Assembly: GCF_003932955.1 (NCBI RefSeq)
Contig: NZ_QOVY01000001.1
Span: 186,001 to 250,000, forward strand
From: Chryseobacterium sp. SC28
GTDB taxonomy: Bacteria > Bacteroidota > Bacteroidia > Flavobacteriales > Weeksellaceae
Direction of reading: 5' to 3'
DNA: 64,000 nt
In this document: piece after piece, positions 1 to 64,000 of the stretch
How positions within the stretch are numbered: position 1 is the stretch's first letter
Layout of the letters: each line of letters opens with the position of its first letter
Program-made: the position numbers and the translations under genes
Notes under the pieces: generated by a model
What the model saw: the letters and a program-made list of their open reading frames with translations, nothing else
The model's database searches: none
What the model was told of the DNA's origin: nothing

Positions 1-975
1 CACAACATCGAGTTCGATTACCGAATGCTTCGCCAATCGTTCAAACGCCTTGGTTATGATTTCAAGATCAATACTTTAGACACAATTCCATTAGCCCAAA
101 AACTGATTCCCGATGAGAAAAGCTATTCATTGAGCAAACTCTGCAAATCCATCGGAATTCCGCTCACAGAAGCGCACCGAGCGAGTGGTGATGCGAGAGC
201 GACTTTGGATCTGTTTAAGTTGCTGATGATCAAAGATCAAAACAATGAAATCATCCAATCTCAACACGAAGAAAATCACGCGAAAAGTTATCTTAATAAA
301 ATCCAATCGCTAACAGAAGACCTTCCAAACGAGCGCGGAATCTTATATTTCCAAAATTCTGAAGGGAAAATCATCTATTCTGATGTCGTGGAAGACCTTT
401 ACAAATCTGCCAAAAAAATCCTTGAATCGGATTCAAGGAAATACAAGAACATTCAGGAACATTCAGTTCTGACTTCCTACGAACTGACGGGAACCGACCT
501 GATTGCCAAACTGATGATGAAGAATAAAGGCATCAGTAAAACGCAACCTTTGCCTTTCGGATTGTTTCACAGAAAGAATAAATTCATTCTTGAGAAAATC
601 AAAAAAGAGCAGGAAGAGAGACCTTATTTAAGATTCAAAAGTTTTACGCAAGGTTTGAAAGCCATCAATTACATCAAATCCAAACCGGAGTTGAGAGAAA
701 ATCTTGAAGAATTCACGCAGAAAATCAATCTTAAAAAAAGAAACGAAATCTGGACCTCATCCGGAAGAACTTTGGGCGAAAAGTCTTTCCTCATCTTAGA
801 AAACGGAAAACTGACAGGATTTGGATTTTACGATTTGTATCATCAAATCCAATCTTTGGAGAAAATTAAAAAACTGATGCTGCCTGTTACCAGATTCTCT
901 CAGGATTTGCAGAATGATTTGCAATTGGCGCTTTTGAGGAATGAGTTTGAGGTTTTGGAGTTGCCGAAAGTTTGA
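1..975 (+). CDS. DnaQ-like 3'-5' exonuclease with degenerate GIY-YIG-like domain (5' end cut by window)
   Basis: The reading frame is open from base 1, so the gene starts upstream of the window; 324 residues are visible. The first residues (HNIEFDYRML) match the ExoII motif of DEDDh exonucleases. HRASGDARATLDLF, about 50 residues on, matches ExoIII with its His and Asp. These enzymes remove nucleotides from DNA 3' ends in proofreading or repair. After a short linker, LPNERGILYFQNSEGKIIY resembles the start of the UvrC-type GIY-YIG domain often fused to such exonucleases. However, the YIG triad reads YSD and the usual downstream Arg is not evident, so the second nuclease is probably inactive. 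The C-terminal stretch with SSGRTLGEKSFLILENG is as expected for this fusion family. Fusion type and inactivity are inferred from motifs. Confidence 0.8.
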   Translation, partial: HNIEFDYRMLRQSFKRLGYDFKINTLDTIPLAQKLIPDEKSYSLSKLCKSIGIPLTEAHRASGDARATLDLFKLLMIKDQNNEIIQSQHEENHAKSYLNKIQSLTEDLPNERGILYFQNSEGKIIYSDVVEDLYKSAKKILESDSRKYKNIQEHSVLTSYELTGTDLIAKLMMKNKGISKTQPLPFGLFHRKNKFILEKIKKEQEERPYLRFKSFTQGLKAINYIKSKPELRENLEEFTQKINLKKRNEIWTSSGRTLGEKSFLILENGKLTGFGFYDLYHQIQSLEKIKKLMLPVTRFSQDLQNDLQLALLRNEFEVLELPKV

Positions 976-1000
976 TTTAAAAATAATTTCAAACACAAAT

Positions 1001-1411
1001 ATGATTATGAATTTTCTAAAAAAATTATTTGGAAAAGCTGAAAAGCCAGTAGCAAAGGAATTTTCTGAAGAATATTACGAATTGGACTATGAGCGGAAAT
1101 TGCAAGGACTTGAAAATGTTCTTGGAAAAATGCACAACTTAGTTGGTCACGCCATCATTCCCTTTTCAGTGGGTGGAGCTGTAGATAAAAACCGAATCCT
1201 CGCAGCCCGACTTGAGTGGAAATTCTTTTTTGTGGCTGGAAAAGCGTGGGCAAAAAGATTGGGAACGGAAGGCGGAAAAGCTGCCCAAATAATTATAAAA
1301 ACTTCATTAATCGACAAAATTACTTTTCAAATTTTTTGTAAATTCGTAGAAAAGATACAGCATTATGGAAACATTCGCAATGGAAAAACTGAAAATTACA
1401 ACTTGGATTAA
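1001..1411 (+). pseudogene. truncated gene, N-terminus suppressor-of-fused-like, C-terminus encoded by a repeat
   Basis: An open frame of 136 codons starts at the ATG at 1001. Only the first ~65 residues look like a real protein: MNFLKKLFGK, a charged stretch, then GHAIIPFSVGGAVD, which recalls the start of bacterial suppressor-of-fused-domain proteins. After GGAVD the sequence changes character at about 1187-1198. It then runs through what appears to be an extragenic repeat (1198-1288) and continues into the upstream region of the next gene. The frame also overlaps the following antitoxin start. I read it as a gene cut short by the repeat, with the rest lost. The family assignment is from memory of the motif and uncertain; a short hypothetical protein is the alternative. 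Confidence 0.45.
1198..1288. repeat. putative dispersed extragenic element with inverted ends
   Basis: A segment of about 90 bp starts with GCAGCCCGACTT (1202-1213) and ends with AAAAGCTGCCC (1277-1287), so GCAGC and GCTGC form inverted ends. Inside, CTTTTTTG (1224-1231) faces CAAAAAG (1251-1257), allowing an inner hairpin. It resembles a short non-coding element that recurs in flavobacterial intergenic DNA (recalled, not searched). A short related stretch, GGTAGCCCCGACCGC, occurs near 49357. Confidence 0.4.
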
Positions 1412-1604
1412 TGGTTTGCAAGATAAAAATGTCTTAGATCAACTTATAAAATTGATGAACAGCAAAGCTTTCGATGCAGATTATGAAGCACAGTTAAGTG
1501 ATGAGGAAAAGGTAGCATATTGGGAGAAAGTAGGCATCTCTGGTGATGAATTATTCGATTCCGTCAAAGAACATATCAAGACATTGCCTTGGAAAGAAAA
1601 ATAA
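1365..1604 (+). CDS. putative antitoxin of a RelE/ParE-type toxin-antitoxin pair
   Basis: A 79-residue acidic protein that directly overlaps the downstream RelE/ParE-like gene by 16 bases, the usual arrangement of a type II antitoxin followed by its toxin. No DNA-binding domain is obvious. The protein is rich in Asp/Glu and ends in a Lys-rich tail. A second ATG at 1380 (MEKLKI) is an equally good start. Role is inferred from the neighbour; antitoxins of this kind bind and block the toxin and often repress their own operon. Confidence 0.6.
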   Translation: METFAMEKLKITTWINGLQDKNVLDQLIKLMNSKAFDADYEAQLSDEEKVAYWEKVGISGDELFDSVKEHIKTLPWKEK

Positions 1605-1918
1605 TCTTTGCGCCCCAAGTCACGTCCTACTTAGTAGATTTAATCAATATTCTGTTCGAGAAAGAGTATTTTGGTTTTCCTAAAAGTGCGGAAGAATACG
1701 TTAATAATATTCGGAATTTTATTGAAGAAAAATTGGGTATTTATCCACCGAAAAGTACACCAAAAGAATGGCTAAAGTTTGGCGAGAATTATCTCCGCTA
1801 CGAAGCCAATGCAAAAACAAGCTGGTATATTTTCTATTCACAAATTGGACAAACGTATTTCGTAAAATTTATTACAAACAGCCATTCCGGATTTTTATCG
1901 GAATTCAATATTTATTAA
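1589..1918 (+). CDS. RelE/ParE superfamily toxin
   Basis: A 109-residue protein, the usual size for RelE/ParE toxins. The C-terminal TSWYIFYSQIGQTYFVKFITNSH matches the family's final beta strands (compare WYIFF...YLxxFITNNH). The N-terminus (IIFAPQVTSYLVDLINILFEKEYFGF) matches the opening strand and helices. The start chosen is a TTG at 1589, inside the antitoxin gene and therefore translationally coupled. RelE toxins cleave ribosome-bound mRNA and ParE toxins poison gyrase; the sequence does not show which applies. The pair sits alone between a decayed gene and lysA. Confidence 0.65.
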   Translation: MERKIIFAPQVTSYLVDLINILFEKEYFGFPKSAEEYVNNIRNFIEEKLGIYPPKSTPKEWLKFGENYLRYEANAKTSWYIFYSQIGQTYFVKFITNSHSGFLSEFNIY

Positions 1919-1983
1919 ATCATGAATTTTTTTATATTCTCAGTAGTTATTAATTTGCGAAGGAGATTTAAGATTATAAAAAA

Positions 1984-2014
1984 TTGCAAGGTTTACAGAT
2001 AAACTCTAATTTTG
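1984..2014 (+). promoter_or_regulatory. Bacteroidota-type promoter for the lysA leader
   Basis: TTG at 1984-1986 and an exact TAATTTTG (TAnnTTTG) at 2007-2014, separated by 20 bases, fit the -33/-7 consensus of Bacteroidota sigma-ABfr. The transcript would start near 2020, about 170 bases before lysA, leaving room for the leader described below. Confidence 0.6.
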
Positions 2015-2038
2015 CCAAAATTTTATCAACAACAAGCC

Positions 2039-2110
2039 ATGCCATATTTTAAACAAAGCAAAATCGGAAAAAAGGGAGCTGTAAGGTTTTCCAAGGTTTG
2101 GAATGTCTAA
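2039..2110 (+). CDS. possible lysine-rich leader peptide upstream of lysA
   Basis: A 23-codon frame opens with ATG at 2039 and ends with TAA at 2108. It encodes 5 lysines in 23 residues, including a KIGKK cluster at positions 8-12. It lies between a good promoter (1984-2014) and a strong terminator hairpin (2139-2172), directly before lysA, whose product makes lysine. That is the layout of an amino-acid attenuator. A second small hairpin (TTCCAA/TTGGAA, 2089-2103) covers its 3' end, and CATGCC (2038-2043) can pair with GGCGTG (2116-2121). Function is inferred only; it could be a chance frame in a small RNA. Confidence 0.4.
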   Translation: MPYFKQSKIGKKGAVRFSKVWNV

Positions 2111-2138
2111 GGAGTGGCGTGCATAAGATACTTATTGT

Positions 2139-2172
2139 GGCAGACTCTTTATACAAGAATCTGCCTTTTTAT
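2139..2172 (+). terminator. intrinsic terminator or attenuator before lysA
   Basis: GGCAGA (2139-2144) pairs with TCTGCC (2160-2165). After one C/A mismatch the stem continues TCTT/AAGA around a 5-base loop, and it is followed by a T-rich tract (TTTTTATTTTT). It lies 18 bases before lysA and downstream of a promoter, so it would stop lysA transcription unless antiterminated. It could instead be the terminator of the upstream toxin-antitoxin operon. Confidence 0.65.
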
Positions 2173-2189
2173 TTTTAAAAATCGAGATT

Positions 2190-3389
2190 ATGACCAATCA
2201 GGACTTGCTAAGTATAGCAAAAGAATTCGGGACGCCCGTGTATGTTTATGACGTTAATTCCATCAGCGAGCAGTATAAAAAGCTGACCTCTTCTTTCTCG
2301 AAGACCACGCGTTTTTTCTACGCTGCAAAGGCTTTGACCAACATCAATATCCTGAAGTACGTAGAAAAACTGGGCGCTTCTTTGGATTGCGTTTCTATCA
2401 ATGAGGTGAAATTGGGACTTAAAGCTGGTTTCTCCAACGAAAGAATTCTATTCACGCCAAATTGTGTGGATTTGGCTGAGATCGAAGAAGCAATGTCTCA
2501 TAATGTTCATATTAATATTGACAATATTTCGATTCTTGAGCAATTTGGAACCAAATATGGTGGTGCTTATCCGATTTTTGTGAGAATCAATCCGCACATT
2601 TATGCCGGCGGAAATCACAAAATTTCGACCGGACATATCGATTCTAAATTTGGAATTTCGATTCACCAAATGCGTCATATCGAACGTGTGATGAAATCTA
2701 CAAACCTGAATGTGGAAGGTCTTCATATGCACACGGGAAGCGAAATCAAGGATCCGGACGTTTTCCTCCAAGGTCTTGAAATTATGTTTGAGTTGGCAGA
2801 GCATTTCCCAAATCTGAAATATCTGGATATGGGAAGCGGTTTCAAAGTGCCTTACCAAGATGGCGAAATCGAAACAGACGTAAAATCGCTTGGGAAAAAA
2901 GTAGGAAACGCGATTAAAAAATATGAGGAAGAGACCGGGAAAAAATTCCAGCTTTGGTTTGAGCCTGGGAAATTTCTGGTAAGCGGCAGCGGTCATTTCT
3001 TGGTAAAATCGAATGTCATCAAACAAACCACTGCAACGGTTTTCGTGGGCGTCAATTCTGGTTTCAATCATTTAATTCGGCCGATGTTCTACGATTCTTA
3101 TCACATTATCGAAAACTTATCCAATCCTAAAGGTCCGGAAAGAATCTACACGGTTGTCGGAAACATCTGTGAGACAGATACTTTCGCTTGGGATCGGAAA
3201 ATAAATGAAGTAAGAGAAGGCGACATTATCGTTTTCAGAAATGCCGGAGCATACGGGTTTGAGATGAGTTCCAATTTCAACTCCCGACTGAAGCCTGCAG
3301 AAGTGATGTTCTTGGACGGAAAAGCGCATCTCATTAGAAAAAGAGACGAGTTTGAAGATCTGTTGAAAAACCAGATTGAAGTGTTGTAA
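2190..3389 (+). CDS. lysA: diaminopimelate decarboxylase
   Basis: Converts meso-diaminopimelate to lysine, the last step of lysine synthesis, in the cytoplasm with pyridoxal phosphate. The protein has 399 residues, normal for the family. The PLP-binding Lys is K47 in FFYAAKALTN. A glycine-rich phosphate-binding segment (LDMGSGFKVPY), the EPGKFLV motif that starts the C-terminal sheet domain, and CETDTFAWDR with the catalytic Cys are all present. The gene stands alone and is preceded by a promoter, a lysine-rich short frame and a terminator hairpin, which suggests control by lysine supply. Diaminopimelate is also the cross-linking residue added by MurE, encoded later in this window. Confidence 0.95.
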   Translation: MTNQDLLSIAKEFGTPVYVYDVNSISEQYKKLTSSFSKTTRFFYAAKALTNINILKYVEKLGASLDCVSINEVKLGLKAGFSNERILFTPNCVDLAEIEEAMSHNVHINIDNISILEQFGTKYGGAYPIFVRINPHIYAGGNHKISTGHIDSKFGISIHQMRHIERVMKSTNLNVEGLHMHTGSEIKDPDVFLQGLEIMFELAEHFPNLKYLDMGSGFKVPYQDGEIETDVKSLGKKVGNAIKKYEEETGKKFQLWFEPGKFLVSGSGHFLVKSNVIKQTTATVFVGVNSGFNHLIRPMFYDSYHIIENLSNPKGPERIYTVVGNICETDTFAWDRKINEVREGDIIVFRNAGAYGFEMSSNFNSRLKPAEVMFLDGKAHLIRKRDEFEDLLKNQIEVL

Positions 3390-3450
3390 ATAAGTTGCAA
3401 ATCGCTTCGGTTTGGCACAGATTTTCTTTCATCTTGAGAAATCAAAAACT

Positions 3451-3957
3451 ATGAAATTACTATTACTCTCGGTAAGCTTATTGATGAGTTCCCTCGCTTT
3501 TGCCCAAAACAGCGATGTGGAAGAGTCTCTTAACATCGAAATTCCAATGATGGACAATTCCCTTAGCGCGGTGGCCTACAACGTTCGGGGAATTTATCAA
3601 ATCAAAGACAATTCTTGCGACCCTTCTAAGTTCCAAACACTGAAATATCCCGGAGGCTCGGAGGCTTACATCAAAGATCTGAAAGAAAAATTGATGGAAA
3701 ACGTGAACTGGAAAACCTATGTGATCAACGGTTTATTTTTTGTAAAAATGGATATCACCAAAGAGGGTGTTCTTTCGAAATTGGAGGCGGGACCAAAAGT
3801 TGAAAACAGCGAAGCGTTTCTAGAGGATCTGAAAGACGCGGTGAAGAAAGTCAACAAAACGTGGACGCCGGCCAAATGCAATGGCGATCCCATCCCTTCT
3901 AAAGCCATTGTCAAAATCGATTTTTCATCGATGGCTTACGATAATGCTTTTAATTAA
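3451..3957 (+). CDS. secreted/periplasmic protein with TonB-C-like end, unknown function
   Basis: A 168-residue protein. The ATG at 3451 gives a clean signal peptide (MKLLLLSVSLLMSSLAFAQ, cleavage after AQ); a longer frame from 3412 would bury it and is rejected. The C-terminal half (GLFFVKMDITKEGVLSKLEAGP...LKDAVKKVNKTWTPAKCNGDPIPSKAIVKIDF) has the pattern of the TonB C-terminal fold found in many short Bacteroidota exported proteins. Function is unknown. It is followed by a terminator shared with the convergent methyltransferase gene. Confidence 0.6.
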   Translation: MKLLLLSVSLLMSSLAFAQNSDVEESLNIEIPMMDNSLSAVAYNVRGIYQIKDNSCDPSKFQTLKYPGGSEAYIKDLKEKLMENVNWKTYVINGLFFVKMDITKEGVLSKLEAGPKVENSEAFLEDLKDAVKKVNKTWTPAKCNGDPIPSKAIVKIDFSSMAYDNAFN

Positions 3958-3960
3958 GAT

Positions 3961-3995
3961 TGTACAAAGTAAAAAACAGGATGAACAAAGTATAA
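3961..3995. repeat. heptad repeat array (TGTACAA-type)
   Basis: Five consecutive 7-base units read TGTACAA, AGTAAAA, AACAGGA, TGAACAA and AGTATAA, directly after the stop codon of the secreted-protein gene. The same unit type occurs in facing orientation between mraY and murD. Confidence 0.55.
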
Positions 3996-4020
3996 ACCGC
4001 CTTCAATTGGCGGTTTTTTT
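3995..4020. terminator. bidirectional intrinsic terminator
   Basis: AACCGCC (3995-4001) pairs with GGCGGTT (4009-4015), followed by T7. It lies between convergent genes and overlaps the end of the methyltransferase gene. Confidence 0.8.
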
Positions 4021-4708
4021 ATTTTTTGGATAATTTGACGAGATATTGATCATTCTCATCTTCAAAAATCAATTCTGATTTCCATCCTTCGTCCGAAGTG
4101 ATTTCCTCTAAGGTTTTGAAATCCAGATAAAGCCAACCGAACCAGTCTGTGAACTGCTTTTGATATTCGTATCTGCAAATTACTTCGCCGTAATATTTAT
4201 CCTTCGGAAGTTCTTGATTTTCAAACATATAACCGATATCCGAAGAATCGAAAATTAAAATTCCGTTTTCATTGAGCAAAGTCTCAGCTTTTTTGAGGAA
4301 TTTTCTAAAACCAATCAAATCTCCGCATAATCCTATTCCGTTCATCAATAACAAAAGTGTATCGAATTTCTCATCATCAAATTGGAAAACATCTTCGCAG
4401 ATCACTTTTTTTAGACCCCTTTTTGTCATCACATCGCAAGCGGCCGGCGAGATTTCCAACGCCGTGACGTCCAGATTTTTGTTTTGCAAAATCAGCGCGT
4501 GGCTACCTGCGCCTGCACCGATATCCAGAGTTTTGCCTTTGCAAAGCCGAAGCGCTATTCTTTCGAGTTTTGGCAATTGTTTTTCGTTTCGGAAGTAGAG
4601 AGAAATCGGCATTTCTACTTTTGGGCCAAAAGTGTCGTGAACGTAGAGTTTTCCCCTGCCGGTTTTTTGGTAGAAATTTTTGATGGCAAGGCCCGGCAGA
4701 TCTGTCAT
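4019..4708 (-). CDS. class I SAM-dependent methyltransferase
   Basis: A 229-residue Rossmann-type methyltransferase. TLDIGAGAGSHALIL is motif I (SAM binding), VTALEISPAA carries the acidic residue that holds the SAM ribose, and FDTLLLLMNGIGLCG is the post-motif segment. The substrate cannot be read from the sequence. It starts six bases after the surE stop codon, so the two are probably co-transcribed. Confidence 0.8.
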   Translation of the reverse strand: MTDLPGLAIKNFYQKTGRGKLYVHDTFGPKVEMPISLYFRNEKQLPKLERIALRLCKGKTLDIGAGAGSHALILQNKNLDVTALEISPAACDVMTKRGLKKVICEDVFQFDDEKFDTLLLLMNGIGLCGDLIGFRKFLKKAETLLNENGILIFDSSDIGYMFENQELPKDKYYGEVICRYEYQKQFTDWFGWLYLDFKTLEEITSDEGWKSELIFEDENDQYLVKLSKK

Positions 4709-4714
4709 AGAAAT

Positions 4715-5479
4715 TTATTCATAGATTTTGGTCAGTCCGTCCATATATTCGTACGCTGTCAAATCGAATTTGACCGGAACGATGCTGATGAATCCGTTTG
4801 CCAGAGCGGTTTCGTCGGCATCTTCAGACTCGTCCATATTGTTGAAGTATCCCGTGAGCCAGTAATATTTTTTTCCGTGCGGATTGGTTCTTTCGTCGAA
4901 GCTTTCTTCCCACTTGGCATTGGCCTGTTTGCAGACTTTGATTCCCTTTATTTCATCTTTCTTCAGATTTGGGATGTTCACATTCAGCACCACACCTTTG
5001 GGCATAGGATTTTCTAAAGTTTTGAGAATAATGTCTTTAACGAAATCCTCGGACTGATCAAAATCGGCTTCCCATTTCAAATCGGCTAAAGAAAAGCCAA
5101 TGGACTGCAAACCTTCTACGCCCGCTTCTACCGCGGCAGACATCGTTCCGGAATAAATGACATTGATGGAGGAATTGGCGCCGTGATTGATGCCCGAGAC
5201 TACCAGATCCGGTCTTCTTGGCAAGATTTTGTCCAAGGCCATTTTCACGCAGTCCACGGGCGTTCCGGAGCAAGAAAAATCCTTTTGCGGCCCGTCCAGA
5301 TGCAGTTCTTCGAAACTCAAAGTAGAGTTGATGGTTATGGCGTGGCCCTTGCCGCTTTGCGGAGAGTTGGGCGCTACGACGATGACTTCGCCGATTTGAT
5401 TCACTATGTTTACTAATTTTCTAATTCCGGGAGCTATGATGCCGTCGTCATTGGTTACCAGTATCAATGGTTTGTTCAT
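4715..5479 (-). CDS. surE: 5'/3'-nucleotidase SurE
   Basis: A stationary-phase survival nucleotidase that dephosphorylates nucleoside monophosphates. It has 254 residues, the usual length. The N-terminus LILVTNDDGIIAPGI holds the metal-binding Asp pair (D11, D12). VVAPNSPQSGKGHAIT and PDLVVSGINHGANSSINVIYSGTVxAA-like segments complete the active site. First gene of a likely two-gene unit with the methyltransferase. Confidence 0.95.
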   Translation of the reverse strand: MNKPLILVTNDDGIIAPGIRKLVNIVNQIGEVIVVAPNSPQSGKGHAITINSTLSFEELHLDGPQKDFSCSGTPVDCVKMALDKILPRRPDLVVSGINHGANSSINVIYSGTMSAAVEAGVEGLQSIGFSLADLKWEADFDQSEDFVKDIILKTLENPMPKGVVLNVNIPNLKKDEIKGIKVCKQANAKWEESFDERTNPHGKKYYWLTGYFNNMDESEDADETALANGFISIVPVKFDLTAYEYMDGLTKIYE

Positions 5480-5567
5480 AATTTCGTTTATTTTTTATCT
5501 TTTTACAAGATTTTCAAAAATATCTCAAAAATAACCAATTTATAACGAGTAAAATAAAATAAGGTGT

Positions 5568-5575
5568 TAAATTTG
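5568..5575 (+). promoter_or_regulatory. -7 promoter element for the tail-specific protease gene
   Basis: Exact TAAATTTG, 72 bases before the ATG at 5647. No clear -33 TTG lies at the right distance, so the call rests on the -7 motif alone. Confidence 0.4.
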
Positions 5576-5646
5576 GTTTCGTTTTTGAATACCACCGTAA
5601 CATTCAAAAGAAAAATTTGACTAATAAGTAAGTATCGATTAAATTT

Positions 5647-7767
5647 ATGTTCAAGAAAATCAAGTTCAAAAAACTGCTGATGTTTGCGCCACTGATGACG
5701 CTGATGTTCTGTTTCAACTCGCCACAAAATGATGATGAAAAAATGCAAACCATAATGGTAAGCGTTAAAAATACTCTTTCATATCTGCATTACAGCCCCA
5801 AACCTATAAACGACGCCTATTCTCAGGACGTTTTTGATAAATATATGGAAGATGTGGACGCGTCTAAAAGATATTTCCTCCAATCCGACGTGGATGAGTT
5901 CAAAAAACATTATACAAAACTCGATGATTATCTGAATGATGGCAATCTCGTTTTTTATAAATTGACGATTGACAGGCTTTATCAGCGTGTAGATGAGATC
6001 GATAAAATGACTCAGGATATCCTTTCGAAACCTATTAATCTGGATGAAGATGACGAATTGATCCTCGAGCCCAAGAAAAGGACGAATCCTGCTGATGCCA
6101 AACAGCAGTACAACGAATGGAAAAAGTACATCAAGTACAACATCTTGCAGGAAATGGAAACGCTCACCAGCAAAGAAGAAGCCCAGAAAAAGAAAAAAGA
6201 TTCTGTGATTGCCAACAAACTTCCTGATACCATCAAATATGCACCGCTTTCTATGGAAAAGAAGCGCGAAAAAGCTACCTTGGAAGTGAAAGATCTGATC
6301 ACCGACTCTTTCCGAAGATTCAAGAAAAGAAAAAAAATGGACTGGTTCTCTGTTTATATGAATGCTTATACAGAAACATTTGATCCGCATACCAACTATT
6401 TTTCACCCAAAAATAAGGAGGAATTTGATATGCAATTCACCGGAAAAGTAATCGGAATCGGGGCGATCATTCAGGAAAAAAAGGGCTATCTCTACTTAGG
6501 ACCGTTGACAATCGGAGCCCCAGCTTGGAAATCCAAACAATTATCCGAGGGCGATAAAATCTTAAAAGTGAAATCTAAGCCGGACGAAGAACCGGTAAAT
6601 GTGGTCGGGATGCTGTCCGACGAGGCTGTGAGACTCATCCGCGGCGAAAAAGGCACACCCGTAACCCTGACCGTTGAGAAAAAGGACAAAACCGTAAAAG
6701 AGGTGACGATGATCCGCGAAGAAGTGGCGATAGAAGACACGTTCGCAAGAAGTATCATCGTGAATTCTAAAAGCGGCAAAAAATACGGATTCATCTATCT
6801 GCCAAGTTTCAATGTCGATTTTGCCGATCCGCAGGGCAGAAATGCCTCCGATGACATCAAAGCGGAACTTATCAAACTGAAAAAAGAAAATGTAGAAGGC
6901 ATCATCTTGGATCTTAGAAATAACGGCGGTGGATCGCTAACCGAAGTGGGCGACATTATGGGACTGTTTATGAACGCGGGGCCTTATGTACAGGTCAAAG
7001 ACGGGCGTGGCAAAGTGCAGGTTCTTAGCAACAAGTCCAATAGTCCTATCTGGACGGGGTCATTAATTATTATGCAAAACGAGTTATCGGCATCGGCATC
7101 GGAAATCCTTGCAGGGGCAATGCAAGATTACGGTAGAGCCGTCATCATCGGTTCACCAAGTTCTTTCGGGAAAGGCACGGTTCAGACCTTTGTCGATCTC
7201 AACAGATTCCTGAATACCAATGAAGACTTTGGCTCGCTGAAACTGACGATTCAAAAATTCTACAGAATCAGCGGAGAATCTACACAGAGAAAAGGAGTCG
7301 AATCTGACATCAAGATGAAAGATTTCTATACCTATGCTGAAATTGGAGAACGCTATGATCCTTATGCTTTGCCTTGGGACAAAATAGAAACCGCAAGCTA
7401 TAAAAAGTTGGCTCCTCTTAATATTCCTCAACTAAGAGCAGAAATAGAAAAGCAACTCGCCAATAATAACAACTATAAGTTGCTGCAAGAATCTGCCGAA
7501 TGGAAAGAAGCGCTGGACAAAGAGGAAACCATCACGCTCAATCAAACCAAATTCAATGAATTGATGAAAACGCGTAAAGCGCAGATCGAAAAGTTCAAAA
7601 GTTTGGACGACTTCAATAACGGACTGAAATTTACGTTGCATCCCGAAGAAGCCATCAGAATCAAAAAAGATGAGGCCTTTGCCAAAAAAACAGAAAACTG
7701 GAGAAAAAATCTGGAACGCGATTTCTATCTCGAGGAGACGGTGGATGCGTTATCCAAGATTAAATAA
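5647..7767 (+). CDS. prc: carboxy-terminal processing (tail-specific) protease, S41 family
   Basis: An envelope protease that trims or degrades periplasmic proteins from the C-terminus. It has 706 residues, close to E. coli Prc. A signal segment containing LMFC suggests a lipid-anchored or exported protein. A long helical N-terminal domain precedes a PDZ domain (~residues 255-345) that binds substrate tails. The S41 catalytic core has GGGSLTEVG, then NELSASASEILAGAMQDYGRA, then SSFGKGTVQ. The nucleophile is probably S483 and the general base K509, by alignment from memory with the E. coli Ser-Lys dyad. A helical C-terminal domain follows. Single gene with its own promoter and a terminator just downstream. 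Confidence 0.93.
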   Translation: MFKKIKFKKLLMFAPLMTLMFCFNSPQNDDEKMQTIMVSVKNTLSYLHYSPKPINDAYSQDVFDKYMEDVDASKRYFLQSDVDEFKKHYTKLDDYLNDGNLVFYKLTIDRLYQRVDEIDKMTQDILSKPINLDEDDELILEPKKRTNPADAKQQYNEWKKYIKYNILQEMETLTSKEEAQKKKKDSVIANKLPDTIKYAPLSMEKKREKATLEVKDLITDSFRRFKKRKKMDWFSVYMNAYTETFDPHTNYFSPKNKEEFDMQFTGKVIGIGAIIQEKKGYLYLGPLTIGAPAWKSKQLSEGDKILKVKSKPDEEPVNVVGMLSDEAVRLIRGEKGTPVTLTVEKKDKTVKEVTMIREEVAIEDTFARSIIVNSKSGKKYGFIYLPSFNVDFADPQGRNASDDIKAELIKLKKENVEGIILDLRNNGGGSLTEVGDIMGLFMNAGPYVQVKDGRGKVQVLSNKSNSPIWTGSLIIMQNELSASASEILAGAMQDYGRAVIIGSPSSFGKGTVQTFVDLNRFLNTNEDFGSLKLTIQKFYRISGESTQRKGVESDIKMKDFYTYAEIGERYDPYALPWDKIETASYKKLAPLNIPQLRAEIEKQLANNNNYKLLQESAEWKEALDKEETITLNQTKFNELMKTRKAQIEKFKSLDDFNNGLKFTLHPEEAIRIKKDEAFAKKTENWRKNLERDFYLEETVDALSKIK

Positions 7768-7772
7768 AAATC

Positions 7773-7813
7773 AAAAAGGCGATACTTCATCTGCGAAGTA
7801 CCGCCTTTTTTTA
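7773..7813. terminator. bidirectional terminator
   Basis: AAAAAGGCG and TACTTC pair with GAAGTA and CGCCTTTTT around ATCTGC, ending in a T run. It sits between the convergent protease and DUF6909-like genes. Confidence 0.85.
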
Positions 7814-9478
7814 TGGGTGACTGAGGATTTTCTCGATGATTTTATGAGTGATCATATAAGTCGGTTTTACACCCGTAAGCCCCAGCCCGCCCGAAGACAG
7901 CGTGCTGCCGGTTTCCAAAGGATTGTCCGAAGCGTAATAAGCATACATCACAAAGAGATCCGGAGAAATGTGATGCCGAATTTTACTCGCCACCTGAATC
8001 GCTTTTTGGTAATGTGCTCCTTCCATTTCCAGCCCGATGGCCTTCCAAGAAGTGGTCATAAAGTAAGACAGAATGTCTTTATTTTGGAGCGATGTTCCCA
8101 AAACCGTCACCATTGGACCTTCAAAAGCTTTGATCTCATCGTCTGCAAAATCTTCTAGTTTCAGAGCATTTTCGAAGGTGTAATTATCGGCAGTTCCCTC
8201 GAAGATGTGCGCTGTCGGAATCATTATATCGCCTTTGCTTCCCGTCAGGATTCCGGCTTTTCCCATTATGGAAATCGATTTTACTTTCATCATATACACT
8301 TCCTCGTGAACTTCGTAGGGTCTCAATAATTCATCCATTACCTCAAAAGCCTGCTCGCCGAAAGCATAATCGAAAACCAAAATCACATCGTCCCCTGTAT
8401 ATTTTTGTCCCGCGAAAATTGTATTTTTAAGTTCCGTTTTCGTTAGATCGATGATTTGCACATCGATATTGCTACCGCTGTGATCATCGATGTAGATCAT
8501 TCCTTCCTGCAAGGCGTGATCCAGCACTTTGGTCTGCAGCTCCTTGCTGTTGCTGATGTCTGCAAATAGCTTATAATCAACTTGGTTGTTTCCTTTTTTG
8601 CTAAGGGCGTCATTGGCAAATAACATATTTTTTACCGAGTGCATATTGGCGCTGATGATGTGAAGCGGACGCATATGCAGATTATTCTCTACCAAAACCT
8701 GCTTGATTTTATTGGCCCATTTTTCCCCGAAAAGGTGGTGACCAACTCTTTCCTGAAGAATAGAGGAGAAATAAATTTCGCGTTCGTTGATCTCTTTCCA
8801 ATCCATCAGACTGACATGTCCCAGCTGGTAGATGATTTTGAATAAACGGTCGGGATTGCTTTCATCTCCAAAATTATTGTAGGCATCAAGCGTTTCGTCA
8901 AAAGTGCGTCCCAAAAAAGAGGATAAATGTATCAGGGCGACTTCTTTCTCTTTTCGGCTGTGCTTTTTCCCGCCTTTTGCCACTTCTTCTATGATTTTCC
9001 AAAGGCGCCTTGGGCGGCCTTCATCCTCCAAATCAAAACCCAAATTTCTGATTTTGTCGGCTTCCAAATAGAGAAACGTAAGATGTGTAAGGATGTCATA
9101 TATTTCCGAACGGCCCAGCAGGACTTCGATATTCATTTGGTGTTCATCGATTCGGTAGCAGTTTCTTCGGCGCTTTTTCGGAACGATTGGTTCAAAACTT
9201 CCCTTATCAAAACCCTCGTCGGAAGTCAAGTGAATGAAAGAACACTCCTCGATGCCTTCGGGAAGACGGTCTAGAACATACAGCAATCCGTTCAGTTCTA
9301 TTTTGTTGGGAATGCTCATGCTGCCGTAGATTTCGGGATTGATGACCATCAGGAGTTTTCTCAACGATTCCCCCGAAACGCCTGCAGGTTTGAAAAACCC
9401 ACGGTAGAATAAGTGTCTCATCGAGATGTACAATCTTTCGATAGCTTCGGTGGTTTCTCTTGCTCGTGAATTTACCAT
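7811..9478 (-). CDS. DUF6909-like protein with nucleoside-phosphorylase-like C-terminus
   Basis: A 555-residue protein common in Bacteroidota and, as far as I recall, annotated DUF6909; no function is established. The N-terminal ~330 residues are mostly charged and helical, including a basic KKRRRNCYR patch near residue 105. The last ~200 residues look like an alpha/beta enzyme domain. AIGLEMEGAHYQKAI near residue 480 resembles the purine-binding EMEGA motif of nucleoside phosphorylases and nucleosidases. GDIMIPTAHIFEGTADNY and a late YYASDNPLE segment are also compatible with that fold. Role in nucleoside or NAD-like metabolism is inference. No signal peptide; likely cytoplasmic. Confidence 0.6.
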   Translation of the reverse strand: MVNSRARETTEAIERLYISMRHLFYRGFFKPAGVSGESLRKLLMVINPEIYGSMSIPNKIELNGLLYVLDRLPEGIEECSFIHLTSDEGFDKGSFEPIVPKKRRRNCYRIDEHQMNIEVLLGRSEIYDILTHLTFLYLEADKIRNLGFDLEDEGRPRRLWKIIEEVAKGGKKHSRKEKEVALIHLSSFLGRTFDETLDAYNNFGDESNPDRLFKIIYQLGHVSLMDWKEINEREIYFSSILQERVGHHLFGEKWANKIKQVLVENNLHMRPLHIISANMHSVKNMLFANDALSKKGNNQVDYKLFADISNSKELQTKVLDHALQEGMIYIDDHSGSNIDVQIIDLTKTELKNTIFAGQKYTGDDVILVFDYAFGEQAFEVMDELLRPYEVHEEVYMMKVKSISIMGKAGILTGSKGDIMIPTAHIFEGTADNYTFENALKLEDFADDEIKAFEGPMVTVLGTSLQNKDILSYFMTTSWKAIGLEMEGAHYQKAIQVASKIRHHISPDLFVMYAYYASDNPLETGSTLSSGGLGLTGVKPTYMITHKIIEKILSHP

Positions 9479-9793
9479 ATATTTGAAATTTTTATAAAAG
9501 TGTGCGAAGATACAAAATTTAAAATAAATTATATCATATTGATACTCAAATGATTAATCGATTTGATTGAAAATATTAAAGCCTTTGTTAAAATTAATCT
9601 TTCTCAAAAGGTTCTAAAAATAATTCCCGGAATAAATTTTATTCATATTCGGATAACAATCATTAAACAAAGCTTTTTTCTTTTTTTTAGAAATCATTAG
9701 ATTTTTTTAGGGTTATCGGATCTTAAAGAAATTATTTGAATTGATACGGCTGCATTTTTTTAGGGGTTACATTATTTCGATTTATATTTTGTG
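9479..9793. other. AT-rich intergenic region with no gene
   Basis: This stretch lies between the divergent DUF6909-like and glutamine synthetase genes. I see no open frame, RNA or repeat in it. On the minus strand a TATCTTCG sequence just upstream of 9478 is a near match to the -7 motif and may drive the DUF6909-like gene. Confidence 0.5.
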
Positions 9794-9801
9794 TAAATTT
9801 G
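9794..9801 (+). promoter_or_regulatory. -7 promoter element for glutamine synthetase
   Basis: Exact TAAATTTG located 24 bases before the chosen ATG at 9825. This supports the downstream start over the longer frame that opens at 9741 and would contain the promoter. Confidence 0.6.
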
Positions 9802-9824
9802 CCTCGTTAAAACAACAAAATTTT

Positions 9825-12023
9825 ATGTCAACATTAAGATTTAAAGCCTTAGCCGAACTTCCGTTCCGAAATTACCGAAGAGATAATTTCGTAGAAGTTC
9901 CCGCAAAACTATCGGAATTGTTTTGTCAAAACGTCTTCTCCGAAGAAACGATGAGAGAATATCTTACCAAGGAGGCCTTCCAACTGCTGATGGAAGCTTC
10001 TAAAAAAGGAACAAAAATCCAAAGACACATCGCAGACCAAGTGGCTGTGGCTATGAAGGATTGGGCTATGTCCAAAGGCGTGACCCATTACACGCACTGG
10101 TTCCAGCCGCTTACGGGAGCCACGGCAGAAAAGCACGATTCCTTCTTCACACCCATCGAGGGTGGCCGGGCGATTGAGAGATTCAGTGGCGGGATGTTGA
10201 TACAGCAAGAGCCGGACGCTTCCTCTTTTCCAAATGGGGGCATCCGAAATACTTTCGAAGCAAGGGGTTACACCGCCTGGGATCCAACGTCGCCGGCGTT
10301 CATTATGGGAACCACCCTTTGTATTCCATCGATTTTTATTTCTTACACCGGCGAAACCTTAGATTATAAAACACCGCTTTTGAGAGCGTTGAATGCGGTG
10401 GACGAAGCGGCTACCGACGTTATGAAATCTTATTTTGACAAGAATGTATCGAAGGTTTCTCCAACGCTGGGATGGGAACAAGAATATTTCCTCGTCGATT
10501 CAGCTTTGTACCAGTCCCGTCCGGATTTGGTTTTGACGGGCAAAACTTTGCTGGGGCATTCTCCGGCGAAAGGTCAGCAGCTGGACGATCACTATTTCGG
10601 CTCCATTCCTACCCGAGTGATGAACTTTATGAAAGATCTCGAAATCGAATGTATGAAACTGGGGATTCCCGTCACCACAAGACACAATGAGGTGGCTCCG
10701 AACCAGTTCGAGCTGGCTCCGATGTTCGAGGAAGTCAATGTGGCGGTAGATCATAATTCATTATTGATGGACATTATGGCGCGCATTGCCCACAAGCATC
10801 ATTTCCATATCTTGTTCCACGAAAAACCATTTGCAGGCATCAACGGAAGTGGAAAACACAACAATTGGTCCCTGGGAACGGATACCGGTGAAAACCTTCT
10901 TAGTCCGGGAAAAAATCCTAAGAAAAATCTTCAATTTTTGAGTTTTTTTGTTAATACCTTGAAAGCCGTTCACGATTATGCAGATCTATTAAGAGCATCC
11001 ATTGCCTCGGCCAGCAACGATCACAGATTAGGTGCCAATGAAGCACCACCGGCCATTATATCGGCTTTTATAGGAAGTCAGCTATCGGGCGTATTGGAAG
11101 AGCTGGAAAAAGTGACCGACGGAAAATTATCTCCCGAGGAAAAGACAGAATTGAAACTGAATGTGGTTGGAAAAATTCCTGAAATCCTTTTGGACAATAC
11201 CGACCGAAACAGGACTTCTCCTTTTGCCTTCACCGGTAACAAATTCGAGATCAGAGCCGTAGGATCCTCCGCCAACTGTGCCGAAGTGATGACGGTAATG
11301 AATGTCATCGTCGCAAAACAATTGAAAACTTTTAAAACCGAGGTAGATGCACTAATAGAAAGCGGCCTCAAGAAAGATGAAGCCATTTTCAATATCCTGC
11401 GAGAATACATCAAACAATCGAAAAAGATTATGTTTGAAGGGGATGGATATTCCGACGACTGGGCTCAGGAAGCCAAGAAACGCGGTCTTAGCAACCTGAA
11501 AACGACACCGGAAGCACTAAAAAAAGAAATGGACAAAAAATTCGTTGCGCTGTATGAAGAATTGGGAATCTATTCGCACCGCGAGTTCGAGGCAAGGAAC
11601 GAAATCAAACTCGAGAAATATTCTGCAGTCATAGACATCGAGGCACGTGTGCTGGCTGACATCGCGAGAAATCATATTATCCCTGCCGCGCTCAATTATC
11701 AAAACCGATTAATCGAGAACGTCAAAGGCCTGAAAGAAATCTTCAGTGAAAAAGAATTTAAGACTTTAGCCAAAGAACAGTTGAGCCTGATATCGGACAT
11801 TTCACGAAACGTTTCCCAAATCAAATTGGGAGTTGATGAATTATTGGCGGCCAAAGAAATAGCGAAAAACACAGAAGGAAGCCAGCGACAAGCCGAGGAA
11901 TACTGCAATAAAGTAATTCCTTTATTCGAAAATATTCGCGTTCCGTCGGATGCTTTGGAAATGATGGTGGACGATGAACTGTGGCCGATGACCAAATATA
12001 GAGAACTCCTATTTACGAAATAA
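9825..12023 (+). CDS. glnN: glutamine synthetase, type III
   Basis: Makes glutamine from glutamate, ammonia and ATP, the main ammonium-assimilation step. The start at 9825 (MSTLRFKALAELPFRNYR) gives 732 residues, typical of the large GSIII class and longer than GSI. Type III features visible include FEARGYTAWDPTSPAFI, TLGWEQEYFLVD (metal-binding acidic residues), RHNEVAPNQFELAPMFEEVNVAVDHN, the glycine loop GSGKHNNWSLGT, and RNRTSPFAFTGNKFEIRAVGSS near the active site. Upstream is a strong -7 element and downstream an intrinsic terminator, so it is a single-gene unit. A longer start at 9741 is rejected because it would place the promoter inside the coding region. Confidence 0.96.
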   Translation: MSTLRFKALAELPFRNYRRDNFVEVPAKLSELFCQNVFSEETMREYLTKEAFQLLMEASKKGTKIQRHIADQVAVAMKDWAMSKGVTHYTHWFQPLTGATAEKHDSFFTPIEGGRAIERFSGGMLIQQEPDASSFPNGGIRNTFEARGYTAWDPTSPAFIMGTTLCIPSIFISYTGETLDYKTPLLRALNAVDEAATDVMKSYFDKNVSKVSPTLGWEQEYFLVDSALYQSRPDLVLTGKTLLGHSPAKGQQLDDHYFGSIPTRVMNFMKDLEIECMKLGIPVTTRHNEVAPNQFELAPMFEEVNVAVDHNSLLMDIMARIAHKHHFHILFHEKPFAGINGSGKHNNWSLGTDTGENLLSPGKNPKKNLQFLSFFVNTLKAVHDYADLLRASIASASNDHRLGANEAPPAIISAFIGSQLSGVLEELEKVTDGKLSPEEKTELKLNVVGKIPEILLDNTDRNRTSPFAFTGNKFEIRAVGSSANCAEVMTVMNVIVAKQLKTFKTEVDALIESGLKKDEAIFNILREYIKQSKKIMFEGDGYSDDWAQEAKKRGLSNLKTTPEALKKEMDKKFVALYEELGIYSHREFEARNEIKLEKYSAVIDIEARVLADIARNHIIPAALNYQNRLIENVKGLKEIFSEKEFKTLAKEQLSLISDISRNVSQIKLGVDELLAAKEIAKNTEGSQRQAEEYCNKVIPLFENIRVPSDALEMMVDDELWPMTKYRELLFTK

Positions 12024-12054
12024 AATAAATGTTAACAAATCTTAACTAAAAATT

Positions 12055-12095
12055 AAACCGCAAAGTCCAAATAAAGGCTTTGCGGTTTGTTTTTC
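12055..12095 (+). terminator. intrinsic terminator of glnN
   Basis: AAACCGCAAAG (12055-12065) pairs perfectly with CTTTGCGGTTT (12078-12088), followed by a T-rich tail. Confidence 0.85.
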
Positions 12096-12180
12096 TTTAA
12101 CATTCTACTTGAGATTGTTAAAATATGTTAAACTAAAGCATTGCCATACCAAAATGAAGGAAGCTTCAGAGAGTAATGGC

Positions 12181-12188
12181 TAATTTTG
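12181..12188 (+). promoter_or_regulatory. -7 promoter element for the NlpC/P60 lipoprotein gene
   Basis: Exact TAATTTTG, 50 bases before the ATG at 12238. No convincing -33 element was seen. Confidence 0.45.
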
Positions 12189-12237
12189 CTATGCATCACA
12201 AAAAATCAACTCAAGTTTAACAAATAATTAAATATAT

Positions 12238-12894
12238 ATGAAGAAAAGAATTCAAGTTTATTTTTTATTTGTCGCCACATTTTTTTCGCTGCAATCTTGC
12301 GTTTCCAACTATGTGGTTTCTAATAATAAACCATACAAAACGGATGCCAATTTTGAATCTTTGGACATTAAAGCTGTTCCTAAAATTCAGGCCAATAAAG
12401 GACAACAAGTTCTGGCAGCCATTGCCAATACCAATGAGCAAATCAAAAGATCGGTGATAGAAAATGCCATCAGCTATAGCAACACCATTGATAACATCTT
12501 GTCTGAAGCGGAAAGCTACCTTGGCACACCTTACAGATATGGCGGAACTACCAGAAGAGGAATAGATTGCTCGGCATTCGTGCTGTCCGTTTTTGGTGCA
12601 GCAGCCGGGATGAATCTTCCTCGCGTAGCAGCAGCACAGTCTCAGGAAGGCGATTCTGTTGACAAAAAAGAATTACAAAAAGGAGACTTGGTTTTTTTCT
12701 CGCATCAAGGAAGCAGAATCTCACACGTCGGGATCGTCGAAGAAATTACCGCAGACGGACAAGTCAAATTCATCCACGCCGCCACCTCCAAAGGCGTGAT
12801 GGTTTCATCATTGGATGATAATTATTGGGGTCCCAAATTCAGATTCGCAAAACGAATCGTAAAAGCAGACAGATTAAGTGTATTAAATAATTAG
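12238..12894 (+). CDS. NlpC/P60 (C40) peptidoglycan endopeptidase lipoprotein
   Basis: A 218-residue cell-wall hydrolase that cuts stem peptides of peptidoglycan. The signal peptide ends in a lipobox, SLQSC, with the lipidated Cys at position 21. A ~70-residue spacer leads to the catalytic domain: YLGTPYRYGGTTRRGIDCSAF with nucleophile C111, SHVGIV with H163, and FIHAAT with H180. The triad is complete, so the enzyme should be active in the periplasm. Single gene between two terminators. Confidence 0.93.
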   Translation: MKKRIQVYFLFVATFFSLQSCVSNYVVSNNKPYKTDANFESLDIKAVPKIQANKGQQVLAAIANTNEQIKRSVIENAISYSNTIDNILSEAESYLGTPYRYGGTTRRGIDCSAFVLSVFGAAAGMNLPRVAAAQSQEGDSVDKKELQKGDLVFFSHQGSRISHVGIVEEITADGQVKFIHAATSKGVMVSSLDDNYWGPKFRFAKRIVKADRLSVLNN

Positions 12895-12917
12895 AGAACC
12901 TGGAGATATTCAGAAAG

Positions 12918-12950
12918 AACCTCAGATTGACAATTTCTGGGGTTTTTTGT
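12918..12950. terminator. intrinsic terminator after the NlpC/P60 gene
   Basis: ACCTCAG (12919-12925) pairs with CTGGGGT (12937-12943, one G-U pair), followed by T6. The next gene is convergent. Confidence 0.7.
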
Positions 12951-12957
12951 TTTTGTA

Positions 12958-13971
12958 TTATTCGATAATCAACGCTTCAATCTTCAACCGGGCAGCCTGA
13001 GTCTTCAGCTTCTGAATCAAGGCGTACAACTCGGGGAAGTCCGTAGAAATCTGCGTCCAGACCGTACTCAATTCAAAAATATTATCGATTCCCAAGAAAA
13101 GACTTTCCAAAAAGTGCGGTTTCCGCTGGATCAAACCTCGGAATCCGTAGGCACCCAAGACCTGCAAAAAGCGCATCAGCATCATCCAATGGAAAGATGA
13201 TTTTAGCGCTTTTCTGTCGAATTCAGTTTGCCAAAAGGACAAATAATAATCCAGCATTTCTGCTTTGAAATCCTCCGGAAACTTAGCTTTGGCCTGATAG
13301 AGAAAGGAAATGACATCATAGCCGGCCGGACCCTCCATCGCACCTTGATAATCGATAAAAAAAACATCGTCCTTGTCATCCACCAAAATATTTCTCGATT
13401 GGAAATCCCGAATCATCAGCACCTTCGGGGCTTGCTTCTGAACGACCTCCGAGATCTTCTGGAACTCCTTCAGCAAAGTAGATTTGTGATATTCGATTTC
13501 CAAAACATCAATCAAAAAATTCTTGAAGTAATAGAGATCGTGCATTATCGGCAGGCTATCGTATCTTTCATATTCGAAACTGTGGCTGAAATCTGCTTTC
13601 CCCGCCGTTTTGGTTTGCAATTCATAGAGCGATTTCAGACTTTTTTGAACCAAATTTTTGACCCGATTGGATTCTTTTTCAGCGGAAATAATTTCGGACA
13701 AAGTCTTGCTGCCCAAAAATTCCTGAATGTAAAGATTTTTGTCTTCGTTGATCTTGAAGACTGTTGGCGTATTAAGATTCAGATCTTTGAGTAATTTTGA
13801 AAAGTAGAAAAAAGCTTCGTTTTCGCGAATGTTCTCGTTGTAAGTAACAAGATATTTTGTCCCTGCGGAAGTCGCAATGTAGTTAATCCTCGATGATCCG
13901 CTTTGCGGCAGTTTTTGGAACGAATCGGCATTGCGACCGACAAAATCTTCGAAAAATTTCTGATGTTGCAT
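12958..13971 (-). CDS. aminoglycoside-phosphotransferase-fold kinase, substrate unknown
   Basis: A 337-residue protein with the small-molecule kinase fold of the APH/choline kinase family. The catalytic loop reads MIRDFQSRNILV (D189, N194) and the metal-binding DFG equivalent is FFIDYQGA (D207). The N-lobe strand YLVTYNENIRENEAFFYF carries the expected charged residues. The motif resembles sugar kinases of the AmgK type involved in cell-wall recycling more than drug-resistance enzymes, but the substrate cannot be read from sequence. Divergent from xrtF. Confidence 0.75.
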   Translation of the reverse strand: MQHQKFFEDFVGRNADSFQKLPQSGSSRINYIATSAGTKYLVTYNENIRENEAFFYFSKLLKDLNLNTPTVFKINEDKNLYIQEFLGSKTLSEIISAEKESNRVKNLVQKSLKSLYELQTKTAGKADFSHSFEYERYDSLPIMHDLYYFKNFLIDVLEIEYHKSTLLKEFQKISEVVQKQAPKVLMIRDFQSRNILVDDKDDVFFIDYQGAMEGPAGYDVISFLYQAKAKFPEDFKAEMLDYYLSFWQTEFDRKALKSSFHWMMLMRFLQVLGAYGFRGLIQRKPHFLESLFLGIDNIFELSTVWTQISTDFPELYALIQKLKTQAARLKIEALIIE

Positions 13972-14031
13972 TATATTACAAAGTTAATTAATAATAGAAT
14001 TTGAAACCACGGAAAATTGTATTTTTACCCT

Positions 14032-14562
14032 ATGAAAGATTTTCTGCCGGTTCTGAAGATTTTGTTGAGATTCGTTGTTATCTACATTGTTTTTGTCATG
14101 CTTTATCAGTTTTATCTCAATCATTACGCCGTCCAAGTGGTAGATCCATTCACCAGATGGGTGGCCTGGCAGGTTGAGGTTGTACAGGATTTTTTGGGCT
14201 TTCCCACCCAATTGGTGGACAGTATGAAACTTCACAGCATTCTTTTCCTAACCAATGGGCAATTTACAACGAGAATGGTGGAGGGTTGCAATGTGATTTC
14301 GGTAGCCATTCTTTTTGCGGCATTTATTTTTGCTTTTTACAAAGGCGCAAAAACTTTTCTCTATGTTTTGTTGGGTCTTGTCATTCTTCACGTCCTGAAT
14401 ATTTTCAGAATTGCACTGCTGAATATCATTTATTTGAAATATCCGCAATACGAGAAAATGGGTCACGATTATCTTTTTCCTGCCATTATTTACGGCGGCG
14501 TCATCATTCTTTGGCTGGTTTGGATTCAGTTTTTTGCACTCAAGAAAGTCGAGAATGCTTAG
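14032..14562 (+). CDS. xrtF: exosortase family protein XrtF
   Basis: A 176-residue integral membrane transpeptidase-like protein of the exosortase family; XrtF is the Flavobacteriia variant. The motifs of the catalytic triad are present: EGCN (C86), FRIALLN (R126) and GHDYLFP (H145). Several hydrophobic segments are visible. Exosortases cleave and anchor exported proteins carrying a C-terminal sorting tripartite signal. The ATG at 14032 is preferred to 14017. It overlaps the next gene by 8 bases, indicating translational coupling with its partner. Confidence 0.93.
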   Translation: MKDFLPVLKILLRFVVIYIVFVMLYQFYLNHYAVQVVDPFTRWVAWQVEVVQDFLGFPTQLVDSMKLHSILFLTNGQFTTRMVEGCNVISVAILFAAFIFAFYKGAKTFLYVLLGLVILHVLNIFRIALLNIIYLKYPQYEKMGHDYLFPAIIYGGVIILWLVWIQFFALKKVENA

Positions 14563-14980
14563 GTGGATTTTGGTTTTCGTAGGTGTAGTTGGGTTGGTAG
14601 GCATCCGGGCATTGGAGGATAGGCTCTTTTATGATCCGTTTCTTTGGTATTTCAAATCTGCAGATCACGCGGCGGTTTTTCCGGATTACGAATGGGGCAA
14701 ACTGATTTTAGGATATATTTATCGGTTTTTGCTGAACACCTTTTTCTCCCTTTGGATTATTCATTTTTTGTTTCAGAATAAAGAATGGACCTTGCAGGCT
14801 TTGGTTTTGATGGTTTTAATTTTCATCATTGTATTTCCACTATATTTGATTTGTATCGAGGAAAGATTCCGGTTTGGTTATCTCTTTGCGTTTTACATCA
14901 GAAGATTCGTGATTCAGCCTTTAACTTTGCTTTTAATCATTCCTATTTTTTACTATAGGAAAATAATTTCAGAACGTTAA
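14555..14980 (+). CDS. exosortase F system-associated membrane protein
   Basis: A 141-residue protein with four or more hydrophobic segments, starting at an ATG inside the end of xrtF. Conserved-looking features are FYDPFLWYFKSADH near the N-terminus and CIEERFRFGYLFAFYIRRFVIQP near the C-terminus. In Flavobacteriia a protein of this size and topology regularly follows xrtF, and the overlap supports a joint function. Its molecular role is unknown. The 3' end overlaps the convergent cation-transporter gene by 12 bases. Confidence 0.85.
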   Translation: MLRWILVFVGVVGLVGIRALEDRLFYDPFLWYFKSADHAAVFPDYEWGKLILGYIYRFLLNTFFSLWIIHFLFQNKEWTLQALVLMVLIFIIVFPLYLICIEERFRFGYLFAFYIRRFVIQPLTLLLIIPIFYYRKIISER

Positions 14981-15976
14981 ATTATCAATGGTATGCTTGT
15001 CGCGCTGAGAAATGTTCTCGCCGTTCCATTCCACTTTTTTTACGAGTTCGTGCTGACGGACGGGACAGTTTTCGATTTGGCAAATCGGGCATGAAGTCGG
15101 CTTGCAATCGTCCATATGAAAATTAAATTCTACCACTCTTTCCGTATTTTCTACAATGATTCGGATCATTTCTTCCATTTCGTTGTGTGCGGTTCTCAAA
15201 TCAAAATACCAAGGCAAAGTAATGTGAGCATCGATGTGAAGCCGGCTTCCAAATTGCTGAATTTTCATATTATGCACATCGATCCACTCCGGTTTCCGGT
15301 TTTGGTTGAGGAATTCCGCAAGTCTGCCAAGCATAGCAGGATCGGCTTCGTCCATAATTCCGCTGAGCGAGCGGCGCACGATCTTGTAACCAACGGTTAT
15401 AATATAAACCCCGAAAAACAACGCAACAACCGAATCTATCCAAAAAATCTGTGTGAAGTAAACGATGACCAAACTTACCACAACACCCAACGTGGTAAAA
15501 GTGTCCGACTGCAAATGTCTCCCGGAAGAAATTAAAACCACCGAATTCTGCCTTTTTCCTATCCGAATCGAGACGTACCCCAAAACATAATTGGCAATGG
15601 CCGTTGTAGCGATAATCCAGATTCCCCAATCTAATTTATTGAGAATTTTTCCGGTGAGCAAACTGTTGCACCCTTCATAAATAATCATCAGACCTGCGAT
15701 GCTAATCAAGGAACCTTCGATCGCCGAGGTGACAAATTCTACCTTTCCGTGTCCGTATGGATGATTGTCATCGCGGGGTTTGCCGCCAAGATACAGGGCA
15801 TACAGTCCCATAAAGGCACTCACGATATTGACAATGCTTTCCATCGCGTCCGAAAAGACAGCATCGGAGCTGGTCATCTTCCAGGCAATTATTTTGCCGA
15901 CAAAAAGTATGATGCCTACTGCAGCGATCCATTTCTGAAAAGCGATGCTGGTGTTTTGTGCCTTGCTGTTTTCCAT
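14969..15976 (-). CDS. cation diffusion facilitator family transporter
   Basis: A 335-residue inner-membrane metal/proton antiporter exporting Zn, Fe, Mn or similar ions. Six membrane helices are visible. The family signature residues occur in SDAVFSDAMESIVN (helix 2 Asp pair) and HPYGHGKVEFVTSAIEG, with a third set in SSGRHLQSDTFTTLG. A cytoplasmic domain follows (RLHIDAHITLPWYFDLRTAHNEMEEM). The far C-terminus adds a four-cysteine cluster, CKPTSCPICQIENCP, a possible extra metal site. The ion specificity is not readable. Confidence 0.92.
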   Translation of the reverse strand: MENSKAQNTSIAFQKWIAAVGIILFVGKIIAWKMTSSDAVFSDAMESIVNIVSAFMGLYALYLGGKPRDDNHPYGHGKVEFVTSAIEGSLISIAGLMIIYEGCNSLLTGKILNKLDWGIWIIATTAIANYVLGYVSIRIGKRQNSVVLISSGRHLQSDTFTTLGVVVSLVIVYFTQIFWIDSVVALFFGVYIITVGYKIVRRSLSGIMDEADPAMLGRLAEFLNQNRKPEWIDVHNMKIQQFGSRLHIDAHITLPWYFDLRTAHNEMEEMIRIIVENTERVVEFNFHMDDCKPTSCPICQIENCPVRQHELVKKVEWNGENISQRDKHTIDNLTF

Positions 15977-15987
15977 TGTTAAAATAA

Positions 15988-16013
15988 AAAATCTTCGAGC
16001 TTTTTCGAAGATT
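15988..16013 (-). terminator. intrinsic terminator of asd
   Basis: On the minus strand AATCTTCG pairs with CGAAGATT, followed by TTTTATTTT. It separates asd from the cation-transporter gene. Confidence 0.75.
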
Positions 16014-16030
16014 CTTTGATTTTTGTTAGT

Positions 16031-17020
16031 TTAGACTAAGTTGTTTGCCACCAAATATTCTGCGATCTGCACGGCGTTGGTAGCGGCGCCTTTCCGAAGA
16101 TTGTCTGCCACGATCCACAGGTTGAGCGTCTTGGGTTGCGAGAGATCTCTTCGGATTCTTCCTACGAAGACCTCATCTTTGCCTTCGGAATACAGTGGCA
16201 TCGGATAATGGTTGCTTTTCACATCGTCTTGCAGCGTCACGCCGGGCATTTCGGAAAGAATTTGTCGCACTTCATCGATATCAAATTCATTTTCGAATTC
16301 GATATTCACGCTCTCCGAGTGCCCACCTTGCACGGGAACCCTTACGGCAGTTGCAGTAAGATTAAAAGTGTCGTCGCCCATAATTTTCTTGGGCTCTTTC
16401 ATCAATTTGATTTCTTCTTTGGTGTAATCGTCATCTGCAAAAACATCGCAGTGCGGCAATGCGTTTTTGAAGATTTGATACGGATAGACTTTCTCGGGAT
16501 TTTCGCCTTTAATCTCGGCATTTAATTGATCTACTGCTGCTTTGCCGGTTCCCGTTACCGATTGATAGGTGGAAACGATAACCCTTTTGATGTCATATTT
16601 CTGATTGAGCGGATGCAGCACCATTACCAGCTGGATGGTAGAACAATTGGGGTTGGCGATGATTTTGTCTTCCTTGGTCAAAACGTTGGCATTGATTTCC
16701 GGAACCACCAATTTCTTCGTGGGATCCATTCGCCAGGCAGAGGAATTGTCGATAACGACGGTTCCGACTTCGGCAAATTTTGGTGCAAATTCCAGGGAAG
16801 TATTTCCGCCGGCTGAGAAGATGGCGATCTCGGGTTTGGCTGCGATAGCATCTGTCATGCTGACGATGGTCAATTCCTTGTCTTTGAACTTGACCTTTTT
16901 GCCAACAGATTTTTCCGAAGCTACTGGAATTAATTCGGTAATCGGAAGGTTTCGCTCTTCCAAAACCTTCAGCATCACTTGTCCCACCATTCCGGTTGCG
17001 CCTACTACAGCTACTTTCAT
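16031..17020 (-). CDS. asd: aspartate-semialdehyde dehydrogenase
   Basis: Reduces aspartyl phosphate to aspartate semialdehyde, the branch point to lysine/diaminopimelate, threonine and methionine. The protein has 329 residues. An NADP-binding loop, VVGATGMVGQ, opens the chain. The active-site Cys is C126 in IIANPNCSTIQ. The substrate-binding segment GGHSESVNIEFE is present. Upstream of lysA and murE in the pathway, so three diaminopimelate-pathway steps are encoded in this window at separate loci. Confidence 0.96.
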   Translation of the reverse strand: MKVAVVGATGMVGQVMLKVLEERNLPITELIPVASEKSVGKKVKFKDKELTIVSMTDAIAAKPEIAIFSAGGNTSLEFAPKFAEVGTVVIDNSSAWRMDPTKKLVVPEINANVLTKEDKIIANPNCSTIQLVMVLHPLNQKYDIKRVIVSTYQSVTGTGKAAVDQLNAEIKGENPEKVYPYQIFKNALPHCDVFADDDYTKEEIKLMKEPKKIMGDDTFNLTATAVRVPVQGGHSESVNIEFENEFDIDEVRQILSEMPGVTLQDDVKSNHYPMPLYSEGKDEVFVGRIRRDLSQPKTLNLWIVADNLRKGAATNAVQIAEYLVANNLV

Positions 17021-17068
17021 TTGTTTTATGATTAATTAATAATTAATGATGATGGCTCCGACATTTGA

Positions 17069-17503
17069 TTAATTAACTCCGAAAACCCTTGCCCAAGGGA
17101 AGGCGAACACAAAAAGCGCGACAGCTACTAATCCTAATGATACAACAGGGATGGTCAATTTGTCGTTTGTTTTCAGCTTTTTGTTGATGATTGTCATCAC
17201 AACTGCGGCGATCAGCATCGAGAAAGGATGTTCCACATAGGTAAATCTAAGATCGGCATTTTTCATCACGGCTGCCATATCGAGGCCTTTTGTAATGTTG
17301 GTAATCAGCATCACAATTCCTACAAGAAACTGCACGTGGAAGAAGATCATCGTGAAGAGGGTCACTTTTCGCAAGGCTTTCGAAATATTGCCGCTGTAAC
17401 CAAACATCGTGACGAGCAGAAGAACTACAAAAGCGGCCACCAGCAAAAGCTCGAGGTAGGCAAAACCGCGGTGAGCCTGCAATAGAATGTTGTAAATGTC
17501 CAT
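17069..17503 (-). CDS. small integral membrane protein of unknown function
   Basis: A 144-residue protein from the start at 17503 (MDIYNILLQAHRGFAYLELL), with four predicted membrane helices joined by short loops. The longer frame from 17605 is rejected because it would run through a terminator and a -7 promoter element just upstream. Similar small membrane proteins occur in Flavobacteriia under unhelpful names. The paired His residues (H11 and HPFSML later) could bind heme, but there is no proof. Confidence 0.65.
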   Translation of the reverse strand: MDIYNILLQAHRGFAYLELLLVAAFVVLLLVTMFGYSGNISKALRKVTLFTMIFFHVQFLVGIVMLITNITKGLDMAAVMKNADLRFTYVEHPFSMLIAAVVMTIINKKLKTNDKLTIPVVSLGLVAVALFVFAFPWARVFGVN

Positions 17504-17521
17504 ATTAAAAATTTTGAATGA

Positions 17522-17529
17522 CAAAGATA
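17522..17529 (-). promoter_or_regulatory. -7 promoter element for the small membrane protein gene
   Basis: Exact TATCTTTG on the minus strand, 19 bases before the ATG at 17503. It partly uses the T tract of the receptor gene's terminator. Confidence 0.5.
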
Positions 17530-17553
17530 AAAAAAATCCCGACAGAGGGGATT
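17530..17553 (-). terminator. intrinsic terminator of the TonB-dependent receptor gene
   Basis: On the minus strand AATCCC (17548-17553) pairs with GGGATT (17535-17540) around a 7-base loop, followed by a T tract. Confidence 0.7.
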
Positions 17554-17574
17554 TGTGATGATTAAAAATTTTAT

Positions 17575-20063
17575 TTAGAAGTTGAATGATACGGATGCTG
17601 ACCAAGTGGTGCCAAATCCGTAGAAAACTTCGTTTGCCACATCGATCCCGTCATAGGTCGTTCCGGCAGCATTGCTATCTCCTTGGTGAATATTGGTATA
17701 GGATTCTTGAATATAGTAAGTGTCAAACAAGTTATATACATTTCCTCTAATTGTAAATGACTGCTTATCGTTCAGAGGAATCATATAGGATGCGCCCAAA
17801 TCTACCAGACCAAAGCTAGGTAATTTCAACGAACCCTTGTCTGCGGCCTCTTGAGTTCTGAAGTTAAGCACATTTAGATTAGCATAAAGATTATCTGCAT
17901 ATCTGTACTGTGCATTGAATTTGAAGTTTTTGAAGGGCGTGACATCGAGGCCTACTGCGGCAGTGGTTTGAGCATAATTTCCTACTTTAACTTTGTCCAG
18001 ATACAAGGTGGAGGTTGCCGGTTCTGCGACTGTATTTCCGTTCGTGTCCATCGGTTCGTTGTTGTCATTAAACAAATTACCTTGCGCATTGCCGTCATAT
18101 TTCCAGTCACCTATTGAGAACATTCCTGTCAATGCAAACATCTCATTGATTTTCGCATTCATATCGATCTCGATTCCTTGGTGGATTTCGGTAATCCCTG
18201 TGATGTTGGAATAACCTCTTACACCGTTGACAGTCTCACTTCTTCTGAGGAATCTATCTTTCCAAGAAGTATTGTAAAGGTTGACATTGGCATTGAAGAA
18301 AGAAGAGCGGAATCCGTAGCCGGCTTCTACACCAAAGATTTTTTCATTGGTTAAATAGGGGTTGACAAGGTTTTGGTTATTTGGGAAAACGGCATTAAAG
18401 AAAGGCTGCTTGGAGTAATAGCCGACATTTGCGAAAACGTTGTGATTTTCATTAATGTTGTAATTGGCACCTCCTTTAACGTTATATCCCACGATATCCT
18501 CGAAGCCGGTTTTTGTATGCAGGGTTCCGGCGGTGACCACGGTTCCGTCTTTGATAAAGTTATCGATTCTTTGGAAGCTTTGGTTTGAAACCGCTCCTTG
18601 TACAAATACAGAAAGGTCGTCATTAGAATATTCAAGTTGACCAAAACCGCCATACCACAAGACTTCACCATCGTTGCTATAGCCTATTCTGTCGGCAATT
18701 GGGTCAATGCTTCCGCCAAAAGGATTCCAGTCCGGTCTTGGCTCGTAAACAGTAGAAACGTAGTTGGGCGGGATATTTTTGTTTGAAGTATCTTTATAGG
18801 CGGAAGCACCCAAAAGATCGCTAACAACTTGATAATGATAACCTTATAATATCTGGTGTCAATACCTACGCTAAAATTGAAGTTATCCGTAATCTTGTGG
18901 TTGAAGTTGGAGATCAAACCAAACCAGTTATGTGAATTGACGGATGATCTTCTGATAAGCTGTCCTGCATCAGGATTTGAAGCTTCGTTTGCTGCGACCA
19001 CCGCATCCCAGTTGTAAAGCCCGGTAGTTGCATCTCGGAAAGCACTTAGTCTTTTTCCTCCTACACTTCCTAGATCTCCGGTACCACCTCCCCTACCAAA
19101 AGAAGCATAAACCACGGTATTCAATTTGGAATCTTCACTCATCGTATAATCCCAGTTCAAAGACATGATGGGTTTATGATAGTAGTTTACTCTGTTGGAA
19201 TATTCTCTTCCGTTCAAATATCCCCAATCCGCATTGTATCTTCTGTCCGGTTTTCCATCGGAACCATATTTTAAAAGTTCAGAAAGCTTGATCTGGTAAG
19301 CTCTTTGGTTGTGTTCTTGAGGAGCTCCTGTGAAAGTGAATTGAAAGTCATGTTTTTGGTTAGGCTGAAAACCCAGTGCGAAATAATAATTATAACCTTC
19401 AAATTTGGTTCCGTCAGCATAAGTGTTTCCTGCTGTTCTAGACAACAAAAAGGACGAAGACCATCCTTTATTGGACTTACCTGTGTTGTAAGCAAAGGAA
19501 GATTTGTAATATCCGTCATTTCCAACGCCGGCCGTTACAACACCGCCTTGCTTTTTATCGGCTGATCTTGTAAAAACGTTGATGGTTCCGCCCACTGAAG
19601 CGATGGCCAATTTGGAAGAACCCAAACCGCGCTGCACTTGGATTGCCGAAGTTACATCGGAAAGACCTGCCCAGTTTGACCAATAAACAGCCCCGTTCTC
19701 CATATCGTTCACGGGCATACCGTTTATCATCACCGCAATATTAATTTGGTCAAATCCACGAATACCAATTTTGCTATCTCCAAAACCACCACCCGATTTT
19801 GTAGCATAAACGGAAGGCGTGGTGTTTAAGATTTCAGGGAATTCTTGGTTACCAAGTCTTTCGACAATTTGTGCTTCTTTGACTGTGGAAACTGCCACAG
19901 GCGTCTTCCTGTCTTTTGCGATGTCAGCAACGCCTGTCAGCACAACTTGTTCGATGTCATTACTCTGTGTCAGTGTATCCTGAGTAGTTTGGGCGAAGTA
20001 AAAACTTGCCGTACTCATCGTCAGCATAAGGACCAATGCCGGTTTTTTCGATAACATTTTCAT
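17575..20063 (-). pseudogene. TonB-dependent outer-membrane receptor, interrupted by one frameshift
   Basis: Two overlapping frames encode the halves of one receptor of about 829 residues. The 5' part (from 20063) has a signal peptide ending FYFAQ, then a plug domain (EQVVLTGVADIAKDRKTPVAV, INGMPVNDMENGAVYWSNW, GLGSSKLAIASVGGTINVFTR) and the first barrel strands. The 3' part (ending 17575) has the remaining strands, including SYMIPLNDKQSFTIRGNVYNLFDTYY and a terminal aromatic FNF. At 18842-18843 the coding strand has GG where GGG would restore continuity: YYKGYHYQVVSDLLGASAYKD reads through with one added base. The rest shows no decay, so a recent mutation or a sequencing error in the G run are both possible. 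Likely imports an iron complex, vitamin or glycan. Confidence 0.9.
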
Positions 20064-20124
20064 TCTTTTAAGATTTTATGTCGCAAAAGTCTTAAAAAAA
20101 TAGTCAGTATCTGTTAATAGAATG

Positions 20125-20988
20125 TTAAATCTGTAAAGCCTTGAGACTGAGGTCGATATTGCTATAAGAATGGGTCAAGGCGCCCGCTGAGATAAAATCT
20201 ACCCCTGTTTTTGCCACCAAATTTAACATATCACGCCCGATTCCGCCGGAGGCTTCTGTTTCGGATTTCTTGTTGACGATTTTTACGGCTTCTGCCATCA
20301 TTTCTACCGGCATATTGTCAAACATTATCCGGTCGGCGCCAACCGCCACGGCTTCTTTTACTTCATCGAGACTCCTCGTTTCGACCTCGATCTTAAGTTT
20401 TAGCTTGTTTTTTTTGACGTAATCTCTCGCCATTTTCACCGCATTGGTAATGCTTCCGTTGTAATCGATGTGGTTGTCTTTCAGCATTATCATATCGTAC
20501 AATCCGAATCTGTGATTGGTTCCTCCGCCGATGGCGACCGCCCATTTTTCGCATACACGGAAATTGGGCGTAGTTTTTCTGGTGTCCAGAAGTTTTGTTT
20601 TGGTTCCGATCAATCGGGAGTTCCAGTCGTGCGTCATCGTTGCGATGCCGCTCATCCTTTGCATACAGTTGAGAACCAATCTTTCTGTGGACAGAATTGA
20701 TCTTGCTTTTCCCGAAACTATAAAAGCGATGTCACCTTTCTTTGCCGGTTCGCCATCCTTAATGAACACTTCTACTTTTAGATTTTTGTCAAAAAATTTA
20801 AAAATAATTTCTGCCAATTCTACTCCCGCAAGGATGCAATCTTCTTTTACAATAAGCTGTGCCTTTTGCTCCAGGGCTTTTGGAATGGTGGAAAGCGTAG
20901 AATGGTCACCGCTCTGTATATCTTCTTCCAAAGCTGTTTTGATGAATTCTTTCAGGACTTTGTCGCTGGCGTAGGCGGGTCTCTTCAT
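20125..20988 (-). CDS. nadC: nicotinate-nucleotide pyrophosphorylase (quinolinate phosphoribosyltransferase)
   Basis: Converts quinolinate and PRPP to nicotinate mononucleotide in NAD synthesis. It has 287 residues. Segments GDHSTLSTIPK (N-terminal domain), ERLVLNCMQRMSGIAT, LDTRKTTPNFRVCEKWAVAIGGGTNHRFGLYDMIMLKDNH (phosphate and quinolinate binding) and the barrel motif IKVExxxLDE-like IEVETRSLDEV are clear. The ATG overlaps the stop codon of the upstream remnant as ATGA. It lies downstream of nadB, so quinolinate synthesis and use are grouped. Confidence 0.95.
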   Translation of the reverse strand: MKRPAYASDKVLKEFIKTALEEDIQSGDHSTLSTIPKALEQKAQLIVKEDCILAGVELAEIIFKFFDKNLKVEVFIKDGEPAKKGDIAFIVSGKARSILSTERLVLNCMQRMSGIATMTHDWNSRLIGTKTKLLDTRKTTPNFRVCEKWAVAIGGGTNHRFGLYDMIMLKDNHIDYNGSITNAVKMARDYVKKNKLKLKIEVETRSLDEVKEAVAVGADRIMFDNMPVEMMAEAVKIVNKKSETEASGGIGRDMLNLVAKTGVDFISAGALTHSYSNIDLSLKALQI

Positions 20989-21197
20989 TTGGTGTGGATG
21001 TTCTTATTAAGCTCATTTTCAATTTCTTCAATGCTTGGGAGGGAAGATTTAAGGTTTTCGGGCAATATTTTTCTTAATTCGTAGGAAGAAATTCCCAAGG
21101 GTTTGTGCAAATCTGTCAAAGAATATTCTGCAATAATGTCATCTTTCGTTTTGCAAATTATCAATCCAAGCGTTGCATTGTCCATTTCGTCACGCAA
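20985..21197 (-). pseudogene. C-terminal remnant of a YhcG/DUF1016-family nuclease
   Basis: A 70-codon frame whose whole length matches the C-terminal end of DUF1016 (YhcG) PD-(D/E)XK proteins: DNATLGLIICKTKDDIIAEYSL, HKPLGISSYEL, then LPENLKSSLPSIEEIENEL. The full proteins are about 350 residues; the N-terminal domain and most of the nuclease domain are missing, and an in-frame stop lies a few codons upstream. It opens at a TTG and its stop overlaps the nadC start. It is a fragment left between nadB and nadC, possibly still translated through coupling. Confidence 0.8.
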
Positions 21198-21220
21198 TTG
21201 TTTTAGTATATTTCAGTTAA

Positions 21221-22816
21221 TTACTCATTGATTACAAGCGGTTTCGTAGCCAAATCCTTATTATAAAACGCCCCTTTATTCTCTTTCATTTCTAATGATT
21301 GCTTGATAATCAAATAAGAAACATTCACAAGATTCCTCAATTCCGAAAGCTGTGGCGAAAGGATAGAATAGTTATAAAGTTCAGTTACCGCTTCATAGAT
21401 TTCGCGCTGTTTTTTCTTCGCGAGTTCCAGTCTCGCATTGCTTCTCACAATGGCGACCAAATCGCTCATCATTTCCTGAAGTTGTTTTCGGAGGTACGTT
21501 ATCAGAACCATTTCGTCCATCATTTTCATCCCTTCGTCATTCCATTCCGGGACAGCCTTGAGGTCATCAAAATTAAAATCGTTTTCTTTTAAAAGTTCGA
21601 CTGTTTTCATCGCTGCATTATGCCCGAATACCAAACCTTCTAATAATGAATTGGACGCCAACCGATTGGCGCCGTGAAGTCCGGAATTGGTACATTCGCC
21701 CACTGCAAACAGATTTTTGATGGAGGACTGTCCATCTCTGTCAATTTCAATTCCGCCCATCAAATAATGGCAAGCCGGCACCACGGGGATCGGTTCTTTC
21801 ATCGGATCTATGCCCTCATCCAGGCATTTTTGATAAATATTTGGGAAGTGATGGATGAATTTTTCCTTGTCCATTTCGCGACAGTCCAAGCCAACGTAGC
21901 TGTCTCCGCTGATCTTCAGTTCATTGTCGATTGCTCTTGCAACGATGTCTCGGGAAGCCAATTCTTCTCGCTCGTCATACTTGTGCATAAAGCGCTTTCC
22001 GGATTTGGTTCTCAATTTTGCCCCATCCCCGCGCACAGCTTCCGAAATCAGGAAGAGCATTCCCTCTCTTTTGGAGTACATCGCCGTCGGGTGGAACTGG
22101 TAGTATTGCATATTGGAAACCTTGCCGTGCGCTCTGTGAACGAAGGCGATTCCGTCTCCAGTAGCAATAATGGGATTGGTCGTGTTTCTGTAAACGTGGC
22201 CTGCGCCGCCCGTCGCAACCAATGTAATTTTGGCCGTTATTTTTTTTATTTTTTTGTTGTTCTCGTCTAGGATATAAGCGCCGTAGCAGTCGAGGTTTTC
22301 TTTATCGAATTCCTTATTGGGAACGTGGTGCTGGGTAATGAGATCGATGACATAATGGTGCGCCAGCAATTCGATATTCGGAGAGTTTTTTACGGTTTCC
22401 AGCAGCGCTCTTTCGATCTCAAAACCGGTGATGTCTTTGTGATGTACAATTCGGTTTTCCGTGTGTCCGCCTTCTCTTCCGAGGGCATATCGGCCTTTTT
22501 CCTGATCGAATTTGGCGCCCCATTCCACGATTTCATGGAATCTTAGCGGTGCTTCTTCCACCACCATTTTTACGATTTCGGGGTCATTGATGTAATCTCC
22601 TGCCCGCAGTGTGTCGTCTATATGTTTTTGGAAATTATCTTTGGTGAAATCTGTAACCACTGCCAGGCCGCCTTGTGCATATTTGGTGTTGCTTTCATCT
22701 TCGTTGGCTTTGGTCACGATGATGATCTTTGTCTCCGGCAATTGTTCGGAAATCTTGATGGCATAAGAAAGGCCTGAGATTCCGGAACCGATGACGAGAA
22801 CGTCTGTTTTTATCAT
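21221..22816 (-). CDS. nadB: L-aspartate oxidase
   Basis: Oxidises aspartate to iminoaspartate, the first step of de novo NAD synthesis, with FAD. The protein has 531 residues. The N-terminal dinucleotide motif is VLVIGSGISGLSYA, followed by KANEDESNTKYAQGGLAVV. HRAHGKVSNMQYYQFHPTA and RGDGAKL are substrate-binding segments of the family. A second flavin motif is GECTNSGLHGANRLASNSLLEGLVFG, and the helical C-terminal domain is complete. It is first of the nadB-(remnant)-nadC group. Confidence 0.96.
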   Translation of the reverse strand: MIKTDVLVIGSGISGLSYAIKISEQLPETKIIIVTKANEDESNTKYAQGGLAVVTDFTKDNFQKHIDDTLRAGDYINDPEIVKMVVEEAPLRFHEIVEWGAKFDQEKGRYALGREGGHTENRIVHHKDITGFEIERALLETVKNSPNIELLAHHYVIDLITQHHVPNKEFDKENLDCYGAYILDENNKKIKKITAKITLVATGGAGHVYRNTTNPIIATGDGIAFVHRAHGKVSNMQYYQFHPTAMYSKREGMLFLISEAVRGDGAKLRTKSGKRFMHKYDEREELASRDIVARAIDNELKISGDSYVGLDCREMDKEKFIHHFPNIYQKCLDEGIDPMKEPIPVVPACHYLMGGIEIDRDGQSSIKNLFAVGECTNSGLHGANRLASNSLLEGLVFGHNAAMKTVELLKENDFNFDDLKAVPEWNDEGMKMMDEMVLITYLRKQLQEMMSDLVAIVRSNARLELAKKKQREIYEAVTELYNYSILSPQLSELRNLVNVSYLIIKQSLEMKENKGAFYNKDLATKPLVINE

Positions 22817-22844
22817 TATATATTATGAAATTGAAAGATTAAAA

Positions 22845-23471
22845 TTACAGAAATTTGATGAATTTATCCGCAGGTTTTCTCACTTTTTTGAAATCTTGGA
22901 AAGGATCGTCTGCTGCGCGATAGCCCAGAGCCAGAACAACGGTAATTTTTTCGCTTTTCTTATCAACGTCCAAAAACTCTTCCAAGAGGTCGGCTTTGAA
23001 ACCTTCCATAGGGCAACTGTCGATCTGTTCCAGTGCCGCAGCCATTATAAGAGAGCCCAGAACGATGTAGCTTTGCTTCTCGGCCCAACTTTCCATTTCT
23101 TTCGGAGTCAGCGTTTCCAAAAGGACATTGATGTTTTTTCTGAAAGCCGATAGTTGCTCCAAAGTGACGCCGCGCTCGTTGATAATATGACTGAAGTAAT
23201 TGTCCACATACGCTTTATTAATATTAGTCTTAGAAACCAAAACAATGAGGTGAGAGCACGTTTTGATCTGCGACGGATTGTAAAAAGCCGGCACCAACTT
23301 CTGAATCGTCGCTTCATTCTCAACGACTAAAAGGTGATAAGGCTGAAGTCCTTGTGAACTGACCGACAGGCGGCCCGCTTCCAGAATATTGTTCAGTTTT
23401 TCCGACGGAATTTTCTTTCCATCAAATTTCTTTACAGAATATCGCCAGTTAAGTGCATCCAAATAATTCAT
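22845..23471 (-). CDS. NAD(P)H-dependent nitroreductase family oxidoreductase
   Basis: A 208-residue flavin enzyme of the NfsB-like nitroreductase family. RYSVKKFDGKKIP and LSVSSQGLQPYHLLVVEN bind the FMN phosphate. GSLIMAAALEQIDSCPMEGF is the second FMN/dimer segment, and VVLALGYRAADDP is the closing motif. Likely reduces quinones or nitroaromatics; the natural substrate is unknown. A TATCTTTG -7 motif ends only four bases before the ATG, implying an almost leaderless mRNA. Confidence 0.92.
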   Translation of the reverse strand: MNYLDALNWRYSVKKFDGKKIPSEKLNNILEAGRLSVSSQGLQPYHLLVVENEATIQKLVPAFYNPSQIKTCSHLIVLVSKTNINKAYVDNYFSHIINERGVTLEQLSAFRKNINVLLETLTPKEMESWAEKQSYIVLGSLIMAAALEQIDSCPMEGFKADLLEEFLDVDKKSEKITVVLALGYRAADDPFQDFKKVRKPADKFIKFL

Positions 23472-23475
23472 TGAT

Positions 23476-23483
23476 CAAAGATA
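23476..23483 (-). promoter_or_regulatory. -7 promoter element for the nitroreductase gene
   Basis: Exact TATCTTTG on the minus strand. The ATG (23471) follows after four bases, so transcription would begin at or within a few bases of the start codon. Confidence 0.55.
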
Positions 23484-23657
23484 AGGATTTGTGGATTAGA
23501 TTGAAATATCAAATATTTTCATTCAATTTTTTTATGCTGCGCGCAGAAAAACCTTTATTGGAAAGCCTTTCTTTCATTTTTTCTTTAATCGATTTCAAAT
23601 CAAACCATTAGCCAACAATGTGATAAAATGAAAAAGTTATAAACATTAAGTATAATT

Positions 23658-23687
23658 GTGGGCAAAAGTGGTAAAATGTGGTAAAAT
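23658..23687 (+). promoter_or_regulatory. MraZ-binding box: three direct repeats at 10-bp period
   Basis: GTGGGCAAAA, GTGGTAAAAT and GTGGTAAAAT start at 23658, 23668 and 23678, exactly one helical turn apart. MraZ proteins of E. coli and mycoplasmas bind direct TGGG/GTGG-type repeats with 10-bp spacing upstream of mraZ and repress the dcw operon. The repeats end seven bases before the -7 element and cover the -33 region, ideal for repression. Binding here is inferred. Confidence 0.75.
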
Positions 23688-23693
23688 TTTATA

Positions 23694-23701
23694 TAAATTT
23701 G
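23694..23701 (+). promoter_or_regulatory. -7 promoter element of the dcw operon
   Basis: Exact TAAATTTG. The mraZ ATG lies at 23708, six bases downstream, so the transcript should be leaderless or nearly so. Confidence 0.65.
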
Positions 23702-23707
23702 CTCCAA

Positions 23708-24175
23708 ATGAAAAACTTCATTGGGACATACGAGTGCAAGATTGATGACAAAGGGCGCATCAAACTGCCTGCTTCGCTTACGAAGCAGATGGAAAATTTT
23801 GCCGATCAACCATTTATCGTCAAGCGATCGGTGTTCCAAAAATGTCTGGAAGTCTATCCGATGGCGCCGTGGGACCAACTGATGGAGAAGATTAATGCGC
23901 TGAATCGTTTTGTAAAGAAAAACGCAGACTTCGTCAGAATGTTTACCGCCGGGGTGAAAACAGTGGAAATGGACAATGTGGGTCGTTTGCAAATCAGCAA
24001 AGATCTGACGCAGTATGCGAACCTCAGCAAGGAAATCGTGATTACAAGCGCCGGCGAATTGTTTGAAATTTGGGATAAAGAATCCTACGAACAAGTCATC
24101 GTGGTAAGCGAAATGGATTTTGCAAATCTCGCCGAAGATGTGATGGGAAATTTAGATTCTAAGAACCAAGAATAA
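23708..24175 (+). CDS. mraZ: division/cell wall cluster transcriptional repressor MraZ
   Basis: A 155-residue DNA-binding protein that heads the dcw cluster and represses it. Two tandem SpoVT-AbrB-like domains are visible: GTYECKIDDKGRIKLPASL (N-terminal) and VEMDNVGRLQISKDL (C-terminal), each with the DxxGR signature. The ATG at 23708 gives the usual MKNFIGTYE start; the longer frame from 23678 would begin inside the repeats and promoter. Three 10-bp repeats upstream are its expected operator, so it probably regulates itself and the downstream genes. Confidence 0.95.
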   Translation: MKNFIGTYECKIDDKGRIKLPASLTKQMENFADQPFIVKRSVFQKCLEVYPMAPWDQLMEKINALNRFVKKNADFVRMFTAGVKTVEMDNVGRLQISKDLTQYANLSKEIVITSAGELFEIWDKESYEQVIVVSEMDFANLAEDVMGNLDSKNQE

Positions 24176-24184
24176 AGAAAAGAG

Positions 24185-24205
24185 CTGTCAACCGACAACG
24201 ATCAA
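24185..24205 (+). repeat. heptad repeat array (CNNNCAA type)
   Basis: Three consecutive 7-base units, CTGTCAA, CCGACAA and CGATCAA, in the mraZ-rsmH gap. The same unit type recurs at 25155-25182 and inside murG. Confidence 0.6.
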
Positions 24206-24219
24206 CTAAAACCTAAAAA

Positions 24220-25113
24220 ATGTATCACAATCCGGTCTTGCTCCAGCAGAGTGTCGATGGTTTGGTTACCAATCCAGACGGGATTTACGTGGATTGCACT
24301 TTCGGCGGCGGCGGCCATTCCCGCGAAATTCTCCGCAGGCTTTCTGAAAAAGGAAAGTTGTACGCTTTCGATCAGGACTTGGATGCTCTGAAAAACAATA
24401 TTGATGACCCCAGATTCACGCTTATCAATCAGAATTTCAGGTTTTTGGAGAATTCGTTATTGGCTTACGGCGTCACGAGCGTGGACGGAATTTTGGCCGA
24501 TTTGGGTGTTTCTTCGCATCAGTTTGATGAGGCTCAGCGGGGATTTTCCATCCGAAGCAAGGCGCCTTTGGATATGAGAATGAATGTGAGGCAAAATATA
24601 GATGCTAAGAAAATCATCAATGAATATGAGGAGGAAGATCTGGCGAATGTGCTATACAATTATGGCGAATTAAGGGAATCCAGAAAGTTGGCCAGAGAAA
24701 TCGTTCATCACAGAAAAACTAAAAAAATCAATACGACGGATGATTTGAAATCACTTTTCAGCTACATCCCGGCTTTCAAACAAAATAAATTCTTCGCTCA
24801 GATTTTTCAGGCGATAAGAATTGAAGTGAATCAGGAATTGGAGGCATTGAAAGAGTTATTAATTCAGTCCTATAAAGTTTTGAAACCGGAGGGCCGATTG
24901 GTAGTGATTTCCTATCATTCTTTGGAAGATCGGTTGGTAAAAAGATTCCTGAAAAACGGAATGTTCGAGGGCGAACCAAAGCGTGATATCTACGGGAATT
25001 ATAAAAAAACTTTTGAACTACTGAAAACAAAAGCAACCGTCCCCGATGATAAAGAAATAGAAGAAAACTCACGCGCAAGAAGCGCAAAAATGAGAATAGG
25101 AACAAAATTATAG
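24220..25113 (+). CDS. rsmH: 16S rRNA (cytosine(1402)-N(4))-methyltransferase
   Basis: Methylates N4 of C1402 in the decoding centre of 16S rRNA using SAM. The protein has 297 residues. Visible motifs are YHNPVLLQQSVDGL at the N-terminus, VDCTFGGGGHSREIL (SAM loop), GILADLGVSSHQFDEAQRGFSI, LDMRMN, and VVISYHSLEDRLVKRFLK, followed by the C-terminal NSRARSAKMRIG. Second gene of the dcw cluster in the standard position. Confidence 0.97.
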   Translation: MYHNPVLLQQSVDGLVTNPDGIYVDCTFGGGGHSREILRRLSEKGKLYAFDQDLDALKNNIDDPRFTLINQNFRFLENSLLAYGVTSVDGILADLGVSSHQFDEAQRGFSIRSKAPLDMRMNVRQNIDAKKIINEYEEEDLANVLYNYGELRESRKLAREIVHHRKTKKINTTDDLKSLFSYIPAFKQNKFFAQIFQAIRIEVNQELEALKELLIQSYKVLKPEGRLVVISYHSLEDRLVKRFLKNGMFEGEPKRDIYGNYKKTFELLKTKATVPDDKEIEENSRARSAKMRIGTKL

Positions 25114-25183
25114 TTGATGATTTTTAGTAGATGGTTGTTGGAGAAATTCTAAATCTAACAACTGTCAACCGACAACAAACAAC
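25114..25183. repeat. facing pair of heptad repeat arrays
   Basis: The left array (25114-25141) reads TTGATGA, TTTTTAG, TAGATGG, TTGTTGG. The right array (25155-25182) reads CTAACAA, CTGTCAA, CCGACAA, CAAACAA. The two are in inverted orientation (TTGNNNG versus CNNNCAA) and fill nearly the whole rsmH-ftsL gap, so the transcript could fold on itself. Confidence 0.6.
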
Positions 25184-25189
25184 CAAAAA

Positions 25190-25552
25190 ATGGCAAAATT
25201 AACTCAAAGCAAACAGAAGAAACTCACTTTTATGGACATCATAAAGGGGAATTTTCTTAACCGCGATGAGGTAAAAGCCCATTATAAATATTTTCTCTTC
25301 ATCTTCGGACTGTTGCTGATAATGATCTACACCAATCACCACGTGAACACCAAAATAGAGCGTATCAACAAGTTGAAAGAAGAAACAGAAGAATACAAAT
25401 CCCGAAATGCCTACGCACAAAGCAGGCTGATAAAAATAAGAATGGAATCCGAGTTGGGAAAAGAAATGGTGCAGGATTCACTCGTGAGCTTAGACAGCCA
25501 TCCACTCAAATTATTGATAAAACCAGACAGTACCGATGAGAAGTCCGAATAA
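25190..25552 (+). CDS. ftsL: FtsL-like cell division protein
   Basis: A 120-residue bitopic membrane protein. A cytoplasmic N-terminus of ~35 residues is followed by one membrane helix (YFLFIFGLLLIMIYT) and a periplasmic coiled coil (INKLKEETEEYKSRNAYAQSRLIKIR). Size, topology and position between rsmH and the division transpeptidase identify it as FtsL-like; primary sequence of FtsL is poorly conserved. FtsL forms a complex that activates septal peptidoglycan synthesis. It overlaps the next gene by 17 bases. Confidence 0.85.
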   Translation: MAKLTQSKQKKLTFMDIIKGNFLNRDEVKAHYKYFLFIFGLLLIMIYTNHHVNTKIERINKLKEETEEYKSRNAYAQSRLIKIRMESELGKEMVQDSLVSLDSHPLKLLIKPDSTDEKSE

Positions 25553-27530
25553 CGATTACCAAAAGAAACGCGCCAACGCACTCAAGTGGGGCTACCTTTT
25601 TGTGCTCGGAGCCTTCTTTTTGTTTGCGGTTTTTTTAGCAAGAATTTTAGTGCTTCAAAACACCAATGTGAAGGAGTTTGAAGACAATTATATCAGCAAA
25701 AACTATCGCGAAGCCACTCTGAAAGCCGCCCGCGGAAATCTCTATGCTTCGGACGGATCGATCTTGGCCACCACCGTGATGCGCTACGATATCTATCTGG
25801 ATTTCAAATCGATGAGAGATACTATCTACACCAACAATATTGCAGCACTGACGGATTCTCTCAGTAAAATGTTCGACAAGCCGAGAAGCTATTTCCGCGC
25901 AAAACTGGATGCTCAGAACCAAAAAAATAATCAATATTACCTTTTAGCAAGAGGTCTGGACTTCGATGAGTACGATAGAATAAGGAAATTTCCGATCTTC
26001 AAAAAAGGCAAGAACAAAGGCGGTTTCATCGTCGAAAGAAATTTTCACAGAGAATTGGCTACCATTCAAATCGGTTCCGGCACCATCGGCGCAGACAATG
26101 GCGAATCCAAATCGGGGCTGGAAGGCGCATTCAGCAAATATCTGACAGGAATAGACGGGAAAAGACTGGAACAGAGAATCAACGCAACCCAATGGAAACC
26201 AATCGATTACTGGAAGGTTCGCGAGCCTGTTGACGGGCAGGATGTTTACACTACTTTGGATCTCAGGATTCAGGATATTGCGCATACAGCCTTGGAAAAT
26301 CAACTGATCAAATTTGACGCCGATCACGGAAGCGTTGTCGTGATGGAAGTGCAAACCGGTAAAGTCCGCGCAATGGTCAATTTACGAAGAACCGAACCGG
26401 GGATGTATGTCGATGCATACAATTACACTGTAAAAGACGCTCAGGAACCTGGTTCCACCTTTAAAACAGTTTCCCTTTTAGCCGCGATGGACGATGGTTT
26501 TATTGATGAAAATACGAAAGTCAACATCGGAAACGGCGTGTGGACTTATGCCGGACAGCGGATTTCCGATGGCCACGGCGGTGGCACTTATGACGTGAGC
26601 GATGTGTTGGCAAAATCCAGCAACGTGGGCGCAGCGAAGATCATTACAACGCATTATGCCGACAAGCCGGAAGTTTTCATCGACCATTTGAAACGTTGGA
26701 AAATGTTTGACAAAATGCAGATCGAATTGCCCGGAATTGCAAAACCCTCGATCCAGACGCCTCAAAGCAAACGATGGAACAGAGCCACTTTGGCATCATT
26801 GGCTTACGGCTATTCATCGAGTTTTCCGCTGCTGCAGCTTGTGACTTTTTATAACGGGATTGCCAACAAGGGCAAGATGGTAAAGCCGCTTTTCATCGAT
26901 AAAATAATGAAAGACGGAAATATTCTGTATGAAGCAAAACCGGAAGTGATGGTGAAGAAAATGGCGTCCGACAAAGCCATCGAAATGATGACTAGTGCGC
27001 TAACCAAAGCTGTAGAAAAAGGAACGGCGAAAAGCATCTATACCCCGAATCTGAAAATTGCCGGCAAAACTGGTACGGCGCGAATTTTATATTGGCTGCC
27101 CGGCCCGATGCGCTATCAGGCTTCGTTTGCGGGTTTTTATCCTTCCGACAATCCGAAATATACGTGTATCGTGGTCGTCAATCAGCCGGATACGTCCAAG
27201 GGATTTTATGGAGGATCGGTTTCGGCACCGGTTTTCAAAGAAATTGCGGGAAAAACTTTCCTTAAAACGCCTTTGAATGTGGAAAAAGAAATGTTGGTGG
27301 AGCGTAAAGTGAACCTCAACAAAATGGTGGAACCAAATGTGAAACTCACTGTCAAAAGAGATTCGATGCCAAACGTCGTGGGAATGATTGGGAAAAATGT
27401 CATTCCGCAATTGGAAAATTTGGGTTACCGTGTTGATTATAAAGGCGTTGGCAAGATTAAAGGACAATTTCCCGCGGAAGGCTCTTACATTGGTAAAAAT
27501 CAACGAATATATTTGGAACTCCAGAATTAA
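25536..27530 (+). CDS. ftsI: division-specific penicillin-binding protein (FtsI/PBP3-like) with C-terminal PASTA domain
   Basis: The septal transpeptidase that cross-links peptidoglycan. It has 664 residues, with one N-terminal membrane helix (LFVLGAFFLFAVFLARILVL), a dimerisation domain (ARGNLYASDGSILATT) and the transpeptidase domain. Active-site motifs are intact: STFK in QEPGSTFKTVS, SSN in AKSSNVGAAK, and KTGT in AGKTGTARIL. A single PASTA domain closes the protein (PNVVGMIGKNVIPQLENLGYRV), unlike E. coli FtsI. It starts within ftsL, suggesting coupled translation. Confidence 0.94.
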   Translation: MRSPNNDYQKKRANALKWGYLFVLGAFFLFAVFLARILVLQNTNVKEFEDNYISKNYREATLKAARGNLYASDGSILATTVMRYDIYLDFKSMRDTIYTNNIAALTDSLSKMFDKPRSYFRAKLDAQNQKNNQYYLLARGLDFDEYDRIRKFPIFKKGKNKGGFIVERNFHRELATIQIGSGTIGADNGESKSGLEGAFSKYLTGIDGKRLEQRINATQWKPIDYWKVREPVDGQDVYTTLDLRIQDIAHTALENQLIKFDADHGSVVVMEVQTGKVRAMVNLRRTEPGMYVDAYNYTVKDAQEPGSTFKTVSLLAAMDDGFIDENTKVNIGNGVWTYAGQRISDGHGGGTYDVSDVLAKSSNVGAAKIITTHYADKPEVFIDHLKRWKMFDKMQIELPGIAKPSIQTPQSKRWNRATLASLAYGYSSSFPLLQLVTFYNGIANKGKMVKPLFIDKIMKDGNILYEAKPEVMVKKMASDKAIEMMTSALTKAVEKGTAKSIYTPNLKIAGKTGTARILYWLPGPMRYQASFAGFYPSDNPKYTCIVVVNQPDTSKGFYGGSVSAPVFKEIAGKTFLKTPLNVEKEMLVERKVNLNKMVEPNVKLTVKRDSMPNVVGMIGKNVIPQLENLGYRVDYKGVGKIKGQFPAEGSYIGKNQRIYLELQN

Positions 27531-27543
27531 AATTTATGAAAAA

Positions 27544-27675
27544 GTCCCAACGGGACGGCTTAGCAAAGAATAGGATGAAATCCTATTGACGTTAAGGAAA
27601 TTAAAAGATTTATTACAAAGAATAGGACGAAATCCTATCAATAAAAATGAAATTAAAAGATTTATTACAAAGAAT
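27544..27675 (+). repeat. palindromic element with 52-bp tandem duplication reaching into the murE start
   Basis: GTCCC-AAC-GGGAC (27544-27556) is followed by ATAGGAT-GAA-ATCCTAT (27570-27586). A near copy of the second palindrome, ATAGGACGAAATCCTAT, lies at 27622-27638, exactly 52 bases on. The segment from 27597 (GAAATTAAAAGATTTATTAC...) reappears at 27649, where it forms the first codons of murE. The small palindromes resemble REP-type extragenic elements. The duplication left a non-coding copy of the murE 5' end upstream of the real start. Confidence 0.75.
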
Positions 27676-29107
27676 CACGATCTTAGAAACCATTGGAACT
27701 CTGGAAAGAGAAGTGTCCGAAGTGGTTTTCGACAGCAGAAAAGTTGTGGAAAATTCTTTGTATGTAGCTGTGAAAGGAACGGTTTCCGACGGCCATTCCT
27801 ACATCAATTCCGCCATCGATAAAGGCGCGAAAGTGATCGTTTGCGAAGAACTGCCTTCAGAAATTAATGGCGAGGTGACTTATATAAAAGTTGAAGATTC
27901 TTCCAAAGTATTGGGCCATTTGGCTTCTAACTTTTACGGAAATCCTTCTCAAAAATTAAAAGTAATCGGCGTTACCGGAACCAACGGAAAAACGACCGTG
28001 ACGACTTTGCTATTCGACATTTTCAAAACCTTGGGTTATCAATCTGCTCTGATTTCGACGGTTGAATATAGAATTGGGGACGAAATTATCCCATCTACTC
28101 ACACAACACCAGACGTCATCAGATTAAATCAAATGTTGGCAAAGGCAGTTGAAATGGGTTGTGAATATGCTTTTATGGAAGTGAGTTCGCACGGCATCGT
28201 CCAAAACAGAACGGAGGGCTTGCATTTCAAGATCGCAGGTTTTACCAATATCACGCACGACCATTTGGATTATCACAAAACGTTTCAGAATTACATCTAT
28301 GCTAAGAAAAGATTCTTTGACGAATTGGAAGATTCTGCGATTGCCATCACGAATGCTGATGACAAAAACGGCTTGGTAATGCTTCAAAACACCAAAGCCA
28401 AGAAGAAAACCTTCGCCTTGAAAACGATGGCAGATTTCCACGGAAAGGTGCTGGAAGTGGATTTCAACGGAATGCTGCTGAATTTTAACGGAAAAGAATT
28501 CTGGACAACCTTGACCGGGAAATTCAACGCCTATAATTTACTGTTGGCCTACGGAATTGCTTTGGAATTGGGAATGAATGAAGATGAGGTTTTGCAGGCC
28601 ATTTCTATGCTTCACCGCGTCAACGGACGTTTCGAAACGATAAAATCCGACAGTGGCATTTTCTTCGTCGTCGATTATTCGCATACGCCGGATGCGTTGG
28701 AAAACGTGCTGGACAGCATCAACGAGATCAGAACCAAAAACGAAAGGTTGATCTGCGTTTTCGGTTGTGGCGGCGACAGAGACAAAACCAAACGTCCGGA
28801 AATGGGAGACATTGCTACGAAAAAATCCACTTTGGCGATCATTACCTCGGACAATCCAAGGACGGAAGATCCTGCTCAAATTATCAAAGAAATTGAAGCG
28901 GGAATTCAGCCGCAGAATTTTAGCAAGTACACTTCGATTCCTGACAGAAGAGAGGCGATAAAAATGGCCATCAAGTTTGCTGAGCCAAAAGACATCGTTT
29001 TGGTGGCGGGCAAAGGCCACGAAACGTATCAAGAAATCAACGGTGTGAAACATCATTTTGATGACAAAGAGACGATTAGAGAACTATTAAAATTAATGGG
29101 AAAGTAA
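27647..29107 (+). CDS. murE: UDP-N-acetylmuramoyl-tripeptide synthetase (meso-DAP ligase)
   Basis: Adds the third stem-peptide residue, presumably meso-diaminopimelate, to UDP-MurNAc-L-Ala-D-Glu. It has 486 residues and three domains. The ATP loop is VTGTNGKTTVTTL, and the central domain has EVSSHGIVQNRTEGL and TNITHDHLDYH. The C-terminal domain has VDYSHTPDALENVL, the DNPR motif of DAP-specific MurE in ITSDNPRTEDP, and AGKGHETYQ. The ATG at 27647 is preferred; an upstream frame is a duplicated copy of these codons. Confidence 0.96.
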   Translation: MKLKDLLQRITILETIGTLEREVSEVVFDSRKVVENSLYVAVKGTVSDGHSYINSAIDKGAKVIVCEELPSEINGEVTYIKVEDSSKVLGHLASNFYGNPSQKLKVIGVTGTNGKTTVTTLLFDIFKTLGYQSALISTVEYRIGDEIIPSTHTTPDVIRLNQMLAKAVEMGCEYAFMEVSSHGIVQNRTEGLHFKIAGFTNITHDHLDYHKTFQNYIYAKKRFFDELEDSAIAITNADDKNGLVMLQNTKAKKKTFALKTMADFHGKVLEVDFNGMLLNFNGKEFWTTLTGKFNAYNLLLAYGIALELGMNEDEVLQAISMLHRVNGRFETIKSDSGIFFVVDYSHTPDALENVLDSINEIRTKNERLICVFGCGGDRDKTKRPEMGDIATKKSTLAIITSDNPRTEDPAQIIKEIEAGIQPQNFSKYTSIPDRREAIKMAIKFAEPKDIVLVAGKGHETYQEINGVKHHFDDKETIRELLKLMGK

Positions 29108-29120
29108 AATTAATGTAGTA

Positions 29121-29744
29121 ATGGCAGAATTGGATAAAATATATCTATTTAGAATGACACATATTGAGAATATTCCTCATATTCTTCAGTGTGGGATTAC
29201 TCATTCCGATTCTCCAAATGCTAATCCTGACTTTGTCCCAATTGGCGATAATAGTTTGATTAATACAAGAAATAATTTTTTATTAGATAATGGAAAACTT
29301 CTAGGAGAATATATTCCTTTCTATTTTGGAGTTAGAACACCAATGTTATATGTGGTTCAGAAAGGATTTAACCTTGTAATTCCAACTCCCGCAGAGAATA
29401 TTGTCTATTGTGTGAGTTCAGTTCAAAAAATTATGGAACAAAATGCTGATTTTGTGTTTACAAATGGACACGCAGTTGATGGATTTTCGACTCAATATAA
29501 TGTTTCAGATATTAAGAATATAGATGAAATTATTGATTGGAATGCTGTAAATGCAAAATATTGGAAAGACGAAAATGATTTGGATAGAAAAAGAAGAAAG
29601 GAAGCAGAATTTTTAGTTCTTGGAGATATTGATAAAAAAGCAATTCTAGGTTATGTTGTTTTTAATGAAAATGCAAAAAGAAAAATGGAGGCCTTTGGAA
29701 TCAAGGGTAATCAAATTAGTGTTAAACCTAACTATTATTTTTAA
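29121..29744 (+). CDS. darT: DNA ADP-ribosyltransferase toxin DarT
   Basis: A DUF4433-type toxin that transfers ADP-ribose from NAD onto a base in single-stranded DNA, blocking replication. It has 207 residues, the normal length. The N-terminal YLFRMTHIENIPHILQCGI holds the NAD-binding Arg and His (R11, H14). YIPFYFGVRTPMLYVV is the conserved core, and RKRRKEAEFLVLGD carries the expected catalytic Glu (E163). All key residues appear intact, so it should be toxic and need its partner. It sits 13 bases after murE, inside the dcw cluster, with visibly AT-richer codons than its neighbours, pointing to acquisition. Confidence 0.93.
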   Translation: MAELDKIYLFRMTHIENIPHILQCGITHSDSPNANPDFVPIGDNSLINTRNNFLLDNGKLLGEYIPFYFGVRTPMLYVVQKGFNLVIPTPAENIVYCVSSVQKIMEQNADFVFTNGHAVDGFSTQYNVSDIKNIDEIIDWNAVNAKYWKDENDLDRKRRKEAEFLVLGDIDKKAILGYVVFNENAKRKMEAFGIKGNQISVKPNYYF

Positions 29745-29746
29745 AT

Positions 29747-30766
29747 ATGATACACTATATAACAGGTAATTTATTAGAAAGTGATGCTGAGGCTTTAGTA
29801 AACACAGTGAATACAGTTGGTGTAATGGGAAAAGGTATTGCATTACAATTCAAAAATGCCTTCCCGAATAATTACAAAAAGTATTCTGAAGCCTGTAAAA
29901 ATAAAGAATTAAATGTAGGTCAGCTTTTGGTAACTGAAGAAAATGTTCTGTCAGGAAAGAAGACGATCATAAATTTCCCAACTAAAACTCACTGGCGTTT
30001 ACCTTCAGAGTATAAGTATATCGAAGCTGGATTAGTAGAATTAGTTAAAGTAATCAAAGAAAAAAATATAAAATCAATTGCTATTCCACCATTAGGGGCT
30101 GGAAACGGTGGTTTGGATTGGAATAAAGTTAAACCAATTTTAGAAAAATATTTATCGCAAACCGAAGCAGAAGTGCTTATTTATGAACCGAATGCAACGA
30201 TAACAGAAGTCTTAAAAAAAGAAAGAGTAAAACTGACGCCTGCGAGAGCAATGCTTTTATCAGTTCTATATGATTTAGCTAAAAATGGTGAATTTGTTTC
30301 AGAATTTGCATCAGAAAAAATCGCCTATTTTTTACAAAATTTTGGAGCAAAGGATGCTTTTAAGTTAGAATTTAAGCAAAATTTTTATGGACCATATTCA
30401 GGAAAAGTAAAACATGTTTTACATTATTTGAACGGAAGTTATATTATGGGATATAGCTCAAAAGATAAAAGACCTTTCGAAGAATTAAGAATTGTTATGG
30501 AATCTGAAAAAGAAGTGGATGAATACCTATCCAAACCAGAAAATAATGAATATAAAGCTATAGCAGAAAAAACAAAAGCATTTTTGTCAGGTTTCTATTC
30601 TGCATTTGGATTGGAGTTACTTTCAACAATAGATTTTATTATGAAAGAGAAAAGTATTACTGAGGAGAAAGAGGTTATTAATTATTTGGAAAACTGGAGT
30701 AATAGGAAAAAGACAATGTTCACAAATCCTCAGTTTGTAAGAATTGCAATGAATAAATTAAACTAA
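29747..30766 (+). CDS. darG: macro-domain antitoxin DarG
   Basis: The antitoxin partner of DarT. The N-terminal macro domain (residues ~1-150) removes ADP-ribose from [21 protein letters not shown] and [17 protein letters not shown] are the ADP-ribose-binding loops, and [13 protein letters not shown] is the phosphate loop. A helical C-terminal domain (~160-339) fits the part of DarG that binds and neutralises DarT directly. It begins two bases after darT and ends five bases before mraY, so both genes may ride on dcw transcription. Length 339 matches known DarG. Confidence 0.93.
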
Positions 30767-30771
30767 GACGA

Positions 30772-32013
30772 ATGCTATATTATCTATACGAATATTTAAC
30801 CGCTCACGATATCCACATTCCCGGTATGAACTTGTTCAAATACATTTCGTTCCGTGCGGCAATGGCCGTGTTGCTATCGCTCATCATTGCGCTGGCTTAC
30901 GGAAAACGGATAATCAATTTCCTTCGAAAAAAACAAATGGGCGAATTGGTACGGGATCTCGGTCTGGAAGGGCAAAAGCAGAAAGAAGGAACGCCAACGA
31001 TGGGCGGACTGATCATCATCTTGGCAACCATCATTCCTGTTTTGTTGTTTACCAGAATCACCAATGTTTACATCGTTCTTTTAATTATTTCCGTCTTATG
31101 GATGGGCGCCATCGGATTTTTGGACGATTATCTCAAAAAAGTGAAAAAGAACAAAGATGGATTGAGCGGTCAATTCAAAGTGATTGGCCAGGTCGGTCTG
31201 GGCCTGATTGTCGGCATTACGATGTATTTTCATCCAGACATCACAGTGAAAAGAAAATATGCCGATGCAGGCGTCATCAATAGAAATAATGTAGAACAAA
31301 ACTTTATGCCTGAGGAGAAAATCCCCGTTTCCACATTGCCTTTTACCAAAAACAACGAGTTCGACTACAGCGGCATTCTCTTTTGGATGGATGATGCCAA
31401 AGCGCACGAATGGGCCTGGATCGTCTTCATCCCGATTGTGATTTTTATCGTAACGGCAGTTTCCAACGGTGCGAATATTACCGATGGTATCGATGGTCTC
31501 GCAGCCGGAACGAGCGTCGTTATTTTATTGACCTTAGCATTTTTTGCCTACCTCTCCGGAAATATCATTTTTGCAGATTATCTCAATATTATGTTCCTTC
31601 CGCATATGGGCGAGACCACCATTTTTGCCCTCGCTTTGGTGGGTGCCGTCATCGGATTTTTCTGGTACAACACTTATCCGGCGCAGGTTTTTATGGGCGA
31701 TACGGGCAGTTTGATGCTGGGCGGCGTGATCGCCGTTTTGGCAATTATCCTGAGAAAAGAATTGCTGATTCCTGTCTTGTGTGGGGTTTTCCTGATAGAA
31801 CTCTTGTCAGTAATCCTGCAAGTTTGGGTGTTCAAATACAGAAAAAGAAAATATGGGTTGGAATATGCCCAAAACAATAGATTATTCAAGATGTCGCCGT
31901 TGCACCATCATTTTCAGAAAGAAGGTTTCCACGAAAGCAAAATCGTGAACCGAATGATCATCTTGGGCGTAATGCTGGCAATCATTTGCTTAATCACTTT
32001 AAAAACTAGATAG
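30772..32013 (+). CDS. mraY: phospho-N-acetylmuramoyl-pentapeptide-transferase
   Basis: Transfers phospho-MurNAc-pentapeptide to undecaprenyl phosphate to make lipid I at the inner membrane. It has 413 residues and about ten membrane helices. Motifs present are [22 protein letters not shown] (the DD pair), [26 protein letters not shown], and the cytoplasmic [15 protein letters not shown] loop. It includes the ~40-residue Bacteroidota insertion before the DYSG segment. Start only five bases after darG. Confidence 0.97.
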
Positions 32014-32018
32014 GGAAT

Positions 32019-32134
32019 TGTAAAATGTAAAAAGTATAATGTACAACGTATTTTTTACAGAATAAATTAAAAATTAATCACCAAATGATGCGCAACTTAA
32101 AAGTCATTTTACTTTGTACATCATACATTTTACA
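32019..32134. repeat. facing pair of heptad repeat arrays between mraY and murD
   Basis: The left array 32019-32046 reads TGTAAAA, TGTAAAA, AGTATAA, TGTACAA. The right array 32107-32134 reads TTTTACT, TTGTACA, TCATACA, TTTTACA, the same units in reverse complement. The arrays are 60 bases apart. Confidence 0.65.
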
Positions 32135-32145
32135 ACAAAAATAAT

Positions 32146-33489
32146 ATGAGAGTAGTAATACTTGGTGGCGGAGAAAGCGGTGTGGGTGCAGCTTATTTAG
32201 CAAAGGCCAAAGGCTTTGATGTGTTTCTTTCGGATATGGGAAGGATCCGCGAAAATTACAAAAAAGAGCTCGATGAACTTGGGATTGATTATGAAGAAGG
32301 GAAACATTCGGAAGAGAAAATCCTCAACGCCGACTGGATTATAAAAAGCCCGGGCATCCCCAAAAAAGCTGATATGATTCAAAAGATTCAGGAAAAAAGA
32401 ATCCGATTGTCATCGGAAATCGAGTTTGCATCGGAGTTTACAGATGCTAAAATCATCGCAATCACCGGTAGTAATGGGAAAACCACAACGACGTCTTTGA
32501 TTTATTATATTTTAAAAGAGGACGGTTTCAACGTCGGACTCGGCGGCAACATCGGAAAAAGCTTTGCAAAGCAAGTCGCCAAGGAGAATTTTGATTATTA
32601 TGTTTTGGAAGTGAGCAGCTTTCAATTGGATAACATTCAAAACTTTAGGCCCTATATTTCTTTGCTATTGAATTTGTCTAAGGATCATCTGGATCAGTAC
32701 AATTACAATTATGAAGAATATGCTTTGGCAAAGTTCAGAATAGCAGAAAATCAGGATGCCGATAACTTTTTTATCTATAACAAAGATGATGAAATGAGCA
32801 AATCTCTTCTCGGCAAGCTAAACTTGAAAGTGACCAAAGTCCCTTTCTCAATGACAGAAAAATTAGAAAAAGGCGCGTATGCCATCGATGAGAATTTTGT
32901 AGTAAATGTCAATGACGGTTTCACAATGAATATCAACGAATTATCCTTGATCGGAAAGCATAATGTCGCCAACAGCTTGGCTGCAAGCATCGCCGGCAAG
33001 TTGCTGGAAATCAGCAATCAAAGTATTAGAAATTCTTTAATGACTTTCCAGGCGGTTGAGCACAGATTGGAACCTGTGGCAGAAATCAGAGGCGTCAAAT
33101 ACATCAACGACAGCAAAGCAACCAACGTGAACGCTACCTATTTCGCCTTGGAAAGCATGAAACAGCCGGTCGTTTGGATCGTCGGCGGAAAAGATAAAGG
33201 AAACGATTATTCAGAAATCGAAGATCTTGTCAAAAGAAAAGTGAAAGCCATTGTCTGCTTAGGAATTGACAATCAAAAGATTATCGATTTTTTCAAAGAC
33301 AAAAAAACGAAAATCTACGACACATCGAGTATGCAGAAAGCCGTGGAAGTTTCCAAATCTATTGCGGAGAAAGGCGATGTGGTTCTTTTGTCGCCGTGTT
33401 GCGCAAGTTTCGACCTATTCAATGGCTACGAAGACCGAGGAAATCAGTTCAAAAAAGAAGTATTAAACGAATTAATTATTAACAATTAA
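32146..33489 (+). CDS. murD: UDP-N-acetylmuramoyl-L-alanine--D-glutamate ligase
   Basis: Adds D-glutamate to UDP-MurNAc-L-Ala in the cytoplasm. It has 447 residues. The N-terminal VVILGGGESGVGAAYLAKA binds UDP. The ATP loop is ITGSNGKTTTTSL; EVSSFQLDNI and LNLSKDHLDQY form the metal-binding middle domain. VEHRLEPVAEIRGVKYINDSKATN and VWIVGGKDKGNDYSE are C-terminal domain motifs. Standard position between mraY and ftsW. Confidence 0.97.
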   Translation: MRVVILGGGESGVGAAYLAKAKGFDVFLSDMGRIRENYKKELDELGIDYEEGKHSEEKILNADWIIKSPGIPKKADMIQKIQEKRIRLSSEIEFASEFTDAKIIAITGSNGKTTTTSLIYYILKEDGFNVGLGGNIGKSFAKQVAKENFDYYVLEVSSFQLDNIQNFRPYISLLLNLSKDHLDQYNYNYEEYALAKFRIAENQDADNFFIYNKDDEMSKSLLGKLNLKVTKVPFSMTEKLEKGAYAIDENFVVNVNDGFTMNINELSLIGKHNVANSLAASIAGKLLEISNQSIRNSLMTFQAVEHRLEPVAEIRGVKYINDSKATNVNATYFALESMKQPVVWIVGGKDKGNDYSEIEDLVKRKVKAIVCLGIDNQKIIDFFKDKKTKIYDTSSMQKAVEVSKSIAEKGDVVLLSPCCASFDLFNGYEDRGNQFKKEVLNELIINN

Positions 33490-33525
33490 AACCCACCCGA
33501 TTGTAAAAAGAATTGGGATAGGATT

Positions 33526-34761
33526 ATGGAAAACCAAAATACAGATAACAAATTTGAGCTGCTGAAAGGAGACAAAGTCCTTTGGTCGGTGATCATTTTG
33601 ATCTCCCTGCTTTCGGTATTTCCGGTTTATTCTGCCAGCTCCAATTTGGAATATATTGTCAACAACGGCACCACAACCGGCCATGTTCTCAAGCATATTA
33701 TTTTCGTTTTGATAGGTTTGGGAATTATGCGTTTCGTAGGAACTGTGAAGTACGAATATATCGGAAAACTGAGTTCTATTCTGCTTTTGTTTACGATTGG
33801 TTTACTATTGATTACGATGTTCACGGGCCAAAAAATCGAAGGAGCAAGTGCTTCTCGCTGGCTCAAGATTCCGGGAACACCGATTTCCTTCCAGCCCTCG
33901 TCGTTTGCCTATCTGATGCTCGTCATCTATCTCTGCCGATATCTTTCCAAGCGGGTCAAAAGAGAGCGGGTTCCGCTGGAGAATATCATTTATATTTTCG
34001 GTCCTATTCTGATTGTATTTGGCTTGGTGGTCAAAGACAATGGCTCCACCGGAATGATGATCTTGCTCATTTCCATCGCGATTCTAATTATCGGACAGTT
34101 GGATTTCAAATACATTGCGGGATTTATCGTCACCGCTGCTCTATTCATCAGTATGTTTTTGTTTGTGGCGCTGAAGACGGATTTGATCAAAAGCAATCGC
34201 GTCCACACGTGGATGAGCAGGATCGAAGTTTTCTTTGACGGAAAAAAAGTGAATGAAATCGATAATGAAGTCGATAAAGCCAAAAACTATCAAGTCAACC
34301 AAGCCAAAGCAGCCATTGTTCACGGCGGTTTCAACGGCATTGGACCGGGAAAGAGTGCATTAAAACAGACCTTACCACAGTCGGTTTCCGATTTTATTTT
34401 TGCCATCATCGTAGAAGAATATGGCTGGATGGGCGCATTTGTGCTCATCGGTCTTTATATGATTATGATTATTAGGATTGTGATGATTGCCAGCAAGATG
34501 CCTGCGTTTTTCGGCACCTTGCTGGTTTTGTCCATCGGACTAATGATCTTCGTCCAATTATCGATGAATATTGCCGTTGCCATCAATCTGATTCCGGTTA
34601 CAGGTCAACCTTTGCCGCTGATCAGTTATGGCGGAACATCGATGTTGGTAACTTACATTCAGTTGGGAATCATTCTCAATGTCAGTTCGCGAATCCAGGT
34701 TTATGACGAAGAAGGACTGGGCAAAAGACAGAGTTTGGAGGAAATAAATGATATTGCTTAA
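33526..34761 (+). CDS. ftsW: septal peptidoglycan glycosyltransferase FtsW
   Basis: SEDS-family polymerase that builds glycan strands at the division site together with the PBP encoded upstream. It has 411 residues and ten predicted membrane helices. ASRWLKIPGTPISFQPSSFA, VKDNGSTGMMIL, FIFAIIVEEYGWMGA and GQPLPLISYGGTSML are the SEDS signature segments, the first containing the position of the catalytic acidic loop partner residues. The stop codon shares a base with the murG start (TAATG). Confidence 0.95.
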   Translation: MENQNTDNKFELLKGDKVLWSVIILISLLSVFPVYSASSNLEYIVNNGTTTGHVLKHIIFVLIGLGIMRFVGTVKYEYIGKLSSILLLFTIGLLLITMFTGQKIEGASASRWLKIPGTPISFQPSSFAYLMLVIYLCRYLSKRVKRERVPLENIIYIFGPILIVFGLVVKDNGSTGMMILLISIAILIIGQLDFKYIAGFIVTAALFISMFLFVALKTDLIKSNRVHTWMSRIEVFFDGKKVNEIDNEVDKAKNYQVNQAKAAIVHGGFNGIGPGKSALKQTLPQSVSDFIFAIIVEEYGWMGAFVLIGLYMIMIIRIVMIASKMPAFFGTLLVLSIGLMIFVQLSMNIAVAINLIPVTGQPLPLISYGGTSMLVTYIQLGIILNVSSRIQVYDEEGLGKRQSLEEINDIA

Positions 34762-35888
34762 TGAACAAAAAACTAAAAATATTACTTAGCGGCGGCGGAA
34801 CCGGTGGACACATCTTTCCGGCGGTTGCCATTGCTCAGGAGATCCAGAAAAGATTTCCCGACGCTGAGTTTTTGTTCATCGGCGCCAATGGCAAAATGGA
34901 AATGGAAAAAGTGCCGCAAGCCGGATTCAAAATCGAAGGTTTGAACATCGCCGGATTCGACAGAGGAAATCTTATGAAAAATCTCGGACTGCCCTTCAAA
35001 ATTGTTTCCAGTTTGCTTAAGGCAAAAAAAATTATTAAAGATTTCAAACCGGATTTTGCGGTTGGCACGGGGGGGTTCGCCAGCGGACCAGCCTTGTACG
35101 TTGCGGCGCAGATGGAGATTCCGACTTTCATTCAGGAACAGAATTCTCTGCCCGGAAAAACCAATGTTTTCAATGCAAAAAAAGCGAAAGCAGTTTTTAC
35201 GGCTTATCCCGATATGGAGAAATATTTCTCGGGAACGAAAACTTTTTTCCTGGGAAATCCAATTCGGCAAAATATCATTACTGATTTGATTGATAAGGAT
35301 TTGGCGAAGGAAAAATTGGGCTTGAACCAAAATAGATTAACCATTCTTTCCGTCGGAGGTTCGCTTGGTTCCAGAACCTTGAACCACGCTTGGGAAGCCA
35401 ATTTAGATAAATTAAAGGACAAAGGATATCAACTGATCTGGCAAACCGGGAAAAGCGATTATCAAAATATACTTGATAGATTACAATCTGACAACCATCA
35501 ACCATCAACCGACAACCAGATACTCGTGAGAGAATTTATCAGTGATATGGCTTTGGCATATTCCGCAGCAGACGTGATAGTTTCCAGAGCCGGCGCGATT
35601 GCAATTTCGGAATTGGCCGTTGCGAAGAAACCGATTCTGTTGGTGCCATTCCCGTTTGCGGCAGAAGATCATCAGACCAAAAATGCTTTGACCTTGGTGG
35701 AGAAAAATGCAGCGAGAATGGTAAAAGACGATGAAATGAAGGATAAATTCTGGCAGACACTTCTGGAAATCTGCGAAGATGACAATCTCAGGAAAGAAAT
35801 GTCACAGAATCTTGAGTTTTTTGCCAAACCAAAAGCGACGGAAGAGATTGTCGATGAGATTTTAAAAAACTTAGATATAAAAATATAA
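34761..35888 (+). CDS. murG: UDP-GlcNAc--lipid I GlcNAc transferase
   Basis: Adds GlcNAc to lipid I, giving lipid II, at the inner face of the membrane. It has 375 residues and a GT-B fold: SGGGTGGHIFPAVAIA (first glycine loop), GTGGFASGPALYVA, GNPIRQNI, SVGGSLGSRTLN, and the UDP-GlcNAc site SRAGAIAISELAVAKKPILLVPFPFAAEDHQTKNA. About residues 243-253 (SDNHQPSTDNQ) are encoded by a heptad repeat array like those in the intergenic gaps. This lies in the variable stretch before VREFISDM, so function is probably kept. The start overlaps ftsW by one base. Confidence 0.96.
   Translation: MNKKLKILLSGGGTGGHIFPAVAIAQEIQKRFPDAEFLFIGANGKMEMEKVPQAGFKIEGLNIAGFDRGNLMKNLGLPFKIVSSLLKAKKIIKDFKPDFAVGTGGFASGPALYVAAQMEIPTFIQEQNSLPGKTNVFNAKKAKAVFTAYPDMEKYFSGTKTFFLGNPIRQNIITDLIDKDLAKEKLGLNQNRLTILSVGGSLGSRTLNHAWEANLDKLKDKGYQLIWQTGKSDYQNILDRLQSDNHQPSTDNQILVREFISDMALAYSAADVIVSRAGAIAISELAVAKKPILLVPFPFAAEDHQTKNALTLVEKNAARMVKDDEMKDKFWQTLLEICEDDNLRKEMSQNLEFFAKPKATEEIVDEILKNLDIKI
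35488..35515 (+). repeat. heptad repeat array inside murG
   Basis: CTGACAA, CCATCAA, CCATCAA and CCGACAA follow one another without gaps in the murG coding sequence. They are the same CNNNCAA units as in the mraZ-rsmH and rsmH-ftsL gaps. Confidence 0.7.
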
Positions 35889-35896
35889 ACCAAGCG

Positions 35897-37255
35897 ATGG
35901 GCATCTTAAATAAATATCAAAACTTCTATTTCGTTGGCATCGGCGGGATCGGGATGAGTGCGCTCGCAAGATATTTCCATGCCAATGGCAAAAGAGTTTT
36001 GGGATATGATAAGACCGAAACCAAACTCACCGCTGCTCTAGTTTCCGAAGGAATTGATATTGCTTTTGAAGATGTCATTAATGAAAAAATCAAAAATTTA
36101 GACAAAGAAAATACGCTCGTCATCTATACGCCAGCCATCAAAAAACTGGGCATTTTGGATTATTTCGCAAGCGAAAGTTTTGAAATCCTAAAACGTGCAA
36201 AAGTTCTCGGACTAGTTACCGAAAACACAGATTGCATCGCCGTTGCAGGAACGCACGGCAAAACTACGACCTCCACTTTGATCGCGCATCTCTGCAAAGA
36301 AGCCAATTTGCCTTCGTCGGCATTTTTGGGAGGCATATCGGAGAATTTCAAATCCAATTTCGATTACAACGGAAACCAATTCTCTGTTGTTGAAGCCGAT
36401 GAATACGACAGAAGTTTTCTTAATCTGTCGCCGGATTGGGCGGTCGTCACTTCAATTGATGCAGATCATTTGGATATTTATGGAGACAGAATTCAGATTG
36501 AAGAAGGGTTCCGCGCCTTTGCAACGTTGGTTCCGGATGATCATCGGCTTTTTGTGAGAAAAGGAATTGCCATCGGGCGAGGTCATTTGACTTACGCCGT
36601 GAACGAGGAAGCGGATTATTATTCCGATAATCTGAGAATGGATCACGACAAAATCTATTTCGATTTCCACACGCCAACGGAAGAAATCGAAGATTTTGTT
36701 TGGGAAATTCCGGGCATTCATAATGTCGAAAACGCAACCGCTGCTTTGGCAATTCTTAGCAATCTGGGGGTCGATTTCGAAACTTTGAAGAAGGCCATTG
36801 CCAGTTTCAAAGGCATCAAAAGAAGATATACAAAGCATATTTTCGACAATGGGAAGATTTATATCGATGATTATGCGCACCACCCAACAGAGCTGAATGC
36901 CGTCATTGGTTCGATAAAAACCTTTTACCCGACTAAGAAACTGCTGGTGGTTTTCCAGCCGCATTTGTTCAGCAGAACGAGAGATTTTGCGGAGGATTTT
37001 GCTCGAAGTTTGGAAAAGGCAGATGACCTATTGCTACTGGATATTTATCCGGCAAGAGAACTTCAGGAAAAATATGAAGGCATCACTTCGGCGTGGTTAG
37101 CAGAAAAAATTGAAATTGAAAACAAAAAAGTCTGCTCGTTGCAAGAGGCTTTTAAATTAATAAAAGAAAAGGAATTTGATGTGCTTTTGACCGTCGGAGC
37201 CGGAAATATCGACACACTTTATGATGGCATCGTAGAGTGGCTAACGAGGGTTTGA
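35897..37255 (+). CDS. murC: UDP-N-acetylmuramate--L-alanine ligase
   Basis: Adds the first stem-peptide residue, L-alanine, to UDP-MurNAc. It has 452 residues. YFVGIGGIGMSALARYF binds UDP. The ATP loop is AVAGTHGKTTTSTL, followed by VVEADEYDRSFLNL and TSIDADHLDIYGD in the middle domain. The C-terminal domain has DDYAHHPTELNAVI and VFQPHLFSRT. Ends just before the GxxExxY cassette. Confidence 0.97.
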   Translation: MGILNKYQNFYFVGIGGIGMSALARYFHANGKRVLGYDKTETKLTAALVSEGIDIAFEDVINEKIKNLDKENTLVIYTPAIKKLGILDYFASESFEILKRAKVLGLVTENTDCIAVAGTHGKTTTSTLIAHLCKEANLPSSAFLGGISENFKSNFDYNGNQFSVVEADEYDRSFLNLSPDWAVVTSIDADHLDIYGDRIQIEEGFRAFATLVPDDHRLFVRKGIAIGRGHLTYAVNEEADYYSDNLRMDHDKIYFDFHTPTEEIEDFVWEIPGIHNVENATAALAILSNLGVDFETLKKAIASFKGIKRRYTKHIFDNGKIYIDDYAHHPTELNAVIGSIKTFYPTKKLLVVFQPHLFSRTRDFAEDFARSLEKADDLLLLDIYPARELQEKYEGITSAWLAEKIEIENKKVCSLQEAFKLIKEKEFDVLLTVGAGNIDTLYDGIVEWLTRV

Positions 37256-37259
37256 TTTA

Positions 37260-37332
37260 AACGCAAGGTTCGCAAAGAGATTTTTTAAATATTGAAAATA
37301 TGCTTCGGGCGCAAAGGCGTTTCACTCAGCAA
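37260..37332 (+). repeat. left 73-bp inverted repeat of the GxxExxY cassette
   Basis: Starts five bases after the murC stop. Compared with the reverse complement of 37779-37851, both arms are exactly 73 bases. The inner 23 bases (37310-37332) are identical; the outer ends share AACGCAA and a CGC-AAGA-rich stretch, and the middle has diverged. Confidence 0.8.
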
Positions 37333-37394
37333 ATGAAGGTGCAAGGGAAATCAATTTTAACAAAAAAACTTAGAGCTTCTTGAATTAAAAAAAT

Positions 37395-37772
37395 ATGACA
37401 GAAAACGAAATTTCAAGTATTGTATTTGATGCGGGAATGAAAATTCATCGCAAACTTGGAGTTGGTCTTTATGAGAATGTTTATGAAGAATGTTTGAATT
37501 ACGAACTTAAAGAAAGAGAATTGATTGTCGAAAGACAAAAAGATATTAAAATTGAGTATGAAAATTTAACAATTGAAAGAGCATTTAGGGTTGATTTATT
37601 AATTGAAAACAAATTGATTATCGAGGTAAAAGCAGTTTCGGAAATTAATGATTATCATTTTTTTCAACTTCTAAATTACTTGAGATTGACAGAATTAAAA
37701 TTGGGAATGATTTTAAATTTTCACTCAACATTATTTAAAAATGGAGTGAAAAGAGTGGTAAATAAACTATAA
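37395..37772 (+). CDS. GxxExxY protein (PD-(D/E)XK-like small nuclease-fold protein)
   Basis: A 125-residue protein of the GxxExxY family, named for the motif seen here as GLYENVY (24-30). FRVDLLIENKLIIEVKA places D67 and the pair E77/K79 in the order of a PD-(D/E)XK nuclease core, and QLLNYL follows as the usual conserved helix. The family's biological role is not established. It sits alone in the murC-ftsQ gap between 73-bp inverted repeats, and its last eight codons plus the right repeat are copied in tandem downstream. The AT-rich sequence and flanking repeats suggest a mobile or formerly mobile cassette. Whether it has nuclease activity is unknown. Confidence 0.9.
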   Translation: MTENEISSIVFDAGMKIHRKLGVGLYENVYEECLNYELKERELIVERQKDIKIEYENLTIERAFRVDLLIENKLIIEVKAVSEINDYHFFQLLNYLRLTELKLGMILNFHSTLFKNGVKRVVNKL

Positions 37773-38420
37773 ACAGAATTGCTGAGTGAAACGCCTTTGC
37801 GAACGAAATTAATCAGCATTAATGAAAAAAAATCTTAGCGTTGGTTGCGTTAAAATAGAGTGAAAAGAGTGGTAAATAAATTATAAGTAGAATTGCTGAG
37901 TGAAACGCCTTTGCGAACGAAATTTATCAGCATTAATGAAAAAAATCTTAGCGTTCATTGCATTAAAAGAGAGTAAAAGAGTGGTGAATAAACTATAAAC
38001 AGAATTGCTGAGTGAAACGCCTTTGCGAACGAAAATAATCAGCATTAATGAAAAAAAATCTTAGCGTTCGTTGCGTTAAAAGAGAGTGAAAAGAGTGGTA
38101 AATAAACTATAAACAGAATTGCTGAGTGAAACGCCTTTGCGAACGAAATTAATCAGCATTAATGAAAAAAAATCTTAGCGTTCGTTGCGTTAAAAGAGAG
38201 TGAAAAGAGTGGTGAATAAACTATAAACATAATTGCTGAGTGAAACGCCTTTGCGAACGAAAATAATCAGCATTAATGAAAAAAATCTTAGCGATCGTTG
38301 CGTTAAAAGAGAGTGAAAAGAGTGGTGAATAAACTATAAACAGAATTGCTGAGTGAAACGCCTTTGCGAACGAAATTAATCAGCATTAATGAAAAAAAAT
38401 CTTAGCGTTCGTTGCGTTCA
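37744..38420 (+). repeat. six tandem copies of a 112-114 bp unit (gene 3' end plus right inverted repeat)
   Basis: The marker GCTGAGTGAAACGCCTTTGC starts at 37781, 37895, 38007, 38121, 38235 and 38348, giving periods of 114, 112, 114, 114 and 113. Each unit begins with a copy of the last GxxExxY codons (GAGTGAAAAGAGTGGTAAAT...) and continues through the right inverted repeat to CGTTGCGTT. Copies differ by a few substitutions and by the length of an A run. The last copy ends 15 bases before the ftsQ ATG. No unique spacers, so it is not a CRISPR. Confidence 0.95.
37779..37851 (+). repeat. right 73-bp inverted repeat of the GxxExxY cassette
   Basis: Reverse-complement partner of 37260-37332, starting six bases after the GxxExxY stop. 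It is the first of six copies carried by the tandem array. Confidence 0.8.
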
Positions 38421-38435
38421 AAAAAAAGAAAGAAA

Positions 38436-39440
38436 ATGAAAAACAAGTGGAGAATATTGAAAATACTCGTGACAGCGGTCCTTTTTGGATTTCTGCTCAG
38501 TTTCTCCTTGAAGCGTTTCAACGATGCCAAGATGGAAAATGTCTCTATCAATATGATCCAAAGCAAAACGCCGGTTTATTTTGTGGATGAAAAGGATATT
38601 AAAGAACTCGTAAAACAATATAATCCAACGAGGAAAGTCGGCGAAATTGATATTCCGGAATTGGAGAAGAAAATTAACCAAATCCCGTTTGTGGACAGCG
38701 CCAATGTTTATCTAAACCTGAACGGAAACCTGAATGTTGACATCAAACAAAGGGTTCCGGCCTTCAGGCTCAATAAAAATGGAAGAGATTTCTATGTGGA
38801 TAAAAACGGGGTCGAGTTCCCGATTTCAAGTAACTTCTCGCTACCCACTATGTTGGTAATGGGCGATGTGCAAGCTTCGGAATATATAAAACTAGGGCAA
38901 TTGATAGAAAAGATCGATGGAGATCCATTTAGCAAAAAGTTTTTCATCGGAATTACCAAGGAAAAAGGAAATTATAATTTGCTGACCAGCGAAGGACATT
39001 ACAAGGTGGAAATCGGCGATCTCAATCATATCGATTTCAAAATGACCGGTTTCAAAACTTTTGTCGAAAAATACCTGATCAACCAAAATCCGGAAAAATA
39101 TAAAAAGATCTCGCTGAAATACGACAATCAAATCGTGACCACGCTGAATCCTTATTTTAAAGAAAACGACAGCATTCTCAGAAATGCAAGCAAAATAGAA
39201 ATCCAAAAAACGAAAGAAAACACCGCACAAACGACGGCATCTACTCCTGCAAAAACCCAGGTGAAAGAACAAAAACCAGAACCGAACCCCGAGAAAAAAA
39301 TAATTGTCAAAGCGGAACCCGCAAAAACGGAAACCAAAAAAGTAGAGAAAAAACCGGAAAAGAAAACTTCTGTCAAAAAGAAAGAAACAACTGCCAAAAC
39401 AACTGAGAAGAAGAAAAAAGCAAGAGTAATTGTAGAATAA
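38436..39440 (+). CDS. ftsQ: cell division protein FtsQ/DivIB-like
   Basis: A 334-residue bitopic membrane protein of the divisome. A short cytoplasmic start is followed by one membrane helix (ILVTAVLFGFLLSFSL), then a POTRA-like domain (KTPVYFVDEKDIKELVKQ, IPFVDSANVYLNLNGNLNVDIKQRVPAFRL). The C-terminal ~70 residues are Lys/Glu/Pro-rich and low complexity, probably disordered. The ATG at 38436 is chosen over a TTG at 38412, which would begin inside the tandem repeat. The repeats lie directly upstream, so expression depends on read-through or on a promoter in the repeats. Confidence 0.88.
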   Translation: MKNKWRILKILVTAVLFGFLLSFSLKRFNDAKMENVSINMIQSKTPVYFVDEKDIKELVKQYNPTRKVGEIDIPELEKKINQIPFVDSANVYLNLNGNLNVDIKQRVPAFRLNKNGRDFYVDKNGVEFPISSNFSLPTMLVMGDVQASEYIKLGQLIEKIDGDPFSKKFFIGITKEKGNYNLLTSEGHYKVEIGDLNHIDFKMTGFKTFVEKYLINQNPEKYKKISLKYDNQIVTTLNPYFKENDSILRNASKIEIQKTKENTAQTTASTPAKTQVKEQKPEPNPEKKIIVKAEPAKTETKKVEKKPEKKTSVKKKETTAKTTEKKKKARVIVE

Positions 39441-39564
39441 TCAAAAATAAAAAGTCCTTGGCTTATTTGGAATGCCTTTGCAAAGGTAAACGCATTTCCA
39501 AAAACAACAAAGAACTTGCGACTTTGAATTAAATAAATTTTAGAAAAATCAAATCGAGCATATA

Positions 39565-40941
39565 ATGGAAAATCAAGACTATTCAGTAGGTCTGGACATA
39601 GGGACAACCAAGATTGTCGCCATTGTCGGAAGACGAAACGCTCACGGGAAAATCGAAGTTCTAGGCGTGGGCAAAGCAAAAAGTTTAGGTGTTCACAAAG
39701 GAATCGTGAACAACATTTCGCAAACCATCAACTCCATCAAGTCCGCAGTGGCAGAAGCACAATCCAGCGCCGGCGTGCCTATTCATAAGGTGACGGTGGG
39801 CATTGCAGGCAAACACATCCGCTCTCTGCAGCATTCGGATTACATCATGAGAGATCATCCGGATCAATATATTACAGAAGAGGATATCGAAAAACTAAAA
39901 GACCAGGTGAAGAAGCTGGTAATGCTTCCGGGGGAAGAGATTATCCACGTTTTGCCTCAGGATTATAAAGTGGATTCCGAAGGCGAAATCCAAGAACCGA
40001 TCGGGATGCACGGCAAAAGATTGGAGGCCAATTTCCACGTGGTGGTGGGGCAGATGGGGTCTATCCGAAACATCGCAAGATGCGTTCGCGAAGCCGGTCT
40101 CGAGATGGAAGCCTTGACCTTGGAGCCGCTGGCATCCTCCGAGGCGGTTCTCACAAAAGAAGAAAAAGAAGCGGGCGTGGCAATCGTTGATATCGGCGGT
40201 GGAACTACGGATATCGCTATTTTCAAAGACAATATTATCCGCCATACCTGCGTGATTCCGTACGGCGGCGGCATTATTACAGACGACATCAAGGAGGGAT
40301 GTTCAATCATCGAGAAACATGCCGAGCAACTGAAAGTAAAATTCGGATCATCGGTTCCCGAACTTGAGAAAGACAGCACTTACGTCACGATTCCGGGCTT
40401 GCACGGCCGTCCGGATAAGGAAATTTCGCTGAAAGCCCTGGCTCAAATTATCAATGCGCGTGTAGAAGAAATTCTCGAAATGGTGAATACAGAACTGAAA
40501 GCGTACGGCGCTTTTGAACAAAAGAAAAAACTCATCGCAGGCATCGTTTTGACAGGCGGTGGATCAAACCTCAGAAATCTTCGCCAGTTAGCAAACTACA
40601 TCATGGGATTCGACAGCAGAATAGGATTTGCCAATGAATATATTGCCAACGACAAGAACCAATATCTAAAAGGTCCGGAATTTGCCACTTCCATCGGTTT
40701 ACTGATGGAAAGCCTTAAAATCAGAGATAAGAAATCTCCAACGCAAGAGGAAATCATCGAAGAGTTGAAGCCGCAAAACGAAAATGAAATTCGAGATCAT
40801 GAGCCGGAAATTCTGACGCAGCAACAAACTCAGGCAGAGACAGTTGCGCGGCGAAAAGAAGAAGTAAAAAGAAACAGACCCACCTTCGGACAATCCATTT
40901 TGGATAAGGTGAAAAAATTCTTTGAAGAGGTAGAAGAGTAA
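39565..40941 (+). CDS. ftsA: cell division protein FtsA
   Basis: Actin-like ATPase that tethers FtsZ filaments to the membrane. It has 458 residues. VGLDIGTTKIVAIVG is the phosphate-1 loop, VAIVDIGGGTTDIAIF the phosphate-2 loop, and GIVLTGGGSNLRNLR the adenosine motif. The 1C subdomain lies between. The C-terminus ends in an amphipathic segment (SILDKVKKFFEEVEE), the expected membrane-targeting helix. Confidence 0.97.
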   Translation: MENQDYSVGLDIGTTKIVAIVGRRNAHGKIEVLGVGKAKSLGVHKGIVNNISQTINSIKSAVAEAQSSAGVPIHKVTVGIAGKHIRSLQHSDYIMRDHPDQYITEEDIEKLKDQVKKLVMLPGEEIIHVLPQDYKVDSEGEIQEPIGMHGKRLEANFHVVVGQMGSIRNIARCVREAGLEMEALTLEPLASSEAVLTKEEKEAGVAIVDIGGGTTDIAIFKDNIIRHTCVIPYGGGIITDDIKEGCSIIEKHAEQLKVKFGSSVPELEKDSTYVTIPGLHGRPDKEISLKALAQIINARVEEILEMVNTELKAYGAFEQKKKLIAGIVLTGGGSNLRNLRQLANYIMGFDSRIGFANEYIANDKNQYLKGPEFATSIGLLMESLKIRDKKSPTQEEIIEELKPQNENEIRDHEPEILTQQQTQAETVARRKEEVKRNRPTFGQSILDKVKKFFEEVEE

Positions 40942-40954
40942 CGATAATGATCAA

Positions 40955-41034
40955 TTGTAAAATCGTTGAAGTGCATAACTAAAAAATAAACAATTTTACA
41001 AATCAGCAAATTAATTAAACCAACGATTTTACAA
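40955..41034. repeat. 14-bp perfect inverted repeat in the ftsA-ftsZ gap
   Basis: TTGTAAAATCGTTG (40955-40968) is the exact reverse complement of 41021-41034, with 52 bases between. The inner part also contains CAATTTTACAAAT, another partial copy. The units follow the 7-base rhythm (TGTAAAA, TCGTTGA). It could be a hairpin affecting ftsA/ftsZ mRNA. Confidence 0.6.
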
Positions 41035-41058
41035 ATAAATTAAAAAAAACAAACTACA

Positions 41059-42954
41059 ATGGACAATATAACGAATACACAAGGTTTTTCCTTTGACCTG
41101 CCAAAAGGAAATTCCTCCATCATCAAAGTCATCGGTGTTGGCGGGGGCGGCAACAACGCTTTGAAACATATGTACGAAAAAGGAATCTACGGCGTGGATT
41201 TCGTAATTTGCAATACCGATGCCCAAACCTTGGACAACAATCCGGTGTCGAACAAGGTGCAATTGGGAATCTCTATGACCGAAGGTCTCGGAGCCGGCGC
41301 AGATCCTGAAGTTGGAGAAAAAGCCGCCATCGAAAGCATAGACGAGATCAAAGCGGCAATGGGTCAAAATACAAAAATGGTTTTCATCACTGCCGGAATG
41401 GGCGGCGGAACAGGTACCGGCGCCGCTCCCGTGATTGCAAAAGTCGCAAAGGAAATGGGAATCCTTACCGTTGGAATCGTCACCGTGCCTTTTAGTTTTG
41501 AAGGCAAAAGAAGATTAGATCAAGCGGAAGCCGGCCTCGAAAAATTGAGAAATAATGTCGATTCCTTGATTGTTATTAATAATGACAAGCTAAGACAGCA
41601 ATTTGGAAATCTCGGATTCAAACAAGGCTTTGCAAAAGCCGACGAAGTGCTGACTAATGCTGCGAAAGGAATGGCAGAGGTGATTACCGGCTATTTCGAT
41701 GTCAATATCGATTTCCGCGATGCCAAATCTGTACTGCAAAATTCCGGCACGGCTCTGATGTCCACCGGTATTGCAACCGGCGAGAAAAAAGCCGAGGAAG
41801 CCGTGAAAAAAGCATTGGATTCGCCATTATTGAATGACAACAAAATCACCGGTGCCAAAAATGTTCTGCTGCTCATCAGAAGCGGCGTTTCCGAAGTGAC
41901 GATGGATGAGATCGGTGTCATTATGGACTACATCCAGAAAGAAGCAGGCAACACGGCAGACATTATTTTTGGCGTCGGGACAGATGAAGAACTGGGCGAC
42001 GCAGTCAGTGTTTTGGTAATTGCAACCGGATTTTCCAACGATGATAAAAAACACACAGGAACTACAGAAACCATCAAATATGCTTTGGAAGACAGGCCGA
42101 ATTCCTTTTCGAGAAACAGAGAATCCCCATTCAAAAGCACACTACGGGAAGAGCCCAAACCATCCGATACAGGGAAAAACTTCTTCCGTTTAGAAGATGA
42201 AGATGATTTCGGAATTTCTAATTTCCCAATCAACACCCTCGCCGAGAGCTTGCTCGAAGAACCGATTGCTGAAACCGAAACTTTCATACGGGAGGAGTTG
42301 CCAACCAATTCTGACCATTCCGACGACGACGTCCAAGAGTACAACCTCTTCAACTTCGAGGAGGAATTGACGGAGGACTTCGATTGGCAGAGCCAGGCTT
42401 TCATTTTCGACATCGAAGACAAGCCCACCTCTCCATCACAAGACGAAGCAAGCGAAAAACCCATAGAAGTTACTTTTACGATGCAAGAATCTGCCGAAGA
42501 AAAGGAATTTCCCATCATCGAGAAAGAAGCAACAGCCGACAATTCTTCGTTTGACGATGTGATAAATGATGCAACAGAAAAAGAAATTTCAGAAAAACAA
42601 TTAGACGACGCTCCAGCCCATAGCTTTTCTTTTTTAGCAGACACCAAAGAAATCAAAGAAGAAGACGAAATGTCGGAACCCGCTGCGGAAACTGATAACG
42701 GCTTTACCTTTGTCAACAAAACGCCGGACGCGTCCAAGGCTGTGGAAAGAAGAAATAAGCTGAAAGAATTCAATTCCCGTTACCAGCAATTGGACAACGA
42801 AAATGTTTTCGAGACCGTTCCTGCTTTCAAAAGGAAAAACATCATCATCGATGGTGCCAACGCCTCCGAGCAGAATATCAATACATTTTTGTCCGACGAT
42901 AAGGGCAATATGCAACTGAAAGAAAATCGTTTTCTTAATAAAGATGTAGATTAA
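41059..42954 (+). CDS. ftsZ: cell division protein FtsZ
   Basis: Tubulin-like GTPase that forms the division ring. It has 631 residues, much longer than the ~380 of E. coli. The globular core (~1-340) has [14 protein letters not shown], the tubulin signature GGGTGTG (115-121), and [11 protein letters not shown]. It is followed by a very long acidic linker (~345-580) rich in Glu, Asp and Ser, and then VPAFKRK, the C-terminal peptide that binds FtsA and other partners, with ~40 more residues after it. Long linkers are common in this group. Last essential gene of the dcw run. Confidence 0.97.
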
Positions 42955-42959
42955 TCTAG

Positions 42960-43020
42960 TTGATGGTCTGTGGTTGATGGTTGATCGGATTTAATAAAAT
43001 AAAGAACCATCAGCCATCGC
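42960..43020. repeat. facing heptad repeats between ftsZ and yqeY
   Basis: TTGATGG, TCTGTGG, TTGATGG and a TTGATCGG unit (42960-42988) face CCATCAG and CCATCGC (43007-43020) in inverted orientation. Confidence 0.6.
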
Positions 43021-43051
43021 ACAAGAAGCGTTAACCAAAATTTAAAAAACA

Positions 43052-43498
43052 ATGAGTTTAGAAATCACCATAAACGAGGCGATAAAAACCGCCATGAAAG
43101 CGAAAGACAAAGTAGCGCTGGATTCTCTCCGAGCCGTGAAAGCGCAGATATTACTATTGAAAACCGAAGCTGCCGGCGCAGAAGTTACGCCCGAGCAGGA
43201 AATTGCCATTTTGCAAAGAATGATCAAGCAAAGGAAGGATTCGTACGAACAATTTACCGCGCAAGGAAGAACCGATCTTGCCGCTGTGGAAGAAGCCCAA
43301 TCCAAAGTGATCGAGAAATTTCTCCCGCAACAACTTTCGGAACAGGAACTGGAATCTGAAATCAAGAAAATCATTTCTGAAACCGGCGCAGAAAGTATTA
43401 AAGATTTGGGAAAAGTAATGGGCATTGCATCCAAAGCATTGGCCGGAAAATCCGACGGAAAAAGCATTTCCGAAATGGCCAAAAAGCTTCTCGGATAA
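43052..43498 (+). CDS. GatB/YqeY domain-containing protein
   Basis: A 148-residue helical protein of the YqeY family, the stand-alone form of the tRNA-binding C-terminal domain of amidotransferase GatB. Typical segments are AMKAKDKVALDSLRAVKAQIL, EIAILQRMIKQRKDSYEQF, and VIEKFLPQQLSEQELE, ending in LGKVMGIASKALAGKSDGKSISEMAKKLL. Its function alone is not established. It follows ftsZ after a repeat-filled gap, a placement common in Flavobacteriia. Confidence 0.92.
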   Translation: MSLEITINEAIKTAMKAKDKVALDSLRAVKAQILLLKTEAAGAEVTPEQEIAILQRMIKQRKDSYEQFTAQGRTDLAAVEEAQSKVIEKFLPQQLSEQELESEIKKIISETGAESIKDLGKVMGIASKALAGKSDGKSISEMAKKLLG

Positions 43499-43607
43499 AT
43501 TGTAAGTGACCGTCGATAAATGATCGTAGATTTTTTATACCTATCATTGATAGATGGTCATTAATTTGGATTAAGGATATACAAAATATGCATATCGATT
43601 TGATTGA

Positions 43608-43640
43608 GGCCCAAAATCAAGATATTTTGGGCTTTTTGTT
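43608..43640 (+). terminator. intrinsic terminator at the end of the dcw-yqeY run
   Basis: GCCCAAAAT pairs with ATTTTGGGC around CAAGAT, followed by TTTTTG TTTTTG. Confidence 0.8.
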
Positions 43641-43669
43641 TTTGAAAGACTTATTTTTCTATAGATTTG
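43641..43669 (+). promoter_or_regulatory. Bacteroidota-type promoter
   Basis: TTTG at 43641-43644, 17 bases, then TAGATTTG at 43662-43669; both elements match the consensus. Transcription would start about 20 bases before the ATG at 43694. Confidence 0.65.
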
Positions 43670-43693
43670 ATGGCGATTTATTTTAGCGGCAGA

Positions 43694-44596
43694 ATGACCA
43701 AGCATTTTATTTTTCTCATTACATTTTTCTCGATAATCTTAAATTCTGCACAAAGCCCCATTCCTCTGGTTCACCATACAACCAATTGGTTTGGTCCCAA
43801 TGCCAATCCGGTTCCTGACTTTACCGATGCCACCATTCCTCAAAAAACCACATTGACAGTCTTGGGCGATGTCTATTTTGGACACGGCGACAATACTCAG
43901 AGTATCAACCTAAAAATAGAAGCACCACTCATTGCGAGCAAAGTGTCGGTAAAAGTATGGATGGTACCCTTCGAGAACTATAAGGTGAGTGATGAAGTGT
44001 TTCAGAAAAGAAATATGCAAGGGGAAAAATCGGGAACGGCGAGTGGTGATTTTTATGTCCAGACCAGGATTTCTCTCGCCTCAGAAAGAAAATACCGGCC
44101 GGCAATCATTCTGAATGCGACCCTGAAAACAGCTTCCGGCACCGGCTTCAAAGACAGACGCTTCTTCAATACCGCAGGATATTATTTCGATACCGAGATT
44201 GGAAAATCGCTCCATCTTCATAGTCCTTTTTTGAAAGAAATAAGACTGATTGGCAATTTCGGATTCTTCTCTTGGGACGTGCAAACTCCGGGACTCAATG
44301 TGCAGGACGACGCGATTATGTATGGTGCAAAACTCATCCTCCGCAATGACAAAATCGGTTGGGAAAACACCTATTCCGGCTATTCCGGATGGCTGAGAAG
44401 GGTTCCGGATTATGGCGACAAGCCGGTGGTCTTCGCATCGAGATTTAATTATTATCACAAAAGTTTCACCGCATTTTTGCAATATCAAAATGGAATCCGG
44501 TATTTTCCTTACGATCAGATCAGAATAGGAGCCAGCATTCCTTTGGATTTTCTAACGCCAAATTTTTTTAAAAAAGACGAAATCCCGAGGCAATAG
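43694..44596 (+). CDS. exported protein of unknown function, possibly outer-membrane
   Basis: A 300-residue protein. The ATG at 43694 gives a signal peptide (MTKHFIFLITFFSIILNSAQ); earlier ATGs overlap the promoter. The mature part is rich in alternating aromatic/polar strands (SGDFYVQTRISLASERKYRPAIILNATLKTASGTGF, FRYFPYDQIRIGASIPLDFL), as in a small outer-membrane beta-barrel, but it does not end with a typical C-terminal Phe. No family recognised. Single gene with its own promoter. Confidence 0.6.
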   Translation: MTKHFIFLITFFSIILNSAQSPIPLVHHTTNWFGPNANPVPDFTDATIPQKTTLTVLGDVYFGHGDNTQSINLKIEAPLIASKVSVKVWMVPFENYKVSDEVFQKRNMQGEKSGTASGDFYVQTRISLASERKYRPAIILNATLKTASGTGFKDRRFFNTAGYYFDTEIGKSLHLHSPFLKEIRLIGNFGFFSWDVQTPGLNVQDDAIMYGAKLILRNDKIGWENTYSGYSGWLRRVPDYGDKPVVFASRFNYYHKSFTAFLQYQNGIRYFPYDQIRIGASIPLDFLTPNFFKKDEIPRQ

Positions 44597-44650
44597 ATTT
44601 TGGATATTATATTAATAGAATGATTAGTCGGGGAATCGATTACAATTGAT

Positions 44651-44658
44651 TAAATTTG
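44651..44658 (+). promoter_or_regulatory. -7 promoter element for the bacilliredoxin gene
   Basis: Exact TAAATTTG, 34 bases before the ATG at 44693; no good -33 TTG. Confidence 0.5.
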
Positions 44659-44692
44659 CAGTTCAACAATTTAACTTTAAAAATATATTGAT

Positions 44693-45103
44693 ATGTATCC
44701 AGAGGATTTAGTATTGCCAATGAAGGCAGAACTTACAGATAAAGGGTTTCAGGATCTTACAAATCCGGAACAGGTAGACGAAGCACTTAAGCAGGAAGGA
44801 ACCACACTGCTTGTTATTAATTCGGTTTGCGGATGTGCGGCGGGAGCAGCAAGACCGGGGGTTTTATATTCTTTGACGGGAGAGAAGAAACCCGATCATT
44901 TGGTAACCACATTTGCGGGATTTGATACCGAAGCGGTGGCCGAAGCAAGAAGGCTGCTAGCGCCGTTCCCTCCGAGCTCGCCTTGTGTCGCGCTCTTCAA
45001 GGATGGAGAGTTGGTGCATATGTTGGAAAGACACCACATTGAAGGAAATCCTGCGGGTGCCATTGCGGCGAATCTTCAGGCAGCGTACGAGGAATACTGC
45101 TAA
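44693..45103 (+). CDS. BrxA/BrxB-family bacilliredoxin
   Basis: A 136-residue thioredoxin-like protein of the YphP/YqiW family. The signature active site is CGC (C46, C48) in INSVCGCAAGAARPGV, followed by LYSLTGEKKPDHLVTTFAGFDTEAV. Members remove bacillithiol from mixed disulfides on proteins. Bacillithiol use by this organism is inferred from the presence of the gene. Single gene with a -7 element upstream and a terminator downstream. Confidence 0.93.
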   Translation: MYPEDLVLPMKAELTDKGFQDLTNPEQVDEALKQEGTTLLVINSVCGCAAGAARPGVLYSLTGEKKPDHLVTTFAGFDTEAVAEARRLLAPFPPSSPCVALFKDGELVHMLERHHIEGNPAGAIAANLQAAYEEYC

Positions 45104-45110
45104 AATCAAA

Positions 45111-45139
45111 AACCAAAATAGAAATATTTTGGTTTTTTT
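45111..45139 (+). terminator. intrinsic terminator of the bacilliredoxin gene
   Basis: AACCAAAAT (45111-45119) pairs with ATTTTGGTT (45126-45134), then a T run. Confidence 0.8.
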
Positions 45140-45174
45140 GTTTCTCGATGGAAGCAATCGAATTTATTATTTTT

Positions 45175-45182
45175 TAAATTTG
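45175..45182 (+). promoter_or_regulatory. -7 promoter element of prs
   Basis: Exact TAAATTTG, 13 bases before the prs ATG, giving a very short 5' leader. Confidence 0.55.
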
Positions 45183-45195
45183 CAAAAAGTAAAAA

Positions 45196-46137
45196 ATGTC
45201 AGACCACCAACCCAGTTATCTGTTTTCCACCAGAACAAGCCACAAGTTGGCCGAAAAAATCGCTCACAGCTATGGTCAACCGCTGGGAAAAATTAATTTT
45301 CAACACTTCAGCGACGGCGAGTTTGAGCCCGTTTTGGAACAATCGGTACGAGGTTCAAGAGTTTTCCTTATTGGATCTACATTTCCCCCTGCAGATAATC
45401 TACTGGAATTGTTGCTCATGATCGATGCTGCGAAAAGAGCATCTGCCAAGAACATCACAGTGGTAATCCCCTACTACGGTTTGGCGAGGCAAGATAGGAA
45501 AGACAAACCTCGGGCGCCTATCGGTGCAAAGCTGGTCGCCAATCTTTTGATGGCCTCAGGAGCTACAAGAATTATGACTATGGATCTTCATGCCGATCAA
45601 ATCCAAGGCTTCTTTGAAATCCCCGTAGATCACCTGTACGCATCCAGCATTTTTGTAGACTACATCAAATCGCTTCAGCTGGATAACCTTACCATCGCTT
45701 CTCCGGATATGGGCGGAGCCAAAAGGGCAAAGAATTATGCAGGGCATCTGGGCGCAGACGTCGTGATTGCGTACAAAGAAAGAAAAAAGGCAAACGTGAT
45801 AGAAGAAATGTTTCTGATTGGCGATGTGACCGATAAAAACGTCATCCTCATCGATGATATGATCGACACTGCCGGCACACTTTGCAAAGCGGCAGATATC
45901 CTGCTGGAAAAAGGCGCAAAATCTGTAAGAGCTATGGCCACGCACGGCGTCCTATCCGGAAATGCCTATGCCAATATAGAAAACTCAAAATTGCTGGAAG
46001 TCATCGTCACGGATTCTATCCCTCTTAAAGAAGGTCTCTCTACGAAAATAAGAGTACTCTCTTGCGCATCTCTGTTTGCAGATGTGATGAAAATGGTTCA
46101 TCAAAACAAATCCATAAGTGGCAAGTTTATAATTTAA
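45196..46137 (+). CDS. prs: ribose-phosphate pyrophosphokinase
   Basis: Makes PRPP from ribose 5-phosphate and ATP, feeding purine, pyrimidine, NAD (see nadC) and amino-acid synthesis. It has 313 residues. FSDGEFEPVLEQSVRGSRVFLI, VIPYYGLARQDRKDKPRAPIGAKL (flexible loop), MDLHADQIQGFFEIPVDHLYA, SPDMGGAKRAK and the PRPP loop VILIDDMIDTAGTL (~215-228) are all present. Followed closely by rplY with its own promoter. Confidence 0.97.
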   Translation: MSDHQPSYLFSTRTSHKLAEKIAHSYGQPLGKINFQHFSDGEFEPVLEQSVRGSRVFLIGSTFPPADNLLELLLMIDAAKRASAKNITVVIPYYGLARQDRKDKPRAPIGAKLVANLLMASGATRIMTMDLHADQIQGFFEIPVDHLYASSIFVDYIKSLQLDNLTIASPDMGGAKRAKNYAGHLGADVVIAYKERKKANVIEEMFLIGDVTDKNVILIDDMIDTAGTLCKAADILLEKGAKSVRAMATHGVLSGNAYANIENSKLLEVIVTDSIPLKEGLSTKIRVLSCASLFADVMKMVHQNKSISGKFII

Positions 46138-46148
46138 AAAAAAATTGA

Positions 46149-46156
46149 TATCTTTG
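46149..46156 (+). promoter_or_regulatory. -7 promoter element of rplY
   Basis: Exact TATCTTTG (46149-46156) with a short leader to the ATG at 46179. Confidence 0.6.
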
Positions 46157-46178
46157 CAGCCTTATAATTTTAATCAAA

Positions 46179-46796
46179 ATGAAATCTATTACAATTCAAG
46201 GTACAAAAAGAGAAAGCGTGGGCAAAAAGTCTACCAAAGCTTTACGCGATGCTGAATTAGTTCCTTGTGTTGTTTACGGAGGTACAGAACCATTGAATTT
46301 TTCTGCTGAAGAAAAATCTTTCAAAGGCTTGGTATACACTCCTGAAGCACACACGGTATCTATTGAAGTTGACGGACAAACGATCCCTGCAGTTCTTCAG
46401 GACATCCAGTTCCACCCGATTACAGACAAGATCCTCCACGCGGATTTCTATCAGTTGAGCGAAGACAAACCGGTTATCATGGAAGTTCCCGTACGAGTGA
46501 CCGGTCGTTCCAAAGGCGTTGTGGCCGGTGGTGTTCTTAGACAAAACTTTAGAAAACTAAAACTAAAAGCAATCCCTGCGAACTTGCCGGATGAAATCGT
46601 TGTGGATATTACACCGCTCAAGATTGGAAACAAACTATTTCTTGAAAGTCTAAAAAATGACAAATATACATTTATGCATCCGGATAATGCAGTAATTGCT
46701 GCAGTTAAGATGTCTAGAAATGCCGGTAAAAATACGGCAGCCGGCGATGACGAGGATGAAACAGTAGCAGAAGAAACCTCCGACGCTGCAGAATAA
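46179..46796 (+). CDS. rplY: 50S ribosomal protein L25 (CTC form)
   Basis: Binds 5S rRNA in the large subunit. The 205-residue length shows the long general-stress (CTC) form with a second beta domain. The N-terminal RNA-binding part contains [21 protein letters not shown] and [26 protein letters not shown]. The C-terminal domain has [18 protein letters not shown] and [16 protein letters not shown]. The acidic tail ([16 protein letters not shown]) is usual. prs-rplY adjacency is common in Bacteroidota. Confidence 0.96.
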
Positions 46797-46822
46797 ATTT
46801 ATATCTAATTTCAGAAAAATTG

Positions 46823-46856
46823 AACCGTCTATTTTTAAAATAGGCGGTTTTTTTTA
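46823..46856 (+). terminator. intrinsic terminator of rplY
   Basis: AACCG-TCTATTTT pairs with AAAATAG-GCGGTT, followed by T8. Confidence 0.85.
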
Positions 46857-46862
46857 TATTTG
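46855..46862 (+). promoter_or_regulatory. -7 promoter element for the T9SS cargo gene
   Basis: Exact TATATTTG beginning in the T run of the rplY terminator, 23 bases before the ATG at 46886. Confidence 0.5.
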
Positions 46863-46885
46863 TAATTAACATTAAATCAATTTTT

Positions 46886-47704
46886 ATGAAAAAACTTTTA
46901 TTCGCTGCCTTATTAGCCTCAGCTATGGGGAATGCACAGTCTTCTATCTTTACGGAGAATTTTGAAGACATTACGGATTTGCAAACCGCGGGATGGACTT
47001 TGTACAACGACTCCAACACGCCTTACGGGAGTTACGCAACACTATTTACGAATGCCTGGGAAATAGTCTCGTGGAGCGGAGAAAGTGGTAATACAGTCGC
47101 CAGTTCGCCATCTTGGTTTACTACCGTGGCACCGGCAGATCGCTGGCTTGTTTCCCCTGCAATCACAATCCCCGCAAACAATTCTGCAACACTGGAATTC
47201 TTTGCCAGATCTCACGATACCAGCCCTTACGATGATGGTTTCAAACTGAAAATCTCTACCACGAATACAGCTAAAACATCCTTTACGGACATCCTGGCTG
47301 TAGACCATGCAGTGAACGCTCCCATTGCAGATCAAACACCTTTCCAGATCGATTTATCCTCTTATGCCGGTAAAACGGTTTACTTAGCCTGGGTCAATGA
47401 TTACACGAACGGGAATCTGCTTAGTATCGACGACATCAATATTACGACAACACTTTTGGCTGTGGATGATATCAATAAGAAAGATGTGACACTGTATCCA
47501 AATCCAGTTGTAGATTATTTCAAAATCAATAATACAAATAATGTGGTTGCAGTCAAGATTTATGACCTGTCCGGAAAAGCCGTGAAAAACATTCCGGCGT
47601 CCGTGGACAATAAATTCGATGTTTCTGATCTTGAAAAAGGAATTTATACCATCGCGATAGAAACGAAATCCGGAATCGTGAACAAGAAGATCATCAAGAA
47701 ATAA
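46886..47704 (+). CDS. secreted T9SS type A sorting-domain protein with choice-of-anchor J-like domain
   Basis: A 272-residue cell-surface or secreted protein. The signal peptide is MKKLLFAALLASAMGNAQ. Residues ~20-190 form a beta-sandwich of the choice-of-anchor J type: IFTENFEDITDLQTAGWTLYN, DRWLVSPAITIPANNSATLEFFAR, and YLAWVNDYTNGNLLSIDDINI. The C-terminal ~75 residues are the type A sorting signal (VTLYPNPVVDYFKI, VAVKIYDLSGK, FDVSDLEKGIYTIAI, KKIIKK) that sends the protein through the T9SS. No catalytic domain is visible; probably an adhesin or binding protein. Confidence 0.92.
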   Translation: MKKLLFAALLASAMGNAQSSIFTENFEDITDLQTAGWTLYNDSNTPYGSYATLFTNAWEIVSWSGESGNTVASSPSWFTTVAPADRWLVSPAITIPANNSATLEFFARSHDTSPYDDGFKLKISTTNTAKTSFTDILAVDHAVNAPIADQTPFQIDLSSYAGKTVYLAWVNDYTNGNLLSIDDINITTTLLAVDDINKKDVTLYPNPVVDYFKINNTNNVVAVKIYDLSGKAVKNIPASVDNKFDVSDLEKGIYTIAIETKSGIVNKKIIKK

Positions 47705-47728
47705 TAGCATAAAAACATTTGTAACAAA

Positions 47729-47756
47729 GGCATTTCGAGCAGAAATGTCTTTTTTT
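47729..47756 (+). terminator. intrinsic terminator of the T9SS cargo gene
   Basis: GGCATTTC (47729-47736) pairs with GAAATGTC (47742-47749, one G-U pair), then T7. Confidence 0.75.
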
Positions 47757-47776
47757 ATTTCCATTCCAAAAATTCT

Positions 47777-47784
47777 TATATTTG
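47777..47784 (+). promoter_or_regulatory. -7 promoter element of the GH3-family gene
   Basis: Exact TATATTTG ending five bases before the ATG at 47790, so the mRNA should be leaderless or nearly so. It also argues against the longer frame from 47745. Confidence 0.6.
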
Positions 47785-47789
47785 TAAGA

Positions 47790-49307
47790 ATGGCAACCAA
47801 AGCACTTTTCAACTCTGTCGTCAATTGGTTTATCCGTCAAAGGATCGATCAAATTGAGCATTTTATAAAATATCCCGTAGAAACGCAGGAAGGACTATTG
47901 TTTTCCCAACTCTTCAATGCAGAGGAGACGGAGTATGGTATGAAGTACGGCTTCAGCTCCATTTCCAATTACAGAGACTTTCGGAAAAAAGTTCCCGTGG
48001 TATCTTACGAAGATTTTGAACCCTACATCGAAAGAGCAAGACAGGGACAAAAAGATGTGTTTTGGCCGGGCGTCATCAAGCAATTTGCCAAATCCTCGGG
48101 AACCACCAATGCTAAGAGCAAATATATTCCCATCACAGCCGAGAGTTTGGAAGATTGCCATTACAAAGCCGGCAAGGATTTGATCTCGATGTACGTAAAT
48201 AATCATCCGGAAAGTGAACTCTTTCAGCACAAAAATCTCCGCTTGGGCGGAAGTGCCGAGATGTATAAAGACTTCAATACCAAGTTCGGAGATCTGTCTG
48301 CCATATTGATCGAGAATCTCCCATTTTGGGTCGAGATCATCAATACGCCTTGCAAAAAAACGTCTCTGATGACAGAATGGGAAAGCAAAATGAAAGCCAT
48401 TATCCGAGAAGCCAAAAACGAAGACGTCGGCAGTCTCACCGGCGTGCCGAGCTGGATGATGGTTCTGCTGCAAAGGACTTTGCAGGAAACCGGGAAGGCT
48501 TCGATTTCGGAATTATGGCCCAATCTGGAGGTATTTTTCCACGGCGGCATCAGTTTCAAACCCTATAAAAATCAGTACAAAGAAATCATCGGAAAGGATA
48601 TCCACTATTACGAAATCTACAACGCTTCCGAAGGTTTTTTTGCCATCCAAGATCAATTAGGAAGTGATGAAATGCTTTTGATGTTGGATTACGGCGTCTT
48701 TTACGAATTCATTCCGATGGATCAATATTTTGAAGGTAGCCGCGATGCTATTCCAATTCAGGACGTAGAAATCAATAAAGATTATGCCCTCGTCGTCAGC
48801 ACCAACGGCGGACTTTGGCGATACCTGATCGGCGATACCGTCAAGTTTACATCGGTCAATCCTTATCGCATCAAAATATCCGGCAGAACGAAACATTACA
48901 TCAATGCCTTTGGCGAAGAACTAATGATAGACAATGTCGAATCTGCTTTGAAAATCGCTTGTGAACAATTGGATGCAGAGATTTCCGATTACACGGGCGC
49001 TCCGGTTTTTATGACCAACCAGTCAACAGGCTGCCACGAGTGGATCTTCGAATTCACCAAAGAGCCTGCAAGTCTGGAAGAATTTGCCAAAGTTTTTGAC
49101 CGCTCTTTGAAAACCCTCAACTCCGACTACGAAGCCAAAAGGTACAACGACATCACCCTGAAAAGCCCCATCGTGCATCGCGCAAAACCCAATCTTTTTT
49201 ACGAATGGATGGCAAGCCGTGGCAAACTCGGCGGGCAAAATAAAGTTCCTCGCCTGAGCAACGACCGCCAATATATCGAGCCACTGCTGTCATTGAACCA
49301 AAATTGA
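47790..49307 (+). CDS. GH3 auxin-responsive promoter family protein (acyl-adenylating enzyme fold)
   Basis: A 505-residue member of the bacterial GH3 family, related to plant GH3 acyl-acid amido synthetases in the firefly luciferase (ANL) superfamily. The phosphate-binding motif is KSSGTTNAKSKYIP. Further motifs are YEIYNASEGFFAIQD and LVVSTNGGLWRYLIGDTVKFTS, the latter with the adenylate-binding YxxGD, then ISGRTKHYINAFGEELM. The bacterial substrate is unknown; these genes are common in Bacteroidota. The start is supported by a -7 element just upstream. Confidence 0.9.
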   Translation: MATKALFNSVVNWFIRQRIDQIEHFIKYPVETQEGLLFSQLFNAEETEYGMKYGFSSISNYRDFRKKVPVVSYEDFEPYIERARQGQKDVFWPGVIKQFAKSSGTTNAKSKYIPITAESLEDCHYKAGKDLISMYVNNHPESELFQHKNLRLGGSAEMYKDFNTKFGDLSAILIENLPFWVEIINTPCKKTSLMTEWESKMKAIIREAKNEDVGSLTGVPSWMMVLLQRTLQETGKASISELWPNLEVFFHGGISFKPYKNQYKEIIGKDIHYYEIYNASEGFFAIQDQLGSDEMLLMLDYGVFYEFIPMDQYFEGSRDAIPIQDVEINKDYALVVSTNGGLWRYLIGDTVKFTSVNPYRIKISGRTKHYINAFGEELMIDNVESALKIACEQLDAEISDYTGAPVFMTNQSTGCHEWIFEFTKEPASLEEFAKVFDRSLKTLNSDYEAKRYNDITLKSPIVHRAKPNLFYEWMASRGKLGGQNKVPRLSNDRQYIEPLLSLNQN

Positions 49308-49370
49308 TTTTTTTTCAAGTTCCAATGAAATTGAAGTGACGGACTTGCTCAAACTGGTAGCCCCGACCGC

Positions 49371-51020
49371 TTATCCTATCAACTCTTTCGCCTGAGAAAT
49401 CGCAGCTTCCGTAATCTTGGATCCGGAAATCAACTGTGCAATTTCCTGCAGTTTTTCTGCTTCAGACAGCTTTACGATGGTCGTTTTCGTGACGGTATTG
49501 TCGTCAAATTTCACCACTTTGTAGTTCTGCTTGCCTTTGGCGGCCACTTGCGCGAGATGCGTGATGACGATCAGTTGAAGATTCTGAGACATTTCCTGCA
49601 TCAGTTTTCCCGTTTCTTCGGCGATTCTTCCGGAAACTCCGGTGTCTATTTCGTCTAAGATCAAGGTCGGAAGTTCATTGTTTTCTGCCATTATTTTTTT
49701 GATGGCCAGCATCACCCGCGAGCGCTCGCCGCCGGACACGGCGTTTTGGATTGGCTTCAAAGCGAAACCCGGATTGGCTTGAAATAATATTCGAATGCTG
49801 TTTTTTCCGTAAAGATTATAAGCCGGAGAAGCGGCTAAATCGATTTTCAAAATGGCTTTTTCGAGACCCAAATTCGAAAAAATGGCTTTGGCTTTTTTTT
49901 CCAAATCACCGGAGAACTTTTTTCGATTTTCTGATAATTTTTGAGCGAGATCACCAAGATTTTTCTCAATTAATTGAAGGTTTTTCTCCTTCTCTATAAT
50001 TTGATTTTCAATGAGTTCCAGAGAGTTTTGCCCAGCCGACAGTTCCTCTCGTATTTCCAAAAGACCTTCGACACTGCTTACCTGATGTTTCAGAAAAAGC
50101 GCATTCAACTTGTTGACGACGGTTAATAATTGTTGCAAAAAATTGGGATCTATTTCAAGATTTTCGGCTTTATTTTCAATATCGATATAGATGTCCTTCA
50201 GCTCCAGATAAGTCGCCTCCAACCTTTGAGCCAGTTCTTGATAATCCGAAGAAAGATCCGACAGCTTAGAGATTTTGTTTTTGACCTCAGAAAGATTGCT
50301 TAGGATTCCAAAATCTTCCTGAGTCAGTTTGATAAGCACTTCCGAGAGATTGTCGGCAATCTGATCTGCATTTTCCTGCGTCTGCAGTTGGTTCTGAATC
50401 TCGTCAAAATCCAAATCATCCAACTGCATTTCTTCTAATTCTGATAGGAGAAAGTTTTTGTAATCCGATTCTTTGTTGCTCTCGGCAAGCGCGTATTTTA
50501 GGCGTTCAATTTCCTTTTTTGTTTTATCGTATTGTGCATAGGAAGCCTGATAATCTGCCAACAACGATTTATTTTTTGCTAATCCGTCGAGAATGCCAAA
50601 TTGAAAATGCTCCGTAAAAAGATCCGATGTTTCGAACTGCGAATGAATATCAATCAATTGGGACGACAATTCTTTGAGAACATCCAGCGTTACGGGAACA
50701 TCATTGATGAAGGCTCGGGATTTCCCTCCGGGAGAGATTTCTCTGCGGATAATGGTTTTTTCTTCGAAGTCCAGATCTTTTTCTTCAAAGAACTCTCGGA
50801 ACTTGTCGCTGATTTGGAATTCCGTTTCGACGATGCTTTTGACGTCGGATTTTGCAAAGGATTTGGCATCGGCTCTTTCGCCCATTATCAAACGCAGTGC
50901 GCCAAGAATGATAGACTTTCCTGCGCCGGTTTCGCCCGTGATGACCTGCAGGCCTTGCCCGAGATCGATCTCAAGCCTGTCGATCAGCGCAAAATTCTGA
51001 ATGAAAATTCTTGAAAGCAT
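49371..51020 (-). CDS. recN: DNA repair protein RecN
   Basis: SMC-like ATPase acting early in double-strand-break repair. It has 549 residues. N-terminal head: LSRIFIQNFALIDRLEIDLG and the Walker A ITGETGAGKSIILGAL. A long coiled-coil middle (~150-370) follows. C-terminal head: AVSGGERSRVMLAIKK signature, TLILDEIDTGVSG Walker B, and VITHLAQVAAKG. In related genomes recN follows DUF4835/coaBC; here the restriction-modification island lies between. Confidence 0.96.
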   Translation of the reverse strand: MLSRIFIQNFALIDRLEIDLGQGLQVITGETGAGKSIILGALRLIMGERADAKSFAKSDVKSIVETEFQISDKFREFFEEKDLDFEEKTIIRREISPGGKSRAFINDVPVTLDVLKELSSQLIDIHSQFETSDLFTEHFQFGILDGLAKNKSLLADYQASYAQYDKTKKEIERLKYALAESNKESDYKNFLLSELEEMQLDDLDFDEIQNQLQTQENADQIADNLSEVLIKLTQEDFGILSNLSEVKNKISKLSDLSSDYQELAQRLEATYLELKDIYIDIENKAENLEIDPNFLQQLLTVVNKLNALFLKHQVSSVEGLLEIREELSAGQNSLELIENQIIEKEKNLQLIEKNLGDLAQKLSENRKKFSGDLEKKAKAIFSNLGLEKAILKIDLAASPAYNLYGKNSIRILFQANPGFALKPIQNAVSGGERSRVMLAIKKIMAENNELPTLILDEIDTGVSGRIAEETGKLMQEMSQNLQLIVITHLAQVAAKGKQNYKVVKFDDNTVTKTTIVKLSEAEKLQEIAQLISGSKITEAAISQAKELIG

Positions 51021-51055
51021 TCTTCGATAATAAGTTGGTTAAATATGGGCAAGGA

Positions 51056-52198
51056 TTACACCGCTGCATTGTTAAACTCTTCATAGGCGTTCGTTTTCAT
51101 AATGTCAATTTTAAAATCTCCATTTTTGTCTTTCATAATTATAACACTATCAAAACCTAATTTGTCTAATTTTTCCATTGTCGCCAATTCTCCTTCTTTG
51201 AGTTGTAAAACTTTACGCAAAAGCCAATCAGACAAAGCTTTGTTTGGGTTTGTCATCAATGCTTTTGAATTTTCTTGACAAACCTTTGCAGAAAAAATTT
51301 CTCCTGTTGGAATCTGCAAATTGAAAATTTTGTCTCTTGGCGGAAAGAAATTTGGATATTTTCTGTGCAATTCCGCAGGAATTGGAATGTAAATTTCTCC
51401 AAAAACTCTTTTTCTTCCATTTGCATTCCATTGATTTAAACCGCTTCGTTCAAAAATATATTTCTCTTGTTGTCGCATACCATAAAGTGGCAAGATCACA
51501 TAATTGTCGCCTTTTACAAGTTTATCGGTTGCTACTTTTATATCTCTGTTTTCCTCGAATAATTCGAGTAGCAAAGAATATGGGTCGGCAATTATATCAA
51601 TTGGTAAACGAAACGCATTTTTTGGAATAATAAACTTTCTAAAAAGTGTACTTTTTGAATAATTGAAAGAATATAAATTATTTCCATCCTCAAATTGTAA
51701 ACTTGCTTTATTATCTTTTACAGAATGAATATTTGCAATGTCAATTGTATTATAATCAGTTTCGTACAGCAAAAGTTCCTTCTCTTTCCTCGCGACAATG
51801 TGATAAAGTGAACTTTCAATATTGTATAATCTGTTTGCTAAATTTATTCTGTCATTTCTGAATTCACCCAACTTAAATGCGAGTTCTTTGCCTTTAAAAT
51901 CTTTTAGAACTCTTGAAAGTGAATTAAATTCAGCAACTTTCTCTGTGCTGTTGTTTGTGCTACAAGTAAAGGTTTTCAAACCAATACCAATTGAATTATA
52001 ATTTGCATCAAAAGCCGTGTCAGAACGAGAAAGATTTCCTGCATCAAAACTTCTACAGAAAATATTTTCTGCAACACGATAATTAATGAAAGGAATTGCA
52101 CTTTCACTGAACAAACCCGAAAGTTTTGAAACTGCTGAAAGCAGTTTCAAATAGTTTCCGTTTTTTTCTATGTCAATTTCTGCAAACGATTTCATCAT
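51056..52198 (-). CDS. putative type II restriction endonuclease
   Basis: A 380-residue protein encoded just downstream of a 5-methylcytosine methyltransferase and a small gene. The N-terminal half contains SDTAFDANYNSIGIGLKTF (60-78), whose Asp and GLK order could form a PD-(D/E)XK core. The C-terminal third (FGEIYIPIPAELHRKYPNFFPPRD, then CQENSKALMTNPNKALSDWLL) resembles the B3-like DNA-recognition domains found in some restriction enzymes. Specificity cannot be read. The upstream gap holds a C9 tract on the coding strand that could vary in length. Assignment rests on both motif resemblance and operon position. Confidence 0.7.
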   Translation of the reverse strand: MMKSFAEIDIEKNGNYLKLLSAVSKLSGLFSESAIPFINYRVAENIFCRSFDAGNLSRSDTAFDANYNSIGIGLKTFTCSTNNSTEKVAEFNSLSRVLKDFKGKELAFKLGEFRNDRINLANRLYNIESSLYHIVARKEKELLLYETDYNTIDIANIHSVKDNKASLQFEDGNNLYSFNYSKSTLFRKFIIPKNAFRLPIDIIADPYSLLLELFEENRDIKVATDKLVKGDNYVILPLYGMRQQEKYIFERSGLNQWNANGRKRVFGEIYIPIPAELHRKYPNFFPPRDKIFNLQIPTGEIFSAKVCQENSKALMTNPNKALSDWLLRKVLQLKEGELATMEKLDKLGFDSVIIMKDKNGDFKIDIMKTNAYEEFNNAAV

Positions 52199-52278
52199 TA
52201 ATCAACACTTTTTGATAAATGAAATAAATTTTCATTACTATCAGTCATTATTTCAATTATAGAATAATAAGTTTTTTT

Positions 52279-52287
52279 GGGGGGGGG
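52279..52287. repeat. G9 homopolymer tract (C9 on the coding strand) upstream of the endonuclease gene
   Basis: A T7-G9 run on the plus strand, i.e. C9 followed by A7 on the strand that encodes the endonuclease, about 80 bases before its ATG. Long G/C runs are prone to slippage; this is the longest in the window that I saw. Confidence 0.7.
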
Positions 52288-52346
52288 TTAATTTATTTGA
52301 TTTGAAAAAATCATTAATAACCATATATTCTAGATTCGACAAATAG

Positions 52347-52526
52347 TCATTGAACCGTGATTAGTCTCTTTTCAGAATAATTATATGGGCAAAATCCATC
52401 GTGCTTAATTACTAAATCGAATGTCTTATTTTTATCAACATCTAAAATTTGTAATCCATAAATATTTTTTGGAAGATTTTCATCTATTAAATTGAAATCC
52501 AAATTTAGTAATTGAGTATTTTCCAT
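52347..52526 (-). CDS. small protein (59 residues) of the restriction-modification operon, function unknown
   Basis: An open frame from the ATG at 52526 to TGA at 52347. It begins only two bases after the methyltransferase stop codon, so it would be translated from the same mRNA. The protein is acidic, starts MENTQLLNLDF, has a NIYGLQILDVDKNKTFDL central segment and ends KHDGFCPYNYSEKRLITVQ. It does not look like a helix-turn-helix controller protein. It has no recognisable family. Support comes from tight spacing and sensible composition; it is just under common length cut-offs, so easily missed. Confidence 0.55.
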   Translation of the reverse strand: MENTQLLNLDFNLIDENLPKNIYGLQILDVDKNKTFDLVIKHDGFCPYNYSEKRLITVQ

Positions 52527-52528
52527 AA

Positions 52529-53755
52529 TTATAAAATTTTAATTATTTGATTTGCAATTCTTTCAACTAATGTTGTAGTTACAGAATTTCCTGCTTGCAT
52601 ATAAAGTTTACTATTTGCAAGTTTTGGAATAATATATTTTTCAATTGGATAACCTTGAAAAGCAAAACATTCTTTTGGTGTAAGCTTTCTGATTCCAAAA
52701 TCATCTTTTATCAATGGAACATTATGACCACCAGAACCCATATTTGCGGTTAATGTTGGACAAAGATTGCTTTTGTTTTCTCTTGCATAAACTCTTCTCC
52801 ATTGATAAACTGTATCTTTTGAAATCATTGTTTTTACTAATTCAGGATAATATTGATGGTCTTTTTTGTAATAAAAAATATCATCTTGTTTTTCTTTATC
52901 CACAAAATCGTGAATTGTTTTTGTTAATTTGATTGGTTTAGGAAACTCAAATTTCGCATAATTTTTCACTTGTTTTGGATCAAAAGCAACGATAAAAATT
53001 CGTTCACGATTTTGTGGAATATTTGCGTAAGTTGCTGTATTAAGAACTTTTGCAAATGTTTTATATCCCAATTTTTGTTCAAGTGTTTCTATGATTGTTT
53101 TAAATGTATTGCCGTTGTCGTGCGAAACGAGATTTTTTACATTTTCTAAAAAAACAACCTTGGGTCTGTGTTTTTCTACAATTTGCTCAATGTCAAAAAA
53201 CAAAGTTCCTCTTGTGTCTGCAAATCCTTTCCGATAACCAGCAATAGAAAATGCTTGGCAAGGGAAGCCCGCACATAAAACATCAAATTTTTCAGGAATA
53301 TAATTTTTGTTTCGCTCTTTTGTTATGTCGCCAAATGGAACTTCTCCAAAATTTTCTCTGTATGTTTTTTGGGCTTCATTATTCCATTCGCTGGTATAAA
53401 CACATTTGCCACCAACATTTTGTAATGCTAATCTAAAACCGCCAATTCCTGCAAAAAGGTCAATAAATTTAAAAAAATACCTTTCAGGAGTTGGAAAAGG
53501 AACGTTTTCAACTTCAAATAAAAGTTGTTGCAAAGCATCTTCTGCAACAATTGACAGTTCAGTTTCAGCTTTTTTATATTCTAAGAAATTTCTTAAAGTA
53601 GAAAGTGCATCTTTTTCGTAATGCTTTTTGATGCCATTATTGTAATTGTGGAGATAATGTGTCAAAACGGCTTTGTCTTCAATGCCTTCAACAAGTCTAA
53701 TTTGATAGTTATTGCCATCAAATTCATTAACACTTATTGTCTCTTTTAATCTCAT
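52529..53755 (-). CDS. DNA (cytosine-5-)-methyltransferase of a type II restriction-modification system
   Basis: Methylates C5 of cytosine in a specific sequence, protecting host DNA. The start at 53755 gives 408 residues. After a ~95-residue N-terminal extension the motifs are all intact: I FIDLFAGIGGFRLAL, IV AGFPCQAFS with catalytic C166, VI FLENVKNL, VIII IPQNRERIFIV, the target-recognition region (~270-340), IX RKLTPKECFAFQGYP, and X QAGNSV. Codons are AT-rich relative to the neighbours. First gene of the island; the small gene and the endonuclease follow. Confidence 0.95.
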   Translation of the reverse strand: MRLKETISVNEFDGNNYQIRLVEGIEDKAVLTHYLHNYNNGIKKHYEKDALSTLRNFLEYKKAETELSIVAEDALQQLLFEVENVPFPTPERYFFKFIDLFAGIGGFRLALQNVGGKCVYTSEWNNEAQKTYRENFGEVPFGDITKERNKNYIPEKFDVLCAGFPCQAFSIAGYRKGFADTRGTLFFDIEQIVEKHRPKVVFLENVKNLVSHDNGNTFKTIIETLEQKLGYKTFAKVLNTATYANIPQNRERIFIVAFDPKQVKNYAKFEFPKPIKLTKTIHDFVDKEKQDDIFYYKKDHQYYPELVKTMISKDTVYQWRRVYARENKSNLCPTLTANMGSGGHNVPLIKDDFGIRKLTPKECFAFQGYPIEKYIIPKLANSKLYMQAGNSVTTTLVERIANQIIKIL

Positions 53756-53840
53756 TATTTTGTAACTAAAACTTGAAAGAAAGTTAAGAAAAATCAAGTA
53801 ATTTTTGCGATCTAATTATTATATGTCATCTGCTTTTTAT

Positions 53841-54746
53841 CTATTTCCACTTATTCCATTTGCTGTCGATGTCTTTGGGCGCAAAGGTACTCATCAAAGT
53901 TCTGAGTTCGCTGATGTTGACCGAGGCATTGTTTCCATAATTGAAAATATTGAAGATCTCGGTGCTTTTGGTTTCCAGAAAAATATTGAAGGGATAGTTC
54001 ATCTGAAAATTGTTTTCATAAAACCTCAGCTGCAATAGCGATTCTGCAATGGTTTTTTTTGCCGTCGACGGATCTGCTTTGGCCAAATTATCGAGGCCGG
54101 CGCGATGGTAGCTGTAATAGACCGTCCGCAGTGTAGAACTGTTTTCGTTTTGCAATCCGGAGATCAGCGCGCCCCGATTTCTCTGGCTCTCGATTTGGTT
54201 CCAACCTTCGTAGTTTTGATTCTGAGAATTTTGTGCCACTTTCAGGGCTTTGTCAAACCACGGCTGTCCGCCTTTTAGCTGGAAACTGTCGCCATCGTAG
54301 CCCAAGATCAGATAGACGTAGAAGCTGATGACGTCGATGAGGTTTTTGCCGGAAAACTGTCTTTCGTTGAAGACCAGATTTTCGTTTTCGTTGTATTCAA
54401 AAGCAAAATTGGTGTCGTTGATATTGATCAAAGGCGATTCGTATTGGGTATTGAAAACAGGGCGAGTGGCCTGCACCACCAAACTTCCTTTGAAACTATT
54501 ACTGGATGGGCGTTCGGAAATGACCATTGCAAAGTTGCATTTTATTTTTTCGAAGTTTTGAAGTTTCTTACCTGTCCAGCTCGTATTATTGATGAAATCG
54601 CGCAAGGATTTTTCCAACGTACGGAAAACCTGCGTATTGCTGCCCGCAATCTGCTGGGAGTTGATCTGCACATTGGCCAAAAGCTCCTGCGAAAAGGCAG
54701 TTTGGGCGAAGAACAGAGCACAAATGATATAGAATAGTTTTTTCAT
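53841..54746 (-). CDS. DUF4835 family exported protein
   Basis: A 301-residue protein with signal peptide MKKLFYIICALFFAQTAFSQ. Typical segments are ELLANVQINSQQIAGSNTQVFRTLE, DFINNTSWTG, and YVYLILGYDGDSFQLKGG, ending in LRTLMSTFAPKDIDSKWNKWK. The family is confined to Bacteroidota and has no known function; it regularly lies next to coaBC and recN. It is probably periplasmic or outer-membrane associated and may contribute to envelope assembly, given bamD in the same gene run (inference). Confidence 0.9.
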   Translation of the reverse strand: MKKLFYIICALFFAQTAFSQELLANVQINSQQIAGSNTQVFRTLEKSLRDFINNTSWTGKKLQNFEKIKCNFAMVISERPSSNSFKGSLVVQATRPVFNTQYESPLININDTNFAFEYNENENLVFNERQFSGKNLIDVISFYVYLILGYDGDSFQLKGGQPWFDKALKVAQNSQNQNYEGWNQIESQRNRGALISGLQNENSSTLRTVYYSYHRAGLDNLAKADPSTAKKTIAESLLQLRFYENNFQMNYPFNIFLETKSTEIFNIFNYGNNASVNISELRTLMSTFAPKDIDSKWNKWK

Positions 54747-54860
54747 TCGGGATTCAAAATGTTTGTAAATTTAGGGAAAACTATGTCAATATGAGTTAGC
54801 GCTTGCCCAAAATTTCTTTGATATTATTTCACCAATTACAACGGAAAATCGGCTTTTTTC

Positions 54861-56051
54861 TTACAATTTTTCTTCAATAAAGTCTAAGATGTCTTTTGCC
54901 ACCGCTTCTTTTGATTTTAAAGAAAAGGATCGCTCTTCTGCCGGCGTGAAGATTTTGATTTTATTGGTTGTGTTTGCAAATCCCGCACCTTCGTCCCGAA
55001 GCGAGTTTAGGACGATCATATCAAGATTTTTCCTAATCAATTTTTCCTTTGCATTTTGCTCTTCATTTTGAGTTTCCAGCGCGAAGCCCACGAGAAACTG
55101 TTTGGACTTTTTTTCGCCCATTGTTCCGAGGATATCTTTATTTTTGATTAATTCGATGGTGAGTTCGCTTTCATTTTTCTTAATTTTCTCCGTTGCCTTT
55201 ACTTTCGGTGCATAATCTGCCACTGCGGCGCTCATTATCGCAACATCCACAATTTCATAATATTGGAAAACCTCGTCAAACATTTCTTGTGCCGAGGTCA
55301 CGTGGAGAAGTGTAATATTTTTAGCAGCGATTTTTTCAGCCGACGGCCCTGAAATCAAAATGACTTCTGCGCCTCGTCTGGCGGCTTCTTTAGCCAAATC
55401 AAAACCCATTTTTCCGGAAGAATGATTGCCGATAAACCGCACAGGATCTATGTTTTCATAAGTTGGTCCGGCGGTGATTAAGAATTTCTTTCCGGAAAAG
55501 CTTTCCGCATCGGAAAATTGCTTTTCTAAAACGGAGAGAATTGTGGACGGTTCTGCCAATCTGCCTTGTCCGACAAGTCCGCTGGCCAGTTCTCCAAATT
55601 CTGCCGGGATGATTTGGTGTCCGAAACTTTCAGCAGTTTGTAAATTGCGGATTACAGTGGGGTGGGCATACATATCGAGATCCATAGCCGGTGCGATCAC
55701 GACGGGGCATTTTGCCGACATATAAACGGCCATTAGAAAATTGTCGCAGATTCCTGATGAAATTTTGGCTAAGGTGTTGGCCGTGCAAGGCGCAATCAGC
55801 ATCAGATCTGCCCACAGAGCCAGTTCCACGTGGTTGTTCCACGTTTTGTTTTCGTCATAAAAATTGGTATAGACTTTATTCTTTGAAAGCGTAGAAAGCG
55901 TAAGCGCCGATACAAAATCTGTTGCAGATTTCGTCATTACAATTTTTACTTCTGCACCCGATTTTAGAAGATCGCGAACGAGAAAGTTCATTTTGTAAGC
56001 AGCGATTCCGCCGGTAATTCCAAGGATTATTTTTTTGCCTTGCAAGCTCAT
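54861..56051 (-). CDS. coaBC: bifunctional phosphopantothenoylcysteine decarboxylase/phosphopantothenate--cysteine ligase
   Basis: Two consecutive steps of coenzyme A synthesis in one protein. The start at 56051 (MSLQGKKIILGITGGIAAYK) gives 396 residues. The N-terminal CoaC flavin domain has GITGGIAAYK, APCTANTLAKISSGICDN with the active Cys-containing loop, and MDLDMYAHPTV. The CoaB domain has ITAGPTYENIDPVRFIGNHSSGKMG, SAAVADYAPK, KNKDIL, and VGFALETQNE. The longer frame to 56099 is rejected as the family starts at MSLQGK. Expressed downstream of rpoZ. Confidence 0.96.
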   Translation of the reverse strand: MSLQGKKIILGITGGIAAYKMNFLVRDLLKSGAEVKIVMTKSATDFVSALTLSTLSKNKVYTNFYDENKTWNNHVELALWADLMLIAPCTANTLAKISSGICDNFLMAVYMSAKCPVVIAPAMDLDMYAHPTVIRNLQTAESFGHQIIPAEFGELASGLVGQGRLAEPSTILSVLEKQFSDAESFSGKKFLITAGPTYENIDPVRFIGNHSSGKMGFDLAKEAARRGAEVILISGPSAEKIAAKNITLLHVTSAQEMFDEVFQYYEIVDVAIMSAAVADYAPKVKATEKIKKNESELTIELIKNKDILGTMGEKKSKQFLVGFALETQNEEQNAKEKLIRKNLDMIVLNSLRDEGAGFANTTNKIKIFTPAEERSFSLKSKEAVAKDILDFIEEKL

Positions 56052-56098
56052 TTTTGAGGTGATTTTTATTAACGAAAGTATTAATAATTTTGGTAACA

Positions 56099-56141
56099 AA
56101 AAAACCGTCTTGCAAAGTAACGCTTTAGCAAGACGGTTTTA
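56099..56141 (-). terminator. intrinsic terminator after rpoZ
   Basis: On the minus strand AAAACCGTCTTGC pairs perfectly with GCAAGACGGTTTT, followed by Ts. It lies between rpoZ and coaBC. Confidence 0.85.
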
Positions 56142-56160
56142 ATATTTTCGAATCGGAGGA

Positions 56161-56484
56161 TTAATTTTGCTCGTCGGTCTTTCTGTAATAGATCTCATCG
56201 TCCAGCCATTCTCGGATTGCAATGGAGGTTGGCTTGGGCAATTTTTCGTAATGCTTGGAGATTTCTATCTGCTCTCTGTTTTCAAAAACTTCTTCCAGCG
56301 TAGAGTTGTGAACAGCGAATTCGTCTAATTTGCTATGCAGTTCTGCGCGAAGTTCGGCATTGATTTGTTCCGCTCTTTTACCCATAATGACGATCGCTTC
56401 GTAGATGCTGGCGGCTTTTTCTTCGATTTTATCTCTGTCGTAAGTGATGGTGCTTATTTCTGCTTTTGTATCTTTAATGCTCAT
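56161..56484 (-). CDS. rpoZ: RNA polymerase omega subunit-like protein
   Basis: A 107-residue protein of the Bacteroidota omega family. SIYEAIVIMGKRAEQINAEL matches the conserved omega helix that clamps the beta' subunit C-terminus (compare xREL/KRAxQI). Position between bamD and coaBC is standard in Flavobacteriia. Own -7 element upstream and a strong terminator downstream. Confidence 0.92.
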   Translation of the reverse strand: MSIKDTKAEISTITYDRDKIEEKAASIYEAIVIMGKRAEQINAELRAELHSKLDEFAVHNSTLEEVFENREQIEISKHYEKLPKPTSIAIREWLDDEIYYRKTDEQN

Positions 56485-56505
56485 TAGACGGATTATTTAG
56501 GATTG

Positions 56506-56513
56506 CAAATATA
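56506..56513 (-). promoter_or_regulatory. -7 promoter element of rpoZ
   Basis: Exact TATATTTG on the minus strand, 21 bases before the ATG at 56484, in the short gap after bamD. Confidence 0.55.
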
Positions 56514-56517
56514 CAAA

Positions 56518-57510
56518 TTATCTTTTAAACCTGAAAGTCGCTTGAGGTTCCGGCGCATTAATCTTTGCGCTGTCTCTTCTCGCAATTTCGGCGGACTTTT
56601 GCATTTTAATTTGATGGGTTTCCTGTGCCAACTCTTTTTTCTCAGTTTCTTTGGTATCTGCGTTTTTTACTTTTTCTTCATATTCTGCTTTTCTTTTCTC
56701 GACTTCCGTCTCTAATTGGGCAAATTTGACTTTCTCGGCTTCCAATTTTACGGAAAGATCGTCTGCCGTTTTAGAATATTCGGAATTTGGCAGTTCGTTC
56801 GCTACTCTTTTGGCATAAGATGCCGCAGCGTTTAGTCGTTCTTTTTTCAGGTCATAAACAGAGTTGACGGCCAATTCATATTTGGATTTCATAACATAAT
56901 CGTAGATCTTCGGCCGCAGCTTGGTAGCGGGAAAATCCTCCAAGACGTTTTCGAAAGCCACAATAGCCGCTTTATATTCGCCCATTTTGTAGTATTGTTT
57001 CGCATTTTCGAAGGCTTTGAACTCCAATTTGTAAGTGAGCTCATCCACCAGCTGATTGATATTTTTGGCACGCTCAGAATCAGGAAATTCGTTCAAAAAA
57101 TTTTGCAATTCCGTAATGGCAGATTCTGTATTGCTCTGATCCAGATTATACTGCAAAGAGCCTTCATAATAGCACAGTGCCGCCAGATAAGCCGCTTCTT
57201 CTTTGCGTGGATCTTGCGGGAAACTGATGACAAAGTTCTTGAATTGGTTGGCTGCCAATCTGTAATTTTTGTCATAATAATTGGCATAAGCTGAATTGAA
57301 AACCACATTGGGCGCATCATCGGTGCCAGCCACCAAATTGGGTAGGCGGTCATACAGCGCCAAGGCATCGGTCCATTTTTTCTTCGCAAATTTGTCGTTT
57401 GCAACTTTTAATATAAAATCTTTATCGGCACTCTTCATCGCCTGGTCCATTTCTGTTTTGCAAGACAGCAAAATTACAGACAACACTATTAAACTAATAT
57501 ATTCCTTCAT
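56518..57510 (-). CDS. bamD: outer membrane protein assembly factor BamD
   Basis: Lipoprotein of the BAM complex that inserts beta-barrel proteins into the outer membrane. It has 330 residues. The signal peptide ends in LLSC with C17 as the lipidated residue. Tetratricopeptide-like repeats cover ~30-240 (FAKKKWTDALALYDRLP, AANQFKNFVISFPQDPRKEEAAYLAALCYYEGS, FENAKQYYKMGEYKAAIVAFENVLEDFP). The C-terminal ~80 residues are a charged Lys/Glu coiled coil, an extension usual in Bacteroidota. First gene of the bamD-rpoZ-coaBC-DUF4835 run. Confidence 0.94.
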   Translation of the reverse strand: MKEYISLIVLSVILLSCKTEMDQAMKSADKDFILKVANDKFAKKKWTDALALYDRLPNLVAGTDDAPNVVFNSAYANYYDKNYRLAANQFKNFVISFPQDPRKEEAAYLAALCYYEGSLQYNLDQSNTESAITELQNFLNEFPDSERAKNINQLVDELTYKLEFKAFENAKQYYKMGEYKAAIVAFENVLEDFPATKLRPKIYDYVMKSKYELAVNSVYDLKKERLNAAASYAKRVANELPNSEYSKTADDLSVKLEAEKVKFAQLETEVEKRKAEYEEKVKNADTKETEKKELAQETHQIKMQKSAEIARRDSAKINAPEPQATFRFKR

Positions 57511-57554
57511 AATTCCCGTCAGAATAAATCTGACCTTTGATTGTAATTAATCTG

Positions 57555-57562
57555 CAAAATTA
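57555..57562 (-). promoter_or_regulatory. -7 promoter element of bamD
   Basis: Exact TAATTTTG on the minus strand, 44 bases before the ATG at 57510. Confidence 0.55.
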
Positions 57563-57709
57563 AAACTTTTTTTTTCAAAACTTTTTTTTTATGAAAGATT
57601 AACGTTTTCTTTTTGCCCACTGAAGAATAAGGCGGGACGAATTATGGATCTCCACAATATATAAGTTCCATTATCTGATCCGTCGCTTCTGACATCTCAA
57701 TAAATAGTG

Positions 57710-57717
57710 TAATTTTG
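57710..57717 (+). promoter_or_regulatory. -7 promoter element of lepA
   Basis: Exact TAATTTTG, 18 bases before the ATG at 57736, giving a short leader. Confidence 0.55.
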
Positions 57718-57735
57718 CAAATTACAAGATTTTAA

Positions 57736-59532
57736 ATGAAAAACATAAGAAATTTCTGCATCATTGCACATATCGATCACGGTAAAAGTACTTTGGCAGA
57801 TCGCCTTTTGGAATATACCCACACCGTAACTTCCCGAGAATTGCAAGCGCAAACCCTCGATGATATGGATTTGGAAAAAGAACGGGGAATTACCATAAAA
57901 TCCCACGCCATCCAAATGGATTATGAATACAAAGGCGAAAAATATATACTCAATCTTATCGATACCCCTGGTCACGTGGATTTTTCTTACGAAGTTTCCC
58001 GTTCTATCGCCGCTTGCGAGGGAGCGCTTCTCATTGTGGATGCCGCGCAAAGCATTCAGGCACAGACGATTAGCAACCTTTATTTGGCTTTAGAAAATGA
58101 CTTGGAAATCATTCCGATTCTCAATAAAATTGATCTGCCCTCTGCCAATCCGGAAGAAGTGACAGACGAGATTATGAATCTTATCGGTTGCAAATACGAA
58201 GACGTTTTGCGCGTTTCCGGAAAGACGGGCGAAGGCGTTTATCATCTTTTGGAGCAAATCGTGGAGAGAATTCCGCCTCCGAAAGGAGATGAAAATGCAC
58301 CGCTTCAAGCCCTGATTTTTGACTCTGTTTATAATCCATTTCGTGGAATTGAAGCTTATTTCAAAGTGGTGAACGGCAAGATTTCTAAGGGAGAAAAAGT
58401 GAAGTTTATGGCAACCGGCAAAGTGTATGAAGCCGATGAAGTAGGAACGCTGAAGTTAAAACAGGTTCCAAAATCTACCATCCACTGTGGCGATGTAGGC
58501 TATATCATTTCCGGAATTAAAGACGCCAGAGAAGTGAAAGTAGGAGACACCATTACCTCGATGGCAAATCCGGCAACCGAGGCGATAGATGGTTTTGAGG
58601 ATGTAAAACCGATGGTTTTCGCAGGAATTTATCCTATAGAATCCGAAGATTTCGAAGAATTGAGATTGTCTTTGGAAAAATTGAGATTGAATGATGCTTC
58701 TCTCGTCTTCGAGCCCGAAAGTTCTGCGGCGCTGGGTTTTGGTTTCCGTTGTGGTTTCTTGGGAATGCTGCACATGGAAATCGTACAGGAGCGTCTGGAA
58801 AGAGAATTCAATATGAACGTCATTACCACTGTTCCGAACGTTTCTTACATTGGCTACACCAAAAAAGAACCAAATAAACCGATTCTCATCAATAATCCGT
58901 CGGAATTGCCGGATCCAAGCATTTTGGATCGCGTGGAAGAACCTTATATCAAAGCGACCATCATCACCAAATCTGATTTTGTAGGTTCGGTGATGACGCT
59001 TTGCATAGAAAAACGCGGCGAAATTGTCAATCAGTCCTACCTTACCGCAGACCGCGTAGAATTGGCATTCAATATGCCTTTGGCCGAAGTGGTTTTCGAT
59101 TTTTATGACCGATTAAAATCGATTTCCAAAGGCTATGCGTCTTTTGATTATCATCCTATTGGTTTCCGACCGTCAAAGTTGGTAAAAATGGACATTTTGA
59201 TTAATGGTGATATGGTGGATGCTCTTTCTTCGTTAATTCACGATAGCAATGCGTATTATATCGGGAAAAAAATGTGCGAAAAACTGAGAGAATTGATTCC
59301 TCGCCAACAGTTTGATATTGCTATTCAGGCAGCGCTTGGTGCAAAGGTAATTGCCCGAGAAAATGTGAAAGCGCTAAGAAAAGACGTTACCGCAAAATGT
59401 TATGGTGGGGATATTTCCAGAAAGCGCAAACTTTTGGAAAAACAGAAAGAAGGAAAGAAAAAGATGAAACAAATCGGCAGAGTGGAGGTTCCACAGTCTG
59501 CATTTATGGCAGTTTTGAAGTTGAACGATTAA
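57736..59532 (+). CDS. lepA: elongation factor 4 (LepA)
   Basis: Ribosome-dependent GTPase that promotes back-translocation or ribosome assembly. It has 598 residues, the standard length. G1 is [16 protein letters not shown]3 is DTPGHVDF, and G4 is NKIDLP. It is followed by elongation-factor domains [39 protein letters not shown], and the LepA-specific C-terminal domain ([40 protein letters not shown]). Confidence 0.98.
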
Positions 59533-59574
59533 TGGCGTGATTTGCATTTACGCTTGCGTTGCGAAATAAATCTC

Positions 59575-59607
59575 AATCCATTCTGAATTTTCGGGATGGA
59601 TTTTTTT
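59575..59607 (+). terminator. intrinsic terminator of lepA
   Basis: AATCCAT (59575-59581) pairs with ATGGATT (59596-59602), then Ts. Confidence 0.7.
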
Positions 59608-59677
59608 CTGCCGATCCTCCAAAATCTATTTCTTTCTGTCAATGCAAAAAGTATTTGGGTACTTAGCATTAATTAAT

Positions 59678-59711
59678 CAAAAAAAATCCGCCTCAGATCA
59701 TGAGGCGGATT
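59678..59711 (-). terminator. intrinsic terminator of the OmpA-family gene
   Basis: On the minus strand AATCCGCCTCA pairs with TGAGGCGGATT around a 5-base loop, followed by a T-rich tract. Confidence 0.85.
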
Positions 59712-59740
59712 CTATTAATATTTAGAAATTAAATTACTAA

Positions 59741-61216
59741 TTATCTTCTTCTTCTAGTAGGTGTTCTCTTTTTCACTACTTTTTTCTCAACTACCGGAAG
59801 ATCTGATTTTTGAAGAGATTCCCAAGCAGCGCGGTTTACAGCTTCAACTACAACTTTTCTGTCGGCTTGTCTTTCCGCATCAGATGCAGTTTCAGGTACT
59901 TTGGCATCTCGTTCTCCTACTCCGGTTGATTTCAACTTATTAGGATCTACGCCTTGAGCTTCTAGGGCTGCAACTACAGCGGCTGCTCTTTGTCTAGAAA
60001 GTTTCAAGTTATATTCTGCGGAACCTTTTGCGTCTGTATGACCAGTTACTAAGAATTGTCCATCTGTAGATCCTTTAAGGATGCTTGCAGCTTGTGCAAT
60101 CGCACCTGCAGACTCAGGTCTTAGCGTCGCTTTGTTAAAATCAAACAATATGTTGGTAAGAGCACCCGTAGCTTCAAGGGCATATGCTTCAGCCGGTTTT
60201 GGACAACCTTGGTATTCTGCAAGACCAGGGACTGTAGGGCAAGCATCATCTTTGTCTAATACACCATCGCCGTCTGTATCTGGCCAAGGACAACCTTTGT
60301 TTTCTGCTGGACCAGCAACGTCAACACAAGCATCATCTTTGTCTAACACACCGTCTCCGTCTGTATCTGGCCAAGGACAACCGTTATTTTCTTTAGGTCC
60401 TGCTACATCTGGACATTGATCGTCTTTATCTGGAACGCCATCGCCGTCGGTATCAGGACATCCTTGGAATTCCGGTAATCCCGGTGTATCCGGACAAGCA
60501 TCTTCTTTGTCTGGGATGCCGTCTTTATCTCTATCTGTATTTCCGAATCTAAATAATAAGGATGCAGAAGCTTGCCAAAAGTTAGCAACATTGGACTGAT
60601 CTACAGGAGTTGTCACGTAATCTCCTTGAATACCCAAACCAAAGTTTTTAGTCACCCAGAAATTGATACCTGCGCCTGTACTTACGGTAAAATGGTCTGC
60701 TTTTCCTGTGGTGTTATCATCACCATCATAAACATTGTATACTTCTCCGGACTTAGTATCTGTTTGTGGAAAAGTAAGGTTTGTATAATCGTGTCTCAAG
60801 TAGTTGGCACCAACTCTCAAATAAGGATCGAACCAAGACTCTTCGTCCCATAAAAGACCTGCGGCTTTGACCTGAATACCAAGACCGGTCATCAAGAAGA
60901 ACTCTTTGTCCATTCCGAATCTCTTGTTGTCCACGTTACCTACGGTAGTTTGCCAATCTAGCACTAAACCTTTTCCAAGGCTTCTTGCAACCGTCAACTT
61001 AGAAAGTGGCGGTGTAATTAAATACTTCGATACCCCGAATAAGTTTTCTTCAAAATTGTTGAATGAGAACGTATTGCTGAAATTGTTTCTTTGAGCAACG
61101 TGATTCACTCCATGAGCACCTACGCCTATAACCCAAGGATTGGTAGTAGTCTGCGCAAAAACAGAAGAGGCAACAGTAAGTGCCAAAGCTGTAATTCCTA
61201 ATTTTAGATTTTTCAT
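59741..61216 (-). CDS. OmpA-family outer membrane protein with thrombospondin type 3 repeats
   Basis: A 491-residue structural outer-membrane protein. The signal peptide is MKNLKLGITALALTVASSVFAQ. Residues ~23-225 form a beta barrel (VGANYLRHDY, GAGINFWVTKNFGLGIQGDYV, WQASASLLFRFGN). Then come four or five calcium-binding thrombospondin type 3 repeats (DKDGIPDKEDACPD, DTDGDGVPDKDDQCPD and similar, ~230-340), with near-identical DNA copies at 60240-60420. The peptidoglycan-binding OmpA domain (ILFDFNKATLRPESAG, VTGHTDAKGSAEYNLKLSRQRAAAV, KSTGVGERDAKVPE) links outer membrane to cell wall. A basic tail (KKRTPTRRRR) ends the chain. Likely one of the most abundant envelope proteins. Confidence 0.95.
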   Translation of the reverse strand: MKNLKLGITALALTVASSVFAQTTTNPWVIGVGAHGVNHVAQRNNFSNTFSFNNFEENLFGVSKYLITPPLSKLTVARSLGKGLVLDWQTTVGNVDNKRFGMDKEFFLMTGLGIQVKAAGLLWDEESWFDPYLRVGANYLRHDYTNLTFPQTDTKSGEVYNVYDGDDNTTGKADHFTVSTGAGINFWVTKNFGLGIQGDYVTTPVDQSNVANFWQASASLLFRFGNTDRDKDGIPDKEDACPDTPGLPEFQGCPDTDGDGVPDKDDQCPDVAGPKENNGCPWPDTDGDGVLDKDDACVDVAGPAENKGCPWPDTDGDGVLDKDDACPTVPGLAEYQGCPKPAEAYALEATGALTNILFDFNKATLRPESAGAIAQAASILKGSTDGQFLVTGHTDAKGSAEYNLKLSRQRAAAVVAALEAQGVDPNKLKSTGVGERDAKVPETASDAERQADRKVVVEAVNRAAWESLQKSDLPVVEKKVVKKRTPTRRRR

Positions 61217-61283
61217 AGAATTAAATGATTAAATAATTGATAATGCAAAATAAATATAATTTTTCTTTATAAACAAAGTTTTT

Positions 61284-61742
61284 TTAACTTTTCTTTAATA
61301 TCCTCTGGATATTTACTTTATTCTCCCGGTCTTTGATAGCTTCTCGTTTGTCAAACAGTTTTTTGCCCTTTGCCAAGGATATGAGAAGCTTTGCTTTCCC
61401 CCTATCATTTATATAAAGCTTTAGCGGGATTATCGTATTGCCAACATCGTTTAACTTTTTTTTAAGTTTTTGCAATTCGTATTTATGCATTAGCAACTTC
61501 CGTTCCCTTTTTATTTTGTGATTGTAAAAAGTTCCCAATTTATATTCGTCTATCATCATATTAATGATGTACAATTCCCCGTCTATAAACTGACAAAAGC
61601 TTTCCGCGATGGATGCTTTGGAAGAACGCAGAGATTTTATTTCTGTGCCTGTCAAAACTATTCCGGCTTCATATTCTTCCAGTATTTCGTATTCGAAGCG
61701 GGCTCTTTTGTTAAAGATATTTACGGTTTTTTCGATTTTCAT
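61284..61742 (-). CDS. smpB: SsrA-binding protein SmpB
   Basis: Binds tmRNA and brings it to stalled ribosomes for trans-translation. It has 152 residues. NKRARFEYEILEEYEAGIVLTGTEIKSLR, SFCQFIDGELYIINMMIDEY, and KLLMHKYELQKL are conserved, followed by IPLKLYINDRGKAKLLISLAKGKKLFDKREAIKDRE in the tail that enters the decoding site. The tmRNA gene is not in the window. Confidence 0.97.
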   Translation of the reverse strand: MKIEKTVNIFNKRARFEYEILEEYEAGIVLTGTEIKSLRSSKASIAESFCQFIDGELYIINMMIDEYKLGTFYNHKIKRERKLLMHKYELQKLKKKLNDVGNTIIPLKLYINDRGKAKLLISLAKGKKLFDKREAIKDRENKVNIQRILKKS

Positions 61743-61793
61743 TCTGTTAAATTATTATAAGAAGGTGCCATTTATCATCCCAACTTATTTTCG

Positions 61794-63443
<1,650 letters not shown>

Positions 63444-63466
63444 AATAATACCGGCTCTTTCCAAAC

Positions 63467-63506
63467 AGCCCTTTCAGAATTTTGAAATTTGAGAGGGCTT
63501 TTTCGA
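63467..63506 (+). terminator. intrinsic terminator of the ABC-F gene
   Basis: AGCCCTTTC (63467-63475) pairs with GAGAGGGCT (63491-63499, one G-U pair), then T6. Confidence 0.8.
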
Positions 63507-63614
63507 TTCTCGAAATTCAATTCCTCTACAAGGTTTTTTCCTGCTCATATTTATCCCTTAAAATTAAAAATAAATCAAAAACTATTTTTAATTTTAGAAA
63601 AATATATCCACCTT

Positions 63615-64000
63615 ATGAATTTTGTCAAATATGTTCTATTATTTCTGATGATGCCGTTATTGGCATTCTCTCAGAACAAAGATCCGCGCTATCAGCCAAA
63701 GCCTTACGTAGAACTGAAACACCCCGAATGGAGCAAGAACGCCACCATCTACGAAGTCAACATCCGGCAATACAGCAAAGAAGGCACCTTCAAAGCTTTC
63801 GAAAACGATCTACCACGGATCAAGAAGCTGGGCATCGATATTATCTGGCTAATGCCCATCCATCCTATTGGCGAGCAAAACAGAAAAGGAAGTCTGGGCA
63901 GCTACTATTCGGTGAAGGATTTCAGAGCCGTGAATCCGGAATTTGGAACCTTGGCAGATTTTAAAAATCTGGTAGATAAAATCCATTCGATGGGAATGTA
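63615..64000 (+). CDS. secreted alpha-amylase family (GH13) glycosidase, 3' end beyond the window
   Basis: The frame is open to the last base, so only 128 residues are visible. The ATG at 63615 starts a signal peptide (MNFVKYVLLFLMMPLLAFSQ). NATIYEVNIRQYSKEGTFKAF and LPRIKKLGIDIIWLMPIHPIGEQNRKGSLGSYYSVKDFRAVNPEFGTLADF match the first strands of the GH13 barrel, including conserved region VI/I-like IWLMPIHPIG and the YSVKDF segment. Expected to hydrolyse alpha-glucans in the periplasm or outside the cell. The catalytic residues lie beyond the window. Confidence 0.92.
   Translation, partial: MNFVKYVLLFLMMPLLAFSQNKDPRYQPKPYVELKHPEWSKNATIYEVNIRQYSKEGTFKAFENDLPRIKKLGIDIIWLMPIHPIGEQNRKGSLGSYYSVKDFRAVNPEFGTLADFKNLVDKIHSMGM

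Follow-up and report, generated by a model that had tools for sequence, protein, structure and literature searches.

A nuclease gene between mirror-image repeats, with related repeats scattered through the genome, suggests a self-spreading repeat system with another kind of enzyme

In the 64,000-nucleotide stretch of Chryseobacterium sp. SC28 DNA analysed here (the window; contig NZ_QOVY01000001.1, positions 186,001 to 250,000), a gene encoding a GxxExxY protein lies between murC and ftsQ and is bracketed by mirror-image repeats, which raises the question of what ties a gene of this family to such DNA. The gene (37395–37772, plus strand) encodes 125 amino acids with a PD-(D/E)XK fold. Its left neighbour is murC (35897–37255) and its right neighbour ftsQ (38436–39440), both on the plus strand; the ATG start of ftsQ was set by comparison with relatives, the list of open reading frames placing it at a TTG at 38412. 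The gene is flanked by inverted arms of about 77 nt (37255–37332 and 37779–37856) that are 74% complementary. The left arm (about 37255–37332, plus strand) starts at the murC stop codon, its inner end pointing gene-ward, and contains three plus-strand iterons, CGCAAGG at 37262–37268 and CGCAAAG at 37271–37277 and again at 37310–37316, the last of which opens the 23 nt that are identical in the right arm.

A first-pass annotation, made from the letters alone, had described 73-base inverted arms with identical inner 23 bases and had read the unit as a compact mobile cassette. The arms themselves were borne out: between 37260–37332 and 37779–37851, 54 of 73 positions match in inverted orientation, including all 23 gene-proximal bases, and the local inverted-repeat score within 300-nt flanks is 38. 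The maximum among shuffled sequences was 22, and a chance origin of the arms is rejected, as 0 of 1000 dinucleotide shuffles reached 38. The impression of two single arms around the gene did not hold, since the right arm opens a tandem array (37744–38423, no strand) in which a 114-bp unit, made up of the last 29 nt of the gene plus the right arm, is present six times. The six arm copies, all on the minus strand, lie at 37779–37856, 37893–37968, 38005–38081, 38119–38195, 38233–38308 and 38346–38422. Four other genomes of the genus (G020, G005, G019 and G002) have GCGCTTTGCTCAGC in the inner right arm of the orthologous locus and GCRTTTCACTCAGC in the left arm; because the inner arms differ in these orthologues, the 23-nt identity in the window looks recent. 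Elsewhere in the window, at 60240–60454, there is a separate 87-bp tandem repeat of 2.5 copies, the letters of which, on the minus strand, we take to resemble a calcium-binding (thrombospondin type 3) repeat.

The window protein belongs to the GxxExxY family TIGR04256, scoring 133.8 bits against a curated cut-off of 35 over residues 6–122. Its only Pfam matches at E 0.001 are PDDEXK_3 and DUF7487; at that threshold there is no HUH Y1 transposase domain, and the gene is not a DDE transposase. The AF2 model has a nuclease fold (pLDDT 96). A sequence search for solved relatives returned none below E 0.26, and the comparison with the PD-(D/E)XK nucleases Cas4, Hjc-like resolvases and the fdxN element excision factor gave a best Foldseek E of 1.4e-3. 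The gene is under purifying selection and has a conserved PD-(D/E)XK site: D67, E77 and K79 are invariant across 23 aligned GxxExxY proteins, and dN/dS is 0.06–0.21 in nine pairs. GxxExxY genes are present in 22 of the 23 genus genomes (no match in G015; nine genus matches below the family cut-off were left out of the gene set) and in 62 of 146 genomes of the order. As to spread by phages, the protein of one relative (L057) had no match in 50,697 phage records at E 1e-5. In distant bacteria, three GxxExxY genes (L261, L263 and L267) lie inside tight codirectional arrays, at ade-guanylyltransferase, fabD-fabG and radA, a setting comparable to murC-ftsQ. Among 5.39 million papers, a collection without subscription journals and preprints, only two name the family and neither deals with its flanking DNA; the papers searched give neither a function nor linked DNA for TIGR04256 or PF13366 (PDDEXK_3), and no report that links the arm repeat strings with GxxExxY.

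Arms were scored as an inverted repeat between the upstream and downstream 300-nt flanks with a score of at least 20. From 22 genus genomes 77 GxxExxY gene places were taken, of which two (L073 and L087) were dropped for flanks shorter than 300 nt; arms are present at 62 of the remaining 75, the other 13 genes scoring below 20, whereas among the other ORFs of these stretches, taken as controls, 4 of 237 have them. Outside this set we examined 80 named loci, the top-scoring ones among 514 confirmed matches obtained with four genus proteins; this sample leans towards arms because three of those four have arms scoring at least 20. They come from Bacteroidota, Chlorobi/Ignavibacteria and single records labelled Kiritimatiellota, Acidobacteria and others, labels that may err, many records being metagenome bins. 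After removal of five loci with flanks shorter than 300 nt, arms were found at 49 of 75 against 2 of 43 controls (47 of 73 when L163 and L164, which repeat genus loci, are left aside). The association of the gene with specific flanking DNA at many loci, which the first-pass annotation had anticipated, is thus upheld, and the idea that arms are a general trait of the intergenic DNA in these stretches is rejected, since only 4 of 237 and 2 of 43 controls reach a score of 20. One control ORF of 801 nt (L089), not a GxxExxY gene, has strong inverted repeats on both sides, with a score of 31. Among plasmid-borne relatives, for which 150-nt flanks were used, three of eight reach a score of 20 and five fall below it; the Gemmatirosa relative has a perfect 32-nt inverted pair and the Bernardetia and Bacteroides finegoldii records have pairs scoring 20 and 24, and some of the sub-threshold plasmid loci show, by eye, direct or one-sided iterons.

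The two arms of a locus belong together. The median left-right score is 25 within a locus (n=75) and 13 between different gene groups (n=5284), and the matched median exceeds the mismatched one in 20 of 22 gene groups; two gene groups (L082/L088 and L097) have no arms. The letters of the genus arms vary by protein group (CGCAAAG, CACAAAAG, CACATAG, CGCAGAT, CACTTAAG and CATTAAG), many named loci have CCGCAAAG or CACAAAG, and the plasmid records have CGCAGAGG or CACAGAG. The plan is similar throughout: the outer end has at least two iterons with a spacing of about 9 bp, and further ones often follow gene-ward. Most of the GxxExxY families examined have a pair of iteron-built inverted arms of their own. 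Concerted evolution of the arms within species was considered as well, and the difference in medians (25 within a locus against 23 across orthologues) is too small to claim it; a concerted change of arms is proposed solely for the 23-nt case in the window.

The history of the sites bears on how the gene came to be there. In 22 genus genomes both ends of the murC-ftsQ gap lie in one stretch, and the gap holds the GxxExxY gene in five, another ORF in nine and a short gap in eight, so that the expectation of relatives lacking the gene at this place was correct. The five with gene and arms are the window's own genome (G000), G020, G005, G019 and G002; the proteins of the latter four are 91–93% identical to the window protein at the same gap, for which reason a freshly inserted cassette is rejected. 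These five genomes do not form one clade in the murC tree, and losses, gains or transfer are accordingly all possible. The eight short gaps bear no resemblance to the window's arm (scores 7–13). In four of them (G013, G010, G009 and G017; L128, L130, L136 and L139) there is a different inverted repeat, scoring 28–34 and built of GTATTAATGTA-like units, which is possibly one more arm family. The nine gaps with another ORF (G004, G015, G008, G011, G007, G021, G018, G022 and G001) contain, by eye, a frame of about 165 codons with a signal-peptide-like start, followed in G018 by a weak right-arm remnant (score 18) that is visible in some of the others by eye only.

The nearest relative, G014 (murC 98%), carries a different GxxExxY gene at murC-ftsQ, whose product is 53–55% identical to the window protein and whose arms are different. 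The G014 protein is 81–82% identical to those of G008 and G003, where genes of this type lie one gene further on, between ftsQ and ftsA. An element inserted at a contig break apparently interrupts the G014 gene; mirror copies of CCTGTTGTGCATTTAGGA were seen near the contig ends G014:C25:1-317 and G014:C23:1-100 (L119 and L073). The ftsQ-ftsA gap, read in 15 genomes, is empty in G002, holds a solo arm in G019, G010, G005, G006, G017 and G020 and a full element in G008, and in G003 has an arm pair followed by gene and arm, an order that recurs in G002 at murC-ftsQ; in the remaining genomes read it contains other or degraded sequence. In the same gap of G020, G013 and G009 (L072, L128 and L136) we also observed a repeat with AGTCCCATCGGGACG-like and TAGGGTTTCAACCCTA-like halves, present once or twice. 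A third site is occupied by a ACCACATAG pair in G007 and by a GxxExxY gene in five genomes. This variation in the state of the gaps indicates that elements come, go and replace each other at the same places while most genes stay.

Of the 77 genus genes, 71 can be placed in 13 groups whose members share their left and right neighbours; some of these groups link two types of protein. Median protein identity is 95% to the best match in another genome and 58% to the best paralogue, the closest paralogue pair within one genome, in G001, being 85.6% identical. The gene is mostly inherited in place, and its paralogues are all distant. Inspection by eye of the gaps and sites read, none of them a clean full-element empty site from among very close strains, showed no target-site duplication, in agreement with the first-pass annotation, which had likewise seen no clear one. 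That annotation is confirmed in its observation and partly supported in its interpretation: of the compact mobile cassette, the link between gene and arms and the presence or absence of the unit at orthologous gaps stand, and fresh hopping does not, given the shared neighbourhoods and the median paralogue identity.

A further correction to the first-pass annotation is that the arm is a dispersed repeat. A 701-nt query from the focal locus has at least 46 matches in G000, its own place and array counted (40 of 82 candidates were scored), and matches to the focal arm occur in all 23 genus genomes, G015 included, with at least 4–30 in each at E 0.001, where no more than 40 candidates per genome were scored. 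At G000:C1:53.9-55.6 kb there is an array of 19 arm units with a spacing of about 97 bp, and the 7 kb read at this place lack a GxxExxY gene. Eighteen CGCAAAG copies read in context are mostly single arms of an approximately 80-nt unit in which TTTTAACGCAAAG-NN-CGCAAAG is followed by a run of T, a spacer, the third CGCAAAG and then a few bases resembling GCGCTTCGC; altogether, gene-less arm units occur singly, as inverted pairs or in tandem. For the ACCACATAG family in G005, all 24 opposite-strand neighbours within 160 bp are in the order (+,-) and none in the order (-,+); 13 of the 24 inverted pairs are spaced 92–95 bp, and many ACCACATAG pairs have an inner AAATAG...CTATTT-like hairpin. At three sites the ACCACATAG pair is missing from the orthologous stretches. 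Two of these three pairs lie inside an element of about 200 bp with ends AGAGCCTGTTTAAA, the third site showing a degraded likeness of such ends, so that another transposase may have moved some of the pairs; among 20 sampled stretches, both AGAGCCTGTTTAAA ends were found in one and a single end in two. Nested miniature elements of this kind, about 200 bp long with AGAGCCTGTTTAAA ends and a ACCACATAG pair inside, were noted at L101:7547-7658, L109:7169-7280 and L256.

In three of the five arm families examined, genomes that carry the cognate gene have more copies of the arm. Arms of the ACCACATAG family number 22–60 in the seven genomes with the cognate gene and 0–21 in the 16 without it (Mann-Whitney p 9e-5; contrasts r 0.70, p 0.0014); the corresponding values are p 0.011 (contrasts p 0.006) for CACAAAAG arms and p 0.006 (contrasts p 0.053) for CGCAAAG arms. 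CGCAGAT arms show no link of copy number with the gene (p 0.13), and CACTTAAG arms are scarcely dispersed, with 0–6 copies per genus genome. The independent contrasts used a single-gene murC tree, with gene-flanking arms subtracted, and the lists of cognate genes were set from the arms before the patterns were counted, with the exception of L087, which was placed by protein identity. Across the 146 genomes of the order, in a count that ignores kinship and in which many gene-less genomes are small, the TTAACCGCAARGNNCGCWAAG (CCGCAARG) arm is found in 30 of the 62 genomes with GxxExxY and in 1 of the 84 without; it occurs in 1 of 14 gene-less genomes of at least 2.5 Mb (a hand-made list) and is missing from 32 of the 62 with the gene. 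G015, which has no GxxExxY gene, keeps 38, 21 and 9 copies of three arm types, and copies therefore outlive the gene or do not need it. The first-pass annotation had named arms lying at random without the gene as evidence against the cassette; gene-less arms do exist, but not at random, three of five families tracking the gene.

The closest parallel among known systems is that of RAYT genes and their REP repeats. RAYTs were first described from gammaproteobacteria, and a RAYT gene is flanked by two inverted REPs, with REP clusters in a third of cases (PMC2817692); inverted REP pairs form the mobile unit (PMC3116915); and the RAYT gene is single-copy and vertically inherited, with more REPIN units where it is present (PMC8049555). 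The GxxExxY gene similarly lies between two inverted repeat copies, sometimes beside repeat clusters, and is vertically inherited, with no close paralogues other than the 85.6% pair in G001. Its arm repeats are dispersed for three arm types, the CACTTAAG type hardly at all; inverted pairs are the dispersed unit for the ACCACATAG type, whereas CGCAAAG copies are mostly single; and, for some arm families, genomes with the gene have more copies. The differences are equally clear. The RAYT enzyme is an HUH Y1 transposase and GxxExxY a PD-(D/E)XK (PDDEXK_3) protein; GxxExxY arms are 50–110 nt long with iterons about 9 bp apart, whereas REPs are palindromes of 20–40 nt with a GT(A/G)G head, and no GC-rich palindrome headed by GT(A/G)G was seen in the GxxExxY arms read by eye; and the GxxExxY system is found in Bacteroidota and some other phyla. 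With an enzyme that is not of the HUH type and repeats other than REPs, the system falls outside the RAYTs, and we hold that the two would be independent and share the same way of life. The likeness to insertion sequences and MITEs consists in inverted repeats at both ends and gene-less derivatives, and the difference in that GxxExxY has no DDE transposase, no recent multi-copy bursts and no target-site duplication that was seen.

On these grounds we consider it probable that GxxExxY is the resident nuclease of a RAYT/REPIN-like repeat system with an unrelated enzyme. The protein would bind the iterons of its own arms, perhaps two at a time in dimeric form, and nick or cut the DNA there. The cut would then undergo repair or template switching, by which arm units would be copied to new places in trans, converted to one another and expanded in tandem. 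The gene itself would move only rarely, carried between its arms. The main doubts concern the arm families that do not spread and the repeats in gene-less G015, and movement is here read from sequence comparison.

The same observations can be accommodated in other ways. If the arms were the terminal inverted repeats of an ordinary compact transposon, with GxxExxY as its transposase and gene-less pairs as its MITEs, the presence or absence of the arm-gene-arm unit at orthologous gaps, the existence of arm pairs without a gene and the occurrence of one GxxExxY type (81–82% identity) in two different gaps (murC-ftsQ of G014, ftsQ-ftsA of G008 and G003) would follow naturally. Such a transposon should leave other traces, however: within a genome there are no near-identical copies (best paralogue 85.6%, in G001; median 58%), 71 of 77 genes sit in groups with a shared neighbourhood, the gaps read by eye revealed no target-site duplication, and many CGCAAAG derivatives are single arms and not pairs; we think this explanation unlikely, if the least so of the alternatives. 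The same distance between copies within a genome tells against a homing-type endonuclease gene, whose product would cut arm sites that lack the gene so that repair copies it in. So do the eight short murC-ftsQ gaps, which are unlike the window's arm (scores 7–13), although four of them hold a different inverted repeat. The PD-(D/E)XK fold would suit a homing enzyme, and so would the different elements in the same gap of the sister genomes G000 and G014 (murC 98%, GxxExxY 53–55%), the ACCACATAG pair of G007 at a gap where five genomes have the gene, and the order of arm pair, gene and further arm in G002 and G003; even so, homing seems to us the least probable account.

Between these two in probability, and still improbable, is a role in the service of the host, with GxxExxY as an iteron-binding regulator or a genome-maintenance nuclease and the gene's arms as its own operators. 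Purifying selection (dN/dS 0.06–0.21 in nine pairs), inheritance in place and the frequent packing of the gene into codirectional arrays (murC-ftsQ here; ade, fabD-fabG and radA elsewhere) are in keeping with such a role. An operator, on the other hand, has no need of a mirror-image partner downstream of its gene, or of dispersed copies by the dozen whose number differs from species to species, and the gene is missing from 1 of 23 genus genomes and 84 of the order's 146.

Our preferred reading can be carried further, and we put the broader version at about an even chance: in many bacterial phyla the GxxExxY proteins may serve a second class of domesticated nuclease-repeat systems, one that evolved independently and in which every family recognises its own iteron arms and multiplies gene-less units through the genome; this would explain much of the scattered repeat DNA of the CGCAAAG, CACAAAG and CACAGAG types in Bacteroidota and other phyla. 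The tie between GxxExxY families and specific DNA provides a testable substrate for a common protein family of unexplained function. If the proposal is true, it would give an origin for the abundant short repeats of these genomes and a second type of enzyme for the RAYT way of life, so that general claims made for persistent replicating repeats could be held against two examples of independent origin.
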